A DNA stretch of 64,000 nucleotides from an uncultured Pelagibacteraceae bacterium (GTDB lineage Bacteria > Pseudomonadota > Alphaproteobacteria > Pelagibacterales > Pelagibacteraceae): NCBI GenBank assembly GCA_902543245.1, contig CACBXQ010000003.1:35285-99284 (forward strand), read 5' to 3'. How positions within the stretch are numbered: the first letter of the stretch is position 1; every line of letters starts with the position of its first letter. The position numbers and the translations under genes are program-made. The notes beneath the pieces were generated by a model. That model made no database searches. It had not been told where the DNA came from and saw only the letters and a list, made by a program, of their open reading frames with translations. Positions 1 through 64,000 of the stretch are shown here, one piece after another.

Positions 1-350
1 GTTCTACACGTCTCTTGTGCAAAATAATTATCACGAGGCAAAAAGATCATTCCTACACAAATTTTTGAGTTATCAAACTTATGACCAGTTAGTTCAATTT
101 TTTCAGCAAAAAAATCTGAGGGAATTTCGATATGAATGCCTGCACCATCACCTGTTTTACCGTCCGCATCTACAGCTCCTCTATGCCAAACAGCTTTTAG
201 TGCTTCAATTCCATATTCAACAACTTCTCTTGATTTTTTACCTTCTGTTGATGCAACCAGGCCAACTCCACAAGCATCACGTTCCATACTTCTATGATAG
301 GCATGGTTTTTTTCTAATTTAATTCTATTTTTTTTATACAAATTAATCAT
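1..350 (-). CDS. gltB: Glutamate synthase large subunit, N-terminal part (cut by window edge)
   Basis: Large (glutaminase/synthase) subunit of NADPH-dependent glutamate synthase, which makes two glutamates from glutamine and 2-oxoglutarate. Reading the minus strand from the ATG at 350 gives about 116 residues. They include the family start motif MERDACGVG, with the N-terminal-nucleophile Cys at residue 27 after a short propeptide, and HRGAVDADGKTGDGAG, typical of the class II amidotransferase domain. The start codon overlaps the gltD stop in an ATGA arrangement, so gltD-gltB are one translationally coupled operon in the order small-then-large subunit. The rest lies outside the window. An open frame on the opposite strand here is a shadow. 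Confidence 0.93.
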   Translation of the reverse strand, partial: MINLYKKNRIKLEKNHAYHRSMERDACGVGLVASTEGKKSREVVEYGIEALKAVWHRGAVDADGKTGDGAGIHIEIPSDFFAEKIELTGHKFDNSKICVGMIFLPRDNYFAQETCR

Positions 351-1786
351 GCAACTTCTTTTTTTTCTTTTATTTTTTTCTCTAAGTGATTTTCAATAGA
401 TTTGGCTGCATCTTTTCCATCTTTAATTGCCCAAACCACTAGGGAAGCACCTCTAACTATGTCTCCTGCTGCGAATACACCAGGGACTGAGGTTTCAAGA
501 GTATTAAAATCTACTTTGATAGTTCCCCATTGTGAAATTTGCAAATCTTCTTTACCAAAAAGTCTTGGTAAATTTTCTGGATCAAAACCCAAAGCTTTAA
601 TAACTAAATCAGCCTCAATTTTAAATATTTCATTTTCATTTATGACAGGTTTTCTTCTTCCAGTATCGTCTGGCTCTCCTAATTCTATTTTATTTACATT
701 TAAACTCTCAACTTTATTTTTTCCAATAAATTCTTTGGGAGAACTTAGCCATACAAACTCTACTCCCTCTTCTTCAGCATTGTTAACTTCTCTTGCTGAT
801 CCAGGCATATTTTTTTTATCTCTTCGATATAAACATTTAACTGATTTAGCTTTTTGTCTGATAGATGTTCTAACACAATCCATGGCTGTGTCTCCACCGC
901 CTATAACAACCACATTTTTACCTTCTGCATTTAAGGTTCCATCTTCAAATAATTTGACACTATCACCAAGTCCTTTTTTATTAGATGCAGTTAAAAATTC
1001 CATAGCTGGAAATATATTATGTAAGTCTGAACCTGGTAATTCAATTTCTCTAGGTTTATAAACTCCTGTAGCTATTAAAACTACATCATGTTTTTCTCTT
1101 AACTGATCTAAAGTTTCATCTCGACCAACTTCAAAATTTTGTACAAAATTTATCCCTGAGTCTTTTAATAATTGAGTTCTTCTGGTAACAACATGTTTTT
1201 CAAGTTTAAAATTTGGAATACCATAAATTAATAAACCACCAGCTCTATCATATCTGTCATAAACCGTTATCTGATATCCAAGTTTTCTTAAATCCTCAGC
1301 ACAAGCTAAACCTGCTGGTCCAGCACCTATAATTCCTACACTTTGTTTTTTTTCATAACTTACTTCAATGGGCTTTACCCATCCTTTTTCCCATGCGTTT
1401 TCAGTGATATATTTTTCAATAGATCCAATAGTAACTGTTCCATGGCCAGATTGCTCAATTACACAATTACCCTCACACAATCTATCTTGTGGGCATATTC
1501 TTCCACATATTTCTGGCATATTGTTTGTGCTCTGGGATAAATGATAAGCTTCCTCTAATCTATTTTCTGCAGTAAGTTTAAGCCAATCTGGAATATTATT
1601 ACTTAAAGGGCAATGAACTTGGCAAAATGGTACACCACATTGTGAACATCTACTTGATTGCTCTTTTGCTTTGTCATTAATAAATTCTTTATAGATCTCT
1701 TTAAAATCTTCACTTCTCTCCTCTTTGTTCCTTTTAGGTGGAGATTGTTGACCTATTTCAACAAATTTTAGCATTTTTTCTTTCAT
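347..1786 (-). CDS. gltD: Glutamate synthase small subunit (NADPH)
   Basis: FAD/NADPH subunit that passes electrons from NADPH to GltB for ammonia assimilation. It is 479 aa, the usual length. Eight cysteines for two [4Fe-4S] clusters are visible (C47, C50, C55, C59 and C94, C98, C104, C108). They are followed by the FAD Rossmann motif GIIGAGPAG at 151-159, the NADPH motif VVVIGGGDT at 292-300, and a C-terminal AAGD segment that closes the FAD fold. It is first in the gltD-gltB operon. The 179-bp gap upstream is shared with divergent uppP and must carry both promoters. Nothing is truncated. Confidence 0.96.
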   Translation of the reverse strand: MKEKMLKFVEIGQQSPPKRNKEERSEDFKEIYKEFINDKAKEQSSRCSQCGVPFCQVHCPLSNNIPDWLKLTAENRLEEAYHLSQSTNNMPEICGRICPQDRLCEGNCVIEQSGHGTVTIGSIEKYITENAWEKGWVKPIEVSYEKKQSVGIIGAGPAGLACAEDLRKLGYQITVYDRYDRAGGLLIYGIPNFKLEKHVVTRRTQLLKDSGINFVQNFEVGRDETLDQLREKHDVVLIATGVYKPREIELPGSDLHNIFPAMEFLTASNKKGLGDSVKLFEDGTLNAEGKNVVVIGGGDTAMDCVRTSIRQKAKSVKCLYRRDKKNMPGSAREVNNAEEEGVEFVWLSSPKEFIGKNKVESLNVNKIELGEPDDTGRRKPVINENEIFKIEADLVIKALGFDPENLPRLFGKEDLQISQWGTIKVDFNTLETSVPGVFAAGDIVRGASLVVWAIKDGKDAAKSIENHLEKKIKEKKEVA

Positions 1787-1824
1787 AATTTTCGATTTAC
1801 TATAGCATTTATTTAGAAATTAAA

Positions 1825-1911
1825 ATGAAAACAAGGTCAGTTAGTATTACCTATATTTTAATAAATGCCATATTTTTTGGTATTATTTTATTAAATGCAT
1901 ACCAGGTATGA
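1825..1911 (+). CDS. Possible 28-aa single-span membrane peptide
   Basis: A short frame in the gltD/uppP gap starts ATG AAA ACA AGG and encodes a basic N-terminus followed by one hydrophobic stretch of about 17 residues (ILINAIFFGIILLN). It ends at TGA, 54 bp before uppP. Codon choice resembles the neighbours (A/T third positions), and the +-K-R-hydrophobic layout is that of a small inner-membrane peptide. No clear Shine-Dalgarno sequence precedes it. Its last codons overlap a 13-bp palindrome. I do not recognise it. It may be a real small protein, a leader peptide for uppP, or chance. Confidence 0.3.
   Translation: MKTRSVSITYILINAIFFGIILLNAYQV
1898..1910. repeat. 13-bp palindrome upstream of uppP
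   Basis: CATACC-A-GGTATG has perfect 6-bp arms around one central base. It lies 56 bp before the uppP start codon and within the last codons of the possible 28-aa peptide. The arms are G/C-richer than the surroundings, so it could be an operator half-site pair or a weak hairpin. There is no T-run after it, so it is not a terminator. Confidence 0.3.
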
Positions 1912-1965
1912 ACATAATGAAATCTTTAATTCCTGCTAATTATAAGTTACCAGATTAAACAATTT

Positions 1966-2733
1966 ATGTTTTTAATTTTCATAGAAACAATAATTTTATC
2001 AATTGTACAAGGTATTACAGAATTTCTACCAGTAAGTTCATCAGCTCACTTAATTATTTTTTCAAAATTAGGAAATTTTCAAGCAAATTCCTTAACAATA
2101 GATATTGGGGCACATTTAGGCTCCTTAATTGCAATTTTAATTTTTTTAAGGAAAGATCTATTAAAATTTTCTCAGAATAAAAGTCTTTATAAATTAATAT
2201 TTTTAGGATCCATACCATTGGTATTGTTTGGTTTTTATTTTTATAGCTCAGGAATAATTTATATTTTGAGGGATATAAAAGTAATAGCTTGTACAACTTT
2301 AATATTTGGCATTTTACTTTTCCTTGCGGATAGAAGTAAATCTACAAATAGTATTGATCAAAATATTAATTATAAAACAATTTTGATAATAGGTTTATTT
2401 CAAGTTTTTGCATTAATCCCAGGCGTGAGTAGAGCTGGCATAACAATCACAGCAGCAAGATTTTTAAATTTTAATAGATATGATGCAACTAAGATATCTT
2501 TTTTATTATCTATCCCAGCACTTTTAGGAGCCAGTGTAATTAACTTAAATGATGTAATTCATTTAAGAGAAGAACAAATTATCTTTTTTTTATTTTCAGT
2601 ATTATTTTCTTTTATATTCTCTTATTTAACTATTAAATATTTTTTAAAATTTATTAGTATGTTTTCAATGACCTCTTTTGTGGTTTATAGGATTATCTTA
2701 TCTTTATTTTTATTTATTCTAATTTTTTTTTAA
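1966..2733 (+). CDS. uppP: Undecaprenyl-diphosphatase
   Basis: Integral membrane phosphatase (BacA family) that converts undecaprenyl pyrophosphate to the monophosphate carrier used for peptidoglycan and other envelope polymers. The protein is 255 aa and strongly hydrophobic throughout. The first family motif GITEFLPVSSSAH is at 16-28 (Glu19 and His28 among expected active-site residues). The second, PGVSRAG, is at 152-158 (Arg156). The length is close to the usual 260-270 aa. Its 3' end overlaps the convergent EamA gene by 20 bp, leaving no room for a terminator between them. Confidence 0.95.
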   Translation: MFLIFIETIILSIVQGITEFLPVSSSAHLIIFSKLGNFQANSLTIDIGAHLGSLIAILIFLRKDLLKFSQNKSLYKLIFLGSIPLVLFGFYFYSSGIIYILRDIKVIACTTLIFGILLFLADRSKSTNSIDQNINYKTILIIGLFQVFALIPGVSRAGITITAARFLNFNRYDATKISFLLSIPALLGASVINLNDVIHLREEQIIFFLFSVLFSFIFSYLTIKYFLKFISMFSMTSFVVYRIILSLFLFILIFF

Positions 2734-3607
2734 TCTCTGGAGCTATCTGAGATAATAAAACTGCAACTAATATTAAAAAACATCCAATAATATTATCAAT
2801 ATCCAATATTTGTTTTAATATAATCCATCCAGCAACAGTAGCAAATACGCCCTCTAGAGAATAAATTATTGCAGCAGGAGCTTCATCAATATTTTTTTGA
2901 GCAAACATTTGTAAAGTGAATGCTAAACCTCCAGATAAAACACCAGCATATATTATTGAGTATCTTTCATTTAAAATATTTTCTATTGAAATGTTTTCAA
3001 ATATAATCGCAAACAAAAAGGATAAAGTTCCAACAAATAAAGCCTGAAGAGCAGCATAAAAAACAGGAATATTAAACATTTTCATAAATTTCCCTGCAAA
3101 AATTATATGTAAAGCCCAAAAAAAAGAGCATAGGATTACCAATGCGTCCCCAAACATTATTTCTGAATTTGAAAAATTACTCAGAAGATAAACACCTCCA
3201 ACGCATAATCCAATAGATGGATATATACTCCAATGGACTTTTTGTTTATAAATAATAAATAACAAAATTGGTACTATTGGCACATAAAATACTGTAAAAA
3301 AGGCAGCATTTGCAATGTTTGTATACAGTAGAGAAGCTTGTTGTAAAAATGTTCCAAAAAATAATGCTACCCCCATTAATATCCAATATTTATAAAACAT
3401 TTTTTTATTTTTAGATATTTCTGATCTAATTTTATTTTTTTCAAAAATTAATGCTATGGGAAGTATGCTTATAAATCCTATAAAAAAACGAGAGAAATTA
3501 AATGTTAACGGTCCAATTTTATCCATGCCTGTATCCTGAGCTATAAAAGCTGTACCCCAGATAAACGTGGTAATCACTGCACAAATCATTGAAAAAGTTT
3601 TTGTCAA
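2714..3607 (-). CDS. EamA-family (DMT) transporter
   Basis: Drug/metabolite-transporter superfamily permease of 297 aa with about ten hydrophobic segments arranged as two EamA repeats. The first opens with FIWGTAFIAQ and the second begins near residue 150 (LVILCSFFWALHIIFAGKF). A third hallmark is the EGVFATVAGWIIL segment near the end of the second repeat. The substrate cannot be read from sequence. It follows the dioxygenase gene by 22 bp on the same strand, so the two are probably co-transcribed. The pair could handle a quaternary amine or related osmolyte, but that is inference from context only. Confidence 0.88.
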   Translation of the reverse strand: MTKTFSMICAVITTFIWGTAFIAQDTGMDKIGPLTFNFSRFFIGFISILPIALIFEKNKIRSEISKNKKMFYKYWILMGVALFFGTFLQQASLLYTNIANAAFFTVFYVPIVPILLFIIYKQKVHWSIYPSIGLCVGGVYLLSNFSNSEIMFGDALVILCSFFWALHIIFAGKFMKMFNIPVFYAALQALFVGTLSFLFAIIFENISIENILNERYSIIYAGVLSGGLAFTLQMFAQKNIDEAPAAIIYSLEGVFATVAGWIILKQILDIDNIIGCFLILVAVLLSQIAPEIKKKLE

Positions 3608-3629
3608 AATAATTTATATGTATTTAGAA

Positions 3630-4748
3630 TTAATAAAGACCATTCATTTTACAACAACTATCAAAATCTTCTTTATTAATATAACAGCCCTTCATTTTTC
3701 TAGTGCCATTGAACGATCCTCTGCCGTGTAAAATTCTCCAATTATTGAAAATTAATAAGTCTCCAGGTTTTAAAATATATCTCCATTGGTAATCATCACT
3801 ATTAGCTAAAATATCAAACTTTTTTATTCCTTCATAGAATTTTAACGTTGACTCATTATCTATTCTAAAAGGAGCTCTATCGTAATTATTAAAACTTACT
3901 TGCAAAATTTCTTCATTTTTATCATGTCTAAAAATTGGTCTTTTAGCCTCTAAATAAACACCATCTCCAATATAATTTCCAGGAACTTCTATTTTTGAGA
4001 GAGTATTATAAATATCTTTACTTTCTTTTTTTATTGTTTCAGCAATTTTAAATCCATCTACCATAATTGAATCTCCACCAACAGCATCATATTCACAACA
4101 TAGTAATAATTGTAAACCAGGAGCGTCATTGCTATATGTTGAGTCAGTGTGTGGTCTTAGTTCCTCCTGGGTGTACGCACTATCAGCCATATCTTTATTT
4201 GATTCAAAGCTCCATAATCCACCAAAGATTGATTGTCTGACATATCCAATTTTATTTGCAATTGTTTCAACTGTTTTCATTTCAGTTTGACAATGAGTTA
4301 TAACTGAAAAACCATACTGATATAAATTTGAAATAAAATTTTTAAAACCTCTTTCGGAAATAACATCCTCATATTTAATATAAATTTGATTTTTTATATC
4401 TTTTGAATTCCATAACTTTATATTTTTTTCTTTTTTTTCGTTCTTTGAAGAATTGCTAAATAAAAATTCAGAAGAATATTCGATAGGTTTTTTCAAATCT
4501 GACCACAAAATATTAATCGACTCCCCTTTGCCAATTATATTTGCCTCTTTAATATACAAATTATTATCTAATTTTGCTGTAAAAGTTTTTCTTTGATGGC
4601 TTCTAGAATCCCAATTTTCATCGTCCTTAGCATGATCTCTTAACCAAATATTTGGAAACTCATCTTCTATTTTATTGTGATACGAAATATAAAGGCTTTT
4701 TTCATAAATTTTTATTTTTTCAACACAATTAGATCTATTTTTAGTCAT
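3630..4748 (-). CDS. Fe(II)/2-oxoglutarate dioxygenase, gamma-butyrobetaine hydroxylase-like
   Basis: TauD/TfdA-type dioxygenase of 372 aa with the two-domain layout of gamma-butyrobetaine and trimethyllysine hydroxylases: an N-terminal domain (about 12-100, anchor WLRDH at 35-39) and a double-stranded beta-helix domain. The iron facial triad is visible as His200-x-Asp202 and His341. Arg350 in GTRKMKGCY is placed to bind 2-oxoglutarate. In characterised relatives the N-terminal domain binds zinc through three Cys and a His. Here the RDHCxCxxC segment is RDHAKDDENW and the later His is absent, so zinc binding appears lost. The substrate is uncertain, probably a trimethylammonium or related compound. 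It is likely co-transcribed with the downstream exporter-like gene. Confidence 0.85.
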   Translation of the reverse strand: MTKNRSNCVEKIKIYEKSLYISYHNKIEDEFPNIWLRDHAKDDENWDSRSHQRKTFTAKLDNNLYIKEANIIGKGESINILWSDLKKPIEYSSEFLFSNSSKNEKKEKNIKLWNSKDIKNQIYIKYEDVISERGFKNFISNLYQYGFSVITHCQTEMKTVETIANKIGYVRQSIFGGLWSFESNKDMADSAYTQEELRPHTDSTYSNDAPGLQLLLCCEYDAVGGDSIMVDGFKIAETIKKESKDIYNTLSKIEVPGNYIGDGVYLEAKRPIFRHDKNEEILQVSFNNYDRAPFRIDNESTLKFYEGIKKFDILANSDDYQWRYILKPGDLLIFNNWRILHGRGSFNGTRKMKGCYINKEDFDSCCKMNGLY

Positions 4749-4770
4749 TTTTTAATGAATAAATTATATC

Positions 4771-4887
4771 ATGTTAAATAAATTGTTTAATAAAATAAAA
4801 TTTTTGAGCCAAAAAAGAGAGCCTGATGCAAAGATTTGGATTCAAAGAATTATACTAAAAAAAAACTTAAATTCTTTTAAATACTGA
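4771..4887 (+). CDS. Possible 38-aa hypothetical peptide
   Basis: The 183-bp gap between the dioxygenase and tRNA-Arg holds an ATG-to-TGA frame of 38 codons. It is rich in Lys/Asn and has a non-random-looking centre (SQKREPDAKIWIQRII). No Shine-Dalgarno sequence, no signal peptide and no membrane span are visible. It could be a small gene, a remnant of a degraded one, or chance in A+T-rich DNA. I do not recognise it. The rest of the gap is A/T-rich spacer that presumably carries the tRNA promoter. Confidence 0.22.
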   Translation: MLNKLFNKIKFLSQKREPDAKIWIQRIILKKNLNSFKY

Positions 4888-4931
4888 TCATTTTATATAT
4901 ATATTTAAATGTATATGAAAAAAGACATGTT

Positions 4932-5008
4932 GCGCCTGTAGCTCAACTGGATAGAGCGCTTGGCTACGGACCAGGAGGTTCTGGGTTCGACTCCTAGCAG
5001 GCGCACCA
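4932..5008 (+). tRNA. tRNA-Arg (ACG)
   Basis: A full cloverleaf can be folded. The 7-bp acceptor GCGCCTG/CAGGCGC is followed by encoded ACCA. The D arm is GCTC/GAGC. The anticodon stem CTTGG/CCAGG encloses loop CTACGGA with anticodon ACG, and the T arm has loop TTCGACT. It is 77 nt with CCA. Bacterial ACG is normally edited to ICG by TadA to read CGU/CGC/CGA. No integrase or attachment-site duplication lies nearby. Confidence 0.96.
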
Positions 5009-5020
5009 ATAAAGGAAAAT

Positions 5021-5104
5021 ATGAAAATATCTTTAGAAAAATCTGTTATATATTTCTTCATCATAGTTTTTGTAATATTAGTATTAATGACAATATTAAT
5101 TTAA
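5021..5104 (+). CDS. 27-aa hydrophobic membrane peptide coupled to thioesterase
   Basis: Thirteen bases after tRNA-Arg an ATG is preceded by the purine-rich AAAGGA (5011-5016), a plausible ribosome-binding site. The frame encodes MKISLEK followed by about 20 almost uninterrupted Ile/Val/Leu/Phe residues, a textbook single membrane span. It stops at TAA overlapping the next gene's ATG by one base (TAATG), which favours translational coupling. I do not recognise a family. The RBS, the +-charged N-terminus, the span and the coupled stop together make a real small gene more likely than chance. Confidence 0.5.
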   Translation: MKISLEKSVIYFFIIVFVILVLMTILI

Positions 5105-5529
5105 TGAGTAAAAAATTTATTCAAATCAGTACCAAACCAGGATTTATGAAATTCAATGGTGGAATACTTTTGAGAAAAATTTCAAAAAATGAGTATGAAT
5201 TTAAGGTCAAAGTTAAAAAAAATCATTTAAATCAAGCTGGCATTACACATGGTGGCTATTTAGCTTCCGTAATTGACTCTGGAAGTGGTACGGCGGCAAG
5301 ATTAGCTGGAAAAGTTGCTCCATGTGTAACCATATCTCTTGATATAAAATTTATTGGAGCATCAACGCTGGGTGACGAGTTAATTGGAAATACTAAAATA
5401 CAAAAAATTACTAGTACAATGGTATTTCTAATTTGTACCTTAAAATGTAAAGGAAAAATTATTGCGTCGGCATCTGGTATATGGAAAAAAATTGGGAAAT
5501 CTTTTAATACTTTAAAAAATAAAGCATGA
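5104..5529 (+). CDS. PaaI-type hotdog-fold thioesterase
   Basis: 141-aa acyl-CoA thioesterase-like protein. The hotdog signature HGGYLASVIDSGSGTAA is at 49-65, with His49-Gly-Gly and the catalytic-position Asp58, followed by the ISLDIKFIGAS strand typical of PaaI/YbgC relatives. The start at 5104 is preferred because an in-frame extension upstream would run into tRNA-Arg, and because this ATG overlaps the stop of the 27-aa peptide. The stop overlaps the racemase start (ATGA), so three small genes form one translationally coupled unit after the tRNA. The substrate is not predictable. Confidence 0.85.
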   Translation: MSKKFIQISTKPGFMKFNGGILLRKISKNEYEFKVKVKKNHLNQAGITHGGYLASVIDSGSGTAARLAGKVAPCVTISLDIKFIGASTLGDELIGNTKIQKITSTMVFLICTLKCKGKIIASASGIWKKIGKSFNTLKNKA

Positions 5530-6224
5530 TTGGAATATTAGGAGGAATGGGTACTCAAGCAGGTCTTGATTTCTGTAATAAATTAGCAAAATTAAATAGA
5601 GGAAAGTTAGATCAAAAGTATCCAATGTTTATTCTTTATAATAAGTCTAATATTCCTGAAAGACCAAAAAATTTAAAAAAATATTACAATGTACTAAATG
5701 CATTAGTTGATGGCTGTAAGATGTTACAGAGAAATAAATGCAAGTTTATTGTTATGCCCTGTAATACTGCTCACTTCTGGTATGATGATGTTCAAAAAAA
5801 AATTGATGTTCCAATATTAAGTATACCTAAAGAAGTTTATAAAAATACAAAAAAAAATACTTCTAAAAATTCGAAAATTGGACTCTTGGCAACCGAAGCA
5901 ACTTTGAAAAATAATATTTATCATAAGTTTTTTTTAAAAGATTATGATTTAATAAGTCCTAAAAAAAATCTTCAAAAAAATTCGGTTAATAAAGCAATTA
6001 CTTTAGTAAAAAAAGGAAGAGTAAAGGAAGCTGAAAAAATTTTAAGACCTGCAGTAAATCAATTAATTAAAAAAAAATGTAAAAAAATTATTTTAGGCTG
6101 TACAGAACTTCCAATTGCTATTTTTGCATATAAATCATTCAAGAAGGCTATTAAATCAAAAATTTTTATAGATCCAAATTTGTTAGTTGCAGAAGTTTGT
6201 ATGAAAAAATATAAATCATCATAG
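5526..6224 (+). CDS. Aspartate/glutamate racemase family protein
   Basis: 232-aa cofactor-independent amino-acid racemase. N-terminal GILGGMGTQAG identifies the aspartate racemase branch. The two catalytic cysteines are C79 in MPCNTAHFW and C192 in LGCTELPIA, both with intact surroundings. Substrate is most likely aspartate, with glutamate or another acidic substrate possible. It overlaps the thioesterase by 4 bp (ATGA) and ends 7 bp before the convergent acetoacetyl-CoA synthetase, leaving no space for a separate terminator. Confidence 0.88.
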   Translation: MIGILGGMGTQAGLDFCNKLAKLNRGKLDQKYPMFILYNKSNIPERPKNLKKYYNVLNALVDGCKMLQRNKCKFIVMPCNTAHFWYDDVQKKIDVPILSIPKEVYKNTKKNTSKNSKIGLLATEATLKNNIYHKFFLKDYDLISPKKNLQKNSVNKAITLVKKGRVKEAEKILRPAVNQLIKKKCKKIILGCTELPIAIFAYKSFKKAIKSKIFIDPNLLVAEVCMKKYKSS

Positions 6225-6231
6225 ATTAGAA

Positions 6232-8187
6232 TTAATACGTTAATTCATCTAATCTTTTGAATAAGTTTAATGCCTCTGGATTTGCAAGTGCTTGTTTGTT
6301 TTTAATCGAAATACCATCGATTATATTTTTAACAGCTAACTCAACAATTTTACCATTTTTTGTTCTTGGTATGTCCTCAACTTGTATAATTTTTGCAGGC
6401 ACATGCCTAGGAGAAGCATCTTTTCTTATTGCCACTTTAATTGATTTAATTAAATTAGATGAGAGTTGATGGTTTTTTTTTAACACAACAAAAAGAATTA
6501 TTCGAACATCATTTTTCCATGATTGGCCTACACAAATGGACTCTTTAATTTTCTCAAAGCCTTCTACAACGGAATATATTTCTGCTGTTCCCAATCTTAC
6601 ACCTCCAGGATTTAATGTTGCATCAGACCTTCCATAAATAATATATCCACCTGTTTTTTTCTTTTCAGCGTAATCACCATGATGCCAAATATTTTTAAAT
6701 TCATTAAAATATGCTTTTTTATATTTTTGATTTTTTTTATCATTCCAAAATTTCTTCGGTTGGGATGGAAAAGAATTTTTGCAAACTAACTCTCCTTTCT
6801 CATTTAATAATGATTTTCCTTTAGAATTAAAAATATCAACATCCATTCCAAGACCATTATTCTGTATCTCCCCTTTATAAACAGGTGAAAAAATATTACC
6901 TAAAACAAAGCAAGATACAATATCAGTACCTCCAGATACAGATGCAAGATGAACATTTTTTTTTATCTTTTTATAAACAAACTCAAAATTATCGTTGGAC
7001 AAAGGAGATCCTGTTGAACAAATTGTTTTTAAATATTTTAATTTAAATTTATTTTTTATATTTACATCTGACTTCCTCAATGCATCGATATATTTTGCAC
7101 TTACACCAAATAAGCTTACTTTTTCTTGATTTGCAATTTTTAAAAGAAGATCAGGTTTTTTATACATTGGAAATCCATCAAAAAGAAGTATTGATGCTTT
7201 AGATGCTAAAACAGTCACAAGCCAATTCCACATCATCCATCCACATGTCGTAAAATAAAAAACATTATCGTTTGGTTTAATTTCACAATGCAATTGATGT
7301 TCTTTTAAATGTTGTAATAAAACACCTCCAGATCTATGGCATATACATTTTGGTTTACCTGTAGTTCCACTAGAATATAATATTGCCAATTCATGATCAA
7401 AATCGAATTTTTCGAAGAAGATCTGATCTACTGTAGTATTGGGAATATCTTTCCAATAATGAATTTTATTTGATTTAATATGATTTAAAGTTACATATTT
7501 TTTTCCTGGATAATTAACAATTATTACTTTTTTGATAGATGGAATTTTTTTTACTATCTCATTCAATCTTTCTAACACATTAATTTCTTTTCCATTATAA
7601 TAATATCTATCACAAATGATCAAAACACTAGGTCTAATTTGTATAAATCTTTCTATTACGCCGTTAACTCCGAAATCAGGTGAACATGATGACCAGATTG
7701 CACCTATAGCAGATGTGGCTAAAAAGCTTTCAACTGTTTGAATAGTATTAGGCATATAAGCAGCAACTCTTTGACCTTTTTTTAAATTTATAGATTTTAA
7801 AAATTTAACAATTTTTATCGTATTTTTATTTAAATCCCTCCAAGATCTAACTTCTTTATATCCATTTTCACTTATGAAAGTTATTGCCCTATTATTATTT
7901 TTTTTAGATAGTAAATTTTCTGAAAAATTTAATTTTGAATTAATAAAAAACTTACTATCTATAAGATTTTTTGATAATTTAAATTTTTCATTTTTAATAC
8001 CATTAACTCCTGTATAATCCCAAATAGAATTCCAAAATCTTTTGCTATTTTTTAAACTCCAGCTAAGTAATTTTGAATAATTTTGATAAGATTTATAGTT
8101 ATAATTTTTTTTAATAAATTTTTCATAGTTTGATAAATTTGATTTTTTCTTTATAAATTCGCTTGCTTCCCAAAGTTTTTTCGACAT
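6232..8187 (-). CDS. aacS: Acetoacetyl-CoA synthetase
   Basis: 651-aa member of the ANL adenylating superfamily that activates acetoacetate to acetoacetyl-CoA. It has the N-terminal acetyl-CoA-synthetase-like cap (FWNSIWDYTGVNG at 51-63, typical of AacS), AMP-binding motif YSSGTTGKPK at 271-280, YTTCGWMMWNW in the acyl pocket region characteristic of this family, and the C-terminal lysine (K613 in RTKNGKIV). The length matches the family. It is probably monocistronic. The 166-bp gap upstream is shared with the divergent helicase gene. Role: salvage of ketone bodies or acetoacetate from amino-acid breakdown. Confidence 0.93.
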   Translation of the reverse strand: MSKKLWEASEFIKKKSNLSNYEKFIKKNYNYKSYQNYSKLLSWSLKNSKRFWNSIWDYTGVNGIKNEKFKLSKNLIDSKFFINSKLNFSENLLSKKNNNRAITFISENGYKEVRSWRDLNKNTIKIVKFLKSINLKKGQRVAAYMPNTIQTVESFLATSAIGAIWSSCSPDFGVNGVIERFIQIRPSVLIICDRYYYNGKEINVLERLNEIVKKIPSIKKVIIVNYPGKKYVTLNHIKSNKIHYWKDIPNTTVDQIFFEKFDFDHELAILYSSGTTGKPKCICHRSGGVLLQHLKEHQLHCEIKPNDNVFYFTTCGWMMWNWLVTVLASKASILLFDGFPMYKKPDLLLKIANQEKVSLFGVSAKYIDALRKSDVNIKNKFKLKYLKTICSTGSPLSNDNFEFVYKKIKKNVHLASVSGGTDIVSCFVLGNIFSPVYKGEIQNNGLGMDVDIFNSKGKSLLNEKGELVCKNSFPSQPKKFWNDKKNQKYKKAYFNEFKNIWHHGDYAEKKKTGGYIIYGRSDATLNPGGVRLGTAEIYSVVEGFEKIKESICVGQSWKNDVRIILFVVLKKNHQLSSNLIKSIKVAIRKDASPRHVPAKIIQVEDIPRTKNGKIVELAVKNIIDGISIKNKQALANPEALNLFKRLDELTY

Positions 8188-8353
8188 ATGATATTAATTG
8201 TAATATAAAAATTTCTAATTTATGCTACTTTTAAAATTAAATTACCAAAATGAGAACTTTTATTAGAACGATTCGGTCATGTTTTAGTCTATTTTTGTTC
8301 TTAATGCATAACAATATATAGTAGTGAGGAATTTTTAAACACTAAAAGTAGAA

Positions 8354-10831
8354 ATGGAAAAAAATAAGATCACAGCTGTACTAGGGCCCACAAATACCGG
8401 AAAAACCTTTCTAGCTATAGAAACAATGCTTTCTTTTGACTCTGGTATGATTGGCTTTCCATTAAGATTATTAGCAAGAGAAGTTTATGACAAAATAACT
8501 AAAAAAATTGATCCATCAAAAGTTGCTCTGATAACTGGAGAAGAAAAAATAATACCTTCAAATGCAAAATATTACCTTTGTACTGTGGAATCAATGCCAA
8601 TAGATAAAAGCTTGGATTTTGTTGCCATAGACGAAATACAAATGTGTGCTGACGTTGAGAGGGGACATATTTTTACGGATAGACTTTTAAATCTAAGAGG
8701 TGAAAAACTAACCATGTTTTTAGGTTCTATGACAATGATAAAAATAATTGAAAACCTTAAAGAAGATGTAGAATTTATTAAAAGAGAAAGATTTTCAAAA
8801 CTATCATTTGCTGGATATAAAAAAATTTCTAGAATTAATAGGAAAAGTGCGATCATTGCATTTTCTGTAGAAGAAGTTTATGCAATTGCAGAACTACTAA
8901 GAAGACAAAAAGGTGGTGCTGCAATAGTCATGGGTTCTTTAAGCCCTAAAACTAGAAACGCACAAGTAAGCTTATACCAATCAGGAGATGTTGATTTTTT
9001 AGTTGCAACAGATGCGATTGGAATGGGTATTAATATGGATCTTGATAATGTTTATTTTTCGAATGTAAAGAAATTTGATGGAAAAAAATTAAGAAGATTG
9101 AAAATGCATGAAATAGGTCAAATAGCAGGGCGAGCTGGAAGATATTTAAATGATGGTGCCTTTGGTTTAACTGGCGAGTGTGAAGATATAAGTCCTGAAG
9201 AGATAAAAATTTTAGAAACTCATAAATTTGAGAATTTATCAAATATTTTTTGGAGGAATGCAGATTTAAATTTTAAAAGTTTTAATACACTAATTAATTC
9301 CTTAGATATTAAACCAAAGAAAGATTGGCTTAGAAGAAGTTTTGAGTGTGAAGATGAAAAAGTATTAAAATATTTTTTAAAAGAAACAAAAAAGTTTAAC
9401 ATAAATGAAAACGAGAATGAAATACGTTTATTATGGGAATGCTGTCAAATCCCTGATTTCGTCAAAAAAACTTATGGTCATCATCTTCAAGTAGTGAGTA
9501 AAGTATTTGAATTTTTAAAGAGCAAAAATGGAAGAATTACAAATTTCTATATGAAAGAGCAACTATCATCTCTTTATAAACTTGATGGCAATGTAGACTC
9601 AATATCTAACAGAATTGCAAATGTTAGAACCTGGTCTTATGTTGCAAATAAAGTAAATTGGGTTGAAAACCAAGATTATTGGATTGAGAGAACTAAATTA
9701 ATTGAAGATAAACTTTCTGATAGACTTCATGAAGAACTAACAAAAACTTTCATAGATAAAAGAGCAAGTGTGCTTGCAAGAGGATTAAAACAAGAACTTT
9801 TGTTTGATACTAAAATAACTGAGGATAGTATAGAAATTGATGGTCAATTCATTGGAAAGTTAAAAGGTTTGAAACTTGAATTAGACTTAAAACTAGGAGC
9901 CTTAGATAATGATATTAAATCTCTTAAAAAAGCTGCAAGACAGACTATAGGACCTGAATTAAATAAACGTATAGATGAAATTATAAGTAATGAATCAATA
10001 GAAATTAAAGATGATTTTAAAATATATTGGAAAAAATTTCCGATAGCCCAGTTGATACCTGGTAGAGATTATCTTAATCCTAACTTTAATTTAATAATTG
10101 ATGATATAATTGAAATTAAAGAAATAGAAAAACTTAAAATATTCTTGAAAAATTGGATAGAAAAAAAAATAAAAAATACTTTAGGAAGTTTAATAAATTT
10201 AAAAAATTCATTAAATCATAAATCATCTATACGTGCATTAGCATATCAATTGTATGAAAATAATGGTGTTGTAAAAAGAGACAGATTATTATCTTTCGTA
10301 AAAAATATTCAACAATCTGATAGAAAAATTTTAAGAGATATGGGAGTTAAATTTGGCAGGTATCATATTTTTTTGCATAAACTTTTAAAACCCGAGGCAG
10401 TATCATTAAGAATTATTCTATGGAAAAATTTTCATCAAAAATATTTTAATCTTAAGCCTCCAACTTTTGGTTTAAATTTCAAGATTTATGAAAATAATGT
10501 GAATCAGCATTTTATGTTATTATGTGGTTTTGAAAGGTTTGATAATATGTATGTTAGAATTGATATTTTAGAGAGGTTATTTATGAAAATAATAAATTCA
10601 AAAGATGATGATAGTAAAGAGATATTGCTAATTCCAGAAATGCTTAATTTATTAGGATGTAGTAAAGAAAATTTTGCAAAACTTATTGAAAAAATGAATT
10701 ATAAAACATATCAAAGAGAAGATAAATTTTATTTTAAATATTTACCTATTAAGAATAAATATATAAAAGATAAAATAATTATAAATGAAAAAAACCCATT
10801 TAATATTTTAAAAAAAATAGAGTTTAAATAA
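8354..10831 (+). CDS. Suv3-like DEAD/DExH RNA helicase
   Basis: 825-aa ATP-dependent helicase resembling mitochondrial SUPV3L1/Suv3 and the conserved alphaproteobacterial homologues. Motifs: Walker A GPTNTGKT at 11-18, Walker B DEIQ at 93-96, ATDAIGMGIN in the second RecA-like domain, and QIAGRAGRY (motif VI). A long helical C-terminal region follows, with a Suv3-type segment and charged helices to the end. Likely role: RNA unwinding for RNA decay or ribosome-associated work. It starts a plus-strand operon with the TerB-like protein, ferredoxin and CarD-like regulator. No S4-domain gene sits next to it, which is the common arrangement elsewhere in the class as I remember it. Confidence 0.88.
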   Translation: MEKNKITAVLGPTNTGKTFLAIETMLSFDSGMIGFPLRLLAREVYDKITKKIDPSKVALITGEEKIIPSNAKYYLCTVESMPIDKSLDFVAIDEIQMCADVERGHIFTDRLLNLRGEKLTMFLGSMTMIKIIENLKEDVEFIKRERFSKLSFAGYKKISRINRKSAIIAFSVEEVYAIAELLRRQKGGAAIVMGSLSPKTRNAQVSLYQSGDVDFLVATDAIGMGINMDLDNVYFSNVKKFDGKKLRRLKMHEIGQIAGRAGRYLNDGAFGLTGECEDISPEEIKILETHKFENLSNIFWRNADLNFKSFNTLINSLDIKPKKDWLRRSFECEDEKVLKYFLKETKKFNINENENEIRLLWECCQIPDFVKKTYGHHLQVVSKVFEFLKSKNGRITNFYMKEQLSSLYKLDGNVDSISNRIANVRTWSYVANKVNWVENQDYWIERTKLIEDKLSDRLHEELTKTFIDKRASVLARGLKQELLFDTKITEDSIEIDGQFIGKLKGLKLELDLKLGALDNDIKSLKKAARQTIGPELNKRIDEIISNESIEIKDDFKIYWKKFPIAQLIPGRDYLNPNFNLIIDDIIEIKEIEKLKIFLKNWIEKKIKNTLGSLINLKNSLNHKSSIRALAYQLYENNGVVKRDRLLSFVKNIQQSDRKILRDMGVKFGRYHIFLHKLLKPEAVSLRIILWKNFHQKYFNLKPPTFGLNFKIYENNVNQHFMLLCGFERFDNMYVRIDILERLFMKIINSKDDDSKEILLIPEMLNLLGCSKENFAKLIEKMNYKTYQREDKFYFKYLPIKNKYIKDKIIINEKNPFNILKKIEFK

Positions 10832-10832
10832 A

Positions 10833-11273
10833 ATGTTTAATTTTTTTAAAAAAAAAAATAAGAATGAAGATAGAAAAGCAGAAAAAGATACTGAACTGCT
10901 ATCTAAAACAGCATCTCTCTTAATACATGCAGCAAAAATGGATCAAAAATATTCAGATGAAGAAAAACAAATTATAAAGAAAACTATGCTTGAGCTAGGT
11001 TGTAAAAATGAATCAATTGATGAAACGCTAATAATAGCTGAAAAAAATGAATCTGACTCAAACCAAATACTTGATTTTACCAGAGAGATTAAAAATACTG
11101 ATGATAATTTTAAAACAAAAATAATTGAGGCTTTATGGAAGATTATTTTTTCTGATAAAAAAGCAGATATGTATGAATCAAGTTTGATGAGAAGATTAGC
11201 AGGATTATTGTATCTGGATAATAAAACGGTGGGTGAAATTAAAGAACAAATTAAAAAAAAAATAAACCAATGA
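10833..11273 (+). CDS. TerB-like (tellurite-resistance domain) protein
   Basis: 146-aa soluble, mostly helical acidic/basic protein. It opens with the amphipathic [12 protein letters not shown], followed by a TerB-like helical domain ([19 protein letters not shown], then [23 protein letters not shown]). The Asp-containing turns MDQKYSDEE and SDKKADMYE are where TerB relatives carry acidic metal-site residues. The function of such solitary domains is unknown, and tellurite resistance should not be assumed. It starts one base after the helicase stop and its stop overlaps the ferredoxin start (ATGA), so it is firmly inside this operon. Confidence 0.75.
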
Positions 11274-11596
11274 CTTATCTTGTAAACGAAAAATGTATTA
11301 AATGTAAACTAATGGATTGTGTAGAGGTTTGTCCTGTTGATTGCTTTTATGAAGGTAAAAATATGCTTGTAATTAAGCCAGATGAATGTATAGATTGTGG
11401 CGTTTGTGAACCTGAGTGTCCAGTTGATGCTATTGTTCCTGACACAGAAAGTGGAAATGAAAAATGGTTGGAGTTAAATACAAAATATTCAGAAATTTGG
11501 CCAAATATTAGTGAAAAAAAGGATCCTCCAAAAGACCATTTAGATTATAAAGATGAAGAAAATAAATTTGAAAAATATTTTGAAGAAAACATTTAA
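11270..11596 (+). CDS. fdxA: 7Fe ferredoxin (FdxA type)
   Basis: 108-aa ferredoxin with one [3Fe-4S] and one [4Fe-4S] cluster. Cysteines C9, C17 and C50 fit the 3Fe site, and C21, C40, C43 and C46 fit the 4Fe site, matching the spacing of Azotobacter-type ferredoxin I. The C-terminal extension after residue 60 ([18 protein letters not shown]) is the one seen in alphaproteobacterial FdxA. It is an electron carrier in the cytoplasm; partner not determinable. It overlaps the TerB-like gene by 4 bp, and its 3' end is overlapped by the CarD-like frame. Confidence 0.93.
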
Positions 11597-12353
11597 AAAA
11601 AAAAAAGTTAAAAAATCAATTAAAACAAAGGCTGTAAAAAAAAAAGCTGTCAAAAAAGTTTTAAAGAAAAATATAAAAGTAGTCAAAGTTTCTACAAAGC
11701 CACTTAAAGAAAAAAAAGTTGATAATTTAAGAATACCGAAAAATAACGAAATTAAGCCAGAAATAAAAAAAATAAAAAAACAGGACTCTGCAAAAAAAGA
11801 ATATAAAGTTAAAGATTATGTGGTTTATCCAAAACATGGGGTAGGACAGATTTTTGCAATTAGTTCCAAAACAATAGGTGGGATTGAGGTTCAGTGTTAT
11901 GATATTAAATTTGAAAAGGATAAAGCAATTGGTCTATTACCTATAAACAAACAAAATAATTTAAGACCATTAGCTACAATAAATCAAGTTAATAAGTCTA
12001 TATCAATTTTAAAAAGCAAACCTAAAATAAAAAGATCAATGTGGAGTAGAAGAGCGCAAGAATATGAACAAAAAATAACATCAGGTAAAATATATGATCT
12101 TGCAGAAGTGGTAAGAGATTTAAATAAAGGTGATGATATAATGGTAGATCAGTCTTATAGTGAAAGACAATTATTTGAAAAAGCTTATGAAAGAGTGCTT
12201 AATGAATTTCAAATTATTTTAAATTTATCAATAGAGGATACTCAAAAAAAACTTGATAAGGCGCTTAAAAGAAATCTTGAAACTCAAAACACTGTTGTTG
12301 AAAAAAAAATTAATAATACTTCTGAAGAGGAAATCGCCGACATTGCTGAATAA
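11553..12353 (+). CDS. CarD/CdnL-family transcription regulator with Lys-rich N-terminal tail
   Basis: 266-aa protein. About residues 88-145 form the CarD/TRCF RNA-polymerase-binding domain ([18 protein letters not shown]). They are followed by the helical DNA-contacting domain ([27 protein letters not shown]). CdnL-type regulators bind the RNA polymerase beta subunit and stabilise open complexes at rRNA and housekeeping promoters. The first 80 or so residues are an added Lys-rich tail, absent from the usual ~165-aa alphaproteobacterial CdnL. The chosen ATG overlaps the ferredoxin by 44 bp. An in-frame TTG at 11580 is an alternative start that would shorten the tail by nine residues. Last gene of the operon. 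Confidence 0.88.
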
Positions 12354-12355
12354 AA

Positions 12356-12391
12356 AAAACGCTCCCCATAAATTTATGAGAAGCGTTTTTT
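12356..12391. terminator. Bidirectional intrinsic terminator
   Basis: AACGCT...AGCGTT arms extend through an imperfect 12-bp stem (two mismatches) around an AAATTT loop. T-rich tracts lie on both strands (TTTTTT after the stem on +, eight A on the other side giving T8 on -). It sits between the convergent CarD-like gene and the 25-aa basic peptide gene and can end both transcripts. Confidence 0.85.
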
Positions 12392-12406
12392 AAAAAAGAA
12401 ATCTTA

Positions 12407-12484
12407 CTATCTTCTTCTTTTTTTAGCCTTTTTCTTTTTAGCTTTTTTCTTAGCTTTTTTAGCTTTTTTTCTTCTTTTAGCCAT
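12407..12484 (-). CDS. 25-aa extremely basic Lys/Arg/Ala peptide
   Basis: Tiny gene encoding 14 Lys, 5 Arg, 5 Ala and the initiator Met, beginning MAKRRKKAKKAKKK and ending AKKRRR. Signs that it is real: a strong ribosome-binding site AAAGGGAG seven bases before the ATG, a promoter with perfect TTGACA at 12558-12563 and AATAAT at 12534-12539, a hairpin in the short leader, and a terminator just after the stop. The composition suits binding RNA or DNA. Tiny basic ribosomal proteins (Thermus bTHX, mycobacterial bS22, archaeal/eukaryotic eL41) have similar size and charge, but I see no sequence match to them. Function unknown. A ribosome- or nucleoid-associated peptide is inference. Confidence 0.72.
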   Translation of the reverse strand: MAKRRKKAKKAKKKAKKKKAKKRRR

Positions 12485-12505
12485 CTTTAGCTCCCTTTTA
12501 TGTTT

Positions 12506-12524
12506 ACGAATCAATTTGATTCGT
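12506..12524. promoter_or_regulatory. 19-bp palindrome in leader of the basic peptide gene
   Basis: ACGAATCA-ATT-TGATTCGT has perfect 8-bp arms around three bases. Given the predicted promoter, it falls within the roughly 43-nt untranslated leader, 22 bp before the peptide's start codon. It can act as a DNA operator or as an mRNA hairpin just upstream of the ribosome-binding site. No T-run follows on the minus strand, so it is not a terminator for that transcript. Confidence 0.55.
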
Positions 12525-12533
12525 TGTTTCCTA

Positions 12534-12563
12534 ATTATTATTTTTTTTAGTAACTTGTGTCAA
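12534..12563 (-). promoter_or_regulatory. Sigma-70-type promoter for the basic peptide
   Basis: On the minus strand TTGACA (12563-12558, perfect -35) is followed by an 18-bp spacer and AATAAT (12539-12534, five of six -10 bases). Transcription would start near 12527, just before the palindrome. Perfect -35 hexamers are rare in this A/T-rich intergenic DNA, so this predicts strong expression. Confidence 0.6.
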
Positions 12564-12672
12564 ATACTTAATTTAATGAAATAAAAAACTAATTTAAAAA
12601 AGTTTAGTGAATAAATATAATTAAAAAAAAGTTAAGTAATATGCCATTAATAAACAACTTTTTTTAAAAAAA

Positions 12673-14370
12673 TTAGTAAAGTTTTTTAAAATTATTTATA
12701 TATTTTTTAATTATTTTATATCTTTTTAACTTTAATGTTGGTGTTAACATTCCATTTTCAATTGTAAATTTTTCATTTGCAACAAAAAATTTCTTAATAT
12801 TTTCGACTTTTGAAAGATTTTTATTAATATTTTCTATTTCTTTTTGAATTTCATCTTTTGATAAAGAATAATTTTCATTTAGCACCAGTAAGGCAGACAA
12901 GTAAGGTTTATTATCTCCAAATACTATTGCTTGATCAATTTTATTGGAATTAATTATCTCATTTTCTATTTTGACTGGAGAAATATTATCCCCACCTGGG
13001 GTAATTATTATATCTTTCTTTCTATCTGTTATTTTTAGATACCCATCTGAAAAATAACCAATATCTCCGGTGTGTAGCCATTTGTTCTTTATAACTTCTT
13101 CAGTTTCCTCCTTTTTATTCCAATACCCAAGCATCACATTTTCACCCTTAACTAGGATTTCTCCATCTTCAGCAATTTTTACCTCAACTCCTTTAAATGG
13201 AATTCCGACAGTTTCTACTCTAATAGCATTAATAGGATTACAGCTAATTACAGGAGATGCTTCTGTAAGACCATAGCCTTGCAATGTAGGCAATCCAATT
13301 GCATTAAGAAATTCACCTACATCTTTATCTAGCGCACCACCTCCTGAAACAAATGTTTTTAGATTGCCACCAAATTGATTTTTAATTTTTTTCCTAACTA
13401 GATACTCAAGAAAAAAATCTACAATTTTTTCTACAAAACTTAATTTAATACCTCTTATTTTTTTAATTCCTAAGTCTAACATTTTATTAATTAAAATTTT
13501 TTTAAATCCCTGTGTTTTTGTAAAACTTGCATTTATTTTTTGATACAAGTTTTGATAAAATCTTGGTACGGCAGTCATAATCTGAGGCTTGCATTCATTC
13601 ATGTTTTTAATTAATTTATCGATACTTTCAGCATAAAATATTTTTGCAGCGATACTTACTTGAACAAATTGTACTGTATGTTCATATGAATGAGATAATG
13701 GAAGCCATGTTAAAAATCTTGTTCGTTTAGCAGTTATTGGTTTAAGTAAATCAAATGCTCCTTCACAATTATTTAATATACCACCGTGACTTAATACAAC
13801 TCCTTTTGGATTCCCTTGTGTTCCAGAAGTATAAATAATACATGCAGGATCTTTTCTTTTTATATTTATTTTTGGTATTGATTTATCAACTTTGTCTAAA
13901 TCAAAAAAAAGATGATACAAGCTTGTGTATTCATCAATATTTATATTTAATTTTTCAAAAGAAAAAATTGTTAAATTTAGACTCTTTTGTTTGATAATAT
14001 TTTTAATTTTATCATACTGTATTTGATTGGATACAACTACGATAGAGGGCTCACAATCTTCAATAATATATTCATAATCTTTTTCAGAATAAGTGGTGTA
14101 TGTTGGTACAGTTATCAATTCAGATAACATTATTGCAAGATCTGCAATAAACCATTCTGGTCTGTTTTCTGAAATTAACAAACATCTTTGGCCCTTACTG
14201 CTATTTTTTTTTATCAACTCAGAAAATTTTTTTATTGAAAGAAAAGTTGCTTCCCAAGAAAAAGAACTTTTCTTATCAGATAAAGACTGTAAAAATATAT
14301 CTCTCTTTTCTTGAGATTGATATTTTAAGAAGAATAAGTCTAGTAAATTTTCAAAATTATTAAAATTCAT
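12673..14370 (-). CDS. Long-chain acyl-CoA synthetase (AMP-forming)
   Basis: 565-aa ANL-superfamily ligase of the FAA1/long-chain type. AMP-binding loop YTSGTQGNPKGVVLSHGG starts at 180. It also has TWLPLSHSYEHTVQF (linker typical of long-chain forms), SGGGALDKDVGEFLNAIGL and QGYGLTEASPV, then DRKKDIIITPGGDNISP at the domain hinge. It activates fatty acids to acyl-CoA for phospholipid remodelling or oxidation, probably at the inner membrane. It lies between tRNA-Leu (7 bp upstream of its start) and the basic peptide promoter. The last ~20 residues are Lys-rich. Chain-length preference cannot be read from sequence. Confidence 0.9.
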   Translation of the reverse strand: MNFNNFENLLDLFFLKYQSQEKRDIFLQSLSDKKSSFSWEATFLSIKKFSELIKKNSSKGQRCLLISENRPEWFIADLAIMLSELITVPTYTTYSEKDYEYIIEDCEPSIVVVSNQIQYDKIKNIIKQKSLNLTIFSFEKLNINIDEYTSLYHLFFDLDKVDKSIPKINIKRKDPACIIYTSGTQGNPKGVVLSHGGILNNCEGAFDLLKPITAKRTRFLTWLPLSHSYEHTVQFVQVSIAAKIFYAESIDKLIKNMNECKPQIMTAVPRFYQNLYQKINASFTKTQGFKKILINKMLDLGIKKIRGIKLSFVEKIVDFFLEYLVRKKIKNQFGGNLKTFVSGGGALDKDVGEFLNAIGLPTLQGYGLTEASPVISCNPINAIRVETVGIPFKGVEVKIAEDGEILVKGENVMLGYWNKKEETEEVIKNKWLHTGDIGYFSDGYLKITDRKKDIIITPGGDNISPVKIENEIINSNKIDQAIVFGDNKPYLSALLVLNENYSLSKDEIQKEIENINKNLSKVENIKKFFVANEKFTIENGMLTPTLKLKRYKIIKKYINNFKKLY

Positions 14371-14376
14371 TTAAAT

Positions 14377-14463
14377 TGGTGGGCAAAGAGAGACTCGAAC
14401 TCTCACAGCATTTCTACCATTGGATTTTGAGTCCAACGCGTCTACCAGTTCCGCCATTCGCCC
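14377..14463 (-). tRNA. tRNA-Leu (CAA)
   Basis: Minus-strand cloverleaf with acceptor GGGCGAA/TTTGCCC (one G-T pair), discriminator A and encoded CCA. The anticodon stem TTGGA/TCCAA has loop CTCAAAA, anticodon CAA. The long variable arm expected of a class II tRNA is present, and the T-loop is TTCGAGT. Length 87 nt including CCA. It reads TTG codons. Confidence 0.95.
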
Positions 14464-14497
14464 TTAAAAACATTCATTTAATTTTAATATAGTATAA

Positions 14498-14512
14498 GAA
14501 GAATAATTATAA
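14498..14512 (+). promoter_or_regulatory. Possible Irr/Fur-like box before the dedA-dsbB-coq7 operon
   Basis: GAAGAATAATTATAA shares 13 consecutive bases with the reverse complement of the box in front of irr (30696-30710). It overlaps a TATAAT -10-like hexamer (14508-14513), 11 bp before the start codon. It is weaker than the irr boxes because the first two bases differ and the motif is A/T-only apart from one G. Confidence 0.3.
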
Positions 14513-14523
14513 TAAAAGAAAAT

Positions 14524-15126
14524 ATGCTTAGAAAGCTTTATGATAAATCCTTAGAGATTGCTTCTAGCAAAAAATCAATTTCTTTTTTAGGATTTATATC
14601 CTTTATTGAAAGTTTTATTTTTCCAATTCCACCTGATGTAATGATTATTCCAATGACAATAGCTAATAAAAAAAATTGGTTAAGAATTGCTACAGTTGCT
14701 ACAATAGGTTCAGTCTGTGGTGCAATTGTAGGATATATAATTGGGTATATTTTTTTCAAAGAAATAGGACTTAAAATTTTCGAACTTTATGGGGTAGATA
14801 ATGTGAGTTTTTTGAAAGATAAAGTTTCATCAGAGGGAGGAACAATTGCATGGATAACTTTATTAGCGATAGCTGGTTTTACTCCAGTACCATTTAAACT
14901 TTTAACTATCACTAGTGGATTTGTTCATTTTAATATATTTTATTTTATAATTATTTCAGCACTAACTAGAGGATCAAGATTTTTTATAGTTGCATTACTA
15001 ATAAGATATTTTGGTGCAGCAATAAAAAAAGTAATTGAAAAGAGGCTACTTTTAGCGTCATTTATTTTTTCTATAATTATAGTCGTTGTTGCTTTATTAC
15101 TTTATAATTATCTCAAAAATTTTTAA
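14524..15126 (+). CDS. VTT/SNARE-associated (DedA/YqaA-like) membrane protein
   Basis: 200-aa polytopic membrane protein of the DedA superfamily (YqaA branch). SFIESFIFPIPPDVMIIPMT near residue 28 is the re-entrant motif with conserved Glu and Pro-Pro-Asp. GFTPVPFKLLTITSGFVHFN around residue 118 is the second re-entrant motif with Pro-Phe-Lys. About five hydrophobic segments. DedA proteins are implicated in membrane homeostasis and lipid-carrier flipping; the exact substrate here is unknown. It starts an operon with dsbB (2 bp gap) and coq7. Confidence 0.85.
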   Translation: MLRKLYDKSLEIASSKKSISFLGFISFIESFIFPIPPDVMIIPMTIANKKNWLRIATVATIGSVCGAIVGYIIGYIFFKEIGLKIFELYGVDNVSFLKDKVSSEGGTIAWITLLAIAGFTPVPFKLLTITSGFVHFNIFYFIIISALTRGSRFFIVALLIRYFGAAIKKVIEKRLLLASFIFSIIIVVVALLLYNYLKNF

Positions 15127-15128
15127 TT

Positions 15129-15608
15129 ATGTTAAATAATTTAGATATTAAATTTTACTTTCTATTTATATTTTTTTTTTCATTATCAATTTTAATTGGA
15201 GCGCTTATAATTGAATATGTCTATGGTGCAGATCCCTGTAAATTATGTATATATGAAAGAATACCCTATCTATTATCAATATTTGTATGCTTTTTTGGGT
15301 ATTATTTTAAAAATAAGAAAATTTTTCTAATTTTTTTAATAATGATTTTTATTGGGAGTGCTTTTTTATCTGGTTATCATTTTGGAATTGAAAAAGAAAT
15401 TTTTGCAGAATTTTCTGGATGTATGAGTGAAGAGATTAGAAGTTTAGATAAAGATAAAATTTTAAACTCACTGCAACAAACAAATCCTGGGTGTAAAAAC
15501 GTTAATTTTAGGATTCTTGGGTTTTCTCTTGCGACGATAAATTTTATTATTTCATTTGTTATAACCTTATTAAGTATTTATATATTTAAAAATGAAAAAA
15601 ACAGATAA
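15129..15608 (+). CDS. dsbB: Disulfide bond formation protein B
   Basis: 159-aa four-span inner-membrane oxidoreductase that reoxidises periplasmic DsbA and passes electrons to quinone. First periplasmic loop has the CKLC pair (C37/C40, preceded by DP and followed by YERIPY), and the second loop has C98 and C122. All four redox cysteines are present. The 3' end overlaps coq7 by 17 bp, so a quinone-reducing and a quinone-making enzyme are translated together. No dsbA is seen in this window. Confidence 0.92.
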   Translation: MLNNLDIKFYFLFIFFFSLSILIGALIIEYVYGADPCKLCIYERIPYLLSIFVCFFGYYFKNKKIFLIFLIMIFIGSAFLSGYHFGIEKEIFAEFSGCMSEEIRSLDKDKILNSLQQTNPGCKNVNFRILGFSLATINFIISFVITLLSIYIFKNEKNR

Positions 15609-16125
15609 AAGAAAAATAGAAGAGTTTATAAGAGTGGACCATGCAGGGGAAAGGGGCGCAATAAAAATATATGAGGGACAATTATTGGCATTAAATACAA
15701 TTAAAAAAGACGAAAATTTAAAAGAAATTATTCAAGAGATGAAATCACACGAGATAGAACATAGTAATTTCTTTGATAAAGAAATAAAAAAAAGAAATAT
15801 AAAGCCAACAAAACTTTTACCTCTTTGGGATTTATTTGGTGTTGGATTAGGTTTTGGTACCACTTTGCTCGGAAAAAGGGCTGCTATGCTTTGTACAGCC
15901 TCTGTTGAAGAAGTGATACAAGAACATTATGCTAATCAATTAACTCAATTGGAGGAAGATGAAATTTACTTAAAGAAAAAAATTAGTAAATTTAGGGAAG
16001 AAGAAATTATGCACAAAGATATTGCTTATGATGAAGGTGCAACTAAAAATGGTCCATATTTATTATTAGATAAAATAATTAAAACAGGCTCCAGGATAGC
16101 AATTAAAATTTCAGAAAAAATTTAA
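15592..16125 (+). CDS. coq7: Demethoxyubiquinone hydroxylase
   Basis: 177-aa di-iron monooxygenase (COQ7/Cat5 family) for the C6 hydroxylation late in ubiquinone synthesis. All six expected ligands can be placed: E20 (DHAGERGA), E54 and H57 (EIEH), E106 (SVEEVIQEHY), E138 and H141 (EEIMH). The chosen ATG gives the usual N-terminus and overlaps dsbB by 17 bp. The stop codon abuts the convergent HNH gene with no spacer. The need for iron fits the possible Irr-like box before this operon, but that link is inference. Confidence 0.95.
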   Translation: MKKTDKRKIEEFIRVDHAGERGAIKIYEGQLLALNTIKKDENLKEIIQEMKSHEIEHSNFFDKEIKKRNIKPTKLLPLWDLFGVGLGFGTTLLGKRAAMLCTASVEEVIQEHYANQLTQLEEDEIYLKKKISKFREEEIMHKDIAYDEGATKNGPYLLLDKIIKTGSRIAIKISEKI

Positions 16126-16692
16126 TTAAGGCTCTAACTCTACATCCCAATACAAATAGTCCATCCAACTCTTATGTAAAAAATTTGGAGGAAAATTTTT
16201 ACCATTTTTATGTAGATCCTCAGTTGTTGGACGATAAGGCATATTAAATATTTCCATGCCTGAATTTTTTAAAAGTCTACCTCCCTTTTTAACATTACAA
16301 CTTGAACAAGCAGTTACAACGTTATCCCAATTTGTTTTTCCACCTTTTGACCTTGGAAGTAAATGATCAAATGTTAATTCTTTACTACTGCCGCAATATT
16401 GGCATGAGAATTTATCTCTTAAGAAAACATTAAATCTTGTAAAATTTGGATCAGATTGTGGTCTGATATAATTCTTTAAAGCTATTACACTTGGTAACTT
16501 CATACTAAATGATGGACTTCTTATAACGCGATCATAATTATTTATTATCACTACTCTATCCAAGAAAACAGATTTTATTGAATCTTGCCAGCTCCAAAGT
16601 GATAATGGATAATAACTTAATGGTCTATAATCTGCATTTAAAACTAATGCAGGACATTTTTCTAATGATAAGTTTTGTTCAGCAAAATTCAT
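16126..16692 (-). CDS. HNH endonuclease family protein
   Basis: 188-aa protein with the N-terminal region conserved in a stand-alone bacterial HNH family (ALVLNADYRPLSYYPLSLWSWQDSIK) and a C-terminal HNH fold: zinc pair C97/C100, DH at 109-110, Asn124 and zinc pair C129/C132. This subgroup occurs widely in alphaproteobacteria as a single conserved chromosomal gene without toxin, phage or restriction partners. Its cellular role is not established. It faces coq7 with zero spacing. Upstream is a 60-bp gap before the esterase gene on the same strand. Confidence 0.86.
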   Translation of the reverse strand: MNFAEQNLSLEKCPALVLNADYRPLSYYPLSLWSWQDSIKSVFLDRVVIINNYDRVIRSPSFSMKLPSVIALKNYIRPQSDPNFTRFNVFLRDKFSCQYCGSSKELTFDHLLPRSKGGKTNWDNVVTACSSCNVKKGGRLLKNSGMEIFNMPYRPTTEDLHKNGKNFPPNFLHKSWMDYLYWDVELEP

Positions 16693-16752
16693 ACAAAATT
16701 TTAACGTAAATAATTCATATAATCAATATGTAACATTTGGTATGTTTTGATT

Positions 16753-17412
16753 TTATAAATTATTTAAATTTTTTTTTAAGAATCTTATTGTAGAACTTAT
16801 GGCTTCAGCTGGTATTGAATGTTCACAATTCTGTAACAAATTTGTCTCAACTTCAATTTTTTTTCTTTGTAAAAAATCTTTTGCTGCTAGTAAATTACTT
16901 GGATGAACAATTGTATCTAATTCACCATGAAAAAGTAGAACTTTTGGTTTAGAGCTTATTCTTTTTGATAGATTTTCTGGATCTAGTATCTTGCCAGAAT
17001 ATCCAACAATAGAATTAAACTTTTCCTCACTTGTCAATCCAACACTCAAAGACATCATACAACCCTGACTAAAACCAGACAAACATATTTTTGTTAATGG
17101 TACTCGATAATGCAATGAAATCTCAGAAATATATTTTTTAATTAGTATTTCTGATTTAATAGACTCATTTAATATATAATCTTTATCATCTGTTGATAGA
17201 TCAAACCATTGAAACCCTGAGAGATTTATAGAGCAATTTTGATTTGCGTCTGGGCATAAAAAAACAGTTTTTTTAACATGTCTCCTCATATTTAAAGCTA
17301 AAGAGCTGATGTCTTTACCGTCTCCACCATATCCATGCAGCAAAACCAGTATATTTTCAATTTTCCCATTTTCTTCAGGTTCAATTATTGTGGTATTTAA
17401 ACTAAATGACAT
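16753..17412 (-). CDS. Carboxylesterase/phospholipase-type alpha/beta hydrolase
   Basis: 219-aa alpha/beta hydrolase of the YpfH/acyl-protein-thioesterase-like family (Abhydrolase_2). Oxyanion segment LVLLHGYGGDG is near residue 23. The nucleophile elbow GFSQG puts Ser at 115, with Asp166 (GELDTIVH) and His198 (CEHSI) completing the triad. No signal peptide, so cytoplasmic. Substrate unknown, probably a short acyl ester. Divergent from argH with a 56-bp gap. Confidence 0.87.
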   Translation of the reverse strand: MSFSLNTTIIEPEENGKIENILVLLHGYGGDGKDISSLALNMRRHVKKTVFLCPDANQNCSINLSGFQWFDLSTDDKDYILNESIKSEILIKKYISEISLHYRVPLTKICLSGFSQGCMMSLSVGLTSEEKFNSIVGYSGKILDPENLSKRISSKPKVLLFHGELDTIVHPSNLLAAKDFLQRKKIEVETNLLQNCEHSIPAEAISSTIRFLKKNLNNL

Positions 17413-17468
17413 AGTTTGATTATTTTATTATAAACAATTCTTAAAGTATTAATTGAACTTTTTTTATC

Positions 17469-18860
17469 ATGGTAAAAAATAAAAACAATAAAGCATTTTG
17501 GGGAACAAGAATAAAGAAAACTTCATCTTTATTTCAAGAAATTGGAAATTCTATTGATATAGATAAAAGACTTTTTATTGAAGATATTAGAGGTTCTGAA
17601 GCTCATGTACAAATGCTTTCTAAACAAAAAATCATATCAAAAAAAATTAAAAAAAATATTATTAATGGACTAAAAAAAATCAAAAATGAAATTTTAAGAA
17701 AAAAATTTGTATTCAATAAAAAATACGAAGATATACACATGAATATTGAAAATAGACTTGAACAACTAATAGGTAATGATGCAGGTTACATACACACTGG
17801 AAGATCTAGAAATGATCAAGTAATCACAGATTTTAAATTATGGATTAAGTCATCAAGTAATGATTTAGATTTAAAATTATCAAAATTAATTAAAACTATA
17901 TTAAAACTGGCGAATAAAAATATATATACAATCATGCCTGGTTTTACACATCTAAAAAATGCTCAACCAGTTTCCCTTGCACATTATCTTTTAGCCTATG
18001 TAGAAATGTTTCAAAGAGATAAAGGAAGATATAAAAAAAACCTTGAAAGCCTTAATGAAAATCCATTAGGAGTTGCGGCATTAACAGGAACATCCTTTAA
18101 TATAGATAGAAATTATACATCAAAAAAATTAGGATTTAAAAAACCTACAAGAAATTCTATTGACACAGTGTCTGACCGTGATTTTGTTTTGGACTTTTTA
18201 TATACATCTTCTGTCTGCTCTTTGCATATATCAAGAATCTCCGAAGAATTAATAATTTGGAATTCCGATGGCTTTAATATGATTGAAATGTCAGATAAAA
18301 TAGTAACTGGATCTTCGATAATGCCTCAAAAGAAAAATCCAGATCCATTAGAATTTTTAAGAGGTAAAACAGGCAACGCATATGGAAACCTTTTCTCAAT
18401 GTTAACTATCCTTAAAGGGCTCCCTCTCTCATATTTTAAAGATTTACAAGATGATAAAGAAATAGTCTTTAGATCTTATGATAGCTTGAGTACTTGCATT
18501 TTACTCCTTGATGAAGTGTTAAAAAATATAAAACCTAAAAAAGATAAAATGATTTCTCTAGCAAAAAAAGGCTTTATTACATCTACTGATCTTGCTGATT
18601 ATCTAGTCAAAAATTATAAAATAAATTTTAGACTTGCTTATAAAATAACTGCAAGAATAGTCAATTATGCTGAAAAAAATAATAAAAAGTTAGATAAATT
18701 AAATTTAGATGAATTAAAAAAATTTTATTCAAAAATAGATAATAAAATTTTTAAGATTTTATCACTTGAAAATTCTATTAATTCAAAGAAATCTTTTGGA
18801 GGAACGTCGTTTAATAATATAAAAAAAATGATAAAAAAATATTATAGGGTTTATAAATGA
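17469..18860 (+). CDS. argH: Argininosuccinate lyase
   Basis: 463-aa enzyme of the fumarase/aspartase superfamily that splits argininosuccinate into arginine and fumarate. Recognisable blocks: DIHMNIENRLEQLIG, HTGRSRNDQV (conserved region 1), GFTHLKNAQPVSLAHYL, and superfamily signature GSSIMPQKKNPDPLE with the catalytic-loop serine. The length is normal. Its stop overlaps the lptM-like start (ATGA), and lysA follows, giving the common argH-lptM-lysA order that joins arginine and lysine synthesis. Confidence 0.96.
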   Translation: MVKNKNNKAFWGTRIKKTSSLFQEIGNSIDIDKRLFIEDIRGSEAHVQMLSKQKIISKKIKKNIINGLKKIKNEILRKKFVFNKKYEDIHMNIENRLEQLIGNDAGYIHTGRSRNDQVITDFKLWIKSSSNDLDLKLSKLIKTILKLANKNIYTIMPGFTHLKNAQPVSLAHYLLAYVEMFQRDKGRYKKNLESLNENPLGVAALTGTSFNIDRNYTSKKLGFKKPTRNSIDTVSDRDFVLDFLYTSSVCSLHISRISEELIIWNSDGFNMIEMSDKIVTGSSIMPQKKNPDPLEFLRGKTGNAYGNLFSMLTILKGLPLSYFKDLQDDKEIVFRSYDSLSTCILLLDEVLKNIKPKKDKMISLAKKGFITSTDLADYLVKNYKINFRLAYKITARIVNYAEKNNKKLDKLNLDELKKFYSKIDNKIFKILSLENSINSKKSFGGTSFNNIKKMIKKYYRVYK

Positions 18861-18970
18861 TAAAAAAAATACTGATTTTGTTGACAATTTTATTTATTTT
18901 TGCATCTTGCGGAAAAAAAGGAGATCCCAAGTATGTGCCTGAAAGCGACGACAAAACATTAAGTAATTAA
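18857..18970 (+). CDS. lptM: LptM-like small lipoprotein
   Basis: 37-aa lipoprotein precursor with Lys-rich start MIKKIL, a hydrophobic core, and lipobox FASC giving the lipidated Cys18. It continues as CGKKGDPKYVP, matching the CGxKGPLYxP hallmark of LptM (YifL). In E. coli LptM promotes maturation of the LptD lipopolysaccharide transporter. The position between argH and lysA is the typical one. The start overlaps the argH stop by 4 bp (ATGA). The mature peptide is only 20 residues. Confidence 0.82.
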   Translation: MIKKILILLTILFIFASCGKKGDPKYVPESDDKTLSN

Positions 18971-18979
18971 AAAATTAAA

Positions 18980-20194
18980 ATGAAATACATAAATAATAAG
19001 CTTACAATTGATGGAATATCACTAGATTCGCTTGTTAAAAGGTATGGAACTCCATTGTATTGCTATTCTCATAATGAATTGAGAACAAATATAATTAATT
19101 TTAAAAATAACTTTAAGGGAATAAATCCATTAATTTGTTTTTCTGTTAAGTCTAATTCCAACAAAAAGATTCTTAGCGAAATTAAAAAATTTAACATTGG
19201 TGCTGACGTGGTCTCAAAAGGAGAATTAGTGAAAGCATTAAAGTCTGGAATTAAACCACAAAAAATTGTTTTTTCTGGTGTTGGCAAGACACCTCCAGAG
19301 CTTAAGTATGCTATTGAGAAAAATATATTATTAATTAACGTTGAGTCTAAGAGTGAACTTTTGTTAATTAATAAAATTGCAAAATTAAAAAAAAAAGTAG
19401 TAAATGTTGGAATTAGATTAAATCCAGACACAGATGCTAAAACAATTAAGAAAATATCTACTGGGAATATAGAAAATAAATTTGGTGTAAATGAAAAAGA
19501 ATTCTTAAAATTAATCGAATTTTCAAAACTTTCAAAAAATTTAAATGTTAAATGTTTAAGTGTACATATAGGAAGTCAGATTCTAGATTATAGACCATAC
19601 AAAAAAATGTTGGGTGTAATAAATAAAGTAATAAAAAAAAGTAATTATAAATTTGAATTTATTGATTTGGGTGGTGGCATGGGCATACAATATGAAAAAA
19701 ATAGTAAAAAGCTAAACTATAAAATTTATAATAATTTAATTAAGAAATTTTTAAAAAACTATGACTCAAAAATAATTTTTGAGCCAGGAAGATCAATAAT
19801 TGGCAGTGTAGGATCATTAATAAGTAAAATCACTTACATTAAAAAAACAAAAAATAAAATTTTTGTAATCCTAGACTGTGCAATGAATGATTTTTTAAGA
19901 CCAGCCTTATATGGAGCAAAGCATGAAATTTTACCAACAGTTAAAAATAGCAAAAAAATAAAAAAAACTACTGAGTTTGTTGGGCCTATATGTGAAACAA
20001 CGGATACATTTTTAAAATTAAGTAAATTTCAGTCAATTAAGGAAGGTGATAATATTGTAATACTTAATACAGGAGCGTATGGCATGTCTCTAAGTTCAAA
20101 CTACAATGTAAGACCTATGCCAATAGAAATACTTATAAAAAATAGAAAAAGTTCAGTAATTCTTAAAAGGCAAAAACTAAATGAAATTACTTAA
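18980..20194 (+). CDS. lysA: Diaminopimelate decarboxylase
   Basis: 404-aa PLP fold-III decarboxylase forming lysine from meso-diaminopimelate. PLP lysine K57 lies in FSVKSNSN, HIGSQI follows, and DLGGGMGI (phosphate-binding glycine loop), EPGRSIIGSVG and GPICETTDTF (with the conserved Cys-Glu at the dimer active site) all follow in the usual order. Starts 9 bp after the lptM-like gene. Slightly shorter than the common 420 aa. Confidence 0.96.
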   Translation: MKYINNKLTIDGISLDSLVKRYGTPLYCYSHNELRTNIINFKNNFKGINPLICFSVKSNSNKKILSEIKKFNIGADVVSKGELVKALKSGIKPQKIVFSGVGKTPPELKYAIEKNILLINVESKSELLLINKIAKLKKKVVNVGIRLNPDTDAKTIKKISTGNIENKFGVNEKEFLKLIEFSKLSKNLNVKCLSVHIGSQILDYRPYKKMLGVINKVIKKSNYKFEFIDLGGGMGIQYEKNSKKLNYKIYNNLIKKFLKNYDSKIIFEPGRSIIGSVGSLISKITYIKKTKNKIFVILDCAMNDFLRPALYGAKHEILPTVKNSKKIKKTTEFVGPICETTDTFLKLSKFQSIKEGDNIVILNTGAYGMSLSSNYNVRPMPIEILIKNRKSSVILKRQKLNEIT

Positions 20195-20205
20195 TTTAAA
20201 TATTA

Positions 20206-20907
20206 ATGATAAGAAGCCTTTTATTTAAAATTTTTTTTTTCTTAGGAATTATTATTATATCAATAATATACTTGCCCTCATTGTTTATGAAAGAGAAAGT
20301 GGTTATTTCTGGGGGTAAACTAATGGGTTACTGGTGTGCTCTCTGTCTAAAACTTTTTCTTTCAACTGATATCAGGATTTTAGGTGAAGAAAATATAATA
20401 ACACAAAAAAAATTTTTTATTGCGTGTTCCCATCAATCAATATTTGAAACCTTTTTTTTGCAGACAATTTTTAACGGTCCAGTTTTCATTCTTAAAAAGG
20501 AACTAATAAAAATACCAATATTTGGAAATTATTTAAAGAAGATTGGAGCTATATCAATAGAAAGAAATAAGACTACAAAAGAAAATTTAGGTTTTACTGA
20601 AAAAATATATAAAATTAGCAATGATACGGATAGACCTGTATTAATTTTTCCACAAGGGACTAGAACTAAGCCAGGAGAATTTGTTCAATTTAAAAAAGGT
20701 GTAGGCAGAATTTACAATGAGCTTAATATAAAATGTCAACCTATAGCTATAAATTCAGGTAATGTTTGGCCAAAAGATGGTCAACTAAAAGCAGATAAAA
20801 CAATCACTGTATCAATACTTCCTGGTATAAATGAAGGTCTTGAAAAAGATATTTTTTTAGATCTTTTAGAAAAAGAAATTTATAATGAGCTTAATAAATT
20901 AAATTAG
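20206..20907 (+). CDS. plsC: 1-acyl-sn-glycerol-3-phosphate acyltransferase
   Basis: 233-aa membrane-anchored acyltransferase for phosphatidic acid synthesis. An N-terminal hydrophobic anchor (about 7-27) is followed by block I as HQSIFE (76-81). The usual HX4D is HX4E, a form common in alphaproteobacterial relatives. Block III is FPQGTRTKPGE and block IV is QPIAINSG. Its TAG stop shares three bases with the stop of convergent dnaN. Probably transcribed with lysA (11-bp gap). Confidence 0.88.
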   Translation: MIRSLLFKIFFFLGIIIISIIYLPSLFMKEKVVISGGKLMGYWCALCLKLFLSTDIRILGEENIITQKKFFIACSHQSIFETFFLQTIFNGPVFILKKELIKIPIFGNYLKKIGAISIERNKTTKENLGFTEKIYKISNDTDRPVLIFPQGTRTKPGEFVQFKKGVGRIYNELNIKCQPIAINSGNVWPKDGQLKADKTITVSILPGINEGLEKDIFLDLLEKEIYNELNKLN

Positions 20908-22013
20908 CCTTTCATTGGCATAACGACATAAATACTATCAAAATCTCCCGGATCTTTAATTAAAGCCGGAGAACCCATGTCATTTAAAAAAATCTCGATT
21001 TTATCTCCATCAATTTGAGATGCTACATCAATTAAATATTTTGAATTAAAACTTATATCCAATTCATGATCAAAATTAACATTTAATGTTTCTGTACCGT
21101 CTCCACTATTAGCATTAATAACCGACAGATTTAATTTATCTTTAATTAAATTAAATTTCACTCCATCTTTTTTGTCTAGAGAAACGGAAGCCACACGATC
21201 AACTGAATTTAAAAATAGCTTTAAATCTATTTCTAGTTTTTTTTGATTATTTTTCGGAATAACTTGGATATAATTCGGGAATTTACCATCAATTAATTTT
21301 GAAATTAATATACTATCATCTAACTCAAATTTTATTTTAGATTTCAGATTTGATACTACTACATCTGAATCATAATCCTCTAAAAGCGAACACAATTGAA
21401 AAATAGTTTTTTTGGGTAATATTATAGGTTCAAAATTTATCTTACCTTCAAGTTGAACTTTTGAAATCGACATTCTATGACTATCAGTTGCAGCAGCAGT
21501 TAAAAAAAATTTATCATCAATTTGAGTTTGGTGAAAAAATATTCCACTCAAATAATGCCTTGTCTCATCATTCGAAACAGAAAATTTACATTTATTCAAA
21601 AGCTTTAGCAAGATTTTGGATTTAATTATGAATTTATTTTCATTAAAGTCTCCATCAGTAATTGGAAATTCACTTGGGTCAATAACATTCAAATTAAATT
21701 TTGACTTATCGCATTCTAATTGAAGCTTGCTATTATTCATTGAAAAATTGATTTTTTGTCCTGAAGATAACTTTCTAATAATATCATACATTATAGATGA
21801 TGTTGTCGTTGTTTTACCTTCTTCCTGAATTTCTATATTATCAATTTTATGAATAAATATTAAATCTAGATCTGTTGCAGTAATTGTAAGTCTTGAGTTG
21901 CTGACATCCAAAAGAATATTTGATAAAATAGGAAGAGTGCTCCTTTTTTCAATCACACCCTGACAATAATTTAAGGATTTTTGTAATTCTATTTGATTAG
22001 CACTAAATTTCAT
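20904..22013 (-). CDS. dnaN: DNA polymerase III sliding clamp (beta subunit)
   Basis: 369-aa beta clamp with three repeated clamp domains. N-terminal MKFSANQIELQKSLNYCQGVIEKRSTLPILSNILL and C-terminal hydrophobic-cleft residues ALIKDPGDFDSIYVVMPM are typical. The start at 22013 (MKFSAN) matches the family; an upstream in-frame extension adds 13 unlike residues. The start lies 11 bp inside the 3' end of dnaA, so dnaA-dnaN are translationally coupled. Its stop interlocks with that of plsC. Confidence 0.95.
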   Translation of the reverse strand: MKFSANQIELQKSLNYCQGVIEKRSTLPILSNILLDVSNSRLTITATDLDLIFIHKIDNIEIQEEGKTTTTSSIMYDIIRKLSSGQKINFSMNNSKLQLECDKSKFNLNVIDPSEFPITDGDFNENKFIIKSKILLKLLNKCKFSVSNDETRHYLSGIFFHQTQIDDKFFLTAAATDSHRMSISKVQLEGKINFEPIILPKKTIFQLCSLLEDYDSDVVVSNLKSKIKFELDDSILISKLIDGKFPNYIQVIPKNNQKKLEIDLKLFLNSVDRVASVSLDKKDGVKFNLIKDKLNLSVINANSGDGTETLNVNFDHELDISFNSKYLIDVASQIDGDKIEIFLNDMGSPALIKDPGDFDSIYVVMPMKG

Positions 22014-23418
22014 TTTCTTTATTATATAGAATTTTATTTTTAAGCATATCAATATTAGAATTTAACTCATTATCATTCGACTTTAGCTTTTCTATCATTT
22101 TTACTGAATGTATAACTGTAGTATGATCCCTATTTGAAAACTCCCTTCCTATTTCAGGTAAAGATTTTGTTGTTAGTAATTTTGATAGAAATATTGCTAC
22201 TTGCCTCGGTCTGACAAGATATCTCGACCTTCTAGCAGATAACATCTCATTTTTACTAATTTTAAAAAATTTGCAAACTTCAGACTGAATTTGATCAATA
22301 CTAATAGTATTTTCAGAAACATTTAAAAGATCCTTTAAAATTATCTTAACTTCAGAAAGATTTGGAATTTGATTGTAAACTTTAATAAAAGAATTTATTC
22401 GATTAAGAGCACCTGTTAATTCTCTTATACTAGTTTTAATTTCAGAACTTATAAACTTTTTTATGTTTTCAGGTATTTTTAATTCATTCGGATAAAGTAT
22501 TTCATGCTCCGCACATTTAGAATTTATGATTTTCAATCTTAAATCATAATTTGCTTTCTGAATATCAATAACAAGACCTCCAGCAAATCTAGATCTTATT
22601 CTCTCTTGAATTCTCGACAATTTATTTGGAGGTCTATCAGCAGAAATAACTACTTGTGAACCTTTATCAATCAGCGAATTAAATGTATGAAAAAACTCTT
22701 CTTGCATTGCCTCCTTTCCATTCATAAATTGAATATCATCAATTATAAATACATCTGTATTTCTAAAGTAATCTTTAAACTTTACCATTTCATTAAGCTT
22801 AATTGATCTAACAAATTGATACATAAATCGTTCTGCACTTATGAACATAACTTTAAACTTAGATTTCAAACTCAGGCCAATAGAATTTAGTAGATGAGTT
22901 TTACCCATCCCTACACCACTATATATGTATAGTGGGTTATAATGAGCAATTTCTTCTGAAACTTTTTTTGCAGCTTCAAAAGCTATTTTATTACTTGTGC
23001 CAATTATAAAATTATCAAATTTCTTATTAGGATCCATTCTGTTGTATTGTAAAAATGAATCTTCGATAAATGATATATTAGACTTATTTGATGAGATTGG
23101 CTCGTTATCTCTATCATTTGAAGTTTGGATATTGGCGTCCTGAACAATAAATTCAATTCTATTTAAATTTTTTTTATATAATTTAGCTATTTTTAATATT
23201 TGATCTAAGTATCTAGAGGTAATCCAATCTCTAATAAACCTTGTTGACACAGAAATCAATATATAATCATTATACTCGTTAATAAATTTTATTTTTTTAA
23301 TCCAACTTTCATAAATATCATTACCAAATTTATCTTTCATTTCTGTTTGAACACTTTCCCAATTAAAAGCGTCTAAAACATCAATATTTTCGTTTGATTT
23401 TGTATAATTTTTTTCCAT
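22003..23418 (-). CDS. dnaA: Chromosomal replication initiator DnaA
   Basis: 471-aa AAA+ initiator. Domain I at the N-terminus has W20 and related residues. After a short linker (about 95-130), domain III has Walker A GVGMGKT and Walker B DVFIIDDIQFM, then the arginine-rich RIRSRFAGG. Domain IV has the DNA-binding signature RDHTTVIHSVKMIE near the end. The start ATG at 23418 has no good ribosome-binding site. A promoter-like pair is seen upstream at 23451-23480. Gene order rpsT-dnaA-dnaN. Confidence 0.96.
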   Translation of the reverse strand: MEKNYTKSNENIDVLDAFNWESVQTEMKDKFGNDIYESWIKKIKFINEYNDYILISVSTRFIRDWITSRYLDQILKIAKLYKKNLNRIEFIVQDANIQTSNDRDNEPISSNKSNISFIEDSFLQYNRMDPNKKFDNFIIGTSNKIAFEAAKKVSEEIAHYNPLYIYSGVGMGKTHLLNSIGLSLKSKFKVMFISAERFMYQFVRSIKLNEMVKFKDYFRNTDVFIIDDIQFMNGKEAMQEEFFHTFNSLIDKGSQVVISADRPPNKLSRIQERIRSRFAGGLVIDIQKANYDLRLKIINSKCAEHEILYPNELKIPENIKKFISSEIKTSIRELTGALNRINSFIKVYNQIPNLSEVKIILKDLLNVSENTISIDQIQSEVCKFFKISKNEMLSARRSRYLVRPRQVAIFLSKLLTTKSLPEIGREFSNRDHTTVIHSVKMIEKLKSNDNELNSNIDMLKNKILYNKENEI

Positions 23419-23450
23419 GGGGAATAAATTTTCTTACGGGTAAATTTTTT

Positions 23451-23480
23451 ATTATGCAATAAAAATAAATTTTATTTCAA
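23451..23480 (-). promoter_or_regulatory. Probable dnaA promoter
   Basis: TTGAAA (23480-23475, minus) with an 18-bp spacer to CATAAT (23456-23451), each five of six consensus bases. A transcript would begin near 23444, giving a leader of about 26 nt that contains the TTACCCGTAA palindrome. Inference from sequence only. Confidence 0.45.
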
Positions 23481-23495
23481 AAAAAAATTAAATCT

Positions 23496-23509
23496 GTAAG
23501 TGAACTTAC
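23496..23509. repeat. GTAAGT/ACTTAC palindrome upstream of dnaA
   Basis: Perfect 6-bp inverted arms with a 2-bp centre. The loop is too small for a hairpin, so protein binding is more likely. It lies about 16 bp upstream of the proposed dnaA -35 hexamer, a typical position for a regulator. A related TTAC..GTAA arrangement occurs in the dnaA leader at 23434-23443. Confidence 0.4.
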
Positions 23510-23641
23510 TAAATTAAAAATTGAATTTATTTTGATCTTAAAAAATAAATTTTTTTAAAATACTTAAAATTTAAAATATGAAAATAAAAACTATATGTAG
23601 TGTTTTTTAGAATTTTAAAATTATATTTGGTATAAATATTG

Positions 23642-23672
23642 TAAGTTGAGTAACTTCTTAGTTGTCAACTTA
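23642..23672. repeat. 31-nt hairpin downstream of rpsT
   Basis: TAAGTTGA (23642-23649) pairs with TCAACTTA (23665-23672). The intervening bases can extend the stem (AACT/AGTT) to a TCTT tetraloop with one bulged G. It is 37 bp past the rpsT stop on the minus strand. No T-run follows on either strand, so a classical intrinsic terminator is unlikely. It could be an mRNA 3'-end stabiliser or an origin-region structure. Confidence 0.5.
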
Positions 23673-23708
23673 AAGTAGAATTGAAAAAATTGTAAAAATG
23701 GGATTCAA

Positions 23709-23969
23709 TTAAAGCGCGTTAATTTTTTTTGTAATTCTGGATATATTCCTTGACGCGTTTTGTTTTTTTATAATTCCAGTTTTAGCAACCTTCATTAATG
23801 CTGAGTTTAAACTAGGTAAAAATTCAAGTGCTTCTTTTTTTTTATTATTATCTATTAATAAATTCATTTTCTTTATTGAGTTTTTAAACTTACTTTTTCT
23901 AGACTTATTAACTAGGGTTTGCCTTGAAATTCTTCTTATTCTCTTAATTGCTGATTTTGTATTTGCCAT
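23709..23969 (-). CDS. rpsT: 30S ribosomal protein S20
   Basis: 86-aa basic helical protein that binds 16S rRNA in the small subunit body. MANTKSAIKRIRRISRQ start and C-terminal NASRNISRITKKIN are family hallmarks. ATG at 23969 is preferred because it gives the universal MANTKSA start. An upstream TTG two codons earlier is not needed. Monocistronic between mutM and dnaA on the same strand. A 50-bp gap upstream holds its promoter. Confidence 0.96.
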   Translation of the reverse strand: MANTKSAIKRIRRISRQTLVNKSRKSKFKNSIKKMNLLIDNNKKKEALEFLPSLNSALMKVAKTGIIKKQNASRNISRITKKINAL

Positions 23970-24019
23970 TTGCAAAGTTATATAACTTTAGAATATTCGC
24001 TGGTCAATAAAATAATTAG

Positions 24020-24880
24020 CTATTTTTGACAGTTTTTACAATAATATGTTGCTCTATTGTTGATATTTATTTTAATTATTTTTGATTCACATCCTCTATT
24101 TAAGCATAGATAATTTTCTCTTGAATAAGCCATAAATTCTTTTTGATAATTTCCTTTAAAACCGGAAACATTTTTAAAATCTCTAATCGATGATCCACCT
24201 TTATTTATAGCATGACTTAAAACAAATTTAGTTTTAGAAATTATTTTCCTAATTTCTGATAAAGTTAAATTTTCAACTTTTTTTAAAGGGTTTATTTTGC
24301 TTCTAAATAAGATTTCGCTAGCATATATATTGCCAATTCCTGAGACTAAATTTTGATCAAGAAGTGAATTTTTTATATTTTTAATACTTTTATTAAATTT
24401 TTGTTTTAAATAATTAGTATTAAATTTATTTCCTAGAGGTTCCGGACCAAGTTTACTAAAATACTTAATTAATTCATCTTTAGATTTCATAATTTTTACA
24501 AAACCAAATCTTCTTGGATCATTATAAATTACTTTAAATTTATCAAAAAAAAAAATTAAATGATTATGCTTTTCTGGAAGATCTCTGCCATGATAAAAAC
24601 TTATATTAGTATTTTTTTTATTTCCTTTATCTGACATATGAATAGTTCCTGACATTCCTAAATGCATTATTAAATATTGTTCAAAGTTTATTTGAAAAAT
24701 TACGTATTTTGATTTTCTAAAAATTTTTGTTATTTTCTTTTTTTTTAAACTTTTCTCAAAATTTTTTGGTATTTTAAATCTCAAATTTCTATTATTCACT
24801 ATTACTTTAGAAATTGTTTTGAATTTAACAATTTTATTAAGTGATTGCTTAACTATTTCAACTTCTGGTAATTCCGGCAT
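24020..24880 (-). CDS. mutM: Formamidopyrimidine-DNA glycosylase
   Basis: 286-aa base-excision repair glycosylase/AP-lyase that removes 8-oxoguanine. The N-terminal catalytic PELPEVE (Pro2, Glu3) and Lys in the conserved MHLGMSG segment are present. The helix-two-turn-helix segment (LLDQNLVSGIGNIYASEILF) is intact. The C-terminal zinc finger has the expected C-x4-C-x16-C-x2-C spacing (CLNRGC...CKNC). Divergent from ubiE with 35 bp between starts. Confidence 0.96.
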   Translation of the reverse strand: MPELPEVEIVKQSLNKIVKFKTISKVIVNNRNLRFKIPKNFEKSLKKKKITKIFRKSKYVIFQINFEQYLIMHLGMSGTIHMSDKGNKKNTNISFYHGRDLPEKHNHLIFFFDKFKVIYNDPRRFGFVKIMKSKDELIKYFSKLGPEPLGNKFNTNYLKQKFNKSIKNIKNSLLDQNLVSGIGNIYASEILFRSKINPLKKVENLTLSEIRKIISKTKFVLSHAINKGGSSIRDFKNVSGFKGNYQKEFMAYSRENYLCLNRGCESKIIKININNRATYYCKNCQK

Positions 24881-24915
24881 TTAATACTATATTACAACTT
24901 ATAAAAATAAATAAC

Positions 24916-25620
24916 ATGCGCCAACAACTACAAAATAAAAAAAATCTTGTAAAAAATGTATTTGAAAAAGTTTATGATAAATACGATTTAATGAATGACT
25001 TGATGTCATTAGGTGCGCATAGAATCTGGAAAAAAAACCTGATAAATATGACATCGCCTTTAGCAAATAAAAAATTAATTGATGTAGCCTGTGGCACAGG
25101 TGATATTGCGCAACTTTATTTAAAAAGATCGAATGTAAGCAATAATGTCCTATCGATCGATCCTAACAAAGGTATGATAGAAATCGCTAAAAGAAAACTT
25201 TCTAAATACAATAATTTAGAGTGGAAAGTTGGAAGTGCGGAAAATTTGCCTGCTCATGATAATTTTTTTGATTTTTACACAATTAGTTTTGGTTTAAGAA
25301 ATACAAAGGATTTAGAAAAAACGCTAAATGAAGCTTACAGAGTTTTAAAACCTGGTGGAAAATTTCTCTGTCTAGAGTTTTCAAAAGTAGAAAACGAAAA
25401 GTTAAGTTTAATTTATAAAAATTATAGTAAAATAATACCATCAATTGGTAAACTAATTGTAGGTGATCGAGCCCCATATGAATATTTAGTTAAAAGTATA
25501 AACAACTTTGTTAATCAGGATGAATTGTTAAATCTTTTAGAAGAATGTAATTTTAAGAAAGCAAACTTTATAAACATTAATGGGGGCATAGTTGCAATTC
25601 ATTACGGCTGGAAAATATAA
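24916..25620 (+). CDS. ubiE: Ubiquinone/menaquinone C-methyltransferase
   Basis: 234-aa SAM-dependent methyltransferase acting on the quinone ring. FEKVYDKYDLMNDLMSLGAHRIWK opens the family domain, and the SAM motif I is DVACGTGDIA. FGLRNTKD and VLKPGGKFLCLEFSK follow. The C-terminal GGIVAIHYGWKI is the UbiE ending. The stop overlaps the ubiB ATG by one base (TAATG). First gene of ubiE-ubiB-coaBC-E1-SH3. Confidence 0.95.
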   Translation: MRQQLQNKKNLVKNVFEKVYDKYDLMNDLMSLGAHRIWKKNLINMTSPLANKKLIDVACGTGDIAQLYLKRSNVSNNVLSIDPNKGMIEIAKRKLSKYNNLEWKVGSAENLPAHDNFFDFYTISFGLRNTKDLEKTLNEAYRVLKPGGKFLCLEFSKVENEKLSLIYKNYSKIIPSIGKLIVGDRAPYEYLVKSINNFVNQDELLNLLEECNFKKANFININGGIVAIHYGWKI

Positions 25621-27191
25621 TGTTTAAGAAAATTTTTATTTTATTTAAAATAGCTAGAAAGTTAGCAAAATCTGATGCTTTAAAAATCATTTCAAGATTT
25701 CATAAACCTCCAAAAATTTTAGAAATATTTTTTTATTTCATGTCTTTTACTGTAAATAAAAAAAAAATAGATAATTTAAGTCATCTGAGTGAGGAGGAAA
25801 AACTTTGTAATTCTTTACAATCTATGGGAACTACATTTATTAAATTGGGTCAATTTTTATCAACAAGGCCAGATATAGTTGTTGAAAAACTTTCACAAAA
25901 TTTAGAAAAACTTCAAGATAAAGTTCCTCCATTTGAAACAACTAAAGCTAACGAAATTTTAAGAACTGAACTGGGAGAAAATAATTACAAATTATTGATT
26001 AATTTAAGTGAGCCAGTTGCTGCTGCATCAATTGCCCAAGTTCATAAGGCGCAAATAGATGATAACGGTATTATAAAAGATGTTGCTGTAAAAATATTAA
26101 GACCAGAAATCAAAAAAATTTTTAATGAAGAAATAGATGCACTAATGTTATTTGCATATTTAATTGAAAGTTTATTAAAAAAAACAAAAAGACTAAAACT
26201 AGTTGAAGTTGTTTTTTTACTTAAAGAAATTACTAATCATGAAATGGATTTACGTTTTGAGGCAGCTGCAGCTAATGAATATGCTGAAAATACTAAGAAC
26301 GATAATGGTTTTACAGTTCCAAAAATTTATTGGAACTTTACTAGTGAAAATATGCTTACTCTAGATTGGGTAGATGGAATTTCAATTAGAGAAAAAAAAT
26401 TATTAGAAAATAATAAAATTAATACAAAATTGTTAGCCACTGACATAATTCAACATTTTTTAAGACATGCGGTGAGAGATGGTTTCTTTCACGCTGATAT
26501 GCATCAAGGTAATATTTTTGTAAATAAAAACGGTGAAATTATACCAATTGATTTTGGTATAATGGGAAGATTAGATAACCTTAATAAGAGATTTTTAGCA
26601 GAAATACTTTATGGTTTTGTTAAGAGGGATTATAAAAAGGTTGCTGAGGTTCATATTATTGCTGGGTTAGTTCCAAAAAATGTTCCAGTTGATGAGCTTG
26701 CACAAGCTTTAAGATCAATTGGTGAACCTATTTTCGGGCAGTCAGTAAAAGATATTTCTGGTGGGAAATTATTAAAGCAATTATTTGAAATTACAGAAAA
26801 ATTCAATATGCAAACTCAACCTCAACTTCTTTTGTTGCAAAAGACTATGGTGGTTGTTGAGGGTGTTGCAAGAAAATTAAATCCAGAAACCAATATTTGG
26901 GAAACATCAAAACCAGTTTTAGAGGATTGGTTAAAAAAAACTAAAGATCCAATAACTACAATTAATGAAACTCTTAAAACCACCTCAGAAGTATTCAAAA
27001 GGATTCCTGAATTTCCAGAAATAATGGATAAAGCAAACCAAGCTTTATCATTTTTAGCAAGTGGCAATATTCCTGAAAATACAAATTCTTATAGTGCCCT
27101 TAAAGAAAAAAAAAATGAAATGATAAGTTTTAGAAACCAGTCTGTAATAGGTTTATTATTACTTGTAATTTTTGGCTTAATAGTATTTTAA
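25620..27191 (+). CDS. ubiB: UbiB atypical kinase/ATPase for ubiquinone synthesis
   Basis: 523-aa member of the ABC1/ADCK/UbiB family. FIKLGQFLSTRPD carries the family KxGQ motif, AAASIAQVHKA the Ala-rich nucleotide loop, and HADMHQGNIFV plus IDFGIMGR the kinase-like catalytic and metal motifs. A C-terminal hydrophobic segment (IGLLLLVIFGLIVF) anchors it to the membrane. It supports ubiquinone assembly; its direct substrate is not settled. Translationally coupled to ubiE. Confidence 0.95.
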   Translation: MFKKIFILFKIARKLAKSDALKIISRFHKPPKILEIFFYFMSFTVNKKKIDNLSHLSEEEKLCNSLQSMGTTFIKLGQFLSTRPDIVVEKLSQNLEKLQDKVPPFETTKANEILRTELGENNYKLLINLSEPVAAASIAQVHKAQIDDNGIIKDVAVKILRPEIKKIFNEEIDALMLFAYLIESLLKKTKRLKLVEVVFLLKEITNHEMDLRFEAAAANEYAENTKNDNGFTVPKIYWNFTSENMLTLDWVDGISIREKKLLENNKINTKLLATDIIQHFLRHAVRDGFFHADMHQGNIFVNKNGEIIPIDFGIMGRLDNLNKRFLAEILYGFVKRDYKKVAEVHIIAGLVPKNVPVDELAQALRSIGEPIFGQSVKDISGGKLLKQLFEITEKFNMQTQPQLLLLQKTMVVVEGVARKLNPETNIWETSKPVLEDWLKKTKDPITTINETLKTTSEVFKRIPEFPEIMDKANQALSFLASGNIPENTNSYSALKEKKNEMISFRNQSVIGLLLLVIFGLIVF

Positions 27192-27198
27192 TTTACTT

Positions 27199-28410
27199 AT
27201 GAAAAATTTATATAATAAAAAAATATTACTAATTATCTGTGGGGGAATATCAGCATACAAAAGTTTAGAATTGATAAGGTTATTAAAAAAAAGTGGTGCG
27301 GAGGTAAAAACTATCTTAACTGAAAGTGGAAAACAGTTTGTAACACCTTTATCAATAACATCATTGTCAAAAGAAAAAGTTTATGAAGATTTGTTTAGTA
27401 TAGAAAACGAAACAGAAATGGACCATATCTCTCTATCAAGATGGTGTGATATTATTTTAGTTGCACCAATAACAGCAAATACAATATCAAAATTAAGCAA
27501 TGGTAGTACAGAAGATTTGGCTTCAACTGTAATTTTGGCTTCTAATAAAGATATATTGATTTGCCCTGCAATGAATGTTCGTATGTGGGAACATCCATCA
27601 ACAAAAAGTAATTTAGAAAAACTAAAACAATTTGGTTATAAAGTTATAGGTCCCGAAATCGGAGATATGGCATGTGGAGAATATGGTGAAGGTAAAATGA
27701 CAGAGCCAAATGTCATTTTGCAATACATATTAAATTATTTTGATAAATTAAGAGAAATAAAGAATAAAAAACTAAAAGCATTAGTTACTGCTGGTCCAAC
27801 AAAAGAATATATCGACCCTGTACGATTTATAACAAATAAATCGAGTGGCAAACAAGGCTATGAAATTGCAAAATCATTTTATAAAAAAGGTTTTGATACA
27901 ACTTTAATTTCTGGACCTACTAACATAAACATTGAACCTGGTATTAATTTGATTCAAGTTGAAACCGCCGAGGAAATGTTAAAAGCAACGCAAGAAAGTT
28001 TACCAGTTGATGTAGCTGTTTTTTCAGCTGCTGTTGCAGATTATAAAACTAAAAATATAGAACATAATAAAATAAAAAAAAATGATAGCTTAATATTATC
28101 TTTAGAAAAAAATGTCGATATTTTAAATTTTGTATCAAATCATAATTTGCATAGACCAAATATTGTTATAGGTTTTGCGGCGGAAACAAATGATTTAGAA
28201 GAAAATTCATTAAAAAAATTATCTGAGAAAAATTGTGACTGGTTAATCTCAAATGATGTATCTAATGATACTATTGGATTTGACTCTGATTATAATGAGG
28301 TAACTATTTATTATAAAGATAAGAAAAAAAATAGAGAATTTATATCTAAGAGAAAAAAAGCTCAAATTGCAGATGAAATCACAAATAAAGTGATTAGCTA
28401 CCTTAATTAA
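27199..28410 (+). CDS. coaBC: Phosphopantothenoylcysteine decarboxylase/synthetase
   Basis: 403-aa bifunctional coenzyme A enzyme. N-terminal flavoprotein CoaC half: GGISAYKSLELIRLLKKSGA, the active-site His region around MDHISLSRWCD, and PAMNVRMWEHP with substrate-recognition Cys in GDMACGEYGEG. C-terminal CoaB half begins near 190 (KALVTAGPTKEYIDPVRFI, TNKSSGKQG) and has VFSAAVADYK. The order ubiB-coaBC is shared with many alphaproteobacteria. Full length. Confidence 0.96.
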   Translation: MKNLYNKKILLIICGGISAYKSLELIRLLKKSGAEVKTILTESGKQFVTPLSITSLSKEKVYEDLFSIENETEMDHISLSRWCDIILVAPITANTISKLSNGSTEDLASTVILASNKDILICPAMNVRMWEHPSTKSNLEKLKQFGYKVIGPEIGDMACGEYGEGKMTEPNVILQYILNYFDKLREIKNKKLKALVTAGPTKEYIDPVRFITNKSSGKQGYEIAKSFYKKGFDTTLISGPTNINIEPGINLIQVETAEEMLKATQESLPVDVAVFSAAVADYKTKNIEHNKIKKNDSLILSLEKNVDILNFVSNHNLHRPNIVIGFAAETNDLEENSLKKLSEKNCDWLISNDVSNDTIGFDSDYNEVTIYYKDKKKNREFISKRKKAQIADEITNKVISYLN

Positions 28411-28419
28411 TTTTTGTTA

Positions 28420-29160
28420 ATGAAAAGCTTATTAAGCAAAAATCAAATTATAAGATTTGAAAAACAAATTTTATTAAAAGAAATTGGTGTATTGGGTCAA
28501 AAAAAGCTAACAAAATCAAAGATATTAGTAATTGGCGTTGGGGGACTAGGTTGTCCAGTTGTAGATGTCTTGTCAAGAGCTGGGATTGGTAATATTGGCA
28601 TTGTAGATGATGATTTTGTAAATTTATCAAATATTCATAGACAAACACTTTTTGATAATAATGATTTAGGAAAAAGTAAAGTTTTAGTAGTTAAAAATAA
28701 AGTTAAAAAAATAAACCCAAATATAAAAATAAAAATATTTAAAAAAAGAGCAGATCATAAAAATATTTTATCTATAGCTAAAGATTTTGATTATATAATT
28801 GATGGATCTGATAATTTTAAAACAAAAATTTTATTAAATGATTATTGTCGAAAAAAAAAGAAAATTTTTATTAGTGGCTCAATAAGTAAATTTGATGGAC
28901 ATGTTTTCTCTTTTGATTTCAAAAAAAATAATTCTCCATGTTTAAGATCTTTTTTTCAAAATTTGGATTATGATGAAGATTTTTTTAATTGTGAGGAAGA
29001 TGGTGTTGTTGGAACAATTTCTGCTATAATTGGAAATATACAAGCAAACGAAGTTTTGAAAAGAATTTTAAATATTGGTAATAAGCTTAATAATGAAGTT
29101 TTGATAATAAATATTCTTAATTTAAGCTTCAGAAAAGTAAAGATTAAAAAAGTTTATTAA
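28420..29160 (+). CDS. ThiF/MoeB/HesA-family adenylyltransferase
   Basis: 246-aa E1-like enzyme that adenylates the C-terminus of a ubiquitin-like sulfur carrier (MoaD/ThiS type). The nucleotide loop GVGGLGCPVVDVLSRAGIG, DDDFVNLSNIHRQ and DGSDNFKTK are intact, and NCEEDGVVG carries the usual catalytic Cys. The zinc-site CxxC pairs of E. coli MoeB are not seen (the first appears as PCLRSF and the C-terminal pair is absent). Start at ATG 28420 rather than an in-frame TTG at 28414. Whether it serves molybdopterin or thiamine synthesis cannot be told. Confidence 0.86.
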   Translation: MKSLLSKNQIIRFEKQILLKEIGVLGQKKLTKSKILVIGVGGLGCPVVDVLSRAGIGNIGIVDDDFVNLSNIHRQTLFDNNDLGKSKVLVVKNKVKKINPNIKIKIFKKRADHKNILSIAKDFDYIIDGSDNFKTKILLNDYCRKKKKIFISGSISKFDGHVFSFDFKKNNSPCLRSFFQNLDYDEDFFNCEEDGVVGTISAIIGNIQANEVLKRILNIGNKLNNEVLIINILNLSFRKVKIKKVY

Positions 29161-29166
29161 TTGCAA

Positions 29167-29621
29167 ATGTTTAAAATAAAATTTCTAATTTTGTGTATAG
29201 TTTTCTTTATTATTAATACTAATTTATTGAGTAAAGAGAACGATTATTTTTTAACCTTAAAAAATAATAAGGTAAATGTTAGGTATGGTCCTGGTTTTGA
29301 TTATAAAATAAAATATATATATAAAAAAAAAAATTTGCCAATTTAGTTATCGACAAAAAAGATAATTTTAGACGTATAATTGATTTTAATAAGAATAGTG
29401 GATGGATACATAGATCACAACTTAAAAAAAGTAATTCATTAATATTATCAAACGATCAAGTCTTGTTTAATGGTCCAAGTAAATTTTCTAAACCATTAGC
29501 AAAATTATTAAAGGGAAGACTTTTGTTAGTAGAGAAATGTAAAAAAAATTGGTGTAATGTAAAAACTTCTGATTATAAAGGTTGGATTCTAAATGAAGGA
29601 AATTGGGGAATTAAAAAATAA
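29167..29621 (+). pseudogene. SH3-domain periplasmic protein, frameshifted
   Basis: The 5' part encodes a signal peptide (MFKIKFLILCIVFFII...), then VNVRYGPGFDYKIKYIYKKKNLPI of a bacterial SH3 domain, and stops at 29344-29346. The next frame carries on without a break (VIDKKDNFRRIIDFNKNSGWIHRSQL, later NVKTSDYKGWILNEGNWGIKK). One extra T in the run at 29342-29344 would restore a single 151-aa protein with two SH3 repeats, as seen in alphaproteobacterial homologues. So this is either a recent pseudogene or a one-base error in the assembly. Last gene after the ThiF-like gene, 8 bp before the convergent peroxiredoxin. Confidence 0.75.
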
Positions 29622-29629
29622 ATTTAATT

Positions 29630-30178
29630 TTATTTTGCTAAAGTAGATTGAAGATAAGTCAGCATTGTTTCAACATTACTAACCTCAAAAGGATCATTAT
29701 CATTGCTTTCGTTATTTTTATTATTTTCAACAAACATTTTTAATATTTTGCCATTATCTATAAATGCTGAATACCTCCAAGATCTTTTTCCAAAACCTTG
29801 CTTCGGCTTATTAACCAACATTCCCATTCCTTCTGTGAACTTTCCTTCTCCATCGCCAATAGGTTTCACTTTTTTAATTTTTTGATCTCTAAACCACGCA
29901 TTCATCACAAATGCATCGTTAACTGATAAACAATAAACTTCATCAACATATTTTTTTAAATCCTCATACTTTTCCTCATATCCAGGCAATTGCTGAGATG
30001 AACAAGTTGGAGTGTAAGCTCCAGGTAAAGAGAAAAGAACTACTTTTTTCCCTTTAAAAAGCTCATTTGAAGTTAAGTCTTTCCATTTACCCCCAATTGA
30101 GCAGCCTCCACCTAAATTTTCATTATCTCCTTCACGAGCCTTGAAAAGAACTTCTGGAATATTTTCAGTTTGATTCAT
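29630..30178 (-). CDS. Peroxiredoxin (Prx5-like)
   Basis: 182-aa thiol peroxidase of the PRX5/AhpE-like redoxin group. Peroxidatic Cys59 sits in LPGAYTPTCSSQQLPG, and Arg in KRSWRYSAFIDNG matches the conserved catalytic Arg. Other cysteines (C26, C83) are not in a classical resolving position, so an external reductant is likely. Two 15-bp Irr/Fur-like boxes in inverted order lie in the 83-bp gap upstream, suggesting iron- or heme-responsive control. The closest TATAAT (30185-30190) would give a near-leaderless message. Confidence 0.9.
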   Translation of the reverse strand: MNQTENIPEVLFKAREGDNENLGGGCSIGGKWKDLTSNELFKGKKVVLFSLPGAYTPTCSSQQLPGYEEKYEDLKKYVDEVYCLSVNDAFVMNAWFRDQKIKKVKPIGDGEGKFTEGMGMLVNKPKQGFGKRSWRYSAFIDNGKILKMFVENNKNNESNDNDPFEVSNVETMLTYLQSTLAK

Positions 30179-30185
30179 GCTTATA

Positions 30186-30200
30186 TTATAATCATTCTAA
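30186..30200. promoter_or_regulatory. Irr/Fur-like box 1 upstream of peroxiredoxin
   Basis: TTATAATCATTCTAA differs by one base from the box in front of irr at 30696-30710 (TTATAATTATTCTAA). It overlaps the -10-like TATAAT of the peroxiredoxin gene, a position suited to repression. The TTCTAA half resembles the rhizobial Irr control element. Confidence 0.55.
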
Positions 30201-30216
30201 TCTATATTTCAATAGT

Positions 30217-30231
30217 TTAGAATTGTTATAA
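30217..30231. promoter_or_regulatory. Irr/Fur-like box 2 upstream of peroxiredoxin (inverted)
   Basis: TTAGAATTGTTATAA is the inverse orientation of box 1, matching its reverse complement at 13 of 15 positions, 17 bp further upstream. The head-to-head pair suggests two dimers or a cooperative site. Confidence 0.5.
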
Positions 30232-30261
30232 TATATTATCTAAATAACTGATTTTGTTAAA

Positions 30262-30684
30262 TTATTTCTGATTTTGATTATCATTATCGATTTTTACCAA
30301 TACTTCAATCGATTTAACTTTTTTTCCAGGTATATTTTTCCTAATATTTATTGGATCTACATATTCGTTATCTAAATCTATAAGTTTAGATGTCTCTTCG
30401 TCAAAAAAATGGTGATGAGAAGAGGTATTTGTATCAAAATAACTTTTGTCTGAATTTATAGATATCTCTTTTAAATACCCTTTTTTAGTAAGTAAATGCA
30501 CAGTGTTATAAATAGTTGCTAAAGCAATTTTTTCTTTAGCATTATTTTTAACAATTTCAGCCAAATCGTTTATTGAAAAATGAAAAGTATGCTCTCTATC
30601 AAATAGAATTTCACATATTTTTATTCTTTGTCTGGTAGGTCTCATTCCAGAACTTCTTAATTTGTTTGTATATTTACTATTCAT
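30262..30684 (-). CDS. irr: Fur-superfamily iron response regulator (Irr-like)
   Basis: 140-aa winged-helix metalloregulator. The helix-turn-helix region GMRPTRQRIKICEILFDREHTFHFS and ATIYNTVHLLTKKGYLKEI are typical of Fur proteins. SSHHHFFDEETSKLIDLDN carries the His cluster that binds heme/metal in Irr. Rhizobial Irr's GCPW heme motif is absent. ATG at 30684 is chosen because an earlier possible start would place the 15-bp box 30696-30710 inside the gene. The box lies 11 bp before this ATG and overlaps a TATAAT, suggesting autoregulation. Divergent from fabA, the usual alphaproteobacterial context. Confidence 0.88.
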   Translation of the reverse strand: MNSKYTNKLRSSGMRPTRQRIKICEILFDREHTFHFSINDLAEIVKNNAKEKIALATIYNTVHLLTKKGYLKEISINSDKSYFDTNTSSHHHFFDEETSKLIDLDNEYVDPINIRKNIPGKKVKSIEVLVKIDNDNQNQK

Positions 30685-30695
30685 TTTAGTGTTAA

Positions 30696-30710
30696 TTATA
30701 ATTATTCTAA
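30696..30710. promoter_or_regulatory. Irr/Fur-like box between irr and fabA
   Basis: TTATAATTATTCTAA, one mismatch from the box at 30186-30200. On the minus strand it overlaps a TATAAT (30700-30695) that would drive irr. On the plus strand it covers the -35 area of a fabA promoter whose -10 TATAAT is at 30721-30726. It could therefore control both divergent genes. Confidence 0.6.
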
Positions 30711-30758
30711 ACAAAATGTATATAATAATGTCGATAAATCAAGTATGAAGGTGAAACC

Positions 30759-31259
30759 ATGAAAAAAAACTCATTTTCATATGATGATCTAATAAGCTGC
30801 GGAAATGGCCACCTTTTTGGACCTGGGAACGCTAAACTTCCCCTTCCTCCAATGCTAATGTTTGATAGAATAACTAAAATAAACGAAAATGAAGGCTCTT
30901 TTAAAAAGGGATTAATTAAAGCTGAGCTCGATATAAAAGATGAATTATGGTTCTTTAAATGTCATTTTAATGAGGATCCTGTAATGCCAGGTTGCTTAGG
31001 GTTAGACGCAATGTGGCAACTAGTTGGTTTTTATTTAGGTTGGCTAGGTAATCCTGGAAAAGGTAGAGCTTTAGGAGTCAATACTGTAAAATTTACTGGA
31101 GAAGTTCTCAAAAGTGTTAAAATGGCATCGTACGAAATTGATATGAAAAGAATATTAATTAAAGAAGGTACTACTGTGGGACTTGCAAATGGAATTTTAA
31201 TGGCTGATGGTAAAAAAATTTATTCAGCTGAAAACTTAAAAGTAGGATTATTTAAATAA
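30759..31259 (+). CDS. fabA: 3-hydroxydecanoyl-ACP dehydratase/isomerase
   Basis: 166-aa hotdog enzyme introducing the cis double bond at the C10 stage for unsaturated fatty acids. The catalytic His is in [23 protein letters not shown] and the Asp lies in the same block. FFKGHF-type family spacing is preserved. A good ribosome-binding site (AAGGTG) precedes ATG. The stop overlaps the fabB ATG by one base. First gene of fabA-fabB-fabI. Confidence 0.96.
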
Positions 31260-32470
31260 TGAGAAGAGTGGTAATTACTGGTTTAGGTATAGTTTCATGC
31301 CTTGGAAATAATCAAGATGAAGTGAAACAATCATTACTAAATTCAAAATCAGGTATTTCTTTTTCTGAGGAGTATAAAGAGCATAATCTTAGAAGTCATA
31401 TACATGGAAAACCAAAAATAAAACTTGAAGATCACATAGACAGAAAAACAATCAGATTTATGGGCTCTGGATCTGCGTACAATTATATAGCGATGAAAGA
31501 GGCAATTGAAGATTCAGGTTTAGAGGAAAAAGATGTAAGTAATTTTAAAACTGGTATTGTAATGGGTTCGGGTGGACCCTCGATTGAAAATGTAATTTTG
31601 GCTGCAGATAAAACGAGAGCTAAAACTCCAAAGTTAATGGGTCCATTTATAGTTCCAAGAACGATGGCTAGTACAGCGTCAGCAACTCTTGCTGTACCAT
31701 TTAAAATTAAAGGAACAAATTATACAATGAGCTCTGCTTGCGCAACAAGTGGTCATTGTATAGGTAATTCAATGGAGCTTATTCAAATGGGTAAACAAGA
31801 TGTTGTTTTTGCTGGTGGAAGTGAAGAAATTCATTGGGCAATGACAGCTATGTTTGATGCTATGACTGCTTTGTCTTCAAAATATAATGATACCCCAGAA
31901 AAAGCGTCGAGAGCTTATGATAAAACTAGAGATGGTTTTGTAATTGCTGGTGGCGCTGGTGTACTGGTGCTTGAAGAGTATGAGCATGCTAAAGCAAGAG
32001 GTGCAAATATTTACGCAGAATTAACTGGTTATGGAGCAACATCAGATGGTTATGATATGGTGGCTCCATCCGGTGAAGGAGCTGTAAGGTGTATGAAAAT
32101 GGCGCTTGAAACCTCAAAAAATAAAATTGATTATATAAATACACATGGAACTTCGACACCTGTAGGAGATATAACAGAGCTAAATGCAGTTAGTGAAACT
32201 TTTGGAGATGAAATTCCAAAAATAAGTTCAACTAAATCTTTGTCAGGTCATCCATTAGGAGCAGCATCTGTTCATGAAGCTATTTATAGTTTAATTATGA
32301 TGAAAAATAATTTCCTCACCGCTTCAGCAAATATAAATGATATGGATGAAGATGCTAAGAAATTTCCAATAATTACACAAACCGAAAAAAATACTGAATT
32401 AAATTCTGTGATGTCTAATAGCTTTGGATTCGGTGGAACAAATGCAACATTAATTTTTGAGAAAGTTTAA
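31259..32470 (+). CDS. fabB: 3-oxoacyl-ACP synthase I
   Basis: 403-aa condensing enzyme required to elongate unsaturated acyl chains made by FabA. The active-site triad is visible: Cys in [13 protein letters not shown], His in [11 protein letters not shown] and His in [12 protein letters not shown]-terminal [16 protein letters not shown] and C-terminal [15 protein letters not shown] are standard. Starts on the last base of the fabA stop (TAATG). Confidence 0.97.
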
Positions 32471-32473
32471 TCA

Positions 32474-33259
32474 ATGAGTCTAATGAAGGGCAAAAAAGGT
32501 CTAATAATGGGTGTTGCCAATGAAAGATCTATTGCTTGGGGAATTGCACAAAAACTATCAGAGGCAGGTGCTGAACTAGCATTTACTTATCTAGGAGATG
32601 CATTAAAAAAAAGAGTTATTCCTCTAGCTGAAAAACTTAAATCTAAAATAACTTTTAATTGTGATGTAGAAAATAAAGATGATGTGATTGAATTATTTAA
32701 AGATGTTAAAAAGGAATGGGGTCAAATTGATTTTGTTGTTCATGCAGTAGCATTTTCAGATAAATCAGAATTATCAGGTGAATATTTAAATACAACTAGA
32801 GAAAATTTTTTGAGAAGTATGTTAATTTCATGCTTTTCGTTTACAGAGGTTGCTAAAGAGTCCTCAAAAATAATGAAAGAGGGTGGAAGTATGATTACTT
32901 TAAGTTATGAGGCAAACAAAGCAATTCCAAATTATAATGTAATGGGTGTATGTAAAGCAGCACTAGAGTCGAGTGTTAAATACTTGGCTAGAGATTTAGG
33001 TGCAAAAGGTATAAGAGTGAATGCTATAAGTGCTGGACCAATCAAAACATTGGCTGCATCTGCTATAGGAGATGCTAAATTTCTATATAAATGGAATGCT
33101 GATCACTCATTTCTAAAACGAAATGTTGATAATTTAGACGTTGGAAATTCAGCTCTTTATTTATTAAGCGATATGGCAAGTGGTGTAACAGGCGAAATTC
33201 ATTATGTGGATGCAGGATACAATAAAATGGGAATGCCAGATCCAAAAAATATAACTTAA
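32474..33259 (+). CDS. fabI: Enoyl-ACP reductase (NADH)
   Basis: 261-aa short-chain dehydrogenase for the last reduction step of fatty acid elongation. The FabI-specific nucleotide loop GVANERSIAWGIA, NCDVENKDDV, catalytic Tyr and Lys in YNVMGVCKAALE, and ISAGPIKTLAAS are present. Three bases after fabB in the fabABI operon. The N-terminal MSLMKGKKG leaves a choice of two nearby ATGs. Confidence 0.96.
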   Translation: MSLMKGKKGLIMGVANERSIAWGIAQKLSEAGAELAFTYLGDALKKRVIPLAEKLKSKITFNCDVENKDDVIELFKDVKKEWGQIDFVVHAVAFSDKSELSGEYLNTTRENFLRSMLISCFSFTEVAKESSKIMKEGGSMITLSYEANKAIPNYNVMGVCKAALESSVKYLARDLGAKGIRVNAISAGPIKTLAASAIGDAKFLYKWNADHSFLKRNVDNLDVGNSALYLLSDMASGVTGEIHYVDAGYNKMGMPDPKNIT

Positions 33260-33266
33260 AATTATA

Positions 33267-33416
33267 ATGCTAATTTTAGTTTGGTTTGTTGTTTGTATAA
33301 TTTTTTATTTTGTACAGCTTATCTTAGGCGACTCTGGACATTCACTTGAGCTATTTGCTGTATTAACTGCTGTTGCTTTGTTTTTAATTAGTAAGATTAA
33401 ATATAAAATTAAGTAG
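33267..33416 (+). CDS. 49-aa two-span membrane peptide after fabI
   Basis: ATG seven bases after the fabI stop opens a 49-codon frame. The first hydrophobic stretch is MLILVWFVVCIIFYFVQLIL and a second, ELFAVLTAVALFLI, follows after the polar turn GDSGHS. It ends in a basic tail (SKIKYKIK). The span-turn-span-basic pattern and the position inside the fab operon suggest a small membrane protein. No ribosome-binding site is visible, so it may be translated by reinitiation after fabI. No family recognised. Confidence 0.5.
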   Translation: MLILVWFVVCIIFYFVQLILGDSGHSLELFAVLTAVALFLISKIKYKIK

Positions 33417-33421
33417 AATAA

Positions 33422-33446
33422 GGGGCGTTCTGTTACCAGGTGCCCC
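33422..33446 (-). terminator. Structured hairpin between fabI operon and pnp
   Basis: On the minus strand GGGGC pairs with GCCCC, enclosing a second helix CTG/CAG capped by GTAA, a GNRA-type tetraloop. It is 9 bp past the pnp stop and also follows the 49-aa peptide on the plus strand. G/C richness is exceptional for this region. There is no long T-run (TTATTCTACTT follows on minus), so termination may be weak or the structure may protect mRNA 3' ends. Confidence 0.45.
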
Positions 33447-33454
33447 AAATCTTA

Positions 33455-35527
33455 TTATACAGCTGCTTGTTTAATAGATAGCTTAACTTTTCCTCTATCA
33501 AACCCGATAACTTTTACTTTAACCTCATCACCTTCTTTGACTACATCAGTTACCTTTGCAACTCTTTTATCAGCAAGCTCTGAAATATGAACTAAGCCAT
33601 CCTGTTTTCCCAAGAAATTAACAAATGCTCCAAATTCCATTATTTTCATAACTTTACCATGATAAATTTTATTTAGTTCAGCTTTTGCAGTTATATCTTT
33701 AATCATCTGCATAGCTTTATTTCTAGATTCTTCATCTGGAGCTGCTACTGTTACTACACCTTCATCATTAACATCAACTTTTGAGCCTGACTTTTCAACA
33801 ATCTCTCTTATTGTTGCTCCACCTTTTCCAATCACCGCTGCAATATCTTTTTTGTCTACAGTAATTTTTTCCATTTTAGGTGTATGTTTACCAACATTTT
33901 CTCTTGATTTTTCTAGTGCTTTATTCATTTCTCCTAAGATATGTATTCTTCCATCTTTGGCTTGCTTTAAAGCTTGTTCCATAATTTCAAAAGTAATTCC
34001 TGTAATCTTTATATCCATTTGTAATGAGGTGATTCCATTCTTAGTTCCAGCGACTTTAAAATCCATATCGCCTAGGTGATCTTCATCTCCAAGAATGTCA
34101 GATAAAACACTAAAATCATCACCTTCTTTAATAAGTCCCATTGCAATACCTGCTACAGGTTCTTTAATCGGTACACCTGCATCCATTAATGCTAAAGATG
34201 TTCCACAAACCGTAGCCATAGAAGAAGATCCATTAGACTCTGTTATTTCAGATACAATCCTAAAAGTATATGGAAAACTCTCTTGAGAAGGTAAAGACGA
34301 GTGTAAAGCTCTCCATGCTAATTTACCATGACCAATCTCTCTTCTTCCAGTTCCAATTCTTCCAGTCTCACCAACAGAAAATGGTGGAAAATTATAATGA
34401 AGCATAAATCTTTCCCTTTTTAATCCTTCCAAGCTTTCAATTCTTTGCTCATCATCTGAAGTTCCTAAAGTTGTTGTGACTATCGCCTGAGTTTCACCTC
34501 TAGTAAATAATGCAGATCCATGAGTTCTTGGCAAAATTCCAACTTCGCACATTATTGGTCTTACATCTGCTAATCCTCTACCATCAATTCTATTTTTATT
34601 TTTAAGAATATCTGTTCTTACAATTGTTTTTTCAAGGTTCTTAAGTTGGCTATTAACATCTAAATCGGTATAATTTTCGTTCCCCTCATAAAGCTTTTTA
34701 GCTTTATCAGTAATTTCAGATATTTGGTTAGATCTATCTTGCTTATCTCTTGTAGCAAAAGCTTTTTTTAGATCTTCGGTAAATTTATCTTCGAGTTTTT
34801 TCTTAATCTCTGATAAATCTTTTTTCTCGACAGTCCAATCTGGCTTTTTGCATTCCTTAGCTAATTCCTCAATCATTGTAATTACAGGCACAAATCCCTC
34901 ATGACCGAATTTTACTGCATTTAACATTTCTTCCTCAGATAAACCATTAGCTTCAGATTCTACCATTAAAACTGCGTCCTTAGTTCCAGCAACAACTAAA
35001 TCTAACTTTGATTTTTCCATTTCTGATTTTGAAGGATTAAGAACATATTTTCCATCAACAAATCCAACTCTTGATGCACCAACTGGTCCCATAAACGGCA
35101 TCCCTGAAATTGCCAAAGCAGCAGATGATGCTGTAATTGAAAGAATATCAGCTTCATTTTCTTTATCATATGAAATTACTGTTGGTAATAATTGAACTTC
35201 ATTCTTAAATTCATCAGGAAATAAAGGTCTTATTGGTCTATCAATTAATCTTGAAATTAATGTTTCTGCTTCTGTTGGTCTTGCTTCTCTTTTAAAGTAT
35301 CCTCCAGGTATTTTCCCTGCTGCGTAATATTTTTCTTGGTAATTTACTGATAATGGAAAATAATCCATATCTGGGTCTACTTTTTTTGCTCCCACAACTG
35401 TTGCTAAAACAACAGTTTCTCCACATCTTGCTATAATTGCTCCATCAGCTTGTCTTGCAATTTTTCCTGTTTCTATACTTATTTTTTTTCCTGCTACTTC
35501 TATTTCTTTTTTATATTCTTTAAACAT
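33455..35527 (-). CDS. pnp: Polyribonucleotide nucleotidyltransferase
   Basis: 690-aa 3'-5' phosphorolytic exoribonuclease. Two RNase PH domains are seen (N-terminal [21 protein letters not shown]; second near 310-540 with [15 protein letters not shown] and [10 protein letters not shown]). A KH domain ([12 protein letters not shown]) and a C-terminal S1 domain ([30 protein letters not shown]) follow. Begins directly after the rpsO stop with no spacer, in the conserved rpsO-pnp pair. Confidence 0.97.
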
Positions 35528-35776
35528 TTACTTCCTTAAATTTAGTTTTGATATTACATTTTTATAAGACTCAATTTTATTTTTTTTCAGATAGTCTAAT
35601 AATTTTTTCCTTCTGTTTACCGCTCTTAACAATCCAACTGATGAATGTTTGTCCTTCTTAAATTGTTTAATATGTTTAGATAAATTTTCTATTTTATCTG
35701 TTAGTTGTGCAACTTGAAATTCAGAAGACCCTGTATCTTTATCATGAATTGCAAGTTCTTTTGCTCGTTTAGTCAT
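35528..35776 (-). CDS. rpsO: 30S ribosomal protein S15
   Basis: 82-aa S15, slightly shorter at the N-terminus than the usual 89. The rRNA-binding block DTGSSEFQVAQLTDKIENLSKHIKQF and SSVGLLRAVNRRKKLLDYLKK are intact. S15 nucleates the platform of the small subunit. Nine bases after rbfA; truB, which usually lies between them in relatives, is missing here. Confidence 0.96.
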   Translation of the reverse strand: MTKRAKELAIHDKDTGSSEFQVAQLTDKIENLSKHIKQFKKDKHSSVGLLRAVNRRKKLLDYLKKNKIESYKNVISKLNLRK

Positions 35777-35784
35777 TTTTTTCC

Positions 35785-36153
35785 TTATTTGTTTGTTATT
35801 TTAATTAAATTCTCAATTTTTTCTGCATACTCAAAAGACTCATCTTTTACAAAAAATAATTTTGGTAAAAATTTCATTATTATTTTATTAGATAGAGTTT
35901 TTCGTATCGCAAAAGAAAATTCTTTTAATTTACTTACAATCTCCTCTGCATTTTTACCGCCTAATGGCATTACAAAGACTTTTGCAGTTTTTAAATCAGG
36001 GCTCATTCTAACCTCAGTAACTGTAATTTCTTTAGTTGATAGATTTGGTATTTTTGCTTCATCTCTAATAAAAATAATTCCTAGGGATTGTTTAATCATT
36101 TCTCCAACCCTTAATTGTCTTTGTGAGACTGGTTTTCCCAATTTATTAGACAT
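35785..36153 (-). CDS. rbfA: Ribosome-binding factor A
   Basis: 122-aa KH-type factor for 30S maturation (16S 5' end processing). N-terminal SQRQLRVGEMIKQSLGIIF and VRMSPDLKTAKVFVMPLG are typical. The ATG overlaps the infB stop by one base (TAATG). Followed directly by rpsO. Confidence 0.94.
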   Translation of the reverse strand: MSNKLGKPVSQRQLRVGEMIKQSLGIIFIRDEAKIPNLSTKEITVTEVRMSPDLKTAKVFVMPLGGKNAEEIVSKLKEFSFAIRKTLSNKIIMKFLPKLFFVKDESFEYAEKIENLIKITNK

Positions 36154-38366
36154 TATATCACCCTCTCAGTAGAGGTAGAAGTGAATGCCTCAATTATATC
36201 TTTTTTTTTAAAATCATTAAAATCCTTAAGAGTAATACCACATTCTTGCCCTGCTTCGACAGTTTTTACTTGATTTTTTTCTCTAAAAATAGTCGATATT
36301 TTTCCAGTATAAATAATTGAACCATCTCTAATTAATCTTGCATTTGAAGTGCTAGAAACTTCTCCATCTGTTATTTTTGATCCAGCAACCTTACCAGCGT
36401 TGGAAACTTTAAAAATCTCTAAAATTTCAGCAGAACCTAATACTTGTTCAGTAATATCTGGCGACAGAAGGCCAGACATTCTTTTTTTAATAAAATCCAG
36501 TACTTCATAAATTATATTGTACGAACTAATTATTATTTTTTCTTTTTCTGCTAATTGTTTTGCTTCTTTTGTAGGTTTTACATTAAACGCTATAAGAAGT
36601 GCATTGGAAGCTTTTGCTAAAGTAACATCAGTTTCTGTTATCATTCCTATGTCTGATAAAATAATATTTGGCTTAACTTCATCATGTTTTATCTGAGAGA
36701 TTGCACCTTTAATAGCTTCAGACGAGCCATGAACATCTGATTTCACAATAATATTTAATTCCTTAGAAGAATTATCTTTAAAAGCAGATTCTTGTGTAAC
36801 GAAACTTAATGGGTTTTTTCCCTCTTTAAACTCTTGTAGTCTTGCATCGCACAAAGATTTTGCCTCTTTTTCAGAGTCTAAGACTAAGAAATCATCTCCT
36901 GATTTTGCAGCTCCATTAATTCCTAGTATTTCAATAGGTGAAGCTGGCTGAGCTTCATCAATATTTTTGCCTTGATCATTTATTATTGCTCTTACTTTAC
37001 CCCACTGTAATCCACTTACAAAAAAATCTCCTTTTTTTAAAGTTCCAGATGTAATTATTATATTTGCGACTGGTCCCCTTCCAATGTCAATCTTTGACTC
37101 TAAAACAACTGCTGTTGCTTTAGACACATAATCAGTTTTAAGGTCTAATATTTCTGCTTGAAGTACAATTGACTCTACTAATTTATCCAAGTTTTGTTTT
37201 GATTTAGTTGAAATTTCAACCATTAAAGTATCTCCAGACAAGTCTTCAGCAATAAGTTCATACTCAAGAAGCTGATTTTTTATTTTTTGTGGATCTGCTT
37301 CAGGCAAATCACACTTATTTATAGCAACTACTATTGGTACATTCGCAGCTTTTGCGTGTTTAATTGACTCAATAGTTTGAGGTTTTACACCATCATCAGC
37401 TGCTACTACTAAAACAACTATATCTGTTAACTTTGATCCTCTTGCTCTCATCTCAGTAAATGCTGCATGTCCAGGTGTATCTATGAAAGTTAATTTATTT
37501 TTATTATGCTCTATTTGATATGCACCAATATGTTGAGTTATTCCCCCAAACTCACCTGATACAACATTAGCACTTCTTAAAACATCTAACACAGAAGTTT
37601 TTCCATGGTCAACATGGCCCATCACTGTAATTATAGGAGGTCTATTTTTTAGATTTTCTGTTCTTGAATCTTTTATCTTTTGAATAATCTCTTCAGCTTT
37701 TGTTTCACGGATTGGATTATGCCCAAATTCTTTAGCCAAATATTCTGCCGTATCAGCTGCTAATGTTTGATTAATTGTTACAGTAACACCCATTCCCAGT
37801 AAATGTTTTATTACACTAGAAGATTGTTCTGCCATCCTATTAGCTAATTCTCTAACTGTAATAGCTTCAGGTATATTTATATCTCTTTTAACTGGTTTTA
37901 AGTTTTCTCTTAAATCTTCTTTGTTAGTTTCTTTATTTTCTTTTTTTCTTGCTCTTTTTAAAGATGCCAAACTTCGTGTTCTATCACCTTCCTCTTCATT
38001 TAATGCTCTAGATATAGTTAGCTTTAATTCTCTTTTTTTTGAACCCAGCTTATTTTTTATATCCTTTGCAGGTGCCTCTCCTTTTAAACGTCTCGTAGCT
38101 CTTTGTTCGGCTAATTTTCTTTTTTCGTAGTCTGTAGGAACTTTTATTGATGGATTACTAATATTAGTTTGTTTTAGATTATTAAAATTTTTACTTAAAG
38201 TATTATTTCTTGGAGCAAATGGCTTATTGGAATTACTTTTAAAATGAAATTTATTTTTCTTTTCTATTAGAACTGAGTTTTTACTTTTAGCTTTTGCTAA
38301 CTCAATATTGCTTAAAGATTTTTTTGCATTACCGGATATTGTTAATTTTGTTTTTTTGTTTTCCAT
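36153..38366 (-). CDS. infB: Translation initiation factor IF-2
   Basis: 737-aa GTPase placing initiator tRNA on the 30S subunit. A Lys-rich, low-complexity N-terminus of about 165 residues is followed by the IF2 N-domain ([25 protein letters not shown]). The G domain has [17 protein letters not shown] and NKCDLP, and the C-terminal domains end with [13 protein letters not shown]. It is shorter than most alphaproteobacterial IF-2 because the N-terminal region is reduced. Between nusA and rbfA; ylxR is absent. Confidence 0.97.
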
Positions 38367-38377
38367 AGCTCATCTCT

Positions 38378-39928
38378 TTAATTATAAATTTTATTTCTAG
38401 CCGACATAATTAGCTCATCAGCTTCACTCTTAGATAGAGCAAAATCTTCTAGATAACCCTTAATTTTCACTCTTTCGCCTTTTACTATATCAATGGCTCC
38501 TGTTAATTCATCCGACGATAAGTCTGCAAAATCTGAAAGCTTTAAAATTTTTTGCTCTCCTAAAGTCATTAACATGCCTGGTGTAAGACCTTTGTGTTCT
38601 ATCAATTCATTTTCTAATCCTAAATCTTTAATTCTTTTGGATATTTCCTCTTGGTCCTTTTTATAAAAATCATCTGCTCTTCCAATCAATTCCTTTGCGG
38701 TGTCATCTTCTATACCCTCAATTTTTGATAGATTTTCAACACTAGTATCTTTTATTTCTTCAATAGTCGAAAACCCTTCTGCAACTAGTAACTGACCTAA
38801 TGTTTCATCTAATTCTAAATTTTTAACAAGATTTTCTGTCTTCTCTTTAAAATCAATTTGTCTTCTTTCAGAATCTTCTTGATCTGTCATAATGTTAATT
38901 TCATAATTCAATAATTTTGTTGCTAATCTTACGTTTTGTCCTCTTCTTCCTATAGCTTTACTTAAATTATCCTCACTTAAAATTACATCTAACTTTTTTT
39001 GTTCATTGTCTACATTAACCCTTTGAACTTCAGCAGGTGACAGGGCGTTTGACACAACGATTGCTGGATCCTCTGACCAATTTACAATATCAATTTTTTC
39101 ACCTTGTAATTCGTTTACAACAGCTTGAACTCTGCTCCCTCTCATTCCAACACATGCTCCTACTGGATCTAAAGAATTATCAATAGCTTGAACACAAATT
39201 TTTGCTCTACTGCCTGGATCTCTAGCGGATGATTTTATTGAAATTAAACCATCATAAATTTCTGGAACTTCTTGTATAAACAGTTTTTCCATAAATTTTG
39301 GGTGTGCTCTTGATAAAAATATTTGTTGACCTCTTGTCTCTCTTCGAACGTCGTAGCAATATGCTTTTATCCTGTCGCCAGGTTTGATATTTTCTCTTGG
39401 AATTAATTCATTTTTTTGAATGATTGCTTCAGTTTTTCCTAAATCAACAATTACGTTACCAAATTCTAATCTTTTTACAATACCACTCAGAATAGAGTCC
39501 TTTTTGTCAATAAAATCGTTAAATTGTCTTTCTCTTTCTGCCTCTCTTACATTTAAACTAATAACTTGTTTAGCAGTTTGTGCTGCTATTCTACCAAAAT
39601 CAAATGATGGAAGTGTTTGAAGAACTTCATCTCCAATTTTTTTATTTTGGTTGCCATCTTCTATTTTTTGGGCTTCGTTTAGACTAATTTCTGTATTTGT
39701 ATTTTCTGGCTTATCAACAACTATTAGTTTTCTAAAAACTCCAATATCTCCACTATCTCTATCGATTTGGACTGTAATTTCATTTTCCTGACCAAACTTT
39801 GATTTCGCAGCCTTAGCAATACCACTTTCCATGGAGCTAATTATTAGCTCTTTATCAATAGATTTCTCTAAAGCTACAGCTTCAGCTATTCTAAGTAATT
39901 CCAGTTTATCAGCTCGTTTATTTAGCAT
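38378..39928 (-). CDS. nusA: Transcription termination/antitermination factor NusA
   Basis: 516-aa RNA-polymerase-binding factor. N-terminal polymerase-binding domain (ALEKSIDKELIISSMESGIAKAAK), S1 domain (SGIVKRLEFGNVIVDLG), two KH domains (RDPGSRAKICVQ..GMRGSRVQAVV and AIGRRGQNVRLATKL), then C-terminal helix-hairpin-helix repeats (about 360-516) as in other proteobacteria. First gene of the nusA-infB-rbfA-rpsO-pnp run. rimP, normally upstream, is not here; a terminator from metK precedes it. Confidence 0.96.
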   Translation of the reverse strand: MLNKRADKLELLRIAEAVALEKSIDKELIISSMESGIAKAAKSKFGQENEITVQIDRDSGDIGVFRKLIVVDKPENTNTEISLNEAQKIEDGNQNKKIGDEVLQTLPSFDFGRIAAQTAKQVISLNVREAERERQFNDFIDKKDSILSGIVKRLEFGNVIVDLGKTEAIIQKNELIPRENIKPGDRIKAYCYDVRRETRGQQIFLSRAHPKFMEKLFIQEVPEIYDGLISIKSSARDPGSRAKICVQAIDNSLDPVGACVGMRGSRVQAVVNELQGEKIDIVNWSEDPAIVVSNALSPAEVQRVNVDNEQKKLDVILSEDNLSKAIGRRGQNVRLATKLLNYEINIMTDQEDSERRQIDFKEKTENLVKNLELDETLGQLLVAEGFSTIEEIKDTSVENLSKIEGIEDDTAKELIGRADDFYKKDQEEISKRIKDLGLENELIEHKGLTPGMLMTLGEQKILKLSDFADLSSDELTGAIDIVKGERVKIKGYLEDFALSKSEADELIMSARNKIYN

Positions 39929-39945
39929 AATGTTTTAATCCAAAA

Positions 39946-39969
39946 AAAAATGGGCCGAAGCCCATTTTT
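39946..39969 (-). terminator. Intrinsic terminator after metK (UUCG loop)
   Basis: On the minus strand AAAAATGGGC-TTCG-GCCCATTTTT followed by more T. It has a 10-bp stem with a very stable UUCG tetraloop and a T-run, 56 bp past the metK stop. The flanking A-run on the other side also allows termination on the plus strand, where nothing needs it. It separates the metK and nusA transcripts. Confidence 0.92.
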
Positions 39970-40024
39970 GAAATTTCAATAATGTAATCTTAATATAGGT
40001 AATTTTAAGAAATTTACAACTTTT

Positions 40025-41188
40025 TTACTTTTTAAAAACCTCTGATTTGTCAGTTTTTTCCCATGAAAAAGAGCCATCAGACTCAGGATTTCTTCCAAAG
40101 TGTCCATATGCGGCTGTTTTTTGATATATTGCTTTATTTAAACCAAGCATTTCTCTAATTCCTCTAGGGCTTAGATCAAAATTTTCATTTATCAATTTCT
40201 CAACATGCATATTTTTTTCTTCATCATTATCAAACAAATCTACATATATTGATAAAGGTTTTGAAACACCTATGGCATATGCTAATTGAATTAAACACTT
40301 GTCAGCAACTCCGGAAGCAACAACATTTTTTGCAAGGTATCTTGAAGCATATGCTGCGGATCTATCTACCTTTGTTGGGTCTTTTCCTGAAAAGGCACCC
40401 CCACCATGTGGTGCAGCTCCACCATATGTATCAACAATAATTTTTCTACCAGTTAAACCACTGTCTCCATCTGGACCACCTATTACAAAATTACCTGTTG
40501 GATTTATATAAATCTCATTTTCATCAAGGCTTCCTAATAAATTTTTTGGAATAGATTTTTCAATATACGGCATACAAAGCTCTTTTACTTTTGCTAAGTT
40601 AACGTCCTTCGAATGTTGTGTACTGATCACTACAGATTTTACAGCAGATGGCTTACCATTTTTATATTCAATCGTAATTTGACTTTTTGAATCAGGCTCA
40701 ATTCCATTCAAGTTACCTGATTTTCTGTCCTCAGCCATCAATCTAAGAATTTTATGTGAATAATGAATTGGAGCAGGCATTAGAACATCTGTTTCATTAC
40801 AAGCATATCCAAACATAATTCCTTGGTCACCAGCACCCTCATCTTTATTACCAGAGGAGTCAACTCCCATTGCAATATCAGCAGATTGTGAGTGTAAATG
40901 ACTTTCAACTTTAGTTGCGTCTCTCCAAGTAAAACCATCTTGGTCATAACCAATATCTTTAATGCAGTCTCTAACTTTGGATATTAATTCATCTTTATTA
41001 ATATCGGGTCCTCTTGTTTCTCCAGCAAGAACAACTTTGTTAGTAGTTGTTAAAGTTTCGCAAGCAACCCTAGCTTGTGGTTCCATACCTAAATATGTAT
41101 CAACAACCATGTCTGATATTCTATCACAGACTTTATCAGGGTGTCCTTCAGACACAGATTCACTTGTAAACAAATAGTCTTTTTTCAT
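40025..41188 (-). CDS. metK: S-adenosylmethionine synthetase
   Basis: 387-aa enzyme making SAM from methionine and ATP. N-terminal [20 protein letters not shown] (His and Asp for ATP/metal), signatures [12 protein letters not shown] and [19 protein letters not shown]. Full length. Starts 2 bp after the lnt stop and ends before a strong terminator, so it is last in the tsaB-fur-miaB-phoH-ybeY-lnt-metK run. No SAM riboswitch is visible upstream, where lnt coding sequence lies. Confidence 0.97.
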
Positions 41189-41190
41189 TA

Positions 41191-42711
41191 TTATCCCCTT
41201 TTGAATTTTGTTAAAAAAAGAAAAAAACTAATATAAATTAAGATTAAATAAAAGAAAATTTTATTACCTAGTGAAGAAAAAAGAGTTTTTTTTGTATTTC
41301 TATACTCTTTTAGTTCGATAAATCCCTTTTCAGTTGATTCAATTTTCTTCAGATAATTACCGGTAGGCTCAACAATAGCGGTAATACCATTATTTGTTGA
41401 ACGAATAACATATTTACCTTCCTCAATTGCCCTAAATTTTGAATGGGCAAAATGTTGATGAATTCCGATTGAATTTCCAAACCACCCGTCCTCTGAAATA
41501 TTCAGAATAAAATCGAAACTATCATTGTTGGGATTCAATTTACCTGTATCAATAATCTCATAACAAATTAGAGGTAAAAATTTTATACCATTTAAATTAA
41601 ATATCTCTCTATCTGATGATTCACTAAATGACTGATATCCTTGAGTAATTTTTTTTAAACCAATTTTTTTTAAAAAAACTTCAAACGGTAAATATTCTCC
41701 AAATGGTACAAGCTTATTTTTGTCATACTTTTTAATTAACTTTGTATTGTTGTCGACAATGACCATAGAATTATAAATATTATTTTCTTTCATTGAATTG
41801 ATGCCAATAATAATTTTGTGTTTGTCAGAAAAATTTTCTTTAAAAAAATTTTTATAATAACCTAAATCCTTTAAATAGATATTAAGTAAACCCTCAGGAA
41901 ATATAAATAAAGTATTGGTCTCCATCTCTGGCTTGCTAATTTTAACTAATTCTTTCAATATTGATTCAGGAGATGTTCCTTCAAAAAATTTATCCAGAGA
42001 AATGTTGGGAGAAATGATTTTAACTATAGATTGTAAATTATTAAGTTTATTTTTTTGATAATTTTTAATTGCAATAGAACCATATACATAATTTATAAAA
42101 CAAAAGACTATTGCTAAACTAGCAATTATTAATTGTTTTTTTAATTTTATTTTTAAAAGAAAAATAGATGGAATTAAAAAAATTGTTAATGCAAAAAGGT
42201 TTAGAGTGTAAGTGCCAACTATTGATAATAGTTGTATTGAGTTATAAAGATTTGTTAAACTATAAACAGTTATATTCCAAGGAAAATTAGTTAGTAGAGT
42301 CCCCCTTAAAAAATCTACTAATGACAAAATTATTATAAATAACAATAATGAAGATAAATCCTTTTTTTTATTAAAAATAGAAAATAATAAAATCGATAAT
42401 GCATAAAATAAACCAAGTAATAATGGCAGTAATATAAGAACTACTGGAATTAATGGTTTAAATATTTCTTCAAATGTCAAAGAGTTAGTTAACCAATAAA
42501 GATTTGAAAAAAAATAGCCAAAACCAAAAGACCACCCAATAAAAAAATTAAATTTAGTTTTATGATTTAAGGCAATATAAAATAATGTAGGAAAAACTAT
42601 AAAATTAAAAAAATAAAAACTATAAGGTGGTAATCCAAATGAACTTATAATTCCTAGCAATGATGAAATAATTAATATTAAACTTGGAATTAATAATTTA
42701 TTTCTTAGCAC
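41191..42711 (-). CDS. lnt: Apolipoprotein N-acyltransferase
   Basis: 506-aa inner-membrane enzyme adding the third acyl chain to lipoproteins. About six N-terminal hydrophobic segments (1-210) are followed by a periplasmic CN-hydrolase domain with FPEGLLN (catalytic Glu), [18 protein letters not shown] (Lys) and [10 protein letters not shown] (Cys), and a last membrane span. Overlaps ybeY by 14 bp. Its lipoprotein clients would include the LptM-like and BON proteins of this window. Confidence 0.95.
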
Positions 42712-43135
42712 GATAATTCAATTTATTTATTAATTGGTTTTCTCTTTTTATCATCTTTAAATAATCTTTGTTTTTTTTATGATCATAACCAATTAAATGA
42801 AGGTATCCATGTATCCAAAGCCTATCAAGTTCATAATTAAAATTAGATAAATGTGATTTCTTATTTACAAATTCAAAACTGATAGCAATATCACCGATAT
42901 AGTCTTTTTTATCCAAGGGAAATGAGAGAACGTCTGTTGGTTTTTTTTTTCCTCTAAATTTAGAATTTAACTTTTTTATATTTTTATTATCAGTTAATAA
43001 AATAGAGAGTTCGATTTTTTTTTTTTTATTTAAAATTTTATTAAACTTATAAAATTTTTTATTAAAATAACTTTTTGGATTTTCAATTTTTTTTAACCAT
43101 TTCGGTGAGCCAAGATGTATATTTGCTTTGATCAT
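42698..43135 (-). CDS. ybeY: Endoribonuclease YbeY (16S rRNA 3'-end maturation)
   Basis: 145-aa zinc-dependent endoribonuclease. The metal signature HGYLHLIGYDH is near residue 112, with TDVLSFPLD upstream as in all YbeY proteins. The start overlaps the phoH stop by 4 bp (ATGA) and the end overlaps lnt. The usual hemolysin-like (corC/tlyC) gene between ybeY and lnt in other alphaproteobacteria is absent. Confidence 0.93.
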   Translation of the reverse strand: MIKANIHLGSPKWLKKIENPKSYFNKKFYKFNKILNKKKKIELSILLTDNKNIKKLNSKFRGKKKPTDVLSFPLDKKDYIGDIAISFEFVNKKSHLSNFNYELDRLWIHGYLHLIGYDHKKNKDYLKMIKRENQLINKLNYRAKK

Positions 43136-44142
43136 TCATTATTATTTTGATCAGAATATGCTTTGACAATTTTAGATACAAGAGGGTGCCTAACTACATC
43201 TGTATGATCGAAATCGACCACTGATATTTCCTTAAACCCTCCCAATATCTTCTTTGATCTTGCTAAACCCGACATAGATTTATTAGGCAAGTCGATCTGT
43301 GAAGGATCTCCATTTATAATAATTTTAGAATTTTCTCCTATCCTAGTTAAAAACATTTTTATTTGAGTATCAGTCGCATTTTGAGCTTCATCTAAAATTG
43401 CAAAAGAATTTTTTAATGTTCTCCCTCTCATAAATGCAAGAGGCGCAATTTCTATATCACCAACTTCAATTCTTTTTTGAATTTTTTCATAATCATATAA
43501 ATCATAAAGTGAATCATATAAAGGTCTAAGATAAGGATCTACTTTTTCTCTCATATCTCCAGGTAAAAAACCAAGTCTTTCGCCTGCCTCCACTGCTGGC
43601 CTTGATAATATTATTCTTTCAATCTTTTTTTCTAATAACATTGTAAGTGCTACTGCGACAGCCAAGAATGTTTTTCCTGTACCAGCAGGTCCAGCAGAAA
43701 TTATTATGTCGCTTTCTTTTAAGGCTCTAACATATTTTTTCTGTCTCTCAGATCTTGGTATAACAGAGGTTTTTGGGGTTTTGATAATATATTCAATTTT
43801 TTGATTTTCATTTTTTGAATTTTCATTAACCATAAATTTATTTAACGAAGAAACTATATCTTTTTTTTCTATACTTCCATTATTTTTGTACTGCTCAACT
43901 AAAAATATAATTGAATTTTTAATAATTTCATTCTTTCCATTACTATTTTTAATTATAATAGAGTTACCTCTAAAATAGAGTTTTGTTTCTGTTAATTTTT
44001 CAAGTTCATTTAAATTTGAATTAAATTCTCCTAAAACTCCAGAAAGTATTTGGTTATTTTGAAAAATAATACTTAACGTATCATTTTCAGAATACACAAA
44101 TTTAAGATTGTTTATATTATTTTTTAAGGGATAATTTTTCAA
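43132..44142 (-). CDS. phoH: PhoH-like ATPase (YbeZ)
   Basis: 336-aa P-loop protein of the PhoH/YbeZ family. N-terminal KH-like region (residues about 35-85), then ERQKKYVRALKESDIIISAGPAGTGKT (Walker A), SRPAVEAGERLGFLPGDM, and Walker B SFAILDEAQNAT. It works with YbeY in RNA metabolism in other bacteria; an RNA helicase/ATPase role is likely. 2 bp after miaB, coupled to ybeY. Confidence 0.93.
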   Translation of the reverse strand: MKNYPLKNNINNLKFVYSENDTLSIIFQNNQILSGVLGEFNSNLNELEKLTETKLYFRGNSIIIKNSNGKNEIIKNSIIFLVEQYKNNGSIEKKDIVSSLNKFMVNENSKNENQKIEYIIKTPKTSVIPRSERQKKYVRALKESDIIISAGPAGTGKTFLAVAVALTMLLEKKIERIILSRPAVEAGERLGFLPGDMREKVDPYLRPLYDSLYDLYDYEKIQKRIEVGDIEIAPLAFMRGRTLKNSFAILDEAQNATDTQIKMFLTRIGENSKIIINGDPSQIDLPNKSMSGLARSKKILGGFKEISVVDFDHTDVVRHPLVSKIVKAYSDQNNNE

Positions 44143-44144
44143 AT

Positions 44145-45464
44145 TTAAAGCACCATACTTCCAAAAAGATTTACTTTATTAGTTTTAGTTATATTAACTT
44201 TAATAGTTTCTCCAGTTATATTTTTATTACAATCTATAAAGACAGGTGTGATATCTTCTGCTCTACCAAAATATTGATTATTAACTTTAGTTTTATTCTC
44301 GACAAGTACATCAATTGTTTTATTTATGTATTTTTTGTTCTTTTCATTCTGGAAATAAAATAATTTATCTTGAATTATTTTTAACCTTTCTTTGGCTTTA
44401 TCTTTGTCTATCTGTCTTAAATTTGAAGCAACTGTTCCTGGTCTTGGACTAAAGATATAAGAGAAAGAATTTGTAAATCCTACTTCATTTATTAAATCCA
44501 TAGTATCTTTAAAATCAGCATCATTTTCATCTGGATAAGCAACTATAAAATCACTTGCAAATACAGTATTAGGATTTGTTTTTTTAATTTTTTTATAAAC
44601 ATTTAAATAATCCTCAACAGTATGTTTTCTATTCATTAATTTAAGAATTTTATTTGATCCACTTTGAACAGGTAAATGCACTAGTGGCATAAGTTTTTTA
44701 CTTGTAGAATAACATTCTATCAAATCATCTGTCATATCTCTAGGATGGGATGTGGTATATCTTATTCTTTTTAAATCGTTTATTTTTTCTAAATTAAGAA
44801 TTAAATCTGAAAGCTTGTATGTCTTATTGTTTTTATCATAATTATATGCATTTACATTTTGACCAAGTAAAGTTATTTCTCTAACACCATTGCTAACTAA
44901 TTGTTCAGCCTCTTCTAATATTCTTTCAGGTGGTCTAGAATATTCTGGGCCTCTGGTGAAAGGAACGACACAAAAACTGCAAAATTTATCACATCCTTCT
45001 TGAATAGTTAAAAAGGAAGAAATCTTATTATCAGAATTTTTTATCTCGCTCAGATAATTAAATTTTTCAATACTATCAAATTCGGTTTCTTCAATTTTTT
45101 CTTTTTTGGTTGATTGTTCCAAAATTTTTTCATTAATCTTATGATAAGATTGTGGTCCAATTACAATATCAATGTATGGTTCTCTTTTTTGGATTTCGCT
45201 ATTTTCTGCTTGTGCTACACAACCAGCTAATATCACTAGTGGTTTTTTTTTATTTCTATAATTTTTTTTTAATCTTCCAATATCATCAAAAACTTTTTCT
45301 TTTGCCTTATCTCTAATATGACAAGTATTTAAAATATAGCAATCCGTTTCGTTATAGTCAGTAGTTTTAAAAAATCCAATTTTTTTGATGGTGTCTGCAA
45401 TACGATTAGAATCATACTCGTTCATTTGACACCCAAATGTTTTAATAAAAAATTTTTTTTGCAT
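44145..45464 (-). CDS. miaB: tRNA-2-methylthio-N6-dimethylallyladenosine synthase
   Basis: 439-aa radical-SAM methylthiotransferase modifying A37 of tRNAs reading U-starting codons. The UPF0004 domain has FIKTFGCQMNEYDS. The radical SAM cluster motif CDKFCSFCVVPFTRG holds the three Cys, and a C-terminal TRAM domain (about 375-439) follows. The start at 45464 matches family N-termini and lies 5 bp after fur. An upstream ATG at 45491 would add nine residues and overlap fur. Confidence 0.94.
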   Translation of the reverse strand: MQKKFFIKTFGCQMNEYDSNRIADTIKKIGFFKTTDYNETDCYILNTCHIRDKAKEKVFDDIGRLKKNYRNKKKPLVILAGCVAQAENSEIQKREPYIDIVIGPQSYHKINEKILEQSTKKEKIEETEFDSIEKFNYLSEIKNSDNKISSFLTIQEGCDKFCSFCVVPFTRGPEYSRPPERILEEAEQLVSNGVREITLLGQNVNAYNYDKNNKTYKLSDLILNLEKINDLKRIRYTTSHPRDMTDDLIECYSTSKKLMPLVHLPVQSGSNKILKLMNRKHTVEDYLNVYKKIKKTNPNTVFASDFIVAYPDENDADFKDTMDLINEVGFTNSFSYIFSPRPGTVASNLRQIDKDKAKERLKIIQDKLFYFQNEKNKKYINKTIDVLVENKTKVNNQYFGRAEDITPVFIDCNKNITGETIKVNITKTNKVNLFGSMVL

Positions 45465-45468
45465 ATAG

Positions 45469-45879
45469 TTAAGATTTTTTCTTAACTCCATATAATTCTA
45501 GTTTATGGTCCACTAATTCGTATCCATATTTTTCAGCAACTTTTTTTTGAAGTTTTTCTATTTCTTCATCAACAAATTCAATTATTTCTCCTGATTTTAT
45601 ATCAATTAAATGATCATGGTGACCCTCATTTAATTCCTCATACCTAGCCTTATCTCCTTTGAACTCATGCTTTGCTAATATTCCAGACTCTTCAAATAAT
45701 TTAACTGTACGATAGACTGTGGCAATGCTTATCTTTGAATCTACTTTTGAAACTCTGTTATATAATTCATCCACATTTGGATGATCATTAGACTCTGACA
45801 TTACTTTTGCAATTATTCTTCTCTGCTCAGTAAGTTTAACTCCTTTTAATTCACATTTTTTTTCAATTGAATCTGACAT
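45469..45879 (-). CDS. fur: Ferric uptake regulator family protein (Fur/Mur)
   Basis: 136-aa Fur-type metalloregulator. Helix-turn-helix ATVYRTVKLFEESGILAKHEF and metal-binding region EGHHDHLIDIKSGEIIEFVDEEIE are complete. The CxxC zinc motif near the C-terminus of E. coli Fur is absent. In alphaproteobacteria the orthologue next to miaB often senses manganese (Mur), so the metal is uncertain. It is distinct from the Irr-like protein of this window. Between tsaB (14 bp) and miaB. Confidence 0.92.
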   Translation of the reverse strand: MSDSIEKKCELKGVKLTEQRRIIAKVMSESNDHPNVDELYNRVSKVDSKISIATVYRTVKLFEESGILAKHEFKGDKARYEELNEGHHDHLIDIKSGEIIEFVDEEIEKLQKKVAEKYGYELVDHKLELYGVKKKS

Positions 45880-45893
45880 ATTATAATTAAACT

Positions 45894-46265
45894 CTAATAT
45901 ATGGTTTTAATCAAATTTTTTTTATAATTACCTTTTTTAAACAATTTAATAATATTTAGGTAGTTATTATCTTTTAAATCATTACCATTAAAGCCATAAA
46001 AATCTATGTTATTGCTCACTGAAATAGCTTTTGTTATAGCAATAGAGATCCTCAGACTTGAAAATCTACCTGGTCCTTGATTTACAAGTATATTATTAAT
46101 TTTTTTTAAATGTATATTATGACCTTTTAGAAATTTAAATAATATGTTCGTAATTTTTTCAAAATTAATTTTACTTGCTATAAAAGATTTAGAATATGAT
46201 TTATTGTTATAATATAGAAAAAAATAAACTTTATCTGATGCGGCATCTATGATTAAAAAATTCAT
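45894..46265 (-). CDS. tsaB: TsaB (tRNA t6A synthesis), short form
   Basis: 123-aa protein with the N-terminal actin-like fold of TsaB: MNFLIIDAASDKVYFFLYY opening strands and NQGPGRFSSLRISIAITKAI, the GPGSFTGLRIG motif. TsaB scaffolds the TsaD complex making t6A37 in ANN-decoding tRNAs. E. coli TsaB is about 230 aa; the C-terminal half is missing here, as in some reduced genomes. ATG 46265 gives the family start, while longer in-frame extensions would run through the divergent deacetylase gene. The adjacent rimI is absent. Confidence 0.82.
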   Translation of the reverse strand: MNFLIIDAASDKVYFFLYYNNKSYSKSFIASKINFEKITNILFKFLKGHNIHLKKINNILVNQGPGRFSSLRISIAITKAISVSNNIDFYGFNGNDLKDNNYLNIIKLFKKGNYKKNLIKTIY

Positions 46266-47280
46266 AATATTTTTTATTTGTAACATTTTTACATTTTCAA
46301 ATCTATTAGCTGAAGAAAAAAAATTTAGTCCAGCAGATAATGGAGTAATAGCTCTCATGTACCATAGATTTGATGAAACTAAATATCCTTCTACAAATAT
46401 TAATATGAACGATTTTAAAGAACATATGAATATAATTTTAAAAAAAAACTATAGTTTTTATAACCCAAATAATTTTAATTTTGATTTTTTTAAACCAAAG
46501 GCAAATAAAAAGTTTTTGTTAACTATTGATGACGCGTTTACCTCATTTTACGAAAATGCTTGGCCATACCTAAAACAAAAAAAAATTCCCTTTATACTTT
46601 TCGTTTCAACTCAAAGTGTTGGTAAAAGAGGATATATGACGTGGGAACAAATTAAAGAAGTTGAAAATAGTTCTTTTGGATTTATAGGAAATCATTCTCA
46701 TTCGCATGAATATTTAGTTAAATATCCCTTTGAAGATTTTAGAAATGATATTGATACATCAATAAAAATTTTAAAAAAAAACATTGGCTACAATCCAATT
46801 TTTTTCTCATATCCTTTTGGAGAATATAGTCTTTTACAAAAACAATATATTGCAAAGAAATTTAGTTTTGGTTTTGGACAAAATTCTGGTGTGATAGATT
46901 TAAATAAAGATGTTTTTGAACTGCCTAGGTTTCCCATAAATGAGAAGTATGGTGATTTAAAAAGATTTAATTTTTTAGTTGATTTATTGCCTTTACAATA
47001 CAAAAGTTTGTTACCTAATGATAAATTTATCACTGAGTCAAAAAATAACCCACCATTAGTTAAAATAGATTTTTTTGAGGAGCAAAAAAATATAAATAAT
47101 ATTAATTGTTATTCTAATAATGGTTCTGATTGGTCTAAAACTGAGATCATATATCTCAACAAAAGTTTAAAATTGAATTTTACCGAAAAATTCAATCTTA
47201 GAAGAGGCCGTATTAATTGCTCCTTAAATGATGAACAAGGATGGAGATGGCTAGGGATCCAATTTACTTTTAAAAACTAG
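46249..47280 (+). CDS. Polysaccharide deacetylase family protein
   Basis: 343-aa exported protein. Signal peptide MIKKFIIFFICNIFTFSNLLAEE is followed by a NodB-type carbohydrate esterase domain: ALMYHRFDE, TIDDAFTSFYENAWPYL (metal-binding Asp-Asp; the usual first motif is TFDDG), GNHSHSHEYL (metal His pair) and SYPFGEYS. The C-terminal 100 residues form an additional beta-rich region. Likely substrate is an N-acetylated cell-envelope polysaccharide. Its start overlaps the divergent tsaB start by 17 bp, and its CTAG stop interlocks with the convergent neighbour. Confidence 0.87.
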   Translation: MIKKFIIFFICNIFTFSNLLAEEKKFSPADNGVIALMYHRFDETKYPSTNINMNDFKEHMNIILKKNYSFYNPNNFNFDFFKPKANKKFLLTIDDAFTSFYENAWPYLKQKKIPFILFVSTQSVGKRGYMTWEQIKEVENSSFGFIGNHSHSHEYLVKYPFEDFRNDIDTSIKILKKNIGYNPIFFSYPFGEYSLLQKQYIAKKFSFGFGQNSGVIDLNKDVFELPRFPINEKYGDLKRFNFLVDLLPLQYKSLLPNDKFITESKNNPPLVKIDFFEEQKNINNINCYSNNGSDWSKTEIIYLNKSLKLNFTEKFNLRRGRINCSLNDEQGWRWLGIQFTFKN

Positions 47281-48422
47281 ATTTGTTTTTTAATAATATT
47301 CTTTTTTTTCAAAAGTTTAACATCATCAAATTCCTTAAGGGAATTTTGAACTATGATTTTTTTTAAAATCTTAGTATATTCAAAACCTGTCTCAGCATAT
47401 TTATCAAGGTAATCAGCTAACAGTATACTATCTAAACTCTCATCATTATCTCTTGCTTCAGCCCTTTTCATTCTAAATTCTCTATAACTACTGTGAGTGT
47501 TTAAATTTCTATGATATGCACGTACAGAAGCTTTTAATATTTGAAATTTCATAACTTTATGATTTTCGTTGTCACTTGATTTGAGTGGCTTAATTCCTGT
47601 ACCTGAATAAGTCCATTGGCCAAATAAAGCGTTTCCTTCAATTGCAAATCTAGATGTTCCCCAACCTGTTTCCTTAGCTGCTTGTGCAATCGTTAGTGAC
47701 GTTGGAATTATATCCATTCTAATCTTAAGAGAGAGTATATCTTTATTTTTAACACCATATTGTTTAAATTTAGCATTTAACCATTTTAATTCATTATCAG
47801 AATTTGAATTTTTATTTAAAATTGAAAATAGAATTGCTCTGTCTTTTAAGATTTTTTCATTTTCCTCAATTATTAGTGGTAAAACAATTTTAATAAATAA
47901 ATTTTTTCTGTCTTTCGTATTTTCAATATTTTTTATTTCTTTTGGTAAAAAACGTAAATCCACAGGTTTAACAACTTTATTCTTCCTTACGTCGTTTAGA
48001 TTATAATTTATAGTTTTAAATAACTCTTGAAGTATTATTGCATCTAATCTTTCATCATCATTACTTGGTGTTTCTTCGACTAAAACATCATCATATATGA
48101 AGGCAGAATAAGATTCGTTATTATTTTCTATCAAGTCTTCGAAATTTTGACCATTTAATACTTTTTCTAAAATAATTTTAGATTTATTTTCCGCCTCATA
48201 ATTATTTAAATCTAATATTTTTTTAATTTCGATAATTTTAGGAGTGATTGCGAAAAAACTTATAATAATTAAACTTGCAAAACAAGTTAAGTAAAAACTC
48301 TTAAGAAGTTTATCAAAACTCATACTTTGATTTTTATCAAGCTTTGACATTATGATTATTTTATTTTTAACAAGTTTATTTAGCCTTAATAGCTTCTTAT
48401 ATGAAAGATGAGACTTAATCAT
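47277..48422 (-). CDS. Bax-like glucosaminidase-domain protein
   Basis: 381-aa protein with one membrane span near the N-terminus (LTCFASLIIISFFAI) and a C-terminal mannosyl-glycoprotein endo-beta-N-acetylglucosaminidase domain. Its features are SLTIAQAAKETGWGTSRFAIEGNALFGQW with the catalytic-type Glu, YHRNLNTHSSYREFRMKRA, and LDKYAETGFEYTKIL. This is the architecture of E. coli Bax and predicts a periplasmic peptidoglycan hydrolase anchored in the inner membrane. The true start may be at 48350 (MSKLDKNQS); I kept the longer frame, 12 bp after nfuA. Confidence 0.85.
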   Translation of the reverse strand: MIKSHLSYKKLLRLNKLVKNKIIIMSKLDKNQSMSFDKLLKSFYLTCFASLIIISFFAITPKIIEIKKILDLNNYEAENKSKIILEKVLNGQNFEDLIENNNESYSAFIYDDVLVEETPSNDDERLDAIILQELFKTINYNLNDVRKNKVVKPVDLRFLPKEIKNIENTKDRKNLFIKIVLPLIIEENEKILKDRAILFSILNKNSNSDNELKWLNAKFKQYGVKNKDILSLKIRMDIIPTSLTIAQAAKETGWGTSRFAIEGNALFGQWTYSGTGIKPLKSSDNENHKVMKFQILKASVRAYHRNLNTHSSYREFRMKRAEARDNDESLDSILLADYLDKYAETGFEYTKILKKIIVQNSLKEFDDVKLLKKKNIIKKQI

Positions 48423-48434
48423 GTTAAAATAATA

Positions 48435-48980
48435 TTAAATTGCTTCAACTGATTTAACTTCGGGAATGTAATGTGAAAGAAGATTTTGTACTCCATTTTT
48501 TAACGTCATAGTTGAGCTTGGACAGCCAGAACAACTACCTTTAAGCTCTACTTTAACAACACCATTTTTAAATTCCTTAAATTTTATATCACCACCATCT
48601 TTTTCTACTGCAGGTTTTACTTTTGTATTTAACAAATCGATTATTTGTTTTTCAATTTCAGGTAGATTTTCATCAATTGATAAATCATTAAGAGACTTAT
48701 CAATGACAACTTCGTTACCGGAGATATAATGTTCATTGATTAAAGATATAGCTATATGTTTTATATCATCCCATGGAGTTTCGTTGCTCTTATTAATTGA
48801 GATAAAATCTTTAGAAAGAAACACACCTTCGACACCGTTAACAGATAACAAATTCCTTATTAAATTATTATTTACATTATCTTTTTTTGTAACTTCAAAG
48901 GATCCAGAATTACATACTGTTTTTCCTGGTAAAAACTTTAAAGAATTTGGGTTAGGTGTTTTTTCAGTTTGTATGTACAT
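48435..48980 (-). CDS. nfuA: NifU-like Fe-S scaffold/carrier protein (Nfu)
   Basis: 181-aa protein with an N-terminal Nfu_N domain (MYIQTEKTPNPNSLKFLPG) and C-terminal NifU domain with the cluster-binding CSGCPSS motif. It carries [4Fe-4S] clusters to client apoproteins (MiaB, Nth and the GltD/ferredoxin proteins of this window are of the type). Order trpS-nfuA toward tsaB follows other alphaproteobacteria. Confidence 0.94.
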   Translation of the reverse strand: MYIQTEKTPNPNSLKFLPGKTVCNSGSFEVTKKDNVNNNLIRNLLSVNGVEGVFLSKDFISINKSNETPWDDIKHIAISLINEHYISGNEVVIDKSLNDLSIDENLPEIEKQIIDLLNTKVKPAVEKDGGDIKFKEFKNGVVKVELKGSCSGCPSSTMTLKNGVQNLLSHYIPEVKSVEAI

Positions 48981-49025
48981 GATATTAATATAGTTATTAA
49001 ATTAACATAATAAAGTGCTAAATTA

Positions 49026-50030
49026 TCACTTTAAACCAATAATTTTTTTTAGTTCTTTGACTTTTTTTTCAGCTATATTGTTAGCTTTTATACTTCCTTC
49101 CAATAGGATTTTATCAAGATAATCTTTATCTTTTAATAATTCATTTATTTTTTTACCAATTGGTTCAATTTCTTGAACCAAAATTTCTGAAATAAGATTT
49201 TTTAAATCAGAAAAACTTTTACCATTTAAATTATTTAATGATTTAACTAAATTTTCATCAGTAAAACTAGAATATATTTCAATAAGATTATTTATCTCTG
49301 GTCTATTTTTTAATTCATCTTTAGATTTTGGCATAGATAAATTATCAGTTTTAGCTTTTTTTATTTTATTAATTATTTGATCCCTTGTATCCGTTAAATT
49401 AATTCTACTTGCATCCGATGGATCTGATTTACTCATTTTATTTAATCCATTTTTTAGGCTCATTATCCTAGAGAAATTCTCTTGAATAAGTGGTTCTGGA
49501 ACTCTTAAAAAATCTTTTTTACCAAAATCATTATTAAACTTTTGAGCAATATCCCTACATAACTCTAGATGCTGTTTTTGATCATTGCCTACTGGTACAT
49601 GGGTAGTATCATATAATAATATATCTGCTGCCATTAAAACAGGATAAACATAAAGTCCTATACTGGCTTTTTCTTTATCTTTTCCAGCCTTCTCTTTAAA
49701 TTGTGTCATCCTGTTTAACCATCCCATTCTTGAAATACATCCCAATATCCAAGCCCCTTCAGAATGTGCTGGTACAGAAGATTGATTGAAAATGATACTT
49801 TTAGAAGGATCGATCCCACAGGCTATAAAAGTTGCAACAGTTTCTCTCACATTTTTTCTTAATTGTTTTGGATCCTGATGTACAGTTATAGAATGCAAAT
49901 CAACAACACAAAAAATACAACTATTTTCAATATCATTTTGTAATTTTGTAAAATTTTTTATTGCCCCAAGATAATTACCAAGATGTAAATTTCCAGTTGG
50001 CTGAACACCTGAAAAAATTTTTTTTGACAT
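49026..50030 (-). CDS. trpS: Tryptophanyl-tRNA synthetase
   Basis: 334-aa class I synthetase. The HIGH-type motif is HLGN in GVQPTGNLHLGNYLG, and the KMSKS loop is NKMSKSDPSD. VYPVLMAADILLYDTTHVPVG carries substrate-site residues. Normal length. 5 bp after murJ and 45 bp before nfuA. Confidence 0.96.
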   Translation of the reverse strand: MSKKIFSGVQPTGNLHLGNYLGAIKNFTKLQNDIENSCIFCVVDLHSITVHQDPKQLRKNVRETVATFIACGIDPSKSIIFNQSSVPAHSEGAWILGCISRMGWLNRMTQFKEKAGKDKEKASIGLYVYPVLMAADILLYDTTHVPVGNDQKQHLELCRDIAQKFNNDFGKKDFLRVPEPLIQENFSRIMSLKNGLNKMSKSDPSDASRINLTDTRDQIINKIKKAKTDNLSMPKSKDELKNRPEINNLIEIYSSFTDENLVKSLNNLNGKSFSDLKNLISEILVQEIEPIGKKINELLKDKDYLDKILLEGSIKANNIAEKKVKELKKIIGLK

Positions 50031-50035
50031 GATTA

Positions 50036-51565
50036 TTAATACTTTAATTTAATATCTGATTTATTGAAAGCTTTTGTGATCATAGAAATTAAAATATAAA
50101 TAACAAAAGTTAACAAAACTAATATAATTACAAATAAAAGTTTATAGTCACTTTCATAAACTAAGTAATTATTAAAAAATTTAATTAAATTAAAAAAAAG
50201 AACTGATGACAAAATACTAGATAAAAGCATTCTTAAATATAACGAAAATGCGCCTGCTCTAAAACTAAAATATTTTTTATTATAAATGTAAACAAATAAA
50301 ATAATTGCATTTACCCAAGATGAAAAAGATGTAGCTATCGGGATAATTATAAAACCGACTTCATTAAATAAGGATAGACTTATGGTAATATTTATTACCA
50401 CAGAAACTAAAGAAAAGTAAAAAGGTATTTTAGTATTATCTCTTGCAAATAAAAAACTTGAAAAAATTTTTATCATTGAAAATGCTGGTAGTCCAATTGA
50501 AAAATAAAACAATGCTAAAGCAGAATTGTTAACACTTTGTTCATCGAAAGATCCATAACCAAATAAAGCTGAAGTGATCTCTTTAGAACCAATCAATAAA
50601 CATATAGCTGCAGGCAAACTTAAAAAAAAGCTAAGTTCAACTGATTTATTTTGTATAAAATTTATTTTTGAATAATTTTTATCTTTAACATATTTGCTCA
50701 GATTAGGTAATATGACTATCCCGATGGCAATTCCAGCTATAGCCAAATTAATTTGATATATTCTATCAGCATAATACAAGTATGATACTGCACTCGCTTG
50801 AAATGAGGCAATGATTGTTCCAATTAAAATATTAATTTGAGTAACTCCCGATGAAAAGATACTGGGAAGAAGTTTTTTAAAAAAAAGTTTTACTCTTACA
50901 TCTTTTGAAAAATCAAAATTAAATCTTGGTTTATAAAATTTTTTTACAAATATAACTAAAAAAAATGCTTGAGTAATACCTGCAAGACTAACAGCATAAG
51001 ACAAATAAAATACCAATTCATCATTTAAATATTGACCAAAAAAAAGAACTAAGATTAAGAAAATATTAAGTATAATTGGTGCAGCAGCAGCGGCAGCAAA
51101 TCTATTATGTGAATTTAAAATTGCTGAGAAAAATGATGAAAGACTCACAAAAAGCAAAAAGGGGAAAGTAATTCTTGTAAGTAAAATAGTTATTTCTAAT
51201 TTTTCATTATTTTCTACAAAACCTGGTGCCAGTAAAAAAATAAAACCTGGCATAAAAACTTCAACCAAAAGAACGGTTAATATTAAAAAGATCAAAAGTA
51301 AATTAAATATTTTATTTGCAAATTGATTTGCTTCTTTTTTACCTTTAGATAATTCTGATGAATAACTTGGAACAAATGCTGCATTAAATGTACCTTCCGA
51401 AAATAGTCTTCTAAATGTATTGGGTATTCTAAAAGCTACAAAAAAAGCATCCGCAATGGGTCCAGAACCAAGATAAATTGCAATTAGAAGATCTCTTAAA
51501 TAACCCAAAATTCTGCTAAGTATAGTAAAGAAACTAAATGTGCTAGTTGACTTAATGAGGTTCAT
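50036..51565 (-). CDS. murJ: Lipid II flippase MurJ
   Basis: 509-aa MOP-superfamily flippase with about 14 membrane spans moving lipid II across the inner membrane. Starts MNLIKSTSTFSFFTILSRILGYLRDLLIA with the conserved Ser-Arg/Arg-Asp pair, then FRIPNTFRRLFSEGTFNAAFVPSYS, a MurJ signature. Divergent from the malic enzyme gene with a 50-bp gap. Works with uppP in peptidoglycan carrier cycling. Confidence 0.94.
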   Translation of the reverse strand: MNLIKSTSTFSFFTILSRILGYLRDLLIAIYLGSGPIADAFFVAFRIPNTFRRLFSEGTFNAAFVPSYSSELSKGKKEANQFANKIFNLLLIFLILTVLLVEVFMPGFIFLLAPGFVENNEKLEITILLTRITFPFLLFVSLSSFFSAILNSHNRFAAAAAAPIILNIFLILVLFFGQYLNDELVFYLSYAVSLAGITQAFFLVIFVKKFYKPRFNFDFSKDVRVKLFFKKLLPSIFSSGVTQINILIGTIIASFQASAVSYLYYADRIYQINLAIAGIAIGIVILPNLSKYVKDKNYSKINFIQNKSVELSFFLSLPAAICLLIGSKEITSALFGYGSFDEQSVNNSALALFYFSIGLPAFSMIKIFSSFLFARDNTKIPFYFSLVSVVINITISLSLFNEVGFIIIPIATSFSSWVNAIILFVYIYNKKYFSFRAGAFSLYLRMLLSSILSSVLFFNLIKFFNNYLVYESDYKLLFVIILVLLTFVIYILISMITKAFNKSDIKLKY

Positions 51566-51615
51566 AAATCATATTAGTCTTAATTTTATCCAAATTGTAT
51601 ACCTAAATAATAAAA

Positions 51616-53904
51616 ATGAAAAAATATAAAATAGAGCATTATTCTGAAAAGGAAGCCTTAGAATTTCACAATAGTGGTAAATCTGGGAAAATTGAAATTA
51701 GTTCCTCAAAACCAATGACAACTAAAAGAGACTTGGCACTGGCATATTCACCTGGTGTAGCCGCACCTGTTAAAGCTATCTATCAAAACCCAGACTTAGC
51801 TTATGAGTACACATCAAAAGGTAACCTTGTTGCTGTTATAAGTAACGGTTCAGCAATTCTCGGTCTTGGTAATCTTGGTGCTATAGCTTCTAAGCCTGTA
51901 ATGGAAGGTAAGGCAGTTTTATTTAAAAGATTTGCAGACATAGATGCAATTGATCTTGAGATAGACTCTAAAAATACTGACGAAATAGTAAATTCAATAA
52001 AAAATTTTGCTAAAAGTTTTGGTGGTATAAATTTAGAAGATATTGCAGCACCAGATTGTTTTGTTATTGAGGAAAAACTAAAAAAAATTTTAGACATACC
52101 TGTGTTTCACGATGATCAGCATGGAACAGCAATTATTACATATGCAGCACTCACAAATGCAATAGATATTACCAAAAAAAAAATTAAAAATATTAAAATA
52201 GTTGTAAATGGTGCTGGTGCATCTGCAATGGCTTGTACAAATCTTATTAAAAAATTAGGTATTCCAAAAAATAATATTACAATGATTGATAGTAAAGGTG
52301 TTATTCATACTGAAAGAAAAGATTTAAATAAATGGAAATCTTCATTTGCAATCAAGACAAACAAAAGAACTCTTAGTGATGCGTTAGATAATGCAGACGT
52401 TTTTCTAGGTTTATCAGCAAAAGGTATCCTTAAAAAAAAATTAATAAGCAAAATGGCTAAAAATCCAATAATATTTGCTTGTGCAAATCCTGATCCTGAA
52501 ATTACCCCAGAAGAAGTTGAAGAGGTAAGAAACGACGCAATTATTGCAACGGGAAGGTCTGACTATCCTAATCAAGTAAATAATTTAATTGGTTTCCCAT
52601 ATATTTTTAGAGGTGCTCTAGATGTTAGAGCTAAAACAATTAATGATGAAATGAAAATAGCAGCAGCAAATGCAATTGCTCAACTGGCAAAAAAAAGAGT
52701 TCCTGATGAAGTTGCTGCTGCGATGGGAGGAGATAGACCAAAATATGGAAAAGAATATATAATTCCATCAACATTTGATCCAAGACTTATAAGTGTAATT
52801 CCTCTAGCAGTTGCAAAGGCAGCAATTAAAAGTGGGGTAGCAAGAAAGAAAATAGTAGACTTTGATTTATATGAGGAAAAACTTAAGCAAAGACTTGATC
52901 CATCAGTAACTATAATGCAAGGAATTAATAATAAGATCAAAAAAAATCCTAAGAGAGTTGTTTTCGCAGATGGTGAGGATGAAAACACACTTAAAGCGGC
53001 AATAGCTTTTAAAAATAGTGGTTTAGGTATACCCATTCTAATAGCTAAAGACCAAATAGTAAAAAAAAAATTAAAAGAAATTGGTTATAGTGAAAATTTT
53101 GATATCAAAATAATAAATTCCAAAAATAAATTGCTAAGAGAAAAATATTTAAAATATCTTTTTAAAAAGCTTCATTTGAAAGAGGGTACCCTAGAAAGAG
53201 ACTGTGATAAAATGATTAGAAACGATAGAGTTGTTTGGGCTTCTTGCATGGTGGAATGTGGTGATGCAGATGCAATGGTAACTGGAAATACAAGAAGGTA
53301 TTCAGCATCACTGAAAAAAGTTACCAAAGTTATAGATGCTAGACCAGGTGAAATAATGTTTGGTCTAAATATGATTGTAAATAAAGGAAAAACGGTTTTT
53401 ATAGCTGATACAACTGTTCATGAGTATCCATCCTCAAAAGAGCTTGCTGAAATAGCAATGTCTGCAGCAAGAGTTGTAAGATTGTTTGGTTTTGATCCTA
53501 AAGTTGCTTTCTTATCTCATTCAACATTTGGTCAACCAATAACGAGTAGGACAAAACATATCAGAGACTCCGTTGATATTCTAAAAAATCATAAAGTTGA
53601 CTTTAAATTTGATGGAGATATGCAGCCAGACGTTGCACTAAGTGAGGAGTACAAAGACCTTTACCCCTTTTCAGAAATAGTTGGAAAAGCAAATGTATTA
53701 ATTATGCCAGGTCAACACAGTGCTGCAATTTCCCAAAAGATAATGAAAACATTAGGCGGTGCAAAAATTATTGGTCCACTTTTAATCGGTTTGGGCCAAG
53801 CAATTGAAATTGCACCGTTAAGATCATCTACCTCAGAAATTTTAGACTTAGCGTCAGTTGCCGCTTACTCTGCTGGAGTAATTGATTATAGTAAAAAATT
53901 CTAA
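51616..53904 (+). CDS. maeB: NADP-dependent malic enzyme with phosphotransacetylase-like domain
   Basis: 762-aa fused protein. The malic enzyme domain (1 to about 430) has YSPGVAAPV, DIAAPDCFVIEE and HDDQHGTAIITYA, and NAD(P)-binding VVNGAGASAMAC. The C-terminal half is a phosphate acetyl/butyryl transferase-like domain (RVVFADGEDENTLKAAIAF, SGVNVLIMPG-like ending), known in bacterial MaeB as a regulatory domain responding to acetyl-CoA rather than a transferase. It converts malate to pyruvate with NADPH formation. Confidence 0.95.
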   Translation: MKKYKIEHYSEKEALEFHNSGKSGKIEISSSKPMTTKRDLALAYSPGVAAPVKAIYQNPDLAYEYTSKGNLVAVISNGSAILGLGNLGAIASKPVMEGKAVLFKRFADIDAIDLEIDSKNTDEIVNSIKNFAKSFGGINLEDIAAPDCFVIEEKLKKILDIPVFHDDQHGTAIITYAALTNAIDITKKKIKNIKIVVNGAGASAMACTNLIKKLGIPKNNITMIDSKGVIHTERKDLNKWKSSFAIKTNKRTLSDALDNADVFLGLSAKGILKKKLISKMAKNPIIFACANPDPEITPEEVEEVRNDAIIATGRSDYPNQVNNLIGFPYIFRGALDVRAKTINDEMKIAAANAIAQLAKKRVPDEVAAAMGGDRPKYGKEYIIPSTFDPRLISVIPLAVAKAAIKSGVARKKIVDFDLYEEKLKQRLDPSVTIMQGINNKIKKNPKRVVFADGEDENTLKAAIAFKNSGLGIPILIAKDQIVKKKLKEIGYSENFDIKIINSKNKLLREKYLKYLFKKLHLKEGTLERDCDKMIRNDRVVWASCMVECGDADAMVTGNTRRYSASLKKVTKVIDARPGEIMFGLNMIVNKGKTVFIADTTVHEYPSSKELAEIAMSAARVVRLFGFDPKVAFLSHSTFGQPITSRTKHIRDSVDILKNHKVDFKFDGDMQPDVALSEEYKDLYPFSEIVGKANVLIMPGQHSAAISQKIMKTLGGAKIIGPLLIGLGQAIEIAPLRSSTSEILDLASVAAYSAGVIDYSKKF

Positions 53905-53911
53905 TCACATT

Positions 53912-54205
53912 ATGTTAATAAATATTCTAATATTATCTGCTTTATATATTGCATTTAGATGGTCAGTTGCCTGGATAAAATACTTTAATAATCTTGATGA
54001 AAGATTTGGAAAATCAATTTGGAGATGGAGTTATGATTATCCAGTAATTGGTAAAAGAGATATCTCAATTCTAGATGACAAAAATTTCGTCTTACTTAGA
54101 AGAAAAAGAAATCGTGCTGTAACAATAATGTATTGGATTGCTTTATTAATCTTTATATTAGTTAACTCAATAATGAGTCATATTTTAATTAAAATTTTTG
54201 GTTAA
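53912..54205 (+). CDS. Hypothetical two-span membrane protein
   Basis: 97-aa protein with an N-terminal span (MLINILILSALYIAFRWSVAWI), a polar middle (RFGKSIWRWSYDYPVIGKRDISILDD) and a C-terminal span (VTIMYWIALLIFILVNSIM). Both termini are predicted on the same side. ATG 53912 is used; a TTG start at 53882 would overlap maeB. No family recognised. Placement 7 bp after maeB suggests co-transcription. The TTAA at its end is shared with the stop of the convergent BON gene. Confidence 0.72.
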   Translation: MLINILILSALYIAFRWSVAWIKYFNNLDERFGKSIWRWSYDYPVIGKRDISILDDKNFVLLRRKRNRAVTIMYWIALLIFILVNSIMSHILIKIFG

Positions 54206-54795
54206 TTTTTTTGAACTCTTAATTCCTCAACTAAAAGAATACTTGTAATAACATCTTCTACATCTAAAATTTCTTTTGCTTCCTGAATAACAAGCTTTCT
54301 TTCTTCTTCAGTAATAGCAATCCCATAGACATAAATTTTTTTTTTGTGGGTATCAATCTGATAATTAGCAGCGCTGATCTCTTTATTCACTATCATTGCA
54401 GTCCTAAGTTGAGATGTAATTAATACGTCTTTAGCTGATCTTTTAAAGTTAAATTTTTCTTTAATTTTAATATCATTTTTAACTGATCTAGCTCCTTTTA
54501 TTTCCCAAGCTTTTTTTGTAATAATTAGCTTTTCCTCTGAAGTATCAACCTTTCCAGTTAAGAAAATTCTTCCATCCAAAATTTTCACTTTTACATTTAA
54601 AAAATAACTTGCATTTAGCGCTGTAAGTCTAGCTCCAAGATTTTTCTCCATAATTGAATCATCAATTTGGGTACCCAGAGTTCTTGGATCAAACGCTATG
54701 CTTACCCCAGTGCCGAGAAGTCCTTTACTACTTGTACCGATGCAACTTGATAAAAATAAAAATATTAAAAAAAATTTTATGAATTTAAATTTCAT
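54202..54795 (-). CDS. BON-domain lipoprotein (OsmY/DolP-like)
   Basis: 197-aa lipoprotein precursor. Signal peptide with lipobox LFLSSC, then two BON repeats: about 55-120 (LNASYFLNVKVKILDGRIFLTGKVDTSEEK) and about 125-190 (LITSQLRTAMIVNKEISAANYQIDTHKKKIYVYGIA). DolP and OsmY relatives work in envelope stability at the outer membrane. The start at 54795 overlaps the rsmI stop by 4 bp (ATGA), matching the frequent rsmI-neighbour arrangement of DolP-type genes. Confidence 0.87.
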   Translation of the reverse strand: MKFKFIKFFLIFLFLSSCIGTSSKGLLGTGVSIAFDPRTLGTQIDDSIMEKNLGARLTALNASYFLNVKVKILDGRIFLTGKVDTSEEKLIITKKAWEIKGARSVKNDIKIKEKFNFKRSAKDVLITSQLRTAMIVNKEISAANYQIDTHKKKIYVYGIAITEEERKLVIQEAKEILDVEDVITSILLVEELRVQKN

Positions 54796-55649
54796 TTCTT
54801 TGCCTCTATACAAAAATCATAGATTTTTTTCTTAGATATATTTTTTTCTTTGTGAAACATATTTACAATATCTTTCACACTATTTTTATTGATCATTGAA
54901 CGTATTTTTTTTTTATCTGATTCTTCCAAATTATTCGATCTATTTTCAGTTTTTTTTTTACCTGAAACTACTATAGTTATTTCACCTTTTAATGTAGATT
55001 CATAGTTTTCTAGTTCATCAATTTCACATCTGGTATATTCCTCATAAACTTTTGTCATTTCTCTACAAATTAAAATTTTCCTGCCTGCGAAGTATTTTTT
55101 TAAATGAACAATGATTTTATTTATTTTATTAGGTGATATAAAAAATACTATTGATGAATCTATCTTTGATAAATCTTCTAAATCATTTTTGATATTTTTT
55201 TGTTTTTCAGGAAAAAAACCATAAAAATAATACTTTTCGCTAAAACCACTTACAGATACTGCTGATGTAACTGCAGATGGTCCTGGAATTGGAAAAATAT
55301 CTATACTATTTTTAATACACTCCAAAACTATTAAATTCCCAGGGTCCGATATGGAAGGAGTGCCTGCATCAGAAATTATTGATACTGATTTTTTTTTTTT
55401 TAATATTTCAACGATTTTAAATAGATTTCTTTTTTCGTTAAATTTATGGTTAGAAATTAACTTCGCTTTTATATCATATTTATTTAATATTTTTTGAGCT
55501 AGTCTAGTATCTTCACATAAAATTATATCTGAGTCTCTTAAAATATCCAAAGATCTAAGGCTAATATCTCTTAAATTGCCAATGGGTGTTGAAACAACAT
55601 AAAGTCCAGGCTTTAATTTATTTATTTTTTTATCAGAATGTGGAATCAT
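54792..55649 (-). CDS. rsmI: 16S rRNA 2'-O-ribose C1402 methyltransferase
   Basis: 285-aa SAM-dependent tetrapyrrole-methylase-fold enzyme. GLYVVSTPIGNLRDISLRSLDILRDSDIILCEDTR is the signature N-terminus. SDAGTPSISDPG and PGPSAVTSAVSVSGF follow. C-terminal helical domain is shorter. Divergent from the PBP-activator-like gene; start codons only 32 bp apart, a pairing known for rsmI and lppC/lpoA homologues. Confidence 0.95.
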   Translation of the reverse strand: MIPHSDKKINKLKPGLYVVSTPIGNLRDISLRSLDILRDSDIILCEDTRLAQKILNKYDIKAKLISNHKFNEKRNLFKIVEILKKKKSVSIISDAGTPSISDPGNLIVLECIKNSIDIFPIPGPSAVTSAVSVSGFSEKYYFYGFFPEKQKNIKNDLEDLSKIDSSIVFFISPNKINKIIVHLKKYFAGRKILICREMTKVYEEYTRCEIDELENYESTLKGEITIVVSGKKKTENRSNNLEESDKKKIRSMINKNSVKDIVNMFHKEKNISKKKIYDFCIEAKK

Positions 55650-55681
55650 TAAAATTAAACAACTATAATAATATCATTAAA

Positions 55682-56836
55682 ATGAAAATAATTATTAAGA
55701 TAATATCCATAATTTTATTTATTTTTTTATCGGGCACCAATACTGCTTTATATTCTTCAGAAAAAATTAAGTTAGGTCTTCTTGTGCCAATTACTGGGAC
55801 AAATGCTGAAATAGGAAAATCGATAATTAAGGCTTCTAGAATGGCTATTAACAAAATCAATTATCCGAATCTGGAGATAATTCCAAAAGATACAGGCTCT
55901 AATCCAAACAAAACTTTTTTATCAGCAAATGAGTTAAAGGAAGAGGGTGTTAAGATTGTTATTGGACCAGTATTTCAAGATAATCTGAAATTGCTTGATG
56001 AATTAAATGAAATGACTTTCCTTTCATTAACAAACAAAAATTATAAAAATCCCAAAAATATAATAAGTTTAGGCATTAATGCTGAATCTCAGATAAACAC
56101 TATTAATAACTTTTTAAAAAACGAAAATTTAAATAATACATTAATTCTTATACCAAATAATGATTTTAAAAATGAAATAGATCATGCATTGAGAAATGTT
56201 CAAATTAAATATAAAAAAAAATTTTATTATGATACATCTCCAACAAAAATCACAAGACAAATACAGAAATTTACAAACTATGATAGGAGAAAACAGAATC
56301 TTATTGATGAAATAATAAGAATAGAGAACTCAAATGATAGTAATAAAGAAAAAAAAATTGAACAACTAAAGAAAAAAGATACTCTTGGAAGAGTTGGTTA
56401 TGACTCGATTATTATTTGTGATTTTGATGAGAATTTAATAAGTATTGCTACTTCTCTTCTTTACTCAGACGTATCCTCACAAAAAATAAAATTTATTACT
56501 TTAAATCAATGGTTTGATGATAAACTAGTAAGAGAAAAATCAATACATCCATTATATTTCCCTTCAATAAGCCTAGATAAATTTGAAAATTTTAAAAATG
56601 ATTTTAGAAATACTTTTAATGAAGACCCGACACACTTATCATTAATAAGTTATGATCTAATTGGACTTATATACTATCTAGCTAACCAAAATAATTTTAC
56701 GATTGATATGAAAATTTTTCAAAAAAAAAATAAATTCAAAGGAATGATTGGTGTTTTTGAAGTTAATAGAAATAAAATAACTCATGTTTTAAATTTTTAT
56801 GAAACAAACGATCAAGGCTTTAAAAAAATTTTTTGA
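55682..56836 (+). CDS. Penicillin-binding protein activator-like periplasmic protein
   Basis: 384-aa exported protein with a signal peptide (MKIIIKIISIILFIFLSG) and a type I periplasmic-binding fold. The domain begins IKLGLLVPITGTNAEIGKSIIKASRMAINKI, with VKIVIGPVFQDNL and YDLIGLIYYLAN further on. Position divergent from rsmI matches the LpoA/LppC-like activators of peptidoglycan synthases. The expected lipobox Cys is missing, so it may be soluble in the periplasm. ATG 55682 is the start that gives a signal peptide. Overlaps convergent rdgB by 17 bp. Confidence 0.82.
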   Translation: MKIIIKIISIILFIFLSGTNTALYSSEKIKLGLLVPITGTNAEIGKSIIKASRMAINKINYPNLEIIPKDTGSNPNKTFLSANELKEEGVKIVIGPVFQDNLKLLDELNEMTFLSLTNKNYKNPKNIISLGINAESQINTINNFLKNENLNNTLILIPNNDFKNEIDHALRNVQIKYKKKFYYDTSPTKITRQIQKFTNYDRRKQNLIDEIIRIENSNDSNKEKKIEQLKKKDTLGRVGYDSIIICDFDENLISIATSLLYSDVSSQKIKFITLNQWFDDKLVREKSIHPLYFPSISLDKFENFKNDFRNTFNEDPTHLSLISYDLIGLIYYLANQNNFTIDMKIFQKKNKFKGMIGVFEVNRNKITHVLNFYETNDQGFKKIF

Positions 56837-57422
56837 TATTTTTATAAGCTTTCATTCGATGATCAATTTTTGCTTTAGCAGATCTTGAAATCTCCCCAAA
56901 TGTAAGTTCTTTTCCTTTTGGTATAAATATAGGATCATAGCCAAATCCTAATTTTCCTTTCTTGGATTTTGAAATTCTTCCGTCTATTTTACCAACAGAT
57001 GTAAAAAATTTACCATTAGGCCAGTAAATTGTTAAAGCGCAAATAAACCTAGCTTTTATTTTTTTACTTTTCCAAGTTTTATCTTTTTTGTTAAGTTGGC
57101 TAAAAACTTTCTTAATAGCTATATTAAAATTATTTTTTTTTCCAGCCCATCTTGCTGAGTATATTCCGGGTTTTTTATTTAATAGATCAATTTCTAATCC
57201 TGAGTCATCCGCTAAACAAATTTTTTTAGTTTGTTTGGAGAAAAATCTTGCTTTTAATAAAGAGTTTCCTCTGAAAGTTTTTCTATTTTCAATCGGACTA
57301 CTTAGATTATAATCCTTTGCTGAGTGTATTTTTACCGATTTAGGCAATAATTCCTTAAATTCATCAATTTTTCCTTGATTATTCGATCCTATTAATAAGT
57401 TATTAATTTTTTTTTTTAACAT
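56820..57422 (-). CDS. rdgB: dITP/XTP pyrophosphatase
   Basis: 200-aa Ham1-family enzyme that removes non-canonical purine triphosphates. The N-terminal signature is LLIGSNNQGKIDEFKELL, followed by ADDSGLEIDLLNKKPGIYSARWAG and GFGYDPIFIPKG. All core motifs intact. Divergent from grpE with a 36-bp gap. Confidence 0.95.
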   Translation of the reverse strand: MLKKKINNLLIGSNNQGKIDEFKELLPKSVKIHSAKDYNLSSPIENRKTFRGNSLLKARFFSKQTKKICLADDSGLEIDLLNKKPGIYSARWAGKKNNFNIAIKKVFSQLNKKDKTWKSKKIKARFICALTIYWPNGKFFTSVGKIDGRISKSKKGKLGFGYDPIFIPKGKELTFGEISRSAKAKIDHRMKAYKNIKKFF

Positions 57423-57458
57423 CTAGAAATTATAGAATTTCTTACCATATACATAGTA

Positions 57459-58100
57459 ATGGAAAAAGAAAATTTAAATAATGATATAAACTTAGATGAA
57501 AAACAAGAAGCGGCAAATAACGATAAAGAAGATGGCGCCAAGACAAAAGAATTAACTCCAGAGCAGACAAAAGAATTAACTCCGGAAGAAAAAATTGCAG
57601 AATTAGAAGATAAGCTTACTAGAACTTTTGCAGAAATGGAAAATCAAAGAAGAAGATATGATAAAGAGAAAGATGATGCGTTCGAGTATGGAGGTTTTGC
57701 TTTTGCTAAAGAAGCATTAAATTTATTAGATAATTTAGAAAGATCAAAAATATCTTTAGAAAATGATGAGGATTTAAAAAATTCAGAAGCACTAATTAAA
57801 GTAAAGGAGCATCTAAATATTATCAGTAGTGATATTATTTCAATTTTTAAAAAAAATAACATAGAAGAAATCAAATCAATAAATAAAAAACTTGATCCAA
57901 ACCTTCATCAAGCAATGATGGAAATTGAAGATGATACGAAAGAACCTGGAACAATTATTCAGGAAATTCAAAAAGGCTTCACAATGAAAGACAGGCTCCT
58001 AAGACCATCTCTCGTAGGTGTTTCTAAGAAAAAAGTTGAAAATGATAAAGTTAAAGACGAAAAAAGTGAGAAAAATGGAGAAAAAGAGACACAAAATTAA
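57459..58100 (+). CDS. grpE: GrpE nucleotide exchange factor
   Basis: 213-aa DnaK nucleotide-exchange factor. A charged N-terminal tail (about 1-45) includes a near-perfect repeat of an 8-residue unit (TKELTPEQ/TKELTPEE), which is a 24-bp duplication at 57543-57590. The long helix (ELEDKLTRTFAEMENQRRRYDKEK) and C-terminal GrpE signature (LDPNLHQAMMEIEDD..GTIIQEIQKGFTMKDRLLRPSLVGVSKK) follow. Start of grpE-dnaK-dnaJ. No CIRCE operator is seen upstream. Confidence 0.95.
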   Translation: MEKENLNNDINLDEKQEAANNDKEDGAKTKELTPEQTKELTPEEKIAELEDKLTRTFAEMENQRRRYDKEKDDAFEYGGFAFAKEALNLLDNLERSKISLENDEDLKNSEALIKVKEHLNIISSDIISIFKKNNIEEIKSINKKLDPNLHQAMMEIEDDTKEPGTIIQEIQKGFTMKDRLLRPSLVGVSKKKVENDKVKDEKSEKNGEKETQN

Positions 58101-58161
58101 TTTTTTAATTGCGGTTGTAGTTGAGAAATAAACACTTATATGAGCTTTTATCAGGATTAAT

Positions 58162-60090
58162 ATGAGCAAAGTAATTGGAATAGATCTGGGAACTACTAAT
58201 TCTTGTGTAGCTGTAATGGAGGGTACACAAGCTAAAGTATTAGAGAATGCAGAAGGTGCAAGAACAACACCTTCAGTTGTAGCGTTCACAGATGAGGGAG
58301 AGAAACTAATTGGACAACCTGCAAAAAGACAGGCGGTTACTAACCCTGAGAATACAATATTTGCTGTTAAAAGATTAATAGGAAGAAATTTTGATGATCC
58401 ATCTGTAAAAAAAGACGTTCAAACAGCACCTTTTAAAATAATAAACTCTGATAAAGGTGATGCATGGATAGAAGCTAAAGGTGAAAAATATTCTCCATCA
58501 CAAATTTCAGCATTCACATTACAAAAAATGAAAGAAACTGCTGAAAAATATTTAGGTTCAGAAGTAAAACAAGCAGTTATTACTGTTCCAGCTTATTTCA
58601 ATGATGCTCAAAGACAAGCGACTAAAGATGCAGGAAAAATTGCAGGTCTTGAGGTTTTAAGAATTATTAACGAGCCGACTGCAGCATCTCTTGCATACGG
58701 ATTAGATAAAAAAACTAACAAAAAAATTGCAGTCTATGATCTAGGTGGTGGAACATTTGATGTTTCTATACTTGAATTAGGTGATGGTGTATTTGAAGTA
58801 AAATCTACGAATGGTGATACATTTTTAGGTGGTGAAGATTTCGATAATACTATTGTGGATTATTTGTTAACTGAATTTAAAAAAGAAAACGGTATTGATT
58901 TGAAATCTGATAAGCTTGCTTTGCAAAGATTAAAAGAAGCAGCAGAAAAAGCCAAAATAGAATTGTCCTCTGCTGTTCAAACAGAAATAAATTTACCTTT
59001 TATAACGGCAGATAAAACTGGCCCTAAACATATTAATATGAAGATGACTAGAGCAAAGCTTGAGGCGCTAGTTGAGGACCTAATTTCAAGAACTATTCCA
59101 CCATGCAGTACTGCTCTTAAAGATGCTGGCTTATCTGCTGGAGAAATAGATGAAATTGTTCTTGTTGGTGGTATGACAAGAATGCCAAAAGTAATAGATG
59201 AAGTTAAAAATTTTTTTGGGAAAGAGCCTAATAAATCAGTTAATCCGGACGAAGTTGTTGCTATGGGTGCTGCAATTCAAGCAGGAGTTTTACAAGGAGA
59301 TGTTAAAGATGTTTTGTTATTAGACGTCACACCATTGTCATTAGGTATTGAAACTTTAGGTGGAGTTTCAACTAAATTAATTGATAAAAATACAACAATA
59401 CCAACCAAGAAAAGCCAAGTATTCTCTACTGCTGAGGACAATCAACCTGCGGTGTCAATTAGAGTATTACAAGGTGAGAGAGAAATGGCTTCAGATAATA
59501 AAATTCTGGGTAATTTTGAGTTAGTTGGTATAGCACCAGCTCCAAGAGGTGTTCCGCAAATTGAGGTTACATTTGATATAGATGCTAATGGAATAGTGAA
59601 TGTTTCAGCCAAAGATAAAGGAACCGGTAAGGAGCAAAAAATACAAATTCAAGCTTCAGGTGGACTAAGTGATGATGAAATTAGTCAAATGGTAAAAGAT
59701 GCTGAAGCTAATAAAGAAGCAGATAAAAAGAAAAGAGAGTCTGTAGATGCTAGAAATCAAGGAGAAACCCTTATTCATTCAACAGAGAAAAATTTAAAAG
59801 AACATGGATCAAAAGTTTCTGAACAGGATAAGAAAACAATAGAAGATTCCCTATCACACTTAAGAAATGCCCTTAAAGGAACTGATATTGAAGAAATTAA
59901 AAAGAAAACACAAGATTTAGTTCAGTCATCAATGAAATTAGGTGAAGCAATTTATAAATCGCAACAAGAGGCTAAACCTAGTACGGATAACAAAGATGAT
60001 CCAAAAAATAAAAAGGAAAAAAAAGACGATAATGTTGTTGATGCAGATTTTGAAGAAGTAAAAGACGAAAATAAAGAAAAAAGCGCCTAA
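58162..60090 (+). CDS. dnaK: Chaperone DnaK (Hsp70)
   Basis: 642-aa Hsp70 with an ATPase domain ([36 protein letters not shown]) and a substrate-binding domain from about 390, plus a C-terminal acidic helix ending [12 protein letters not shown]. Preceded by AGGA 9 bases before ATG. Separated from grpE by 61 bp. I looked for a heat-shock sigma-32-type promoter in that gap and found nothing convincing. Confidence 0.97.
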
Positions 60091-60117
60091 TAACAACTTT
60101 TGTCTAGTTAAGTAGTT

Positions 60118-61242
60118 ATGGCAAAAAGAGACTATTACGAAGTTTTAGGAGTTAATAAATCAGCCTCACCAGATCAGATTAAATCAGCTTACAGAAAACT
60201 AGCTGTAAAACATCACCCAGATAAAAATAAAGGCGACAAAGTTTCTGAAGAAAAATTTAAAGAAGCGAGTGAAGCTTATCATATTTTATCTAATCAAGAG
60301 AGAAAACAAAATTATGATAATTTTGGTCATGCTGCCTTTGAAAATGGTGGAGGTGGAAGAGGAGCTGGAAATTTTGATTTTTCTGGATCATTTTCTGATA
60401 TCTTTGAAGATTTTTTTGGGGAAGGTTTTGGTGGTGGTGGAAGAAGAAGCCGTAGATCCAATAATAGAGGATCTGATCTAAGATATGATTTATCAATTTC
60501 TCTAGAGGAGGCATATACAGGTAAAAAACAAGATATTAAATTTTCTACCTCTGAAAAATGCGATACATGTGCAGGAAGTGGTTCAAAACCAGGTCATGAT
60601 TTAAGCTCGTGTTCAATGTGTGGGGGTCATGGACAAGTAAGATCGAGTCAGGGTTTTTTTACTGTACAACAGACATGTCCTCAATGTTCAGGATCGGGAG
60701 AGGAAATTACTAACCCATGTGTAACTTGTGGTGGAGCAGGAAAAAAACAAGCATCAAAAAGACTATCTGTAACTATACCTAAAGGTGTAGATGATGGTAC
60801 CAGAATACGCTTGTCTGGAAAAGGTGAAGCAGGATCCAGAGGAGCTAGTAATGGTGATCTATATTTATTTGTAAATGTTTATTCACACGAACTTTTTAAA
60901 AGATCTGATGAGAACCTTTTTTTTGAATTCCCTATTTCAATAACAGATGCCGCACTTGGTACAGAATTAAAAATTCCAACAATTGATGGTGGTAAGGCAA
61001 AAATTAAAATTCCATCTGGAACTCAAAATGGTAAACAATTTAGACTGAAAGGTAAAGGAATGCCTTTAATGAGAGGTAGTGATTACGGAGATTTATATGT
61101 TCAAATAAATACTGAGGTACCTATATCATTAAACAAAGAGCAAAAAGAATTGCTTGAAAAATTTAGAGAAATTGAAAATGATAAATCAAACCCTAGCATC
61201 AAGAAGTTTTTTCAAAAAGCTAAAAGTTTTTGGAAAAATTAG
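60118..61242 (+). CDS. dnaJ: Chaperone DnaJ (Hsp40)
   Basis: 374-aa type I J-protein. J domain with HHPDKNKG (HPD), Gly/Phe-rich linker (about 75-115), four zinc repeats CDTCAGSG, CSMCGGHG, CPQCSGSG and CVTCGGAG, then two C-terminal beta-domains. 27 bp after dnaK. Stimulates DnaK ATP hydrolysis and delivers clients. Confidence 0.97.
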   Translation: MAKRDYYEVLGVNKSASPDQIKSAYRKLAVKHHPDKNKGDKVSEEKFKEASEAYHILSNQERKQNYDNFGHAAFENGGGGRGAGNFDFSGSFSDIFEDFFGEGFGGGGRRSRRSNNRGSDLRYDLSISLEEAYTGKKQDIKFSTSEKCDTCAGSGSKPGHDLSSCSMCGGHGQVRSSQGFFTVQQTCPQCSGSGEEITNPCVTCGGAGKKQASKRLSVTIPKGVDDGTRIRLSGKGEAGSRGASNGDLYLFVNVYSHELFKRSDENLFFEFPISITDAALGTELKIPTIDGGKAKIKIPSGTQNGKQFRLKGKGMPLMRGSDYGDLYVQINTEVPISLNKEQKELLEKFREIENDKSNPSIKKFFQKAKSFWKN

Positions 61243-61410
61243 GTGTTTGTTGATCAAGTTTTTACAGCTTTTTTTTTTATTTGTGTCCTTATACTGATTT
61301 TACCATCTTTTTTTCAAACTAATAAAAAACTAAAACAATTTTTTAAAAATCTATCTATTTGGACTATAATTGTAATTATTGTTATGGTAGCTTTATATTT
61401 AATATCATAA
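61243..61410 (+). CDS. 55-aa two-span membrane peptide between dnaJ and dapB
   Basis: The GTG immediately after the dnaJ stop opens a 55-codon frame ending exactly at the base before the dapB ATG. It has two hydrophobic segments, FTAFFFICVLILILPSFF and IWTIIVIIVMVALYLI, separated by the basic turn QTNKKLKQFFKN, giving a membrane hairpin with a cytoplasmic basic loop. Perfect fit between two genes with no wasted base is good evidence that it is translated. The start codon (GTG) is not certain. I do not recognise a family. Confidence 0.55.
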   Translation: MFVDQVFTAFFFICVLILILPSFFQTNKKLKQFFKNLSIWTIIVIIVMVALYLIS

Positions 61411-62188
61411 ATGAGAAAACTAAACTTACTAATTACTGGTTGTATGGGAAGAATGGGCCAGCAACTTATCAAATCATCTTTAAAAGATAGAAATATAAAA
61501 CTGGTTGCCCTAACAGAAAATACTAGCATAAAAAAAAAATTTAATGGAATTAAACCAGAATTTAATACTCCAAATGCCTTTAAAAAAGCTGATGTAATAA
61601 TTGATTTTACTATACCAACTTGTACTTTTGAAGTACTAAATATCGCTTCGAAACTTAAAAAAAAAGTAGTAATTGGAACTACAGGATTTACAAAAAAAGA
61701 AGAGGTTTTAATCAAAAAATTTTCTAAAAAAATATCAATTTTGAAGGCGGGAAATATGAGCCTTGGTATCAATCTTTTAATGTATCTTACTGAGATTACA
61801 GCTAAATCATTAGGAAACAAATATTTGAGTAAAATATACGAAGTTCATCATAAACATAAGAAAGATTATCCTTCTGGAACAGCACTTATGCTTGGTAAAG
61901 GAATAGCTGTAGGGAAAAAAAAAAGAATTTTATAATTTAATTGGAAAAAAATTTCTTAACAAAAAAAATTTTCCATATGGTAAAAAAATTAATTTCAATT
62001 CAATTAGAAAAGGAGAAATTATTGGCGAGCACGAAGTAAATTTTTCCAGTGGCAAGGAAATAATTACTTTAAATCACGAAGCTTTTGATAGAGCATTATA
62101 TTCTGAGGGTGCCTTAGCTGCAGCTAAATGGTTAAGAAACAAAAAACGAGGCCTTTATTCAATGAGAGATCTTTTGAATTTTAAATAA
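61411..62188 (+). CDS. dapB: Dihydrodipicolinate reductase, frameshifted at an A10 run
   Basis: Lysine/diaminopimelate enzyme with all DapB blocks in two frames. N-terminal LLITGCMGRMGQQLIKSS, IGTTGFTKKE and KIYEVHHKHKKDYPSGTAL (catalytic His and Lys) are in frame one up to residue 174, which then stops at 61933-61935. GEHEVNFSSGKEIITLNHEAFDRALYSEGALAAAKWL and GLYSMRDLL continue in the next frame to the TAA at 62186-62188. Removing one A of the ten at 61915-61924 joins them into a 258-aa protein. All downstream sequence is conserved, so either the assembly has one A too many or polymerase slippage corrects it. The stop overlaps the nth ATG. Confidence 0.8.
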
Positions 62189-62841
62189 TGAGTGAGAAAA
62201 AAAGAGCTAAAATTGTACTCAAAATCTTAAATCAAACATACCCACAAGCACCAATACCTTTAAAACATAGAAATATTTTTACTCTTTTAGTTTCTGTTTT
62301 GCTTTCTGCACAATGTACTGATGTAAATGTAAATAATGTAACTAGAAATATTTATCCAAAATATAATCAACCAAAACATTTTGTTGAATTAGGACAGAAG
62401 AAAATAGAGAATTTAATTAAAAGTATTGGTATATTTAGAATTAAATCTAGAAGTATTTATAATTTATCAAAAACTTTAGTAAAAAAATATAAAGGGAAAG
62501 TACCAAAGAGTTTTGAGGAATTAGAAGAGCTACCTGGTGTTGGACATAAAACTGCAAGTGTAGTAATGGCTCAAGGATTTGGAGTTCCAGCTTTTCCTGT
62601 TGATACACATATACATCGTTTGGCTCAAAGATGGGGCCTCACAAATGGCAAAAATGTAGTTCAAACTGAGAAGGATCTTAAAAAATTATTTCCAATAAAG
62701 AATTGGAACAAGCTTCATTTACAAATTATTTATTATGGAAGAGAATATTGTAAAGCAAGAGAATGTTATGGTTTAACTTGTAAAATCTGTACTACTTGCT
62801 ATCCTAATAGAAAAAAACCAATTAAAACCAAGAAAGCTTAA
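62188..62841 (+). CDS. nth: Endonuclease III
   Basis: 217-aa base-excision glycosylase/AP-lyase for oxidised pyrimidines. Helix-hairpin-helix ELEELPGVGHKTASVVMAQ with catalytic Lys (in GVGHKTA), and PAFPVDTHIHRLAQRWG with catalytic Asp. The [4Fe-4S] loop is CKARECYGLTCKICTTC, five Cys with spacing unlike the classic C-x6-C-x2-C-x5-C. A Lys-rich tail follows. The start overlaps the dapB stop (TAATG). Confidence 0.94.
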   Translation: MSEKKRAKIVLKILNQTYPQAPIPLKHRNIFTLLVSVLLSAQCTDVNVNNVTRNIYPKYNQPKHFVELGQKKIENLIKSIGIFRIKSRSIYNLSKTLVKKYKGKVPKSFEELEELPGVGHKTASVVMAQGFGVPAFPVDTHIHRLAQRWGLTNGKNVVQTEKDLKKLFPIKNWNKLHLQIIYYGREYCKARECYGLTCKICTTCYPNRKKPIKTKKA

Positions 62842-62843
62842 TT

Positions 62844-63773
62844 ATGAAAATTTTAGGAATAGGTAATGCAATTGTAGATGTTATTTGCAAAGTTGATGAC
62901 GAATTTATTATTAAAAATGAATTAACAAAAAGTACAATGAAATTAATTTTTGATGAAGGCGAATTTAAAAGTTTATTATCAAATTTAAAAATTGAAAAAA
63001 CTGTATCTGGTGGATCAGTTGCAAACTCTATTGTAGGCTTGTCTCAGCTTAGAAATGAGGTTGGTTTTATAGGTAAAGTTAGTGATGACGAATTAGGTGA
63101 AAAATATGAAGAAGGGTTAAAACAAGAGAATGTTCAATATTTTTATAATAAGAAAAAGGAAGAACTTCCCACGGGTACTTGTTTAATTTTAGTTACACCT
63201 GACTCTGAAAGAACGATGTGTACATTTTTAGGAACTGCGGGTAAAATTAATGAGGACGATGTTAGTGCTGATGCTATTAAAAAAAGTGAAATAATTCTTT
63301 TAGAAGGATACTTATGGGACGAAGGAGATCCAAAAAAAGCTTTTGAAAAAGCAATTCAAAACGCAAATAAAGTTGCAATGTCATTGTCAGATCAGTTTTG
63401 TGTTGATAGACATAAGCCTCATTTTTTAGAATTAGTTAAAAATAAATTAGATATAACATTTGCTAATGAACAAGAGATAATGTCATTGATTGATGCTAAG
63501 TCTTTTGACGAAGTTATTACATTTTCAAAATCACTTAATAAAATAATTGTTTTAACTAGGGGCGAAAAGGGTGCAATTGCAATTAACGGGAATGAAGTTG
63601 TAGAATGTGGAATTAAGCCAGGCCTTAAAATAATTGATTTAACTGGGGCAGGTGACCTATTTGCTGGGGGATTTCTTCATGGACATGTAAATAATATGAC
63701 TTTGAAGGAAAGTTTAGACAAAGGAACTGAAATGTCATCTAAAGTAATCCAACAAATAGGTGCAAGACTTTAA
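62844..63773 (+). CDS. PfkB-family carbohydrate kinase (adenosine kinase-like)
   Basis: 309-aa ribokinase-fold kinase. N-terminal LGIGNAIVDVICKVDDEFI and GGSVANSIVGLSQL form the substrate site. IDLTGAGDLFAGGFLHG has the catalytic Asp and anion hole. Closest by pattern to alphaproteobacterial adenosine/sugar kinases, including the short KLIFDEGEF insertion near the N-terminus. Substrate probably a nucleoside or sugar; unproven. 2 bp after nth. Confidence 0.88.
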   Translation: MKILGIGNAIVDVICKVDDEFIIKNELTKSTMKLIFDEGEFKSLLSNLKIEKTVSGGSVANSIVGLSQLRNEVGFIGKVSDDELGEKYEEGLKQENVQYFYNKKKEELPTGTCLILVTPDSERTMCTFLGTAGKINEDDVSADAIKKSEIILLEGYLWDEGDPKKAFEKAIQNANKVAMSLSDQFCVDRHKPHFLELVKNKLDITFANEQEIMSLIDAKSFDEVITFSKSLNKIIVLTRGEKGAIAINGNEVVECGIKPGLKIIDLTGAGDLFAGGFLHGHVNNMTLKESLDKGTEMSSKVIQQIGARL

Positions 63774-63786
63774 ATTATTACAAAGA

Positions 63787-63897
63787 TTACTTTTTTTTTC
63801 TTTTAAAACTACCTTTGCCTTTTTTTGGTTTAACAATTTGAGGCTTGTATTTTTTTGAAAGTAAATCTTTTGCTATTAAATTTTTTTTTTTTTTCAA
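63787..63897 (-). CDS. ArfA-like ribosome rescue peptide
   Basis: 36-aa basic peptide starting at TTG 63897. The N-terminal run of Lys is followed by LIAKDLLSKKYKPQIVKP and then KKGKGSFKRKKK. ArfA proteins have the same plan: a short helix, xLxxPLFRxRVEK, then KKGKGSYxRK at the end of the functional part. The TTG overlaps the upstream response-regulator stop as TTGA, a coupled arrangement. ArfA recruits RF2 to ribosomes stalled on broken mRNA. Assignment rests on the KGKGS(F/Y)xRK core and size. Confidence 0.6.
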   Translation of the reverse strand: MKKKKNLIAKDLLSKKYKPQIVKPKKGKGSFKRKKK

Positions 63898-64000
63898 ATT
63901 GAATACCCAAGTTCAGAACTCTTGATTAGAGAATTGTCATTAAAAGTATCCAATATTTTCTTTCTCAGCCGATATATATGAGTTTCTACTGTATGTGTAT
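63894..64000 (-). CDS. Response regulator DNA-binding domain, C-terminal end (cut by window edge)
   Basis: The last 35 residues of a winged-helix (OmpR/PhoB-type) domain: THTVETHIYRLRKKI is the recognition helix region seen in alphaproteobacterial two-component regulators, followed by a short wing ending SSELGYSI. The usual LLTExGGYxL wing ending is altered. The N-terminal receiver domain lies beyond the window. Its stop overlaps the ArfA-like start. Confidence 0.7.
   Translation of the reverse strand, partial: THTVETHIYRLRKKILDTFNDNSLIKSSELGYSI

Follow-up and report, generated by a model that had tools for sequence, protein, structure and literature searches.

A putative minimal ArfA encoded beside a regulator gene in Pelagibacteraceae, with relatives in marine phages

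SAR11 bacteria are among the most abundant bacteria of the sea. ArfA frees stuck ribosomes; its hallmarks are RF2-dependent peptide release on nonstop ribosomes and synthetic lethality with ssrA, and its typical, though not family-defining, control operates through a nonstop mRNA, produced by way of a hairpin inside the ORF, whereby tmRNA represses it. We asked whether a very short ORF at the edge of a 64,000-nucleotide stretch from an uncultured Pelagibacteraceae bacterium (the window) encodes an ArfA, and in what form. A survey of 15,259 genomes in 2024 recorded arfA in 0 of 2,376 alphaproteobacteria (PMC11633108), and according to a 2019 paper ArfA is confined to certain members of the beta- and gammaproteobacteria (PMC6881298). 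A sequence-only reading of the window had proposed an ArfA-like peptide, calling it unusual for SAR11, and had described ArfA as defined in gammaproteobacteria, which is correct for that class but leaves out the betaproteobacteria, where ArfA also occurs (PMC6881298).

On the minus strand, from 63897 to 63787, the ORF runs from TTG to TAA over 36 codons and its product is MKKKKNLIAKDLLSKKYKPQIVKPKKGKGSFKRKKK; the same coordinates on the plus strand had no open frame in our reading of the window. The short peptide was thus confirmed at 36 aa, and its strand is the minus one. The TTG start within a TTGA overlap, also part of the sequence-only reading, was found as described, the TGA of the regulator gene (63896-63894) sharing bases with the arfA TTG, and the short block that it had placed ahead of KKGKGSFKRK, 'KPQIVKPKKGKGSFKRK', occurs exactly in the translation. 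The peptide tail stops right after KKGKGSFKRKKK. Since the run of 14 A adjoins the start (Table 1), a homopolymer assembly error could displace the start codon, though it would leave the conserved core in place.

Table 1. Features at the arfA locus, in window coordinates
Feature	Position	Strand	Remarks and evidence
ArfA-like peptide gene	63787..63897	minus	36 aa, TTG start, TAA stop; PF03889 25.7 bits; kept in genus and family
KKGKGSFKR codons, residues 25-33	63799..63825	minus	ArfA mRNA-channel motif (E. coli 33-41); alignment to E. coli ArfA chains
N6 to Y17 codons	63847..63882	minus	Counterpart of the RF2-contacting segment N14-F25 of E. coli ArfA; ungapped, equal spacing; hhalign with known ArfAs
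14-A run right behind the TTG start codon	63881..63894	minus	Direct reading; possible slippage or assembly-error site
OmpR-type regulator gene, 3' end, cut off at the contig end	63894..63998	minus	TGA overlaps arfA TTG; PF00486 24.6 bits
pfkB-family sugar kinase gene, convergent	62844..63773	plus	PF00294 153 bits; arfA stop 13 bp away; neighbour in relatives with and without arfA alike

Comparison with the Pfam ArfA model (PF03889) gave the window peptide 25.7 bits, only 0.2 above the gathering score of 25.5, in a match that spanned residues 12-36 only. All 24 aligned relatives matched PF03889 and no other family (E <= 0.01, best 2.6e-8), which upheld the proposed ArfA likeness. A profile of the relatives had six matches in the PDB, all of them E. 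coli-type ArfA; the alignments had no gaps and paired SAR11 residue n with residue n+8 of E. coli ArfA. In addition, hhalign of the SAR11 profile with 13 ArfAs collected here yielded a probability of 97.6 and an E value of 2.7e-12 over 35 columns. The channel-binding motif KKGKGS(Y/F)xRK is present in the window peptide as KKGKGSFKR and GGQ, the hallmark of ArfB, is absent from it; no NCBIfam model matched the peptide. The ORF is real, and its product is a reduced version of ArfA within that sequence family, with what appears to be a different control. The sequence-only reading had named missing ArfA-profile similarity and an unconserved frame as grounds for giving it up, and both parts went the other way (for conservation, see below).

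That reading had also proposed a survey of SAR11 genomes for the peptide, ssrA and arfB. Relatives of the peptide were found at E <= 2.4e-8 in 47 of 61 same-genus genomes, many of which are incomplete, and order-wide profile matches at E <= 0.1 in 240 of 298 genomes, the majority with E < 1e-12. Among the weak matches we rejected L034, L035 and L054 (f2 genus g4), which matched a conserved gene by chance and on the wrong strand, and L053 and L307, which are unrelated and lack the motif. Purifying selection acts on the frame: the pooled pN/pS was 0.21 in frame versus 1.0 in the +1 frame (114 distinct core sequences). Positions N6, L12, K25, K26, G27, G29, S30 and R33, and with them the KKG.GS and R of the motif, were invariant at 128 of 128 loci; residue 17 was aromatic in every case (Y or F), and the basic tail was more strictly kept than the N-terminal half. 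The stop fell three residues past the final Arg of the motif at 93 of these 128 SAR11 loci. The nearest in-frame start was ATG in most relatives, GTG at 13 and TTG at 18 of the 128 loci, and the overlap with the regulator stop recurred as ATGA, GTGA, TTGA or TAATG.

The Pfam model at its cut-off recovered PF03889 in 60 of 398 Pseudomonadota genomes, and in 7 of 386 alphaproteobacterial genomes, 2 of these SAR11. Other alphaproteobacterial ArfA candidates were L059, L061, L062, L063 and L356. Strong in-ORF hairpins were present in three of these non-SAR11 genomes (L059, L062 and L356), while that of L061 sits within an open frame that runs on; nonstop control may thus exist in alphaproteobacteria outside SAR11. 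Within SAR11, arfA is carried by G012, G581 and G437 (putatively HIMB5, IMCC9063 and HIMB114) and is missing from G487 and G488 (putatively HTCC1062 and HTCC7211). These two model strains appear to be without arfA, which may be why the gene was overlooked in the group.

The upstream regulator frame closes with ...THTVETHIYRLRKKILDTFNDNSLIKSSELGYSI, where an OmpR-type DNA-binding domain has its C-terminus. As contig and window end together, only a 34-aa fragment is available, which scored 24.6 bits with PF00486, just under the cut-off of 26.2; full-length relatives of the regulator pass it. The commonest place of the gene in relatives was the 3' end of the regulator gene, opposite pfkB, and the regulator motif was found at 111 of 128 loci. 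In L013, L014 and L019 an extra gene separates the regulator from arfA and pfkB still adjoins; in genus g5 arfA follows a different gene, which itself follows the regulator; in genus g271 (L295) another regulator gene precedes it and it starts at an ATG of its own; and in several genomes its ATG lies tens of bases past the regulator stop or behind another gene. Where arfA is missing, the convergent stops of regulator and pfkB nearly abut, so that presence and absence are clean. The regulator genes next to arfA span 6367-6930 in L032, 7356-7931 in L033 and 6398-6976 in L036.

The suggested coupling to a two-component regulator needs qualifying. An OmpR-type DNA-binding domain does adjoin the gene, but no receiver domain was matched by Pfam in the N-terminal ~100 aa of the two regulators tested (the L033 and L036 proteins), and the "two-component" link is therefore weak. 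The regulator beside arfA is likely degenerate and phosphorylation-independent. We regard arfA simply as the last gene of the regulator's transcription unit, which it closes, sometimes with another gene between; the likeliest role of the neighbour would be to supply transcription and translational coupling.

As for the rescue inventory of the lineage, the window's genome has an alpha-type tmRNA (alpha_tmRNA, E 7.4e-69), as have 22 of 22 well-assembled relatives; it also has SmpB, the partner of tmRNA in trans-translation, which was found in 21 of 21. ArfB, scored by the cut-off of NCBIfam PRK09256.1 (GGQ domain and basic tail), was found in 0 of 61 genomes of the order, the matches being the GGQ parts of RF1 and RF2. 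RF2 was present in 11 of 11 well-assembled relatives; a search of the window's own draft (G000), which is 80% complete, yielded no RF1 and no RF2, probably owing to an assembly gap. In E. coli the RF2 residues touching ArfA are Trp319, Phe217 and Val198 (PMC5378476); in the SAR11 RF2 of a same-genus relative, Trp319 and Phe217 are identical and Val198 is replaced by Ile.

E. coli ArfA has ~70 residues, and RNase III cleavage yields the nonstop mRNA from which its active form is made; the protein was functional when truncated at Asn47 but not when truncated at Met40 (PMC5378476, PMC4245945). The "abbreviated form" of the sequence-only reading proved apt: the SAR11 N-terminus is ~8 residues short and the tail finishes level with E. 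coli Lys44, i.e., between the two truncations. Among the N-terminal RF2 contacts of the E. coli protein, Leu19, Leu24 and Phe25 (PMC5378476), the first two are Asp and Lys in SAR11 and Phe25 is Tyr17, with Leu20 kept as Leu12. Betaproteobacterial ArfAs vary at these positions too, and the short N-terminus is common to them, other ArfAs and SAR11. The distinguishing feature of SAR11 lies at the 3' end, where most copies lack a hydrophobic or AA-ending tail and the gene has no hairpin (mean z of in-ORF hairpins +0.44 in SAR11, n=32; the gammaproteobacterial genes had -6.2 and the other short ones -3.0). SAR11 arfA thus appears to have shed the nonstop control loop, and production of the peptide is accordingly more likely constitutive.

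We consider it very probable that the gene encodes a minimal ArfA, which would perform RF2-dependent nonstop rescue as a backup to tmRNA-SmpB in an ArfB-less lineage. Once a ribosome has run to the end of a stop-less mRNA and stalled there, the peptide would occupy its A site and thread the basic KKGKGSFKRKKK tail into the vacant mRNA channel, and the N..A..L....Y segment would touch RF2 and open it, so that RF2 releases the nascent chain; at 36 aa the peptide would fold in contact with the ribosome and not by itself. Since its mRNA, unlike that of E. coli ArfA, has an ordinary stop codon and lacks an internal hairpin, the peptide would probably be made constitutively and not just upon tmRNA failure, its translation being coupled to the upstream regulator gene through the TTGA/ATGA overlap. 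Homology, partner genes and selection are the basis of the predicted function; ribosome binding, RF2 binding, rescue activity and constitutive expression are all predictions. Points that weigh against this reading are the narrow Pfam margin and the partial span of the model match, the Asp and Lys in place of Leu19 and Leu24 with Tyr for Phe25, the tail end between the functional and the non-functional truncation, and the failure to find RF2 in the window's own draft.

The partly kept RF2-binding hydrophobic patch (positions 11, 16 and 17) leaves room for a rescue factor of the same kind that, having lost the Leu19/Leu24 patch, would use RF1 as well as RF2 in the manner of Francisella ArfT, which is 40 aa long, has a basic tail and works with RF1 or RF2 (PMC6299226). 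We judge this unlikely: the sequence clearly belongs to the ArfA family, whereas the similarity of ArfT to ArfA is described as low overall, and Trp319 of the switch loop is kept in SAR11 RF2. A basic RNA- or ribosome-binding peptide that retains the ArfA channel motif but has lost release-factor activation (e.g., a hibernation or competitor peptide) is more improbable again. It would agree with the stricter conservation of the basic tail relative to the N-terminal half, with an N-terminus shorter than that of E. coli and with the embedding of some phage copies in larger proteins (see below); yet the N-terminal spacing and N6, L12 and Y17, unneeded by a mere tail, are kept across hosts and phages, and equally short N-termini occur in betaproteobacterial and other ArfAs.

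We give almost no credence to the view that there is no separate gene, only a regulator whose C-terminus is prolonged by a frameshift, or an ORF that arose by chance in lysine-rich, A+T-rich DNA, even though a TTG start, an overlap with the regulator stop and a 14-A run at the start are what the window presents. Against it stand the genomes in which arfA has its own ATG tens of bases past the regulator stop or behind a different gene, among them the g271 locus with its different regulator gene, and the in-frame pN/pS; relocated copies together with selection rule out a regulator tail made by frameshift.

At least 131 viral contigs, mostly marine, carried a relative of the ArfA core, in bare and fused forms. 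Eighty viral loci were read in detail and gave 51 distinct cores, present as bare peptides of ~30-50 aa, with an N-terminal MPGKWDG.SR extension, or inside 90-146 aa proteins with further basic segments; all eight phage copies tested were over the PF03889 cut-off. The host regulator adjoined arfA at 0 of 80 viral loci, and the viral neighbours, identified by eye, include clamp-loader-like, DNA-polymerase-like and terminase-like proteins; given the missing regulator motif and such neighbours, we rejected host contamination of the set. The embedded-core contigs were L214-L216, L230, L232-L236, L239, L246, L263 and L274, and their proteins have an N-terminal segment SKNIRKLKKEG.PQ.QAVAIALS and a C-terminal TVNKAGNYTKPTMRKRLFERIKAGGKGGAPGQWSARKAQMLA, among which Pfam sees only ArfA (two proteins tested). 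PHROGs 37108 and 20887, whose function is unassigned, match SAR11 ArfAs weakly.

Isolates with the core were pelagiphage HTVC027P (host HTCC1062), roseophages, Caulobacter phage Cr30 and Citromicrobium phage RXM. These matches came from a longer phage homologue as query; the 36-aa peptide itself, compared with the isolated phages by tblastn, had returned no matches, probably because of the low-complexity filter. HTVC027P gp30 was reported as ArfA in 2025, with high expression early and late in HTCC1062 (PMC12753301), so a phage ArfA is in itself not new. This phage carries ArfA while its host (putatively G487) appears to be without arfA. Hosts and phages were interleaved in a tree built from the 28-residue core, with 6 changes, at least 4 of them forced by well-supported branches, which is consistent with repeated exchange as far as so few columns allow; for the same reason the transfers can be neither dated nor given a direction. 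The close phage copies, one of them in a phage infecting an arfA-less strain, suggest that marine phages may supply ribosome rescue during infection.

Related peptides extend beyond the motif. SAR11 genus g270 lacks KGKGS and has MKRNPIAKALRTPKFKKKVIKDKKKYNRKKVKKYF, which lies at the cut-off of PF23876 (DUF7230). The sister family f2 has a small 'MVEKRRLKSNPIARELRTTKYK...' peptide, MVEKRRLKSNPIARELRTTKYKPHKIQNKKK...; the g270 and f2 peptides alike combine the N-terminal segment of ArfA with a different basic tail. The f2 peptide, of 42 aa, is conserved as MVEKRRLKSNPIARELRTTKYKPHKIQNKKK(I/L)QERKRVKIK(V/I) (L297, L298, L303-L305) and had no Pfam match. In L303 it lies between short-chain-dehydrogenase-like and nitroreductase-like genes (identified by eye). 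A six-sequence g270/f2 profile matched ArfA profiles at E 1.1e-7 and 6e-9, values that lysine bias may inflate. The DUF7230 peptides of L314 (near 1501-1670), L306 and L302 resemble ArfA without GKG in the motif. Both arfA and brfA have a terminator-like hairpin inside the ORF, and the alphaproteobacterial L314 gene has a terminator-like GC-rich stem with a T-run inside its own. By its Pfam model DUF7230 is rare (2 of 398 Pseudomonadota genomes), and none of the papers searched mentions it. Tentatively, and with more doubt than confidence, SAR11 and marine phages might share one host-virus-mobile pool of stripped-down, probably constitutive ArfA, brought by phages such as HTVC027P into hosts without ArfA such as HTCC1062, with the core lying within a wider family in which DUF7230 would be an unrecognised family of rescue factors.

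The occurrence in SAR11 is indeed unusual when set against the 2024 survey: arfA is widespread in Pelagibacteraceae, where that survey lists none among alphaproteobacteria (PMC11633108). Since these Pelagibacteraceae are ArfB-less, a candidate for the backup of tmRNA can now be named and tested. The SAR11 form also indicates how small an ArfA may become in evolution, and that an arfA gene can shed its nonstop-mRNA control loop.

Among known systems, the closest likeness is to the ArfA of E. coli and other gammaproteobacteria (YhdL, PF03889), with which the SAR11 peptide shares an identically spaced N..(I)...L....(F/Y) segment, the KKGKGS(Y/F)xRK motif, and organisms equipped with tmRNA-SmpB and an RF2 bearing the contact residues. 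It differs in the shortened N-terminus, the end at the Lys44 equivalent, the ordinary stop codon, the missing in-ORF hairpin and hydrophobic C-terminus, and the replacement of Leu19 and Leu24. The short proteobacterial ArfAs of families f183 and f190 (e.g., MSKKAPKRPNKAKSIVAQPLFRSRQEQPKKGKGSYRREA...) have an equally short N-terminus and the KGKGSY motif, but, unlike SAR11, a longer, often AA-ending tail and a significant in-ORF hairpin (mean z -3.0). ArfT of Francisella and BrfA of Bacillus are likewise small, basic, release-factor-recruiting backups to tmRNA, but are described as sequence-unrelated to ArfA (PMC6299226, PMC6881298); compared by its published description, the ArfT tail is KKGGSTNKK, not KKGKGS, and so differs from that of SAR11 (PMC6299226). 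Gp30 of HTVC027P and the other phage copies have the same core sequence as SAR11, and differ in their frequent MPGKWDG.SR extension or embedding in proteins of 90-146 aa and in having no regulator neighbour at any of the 80 viral loci.
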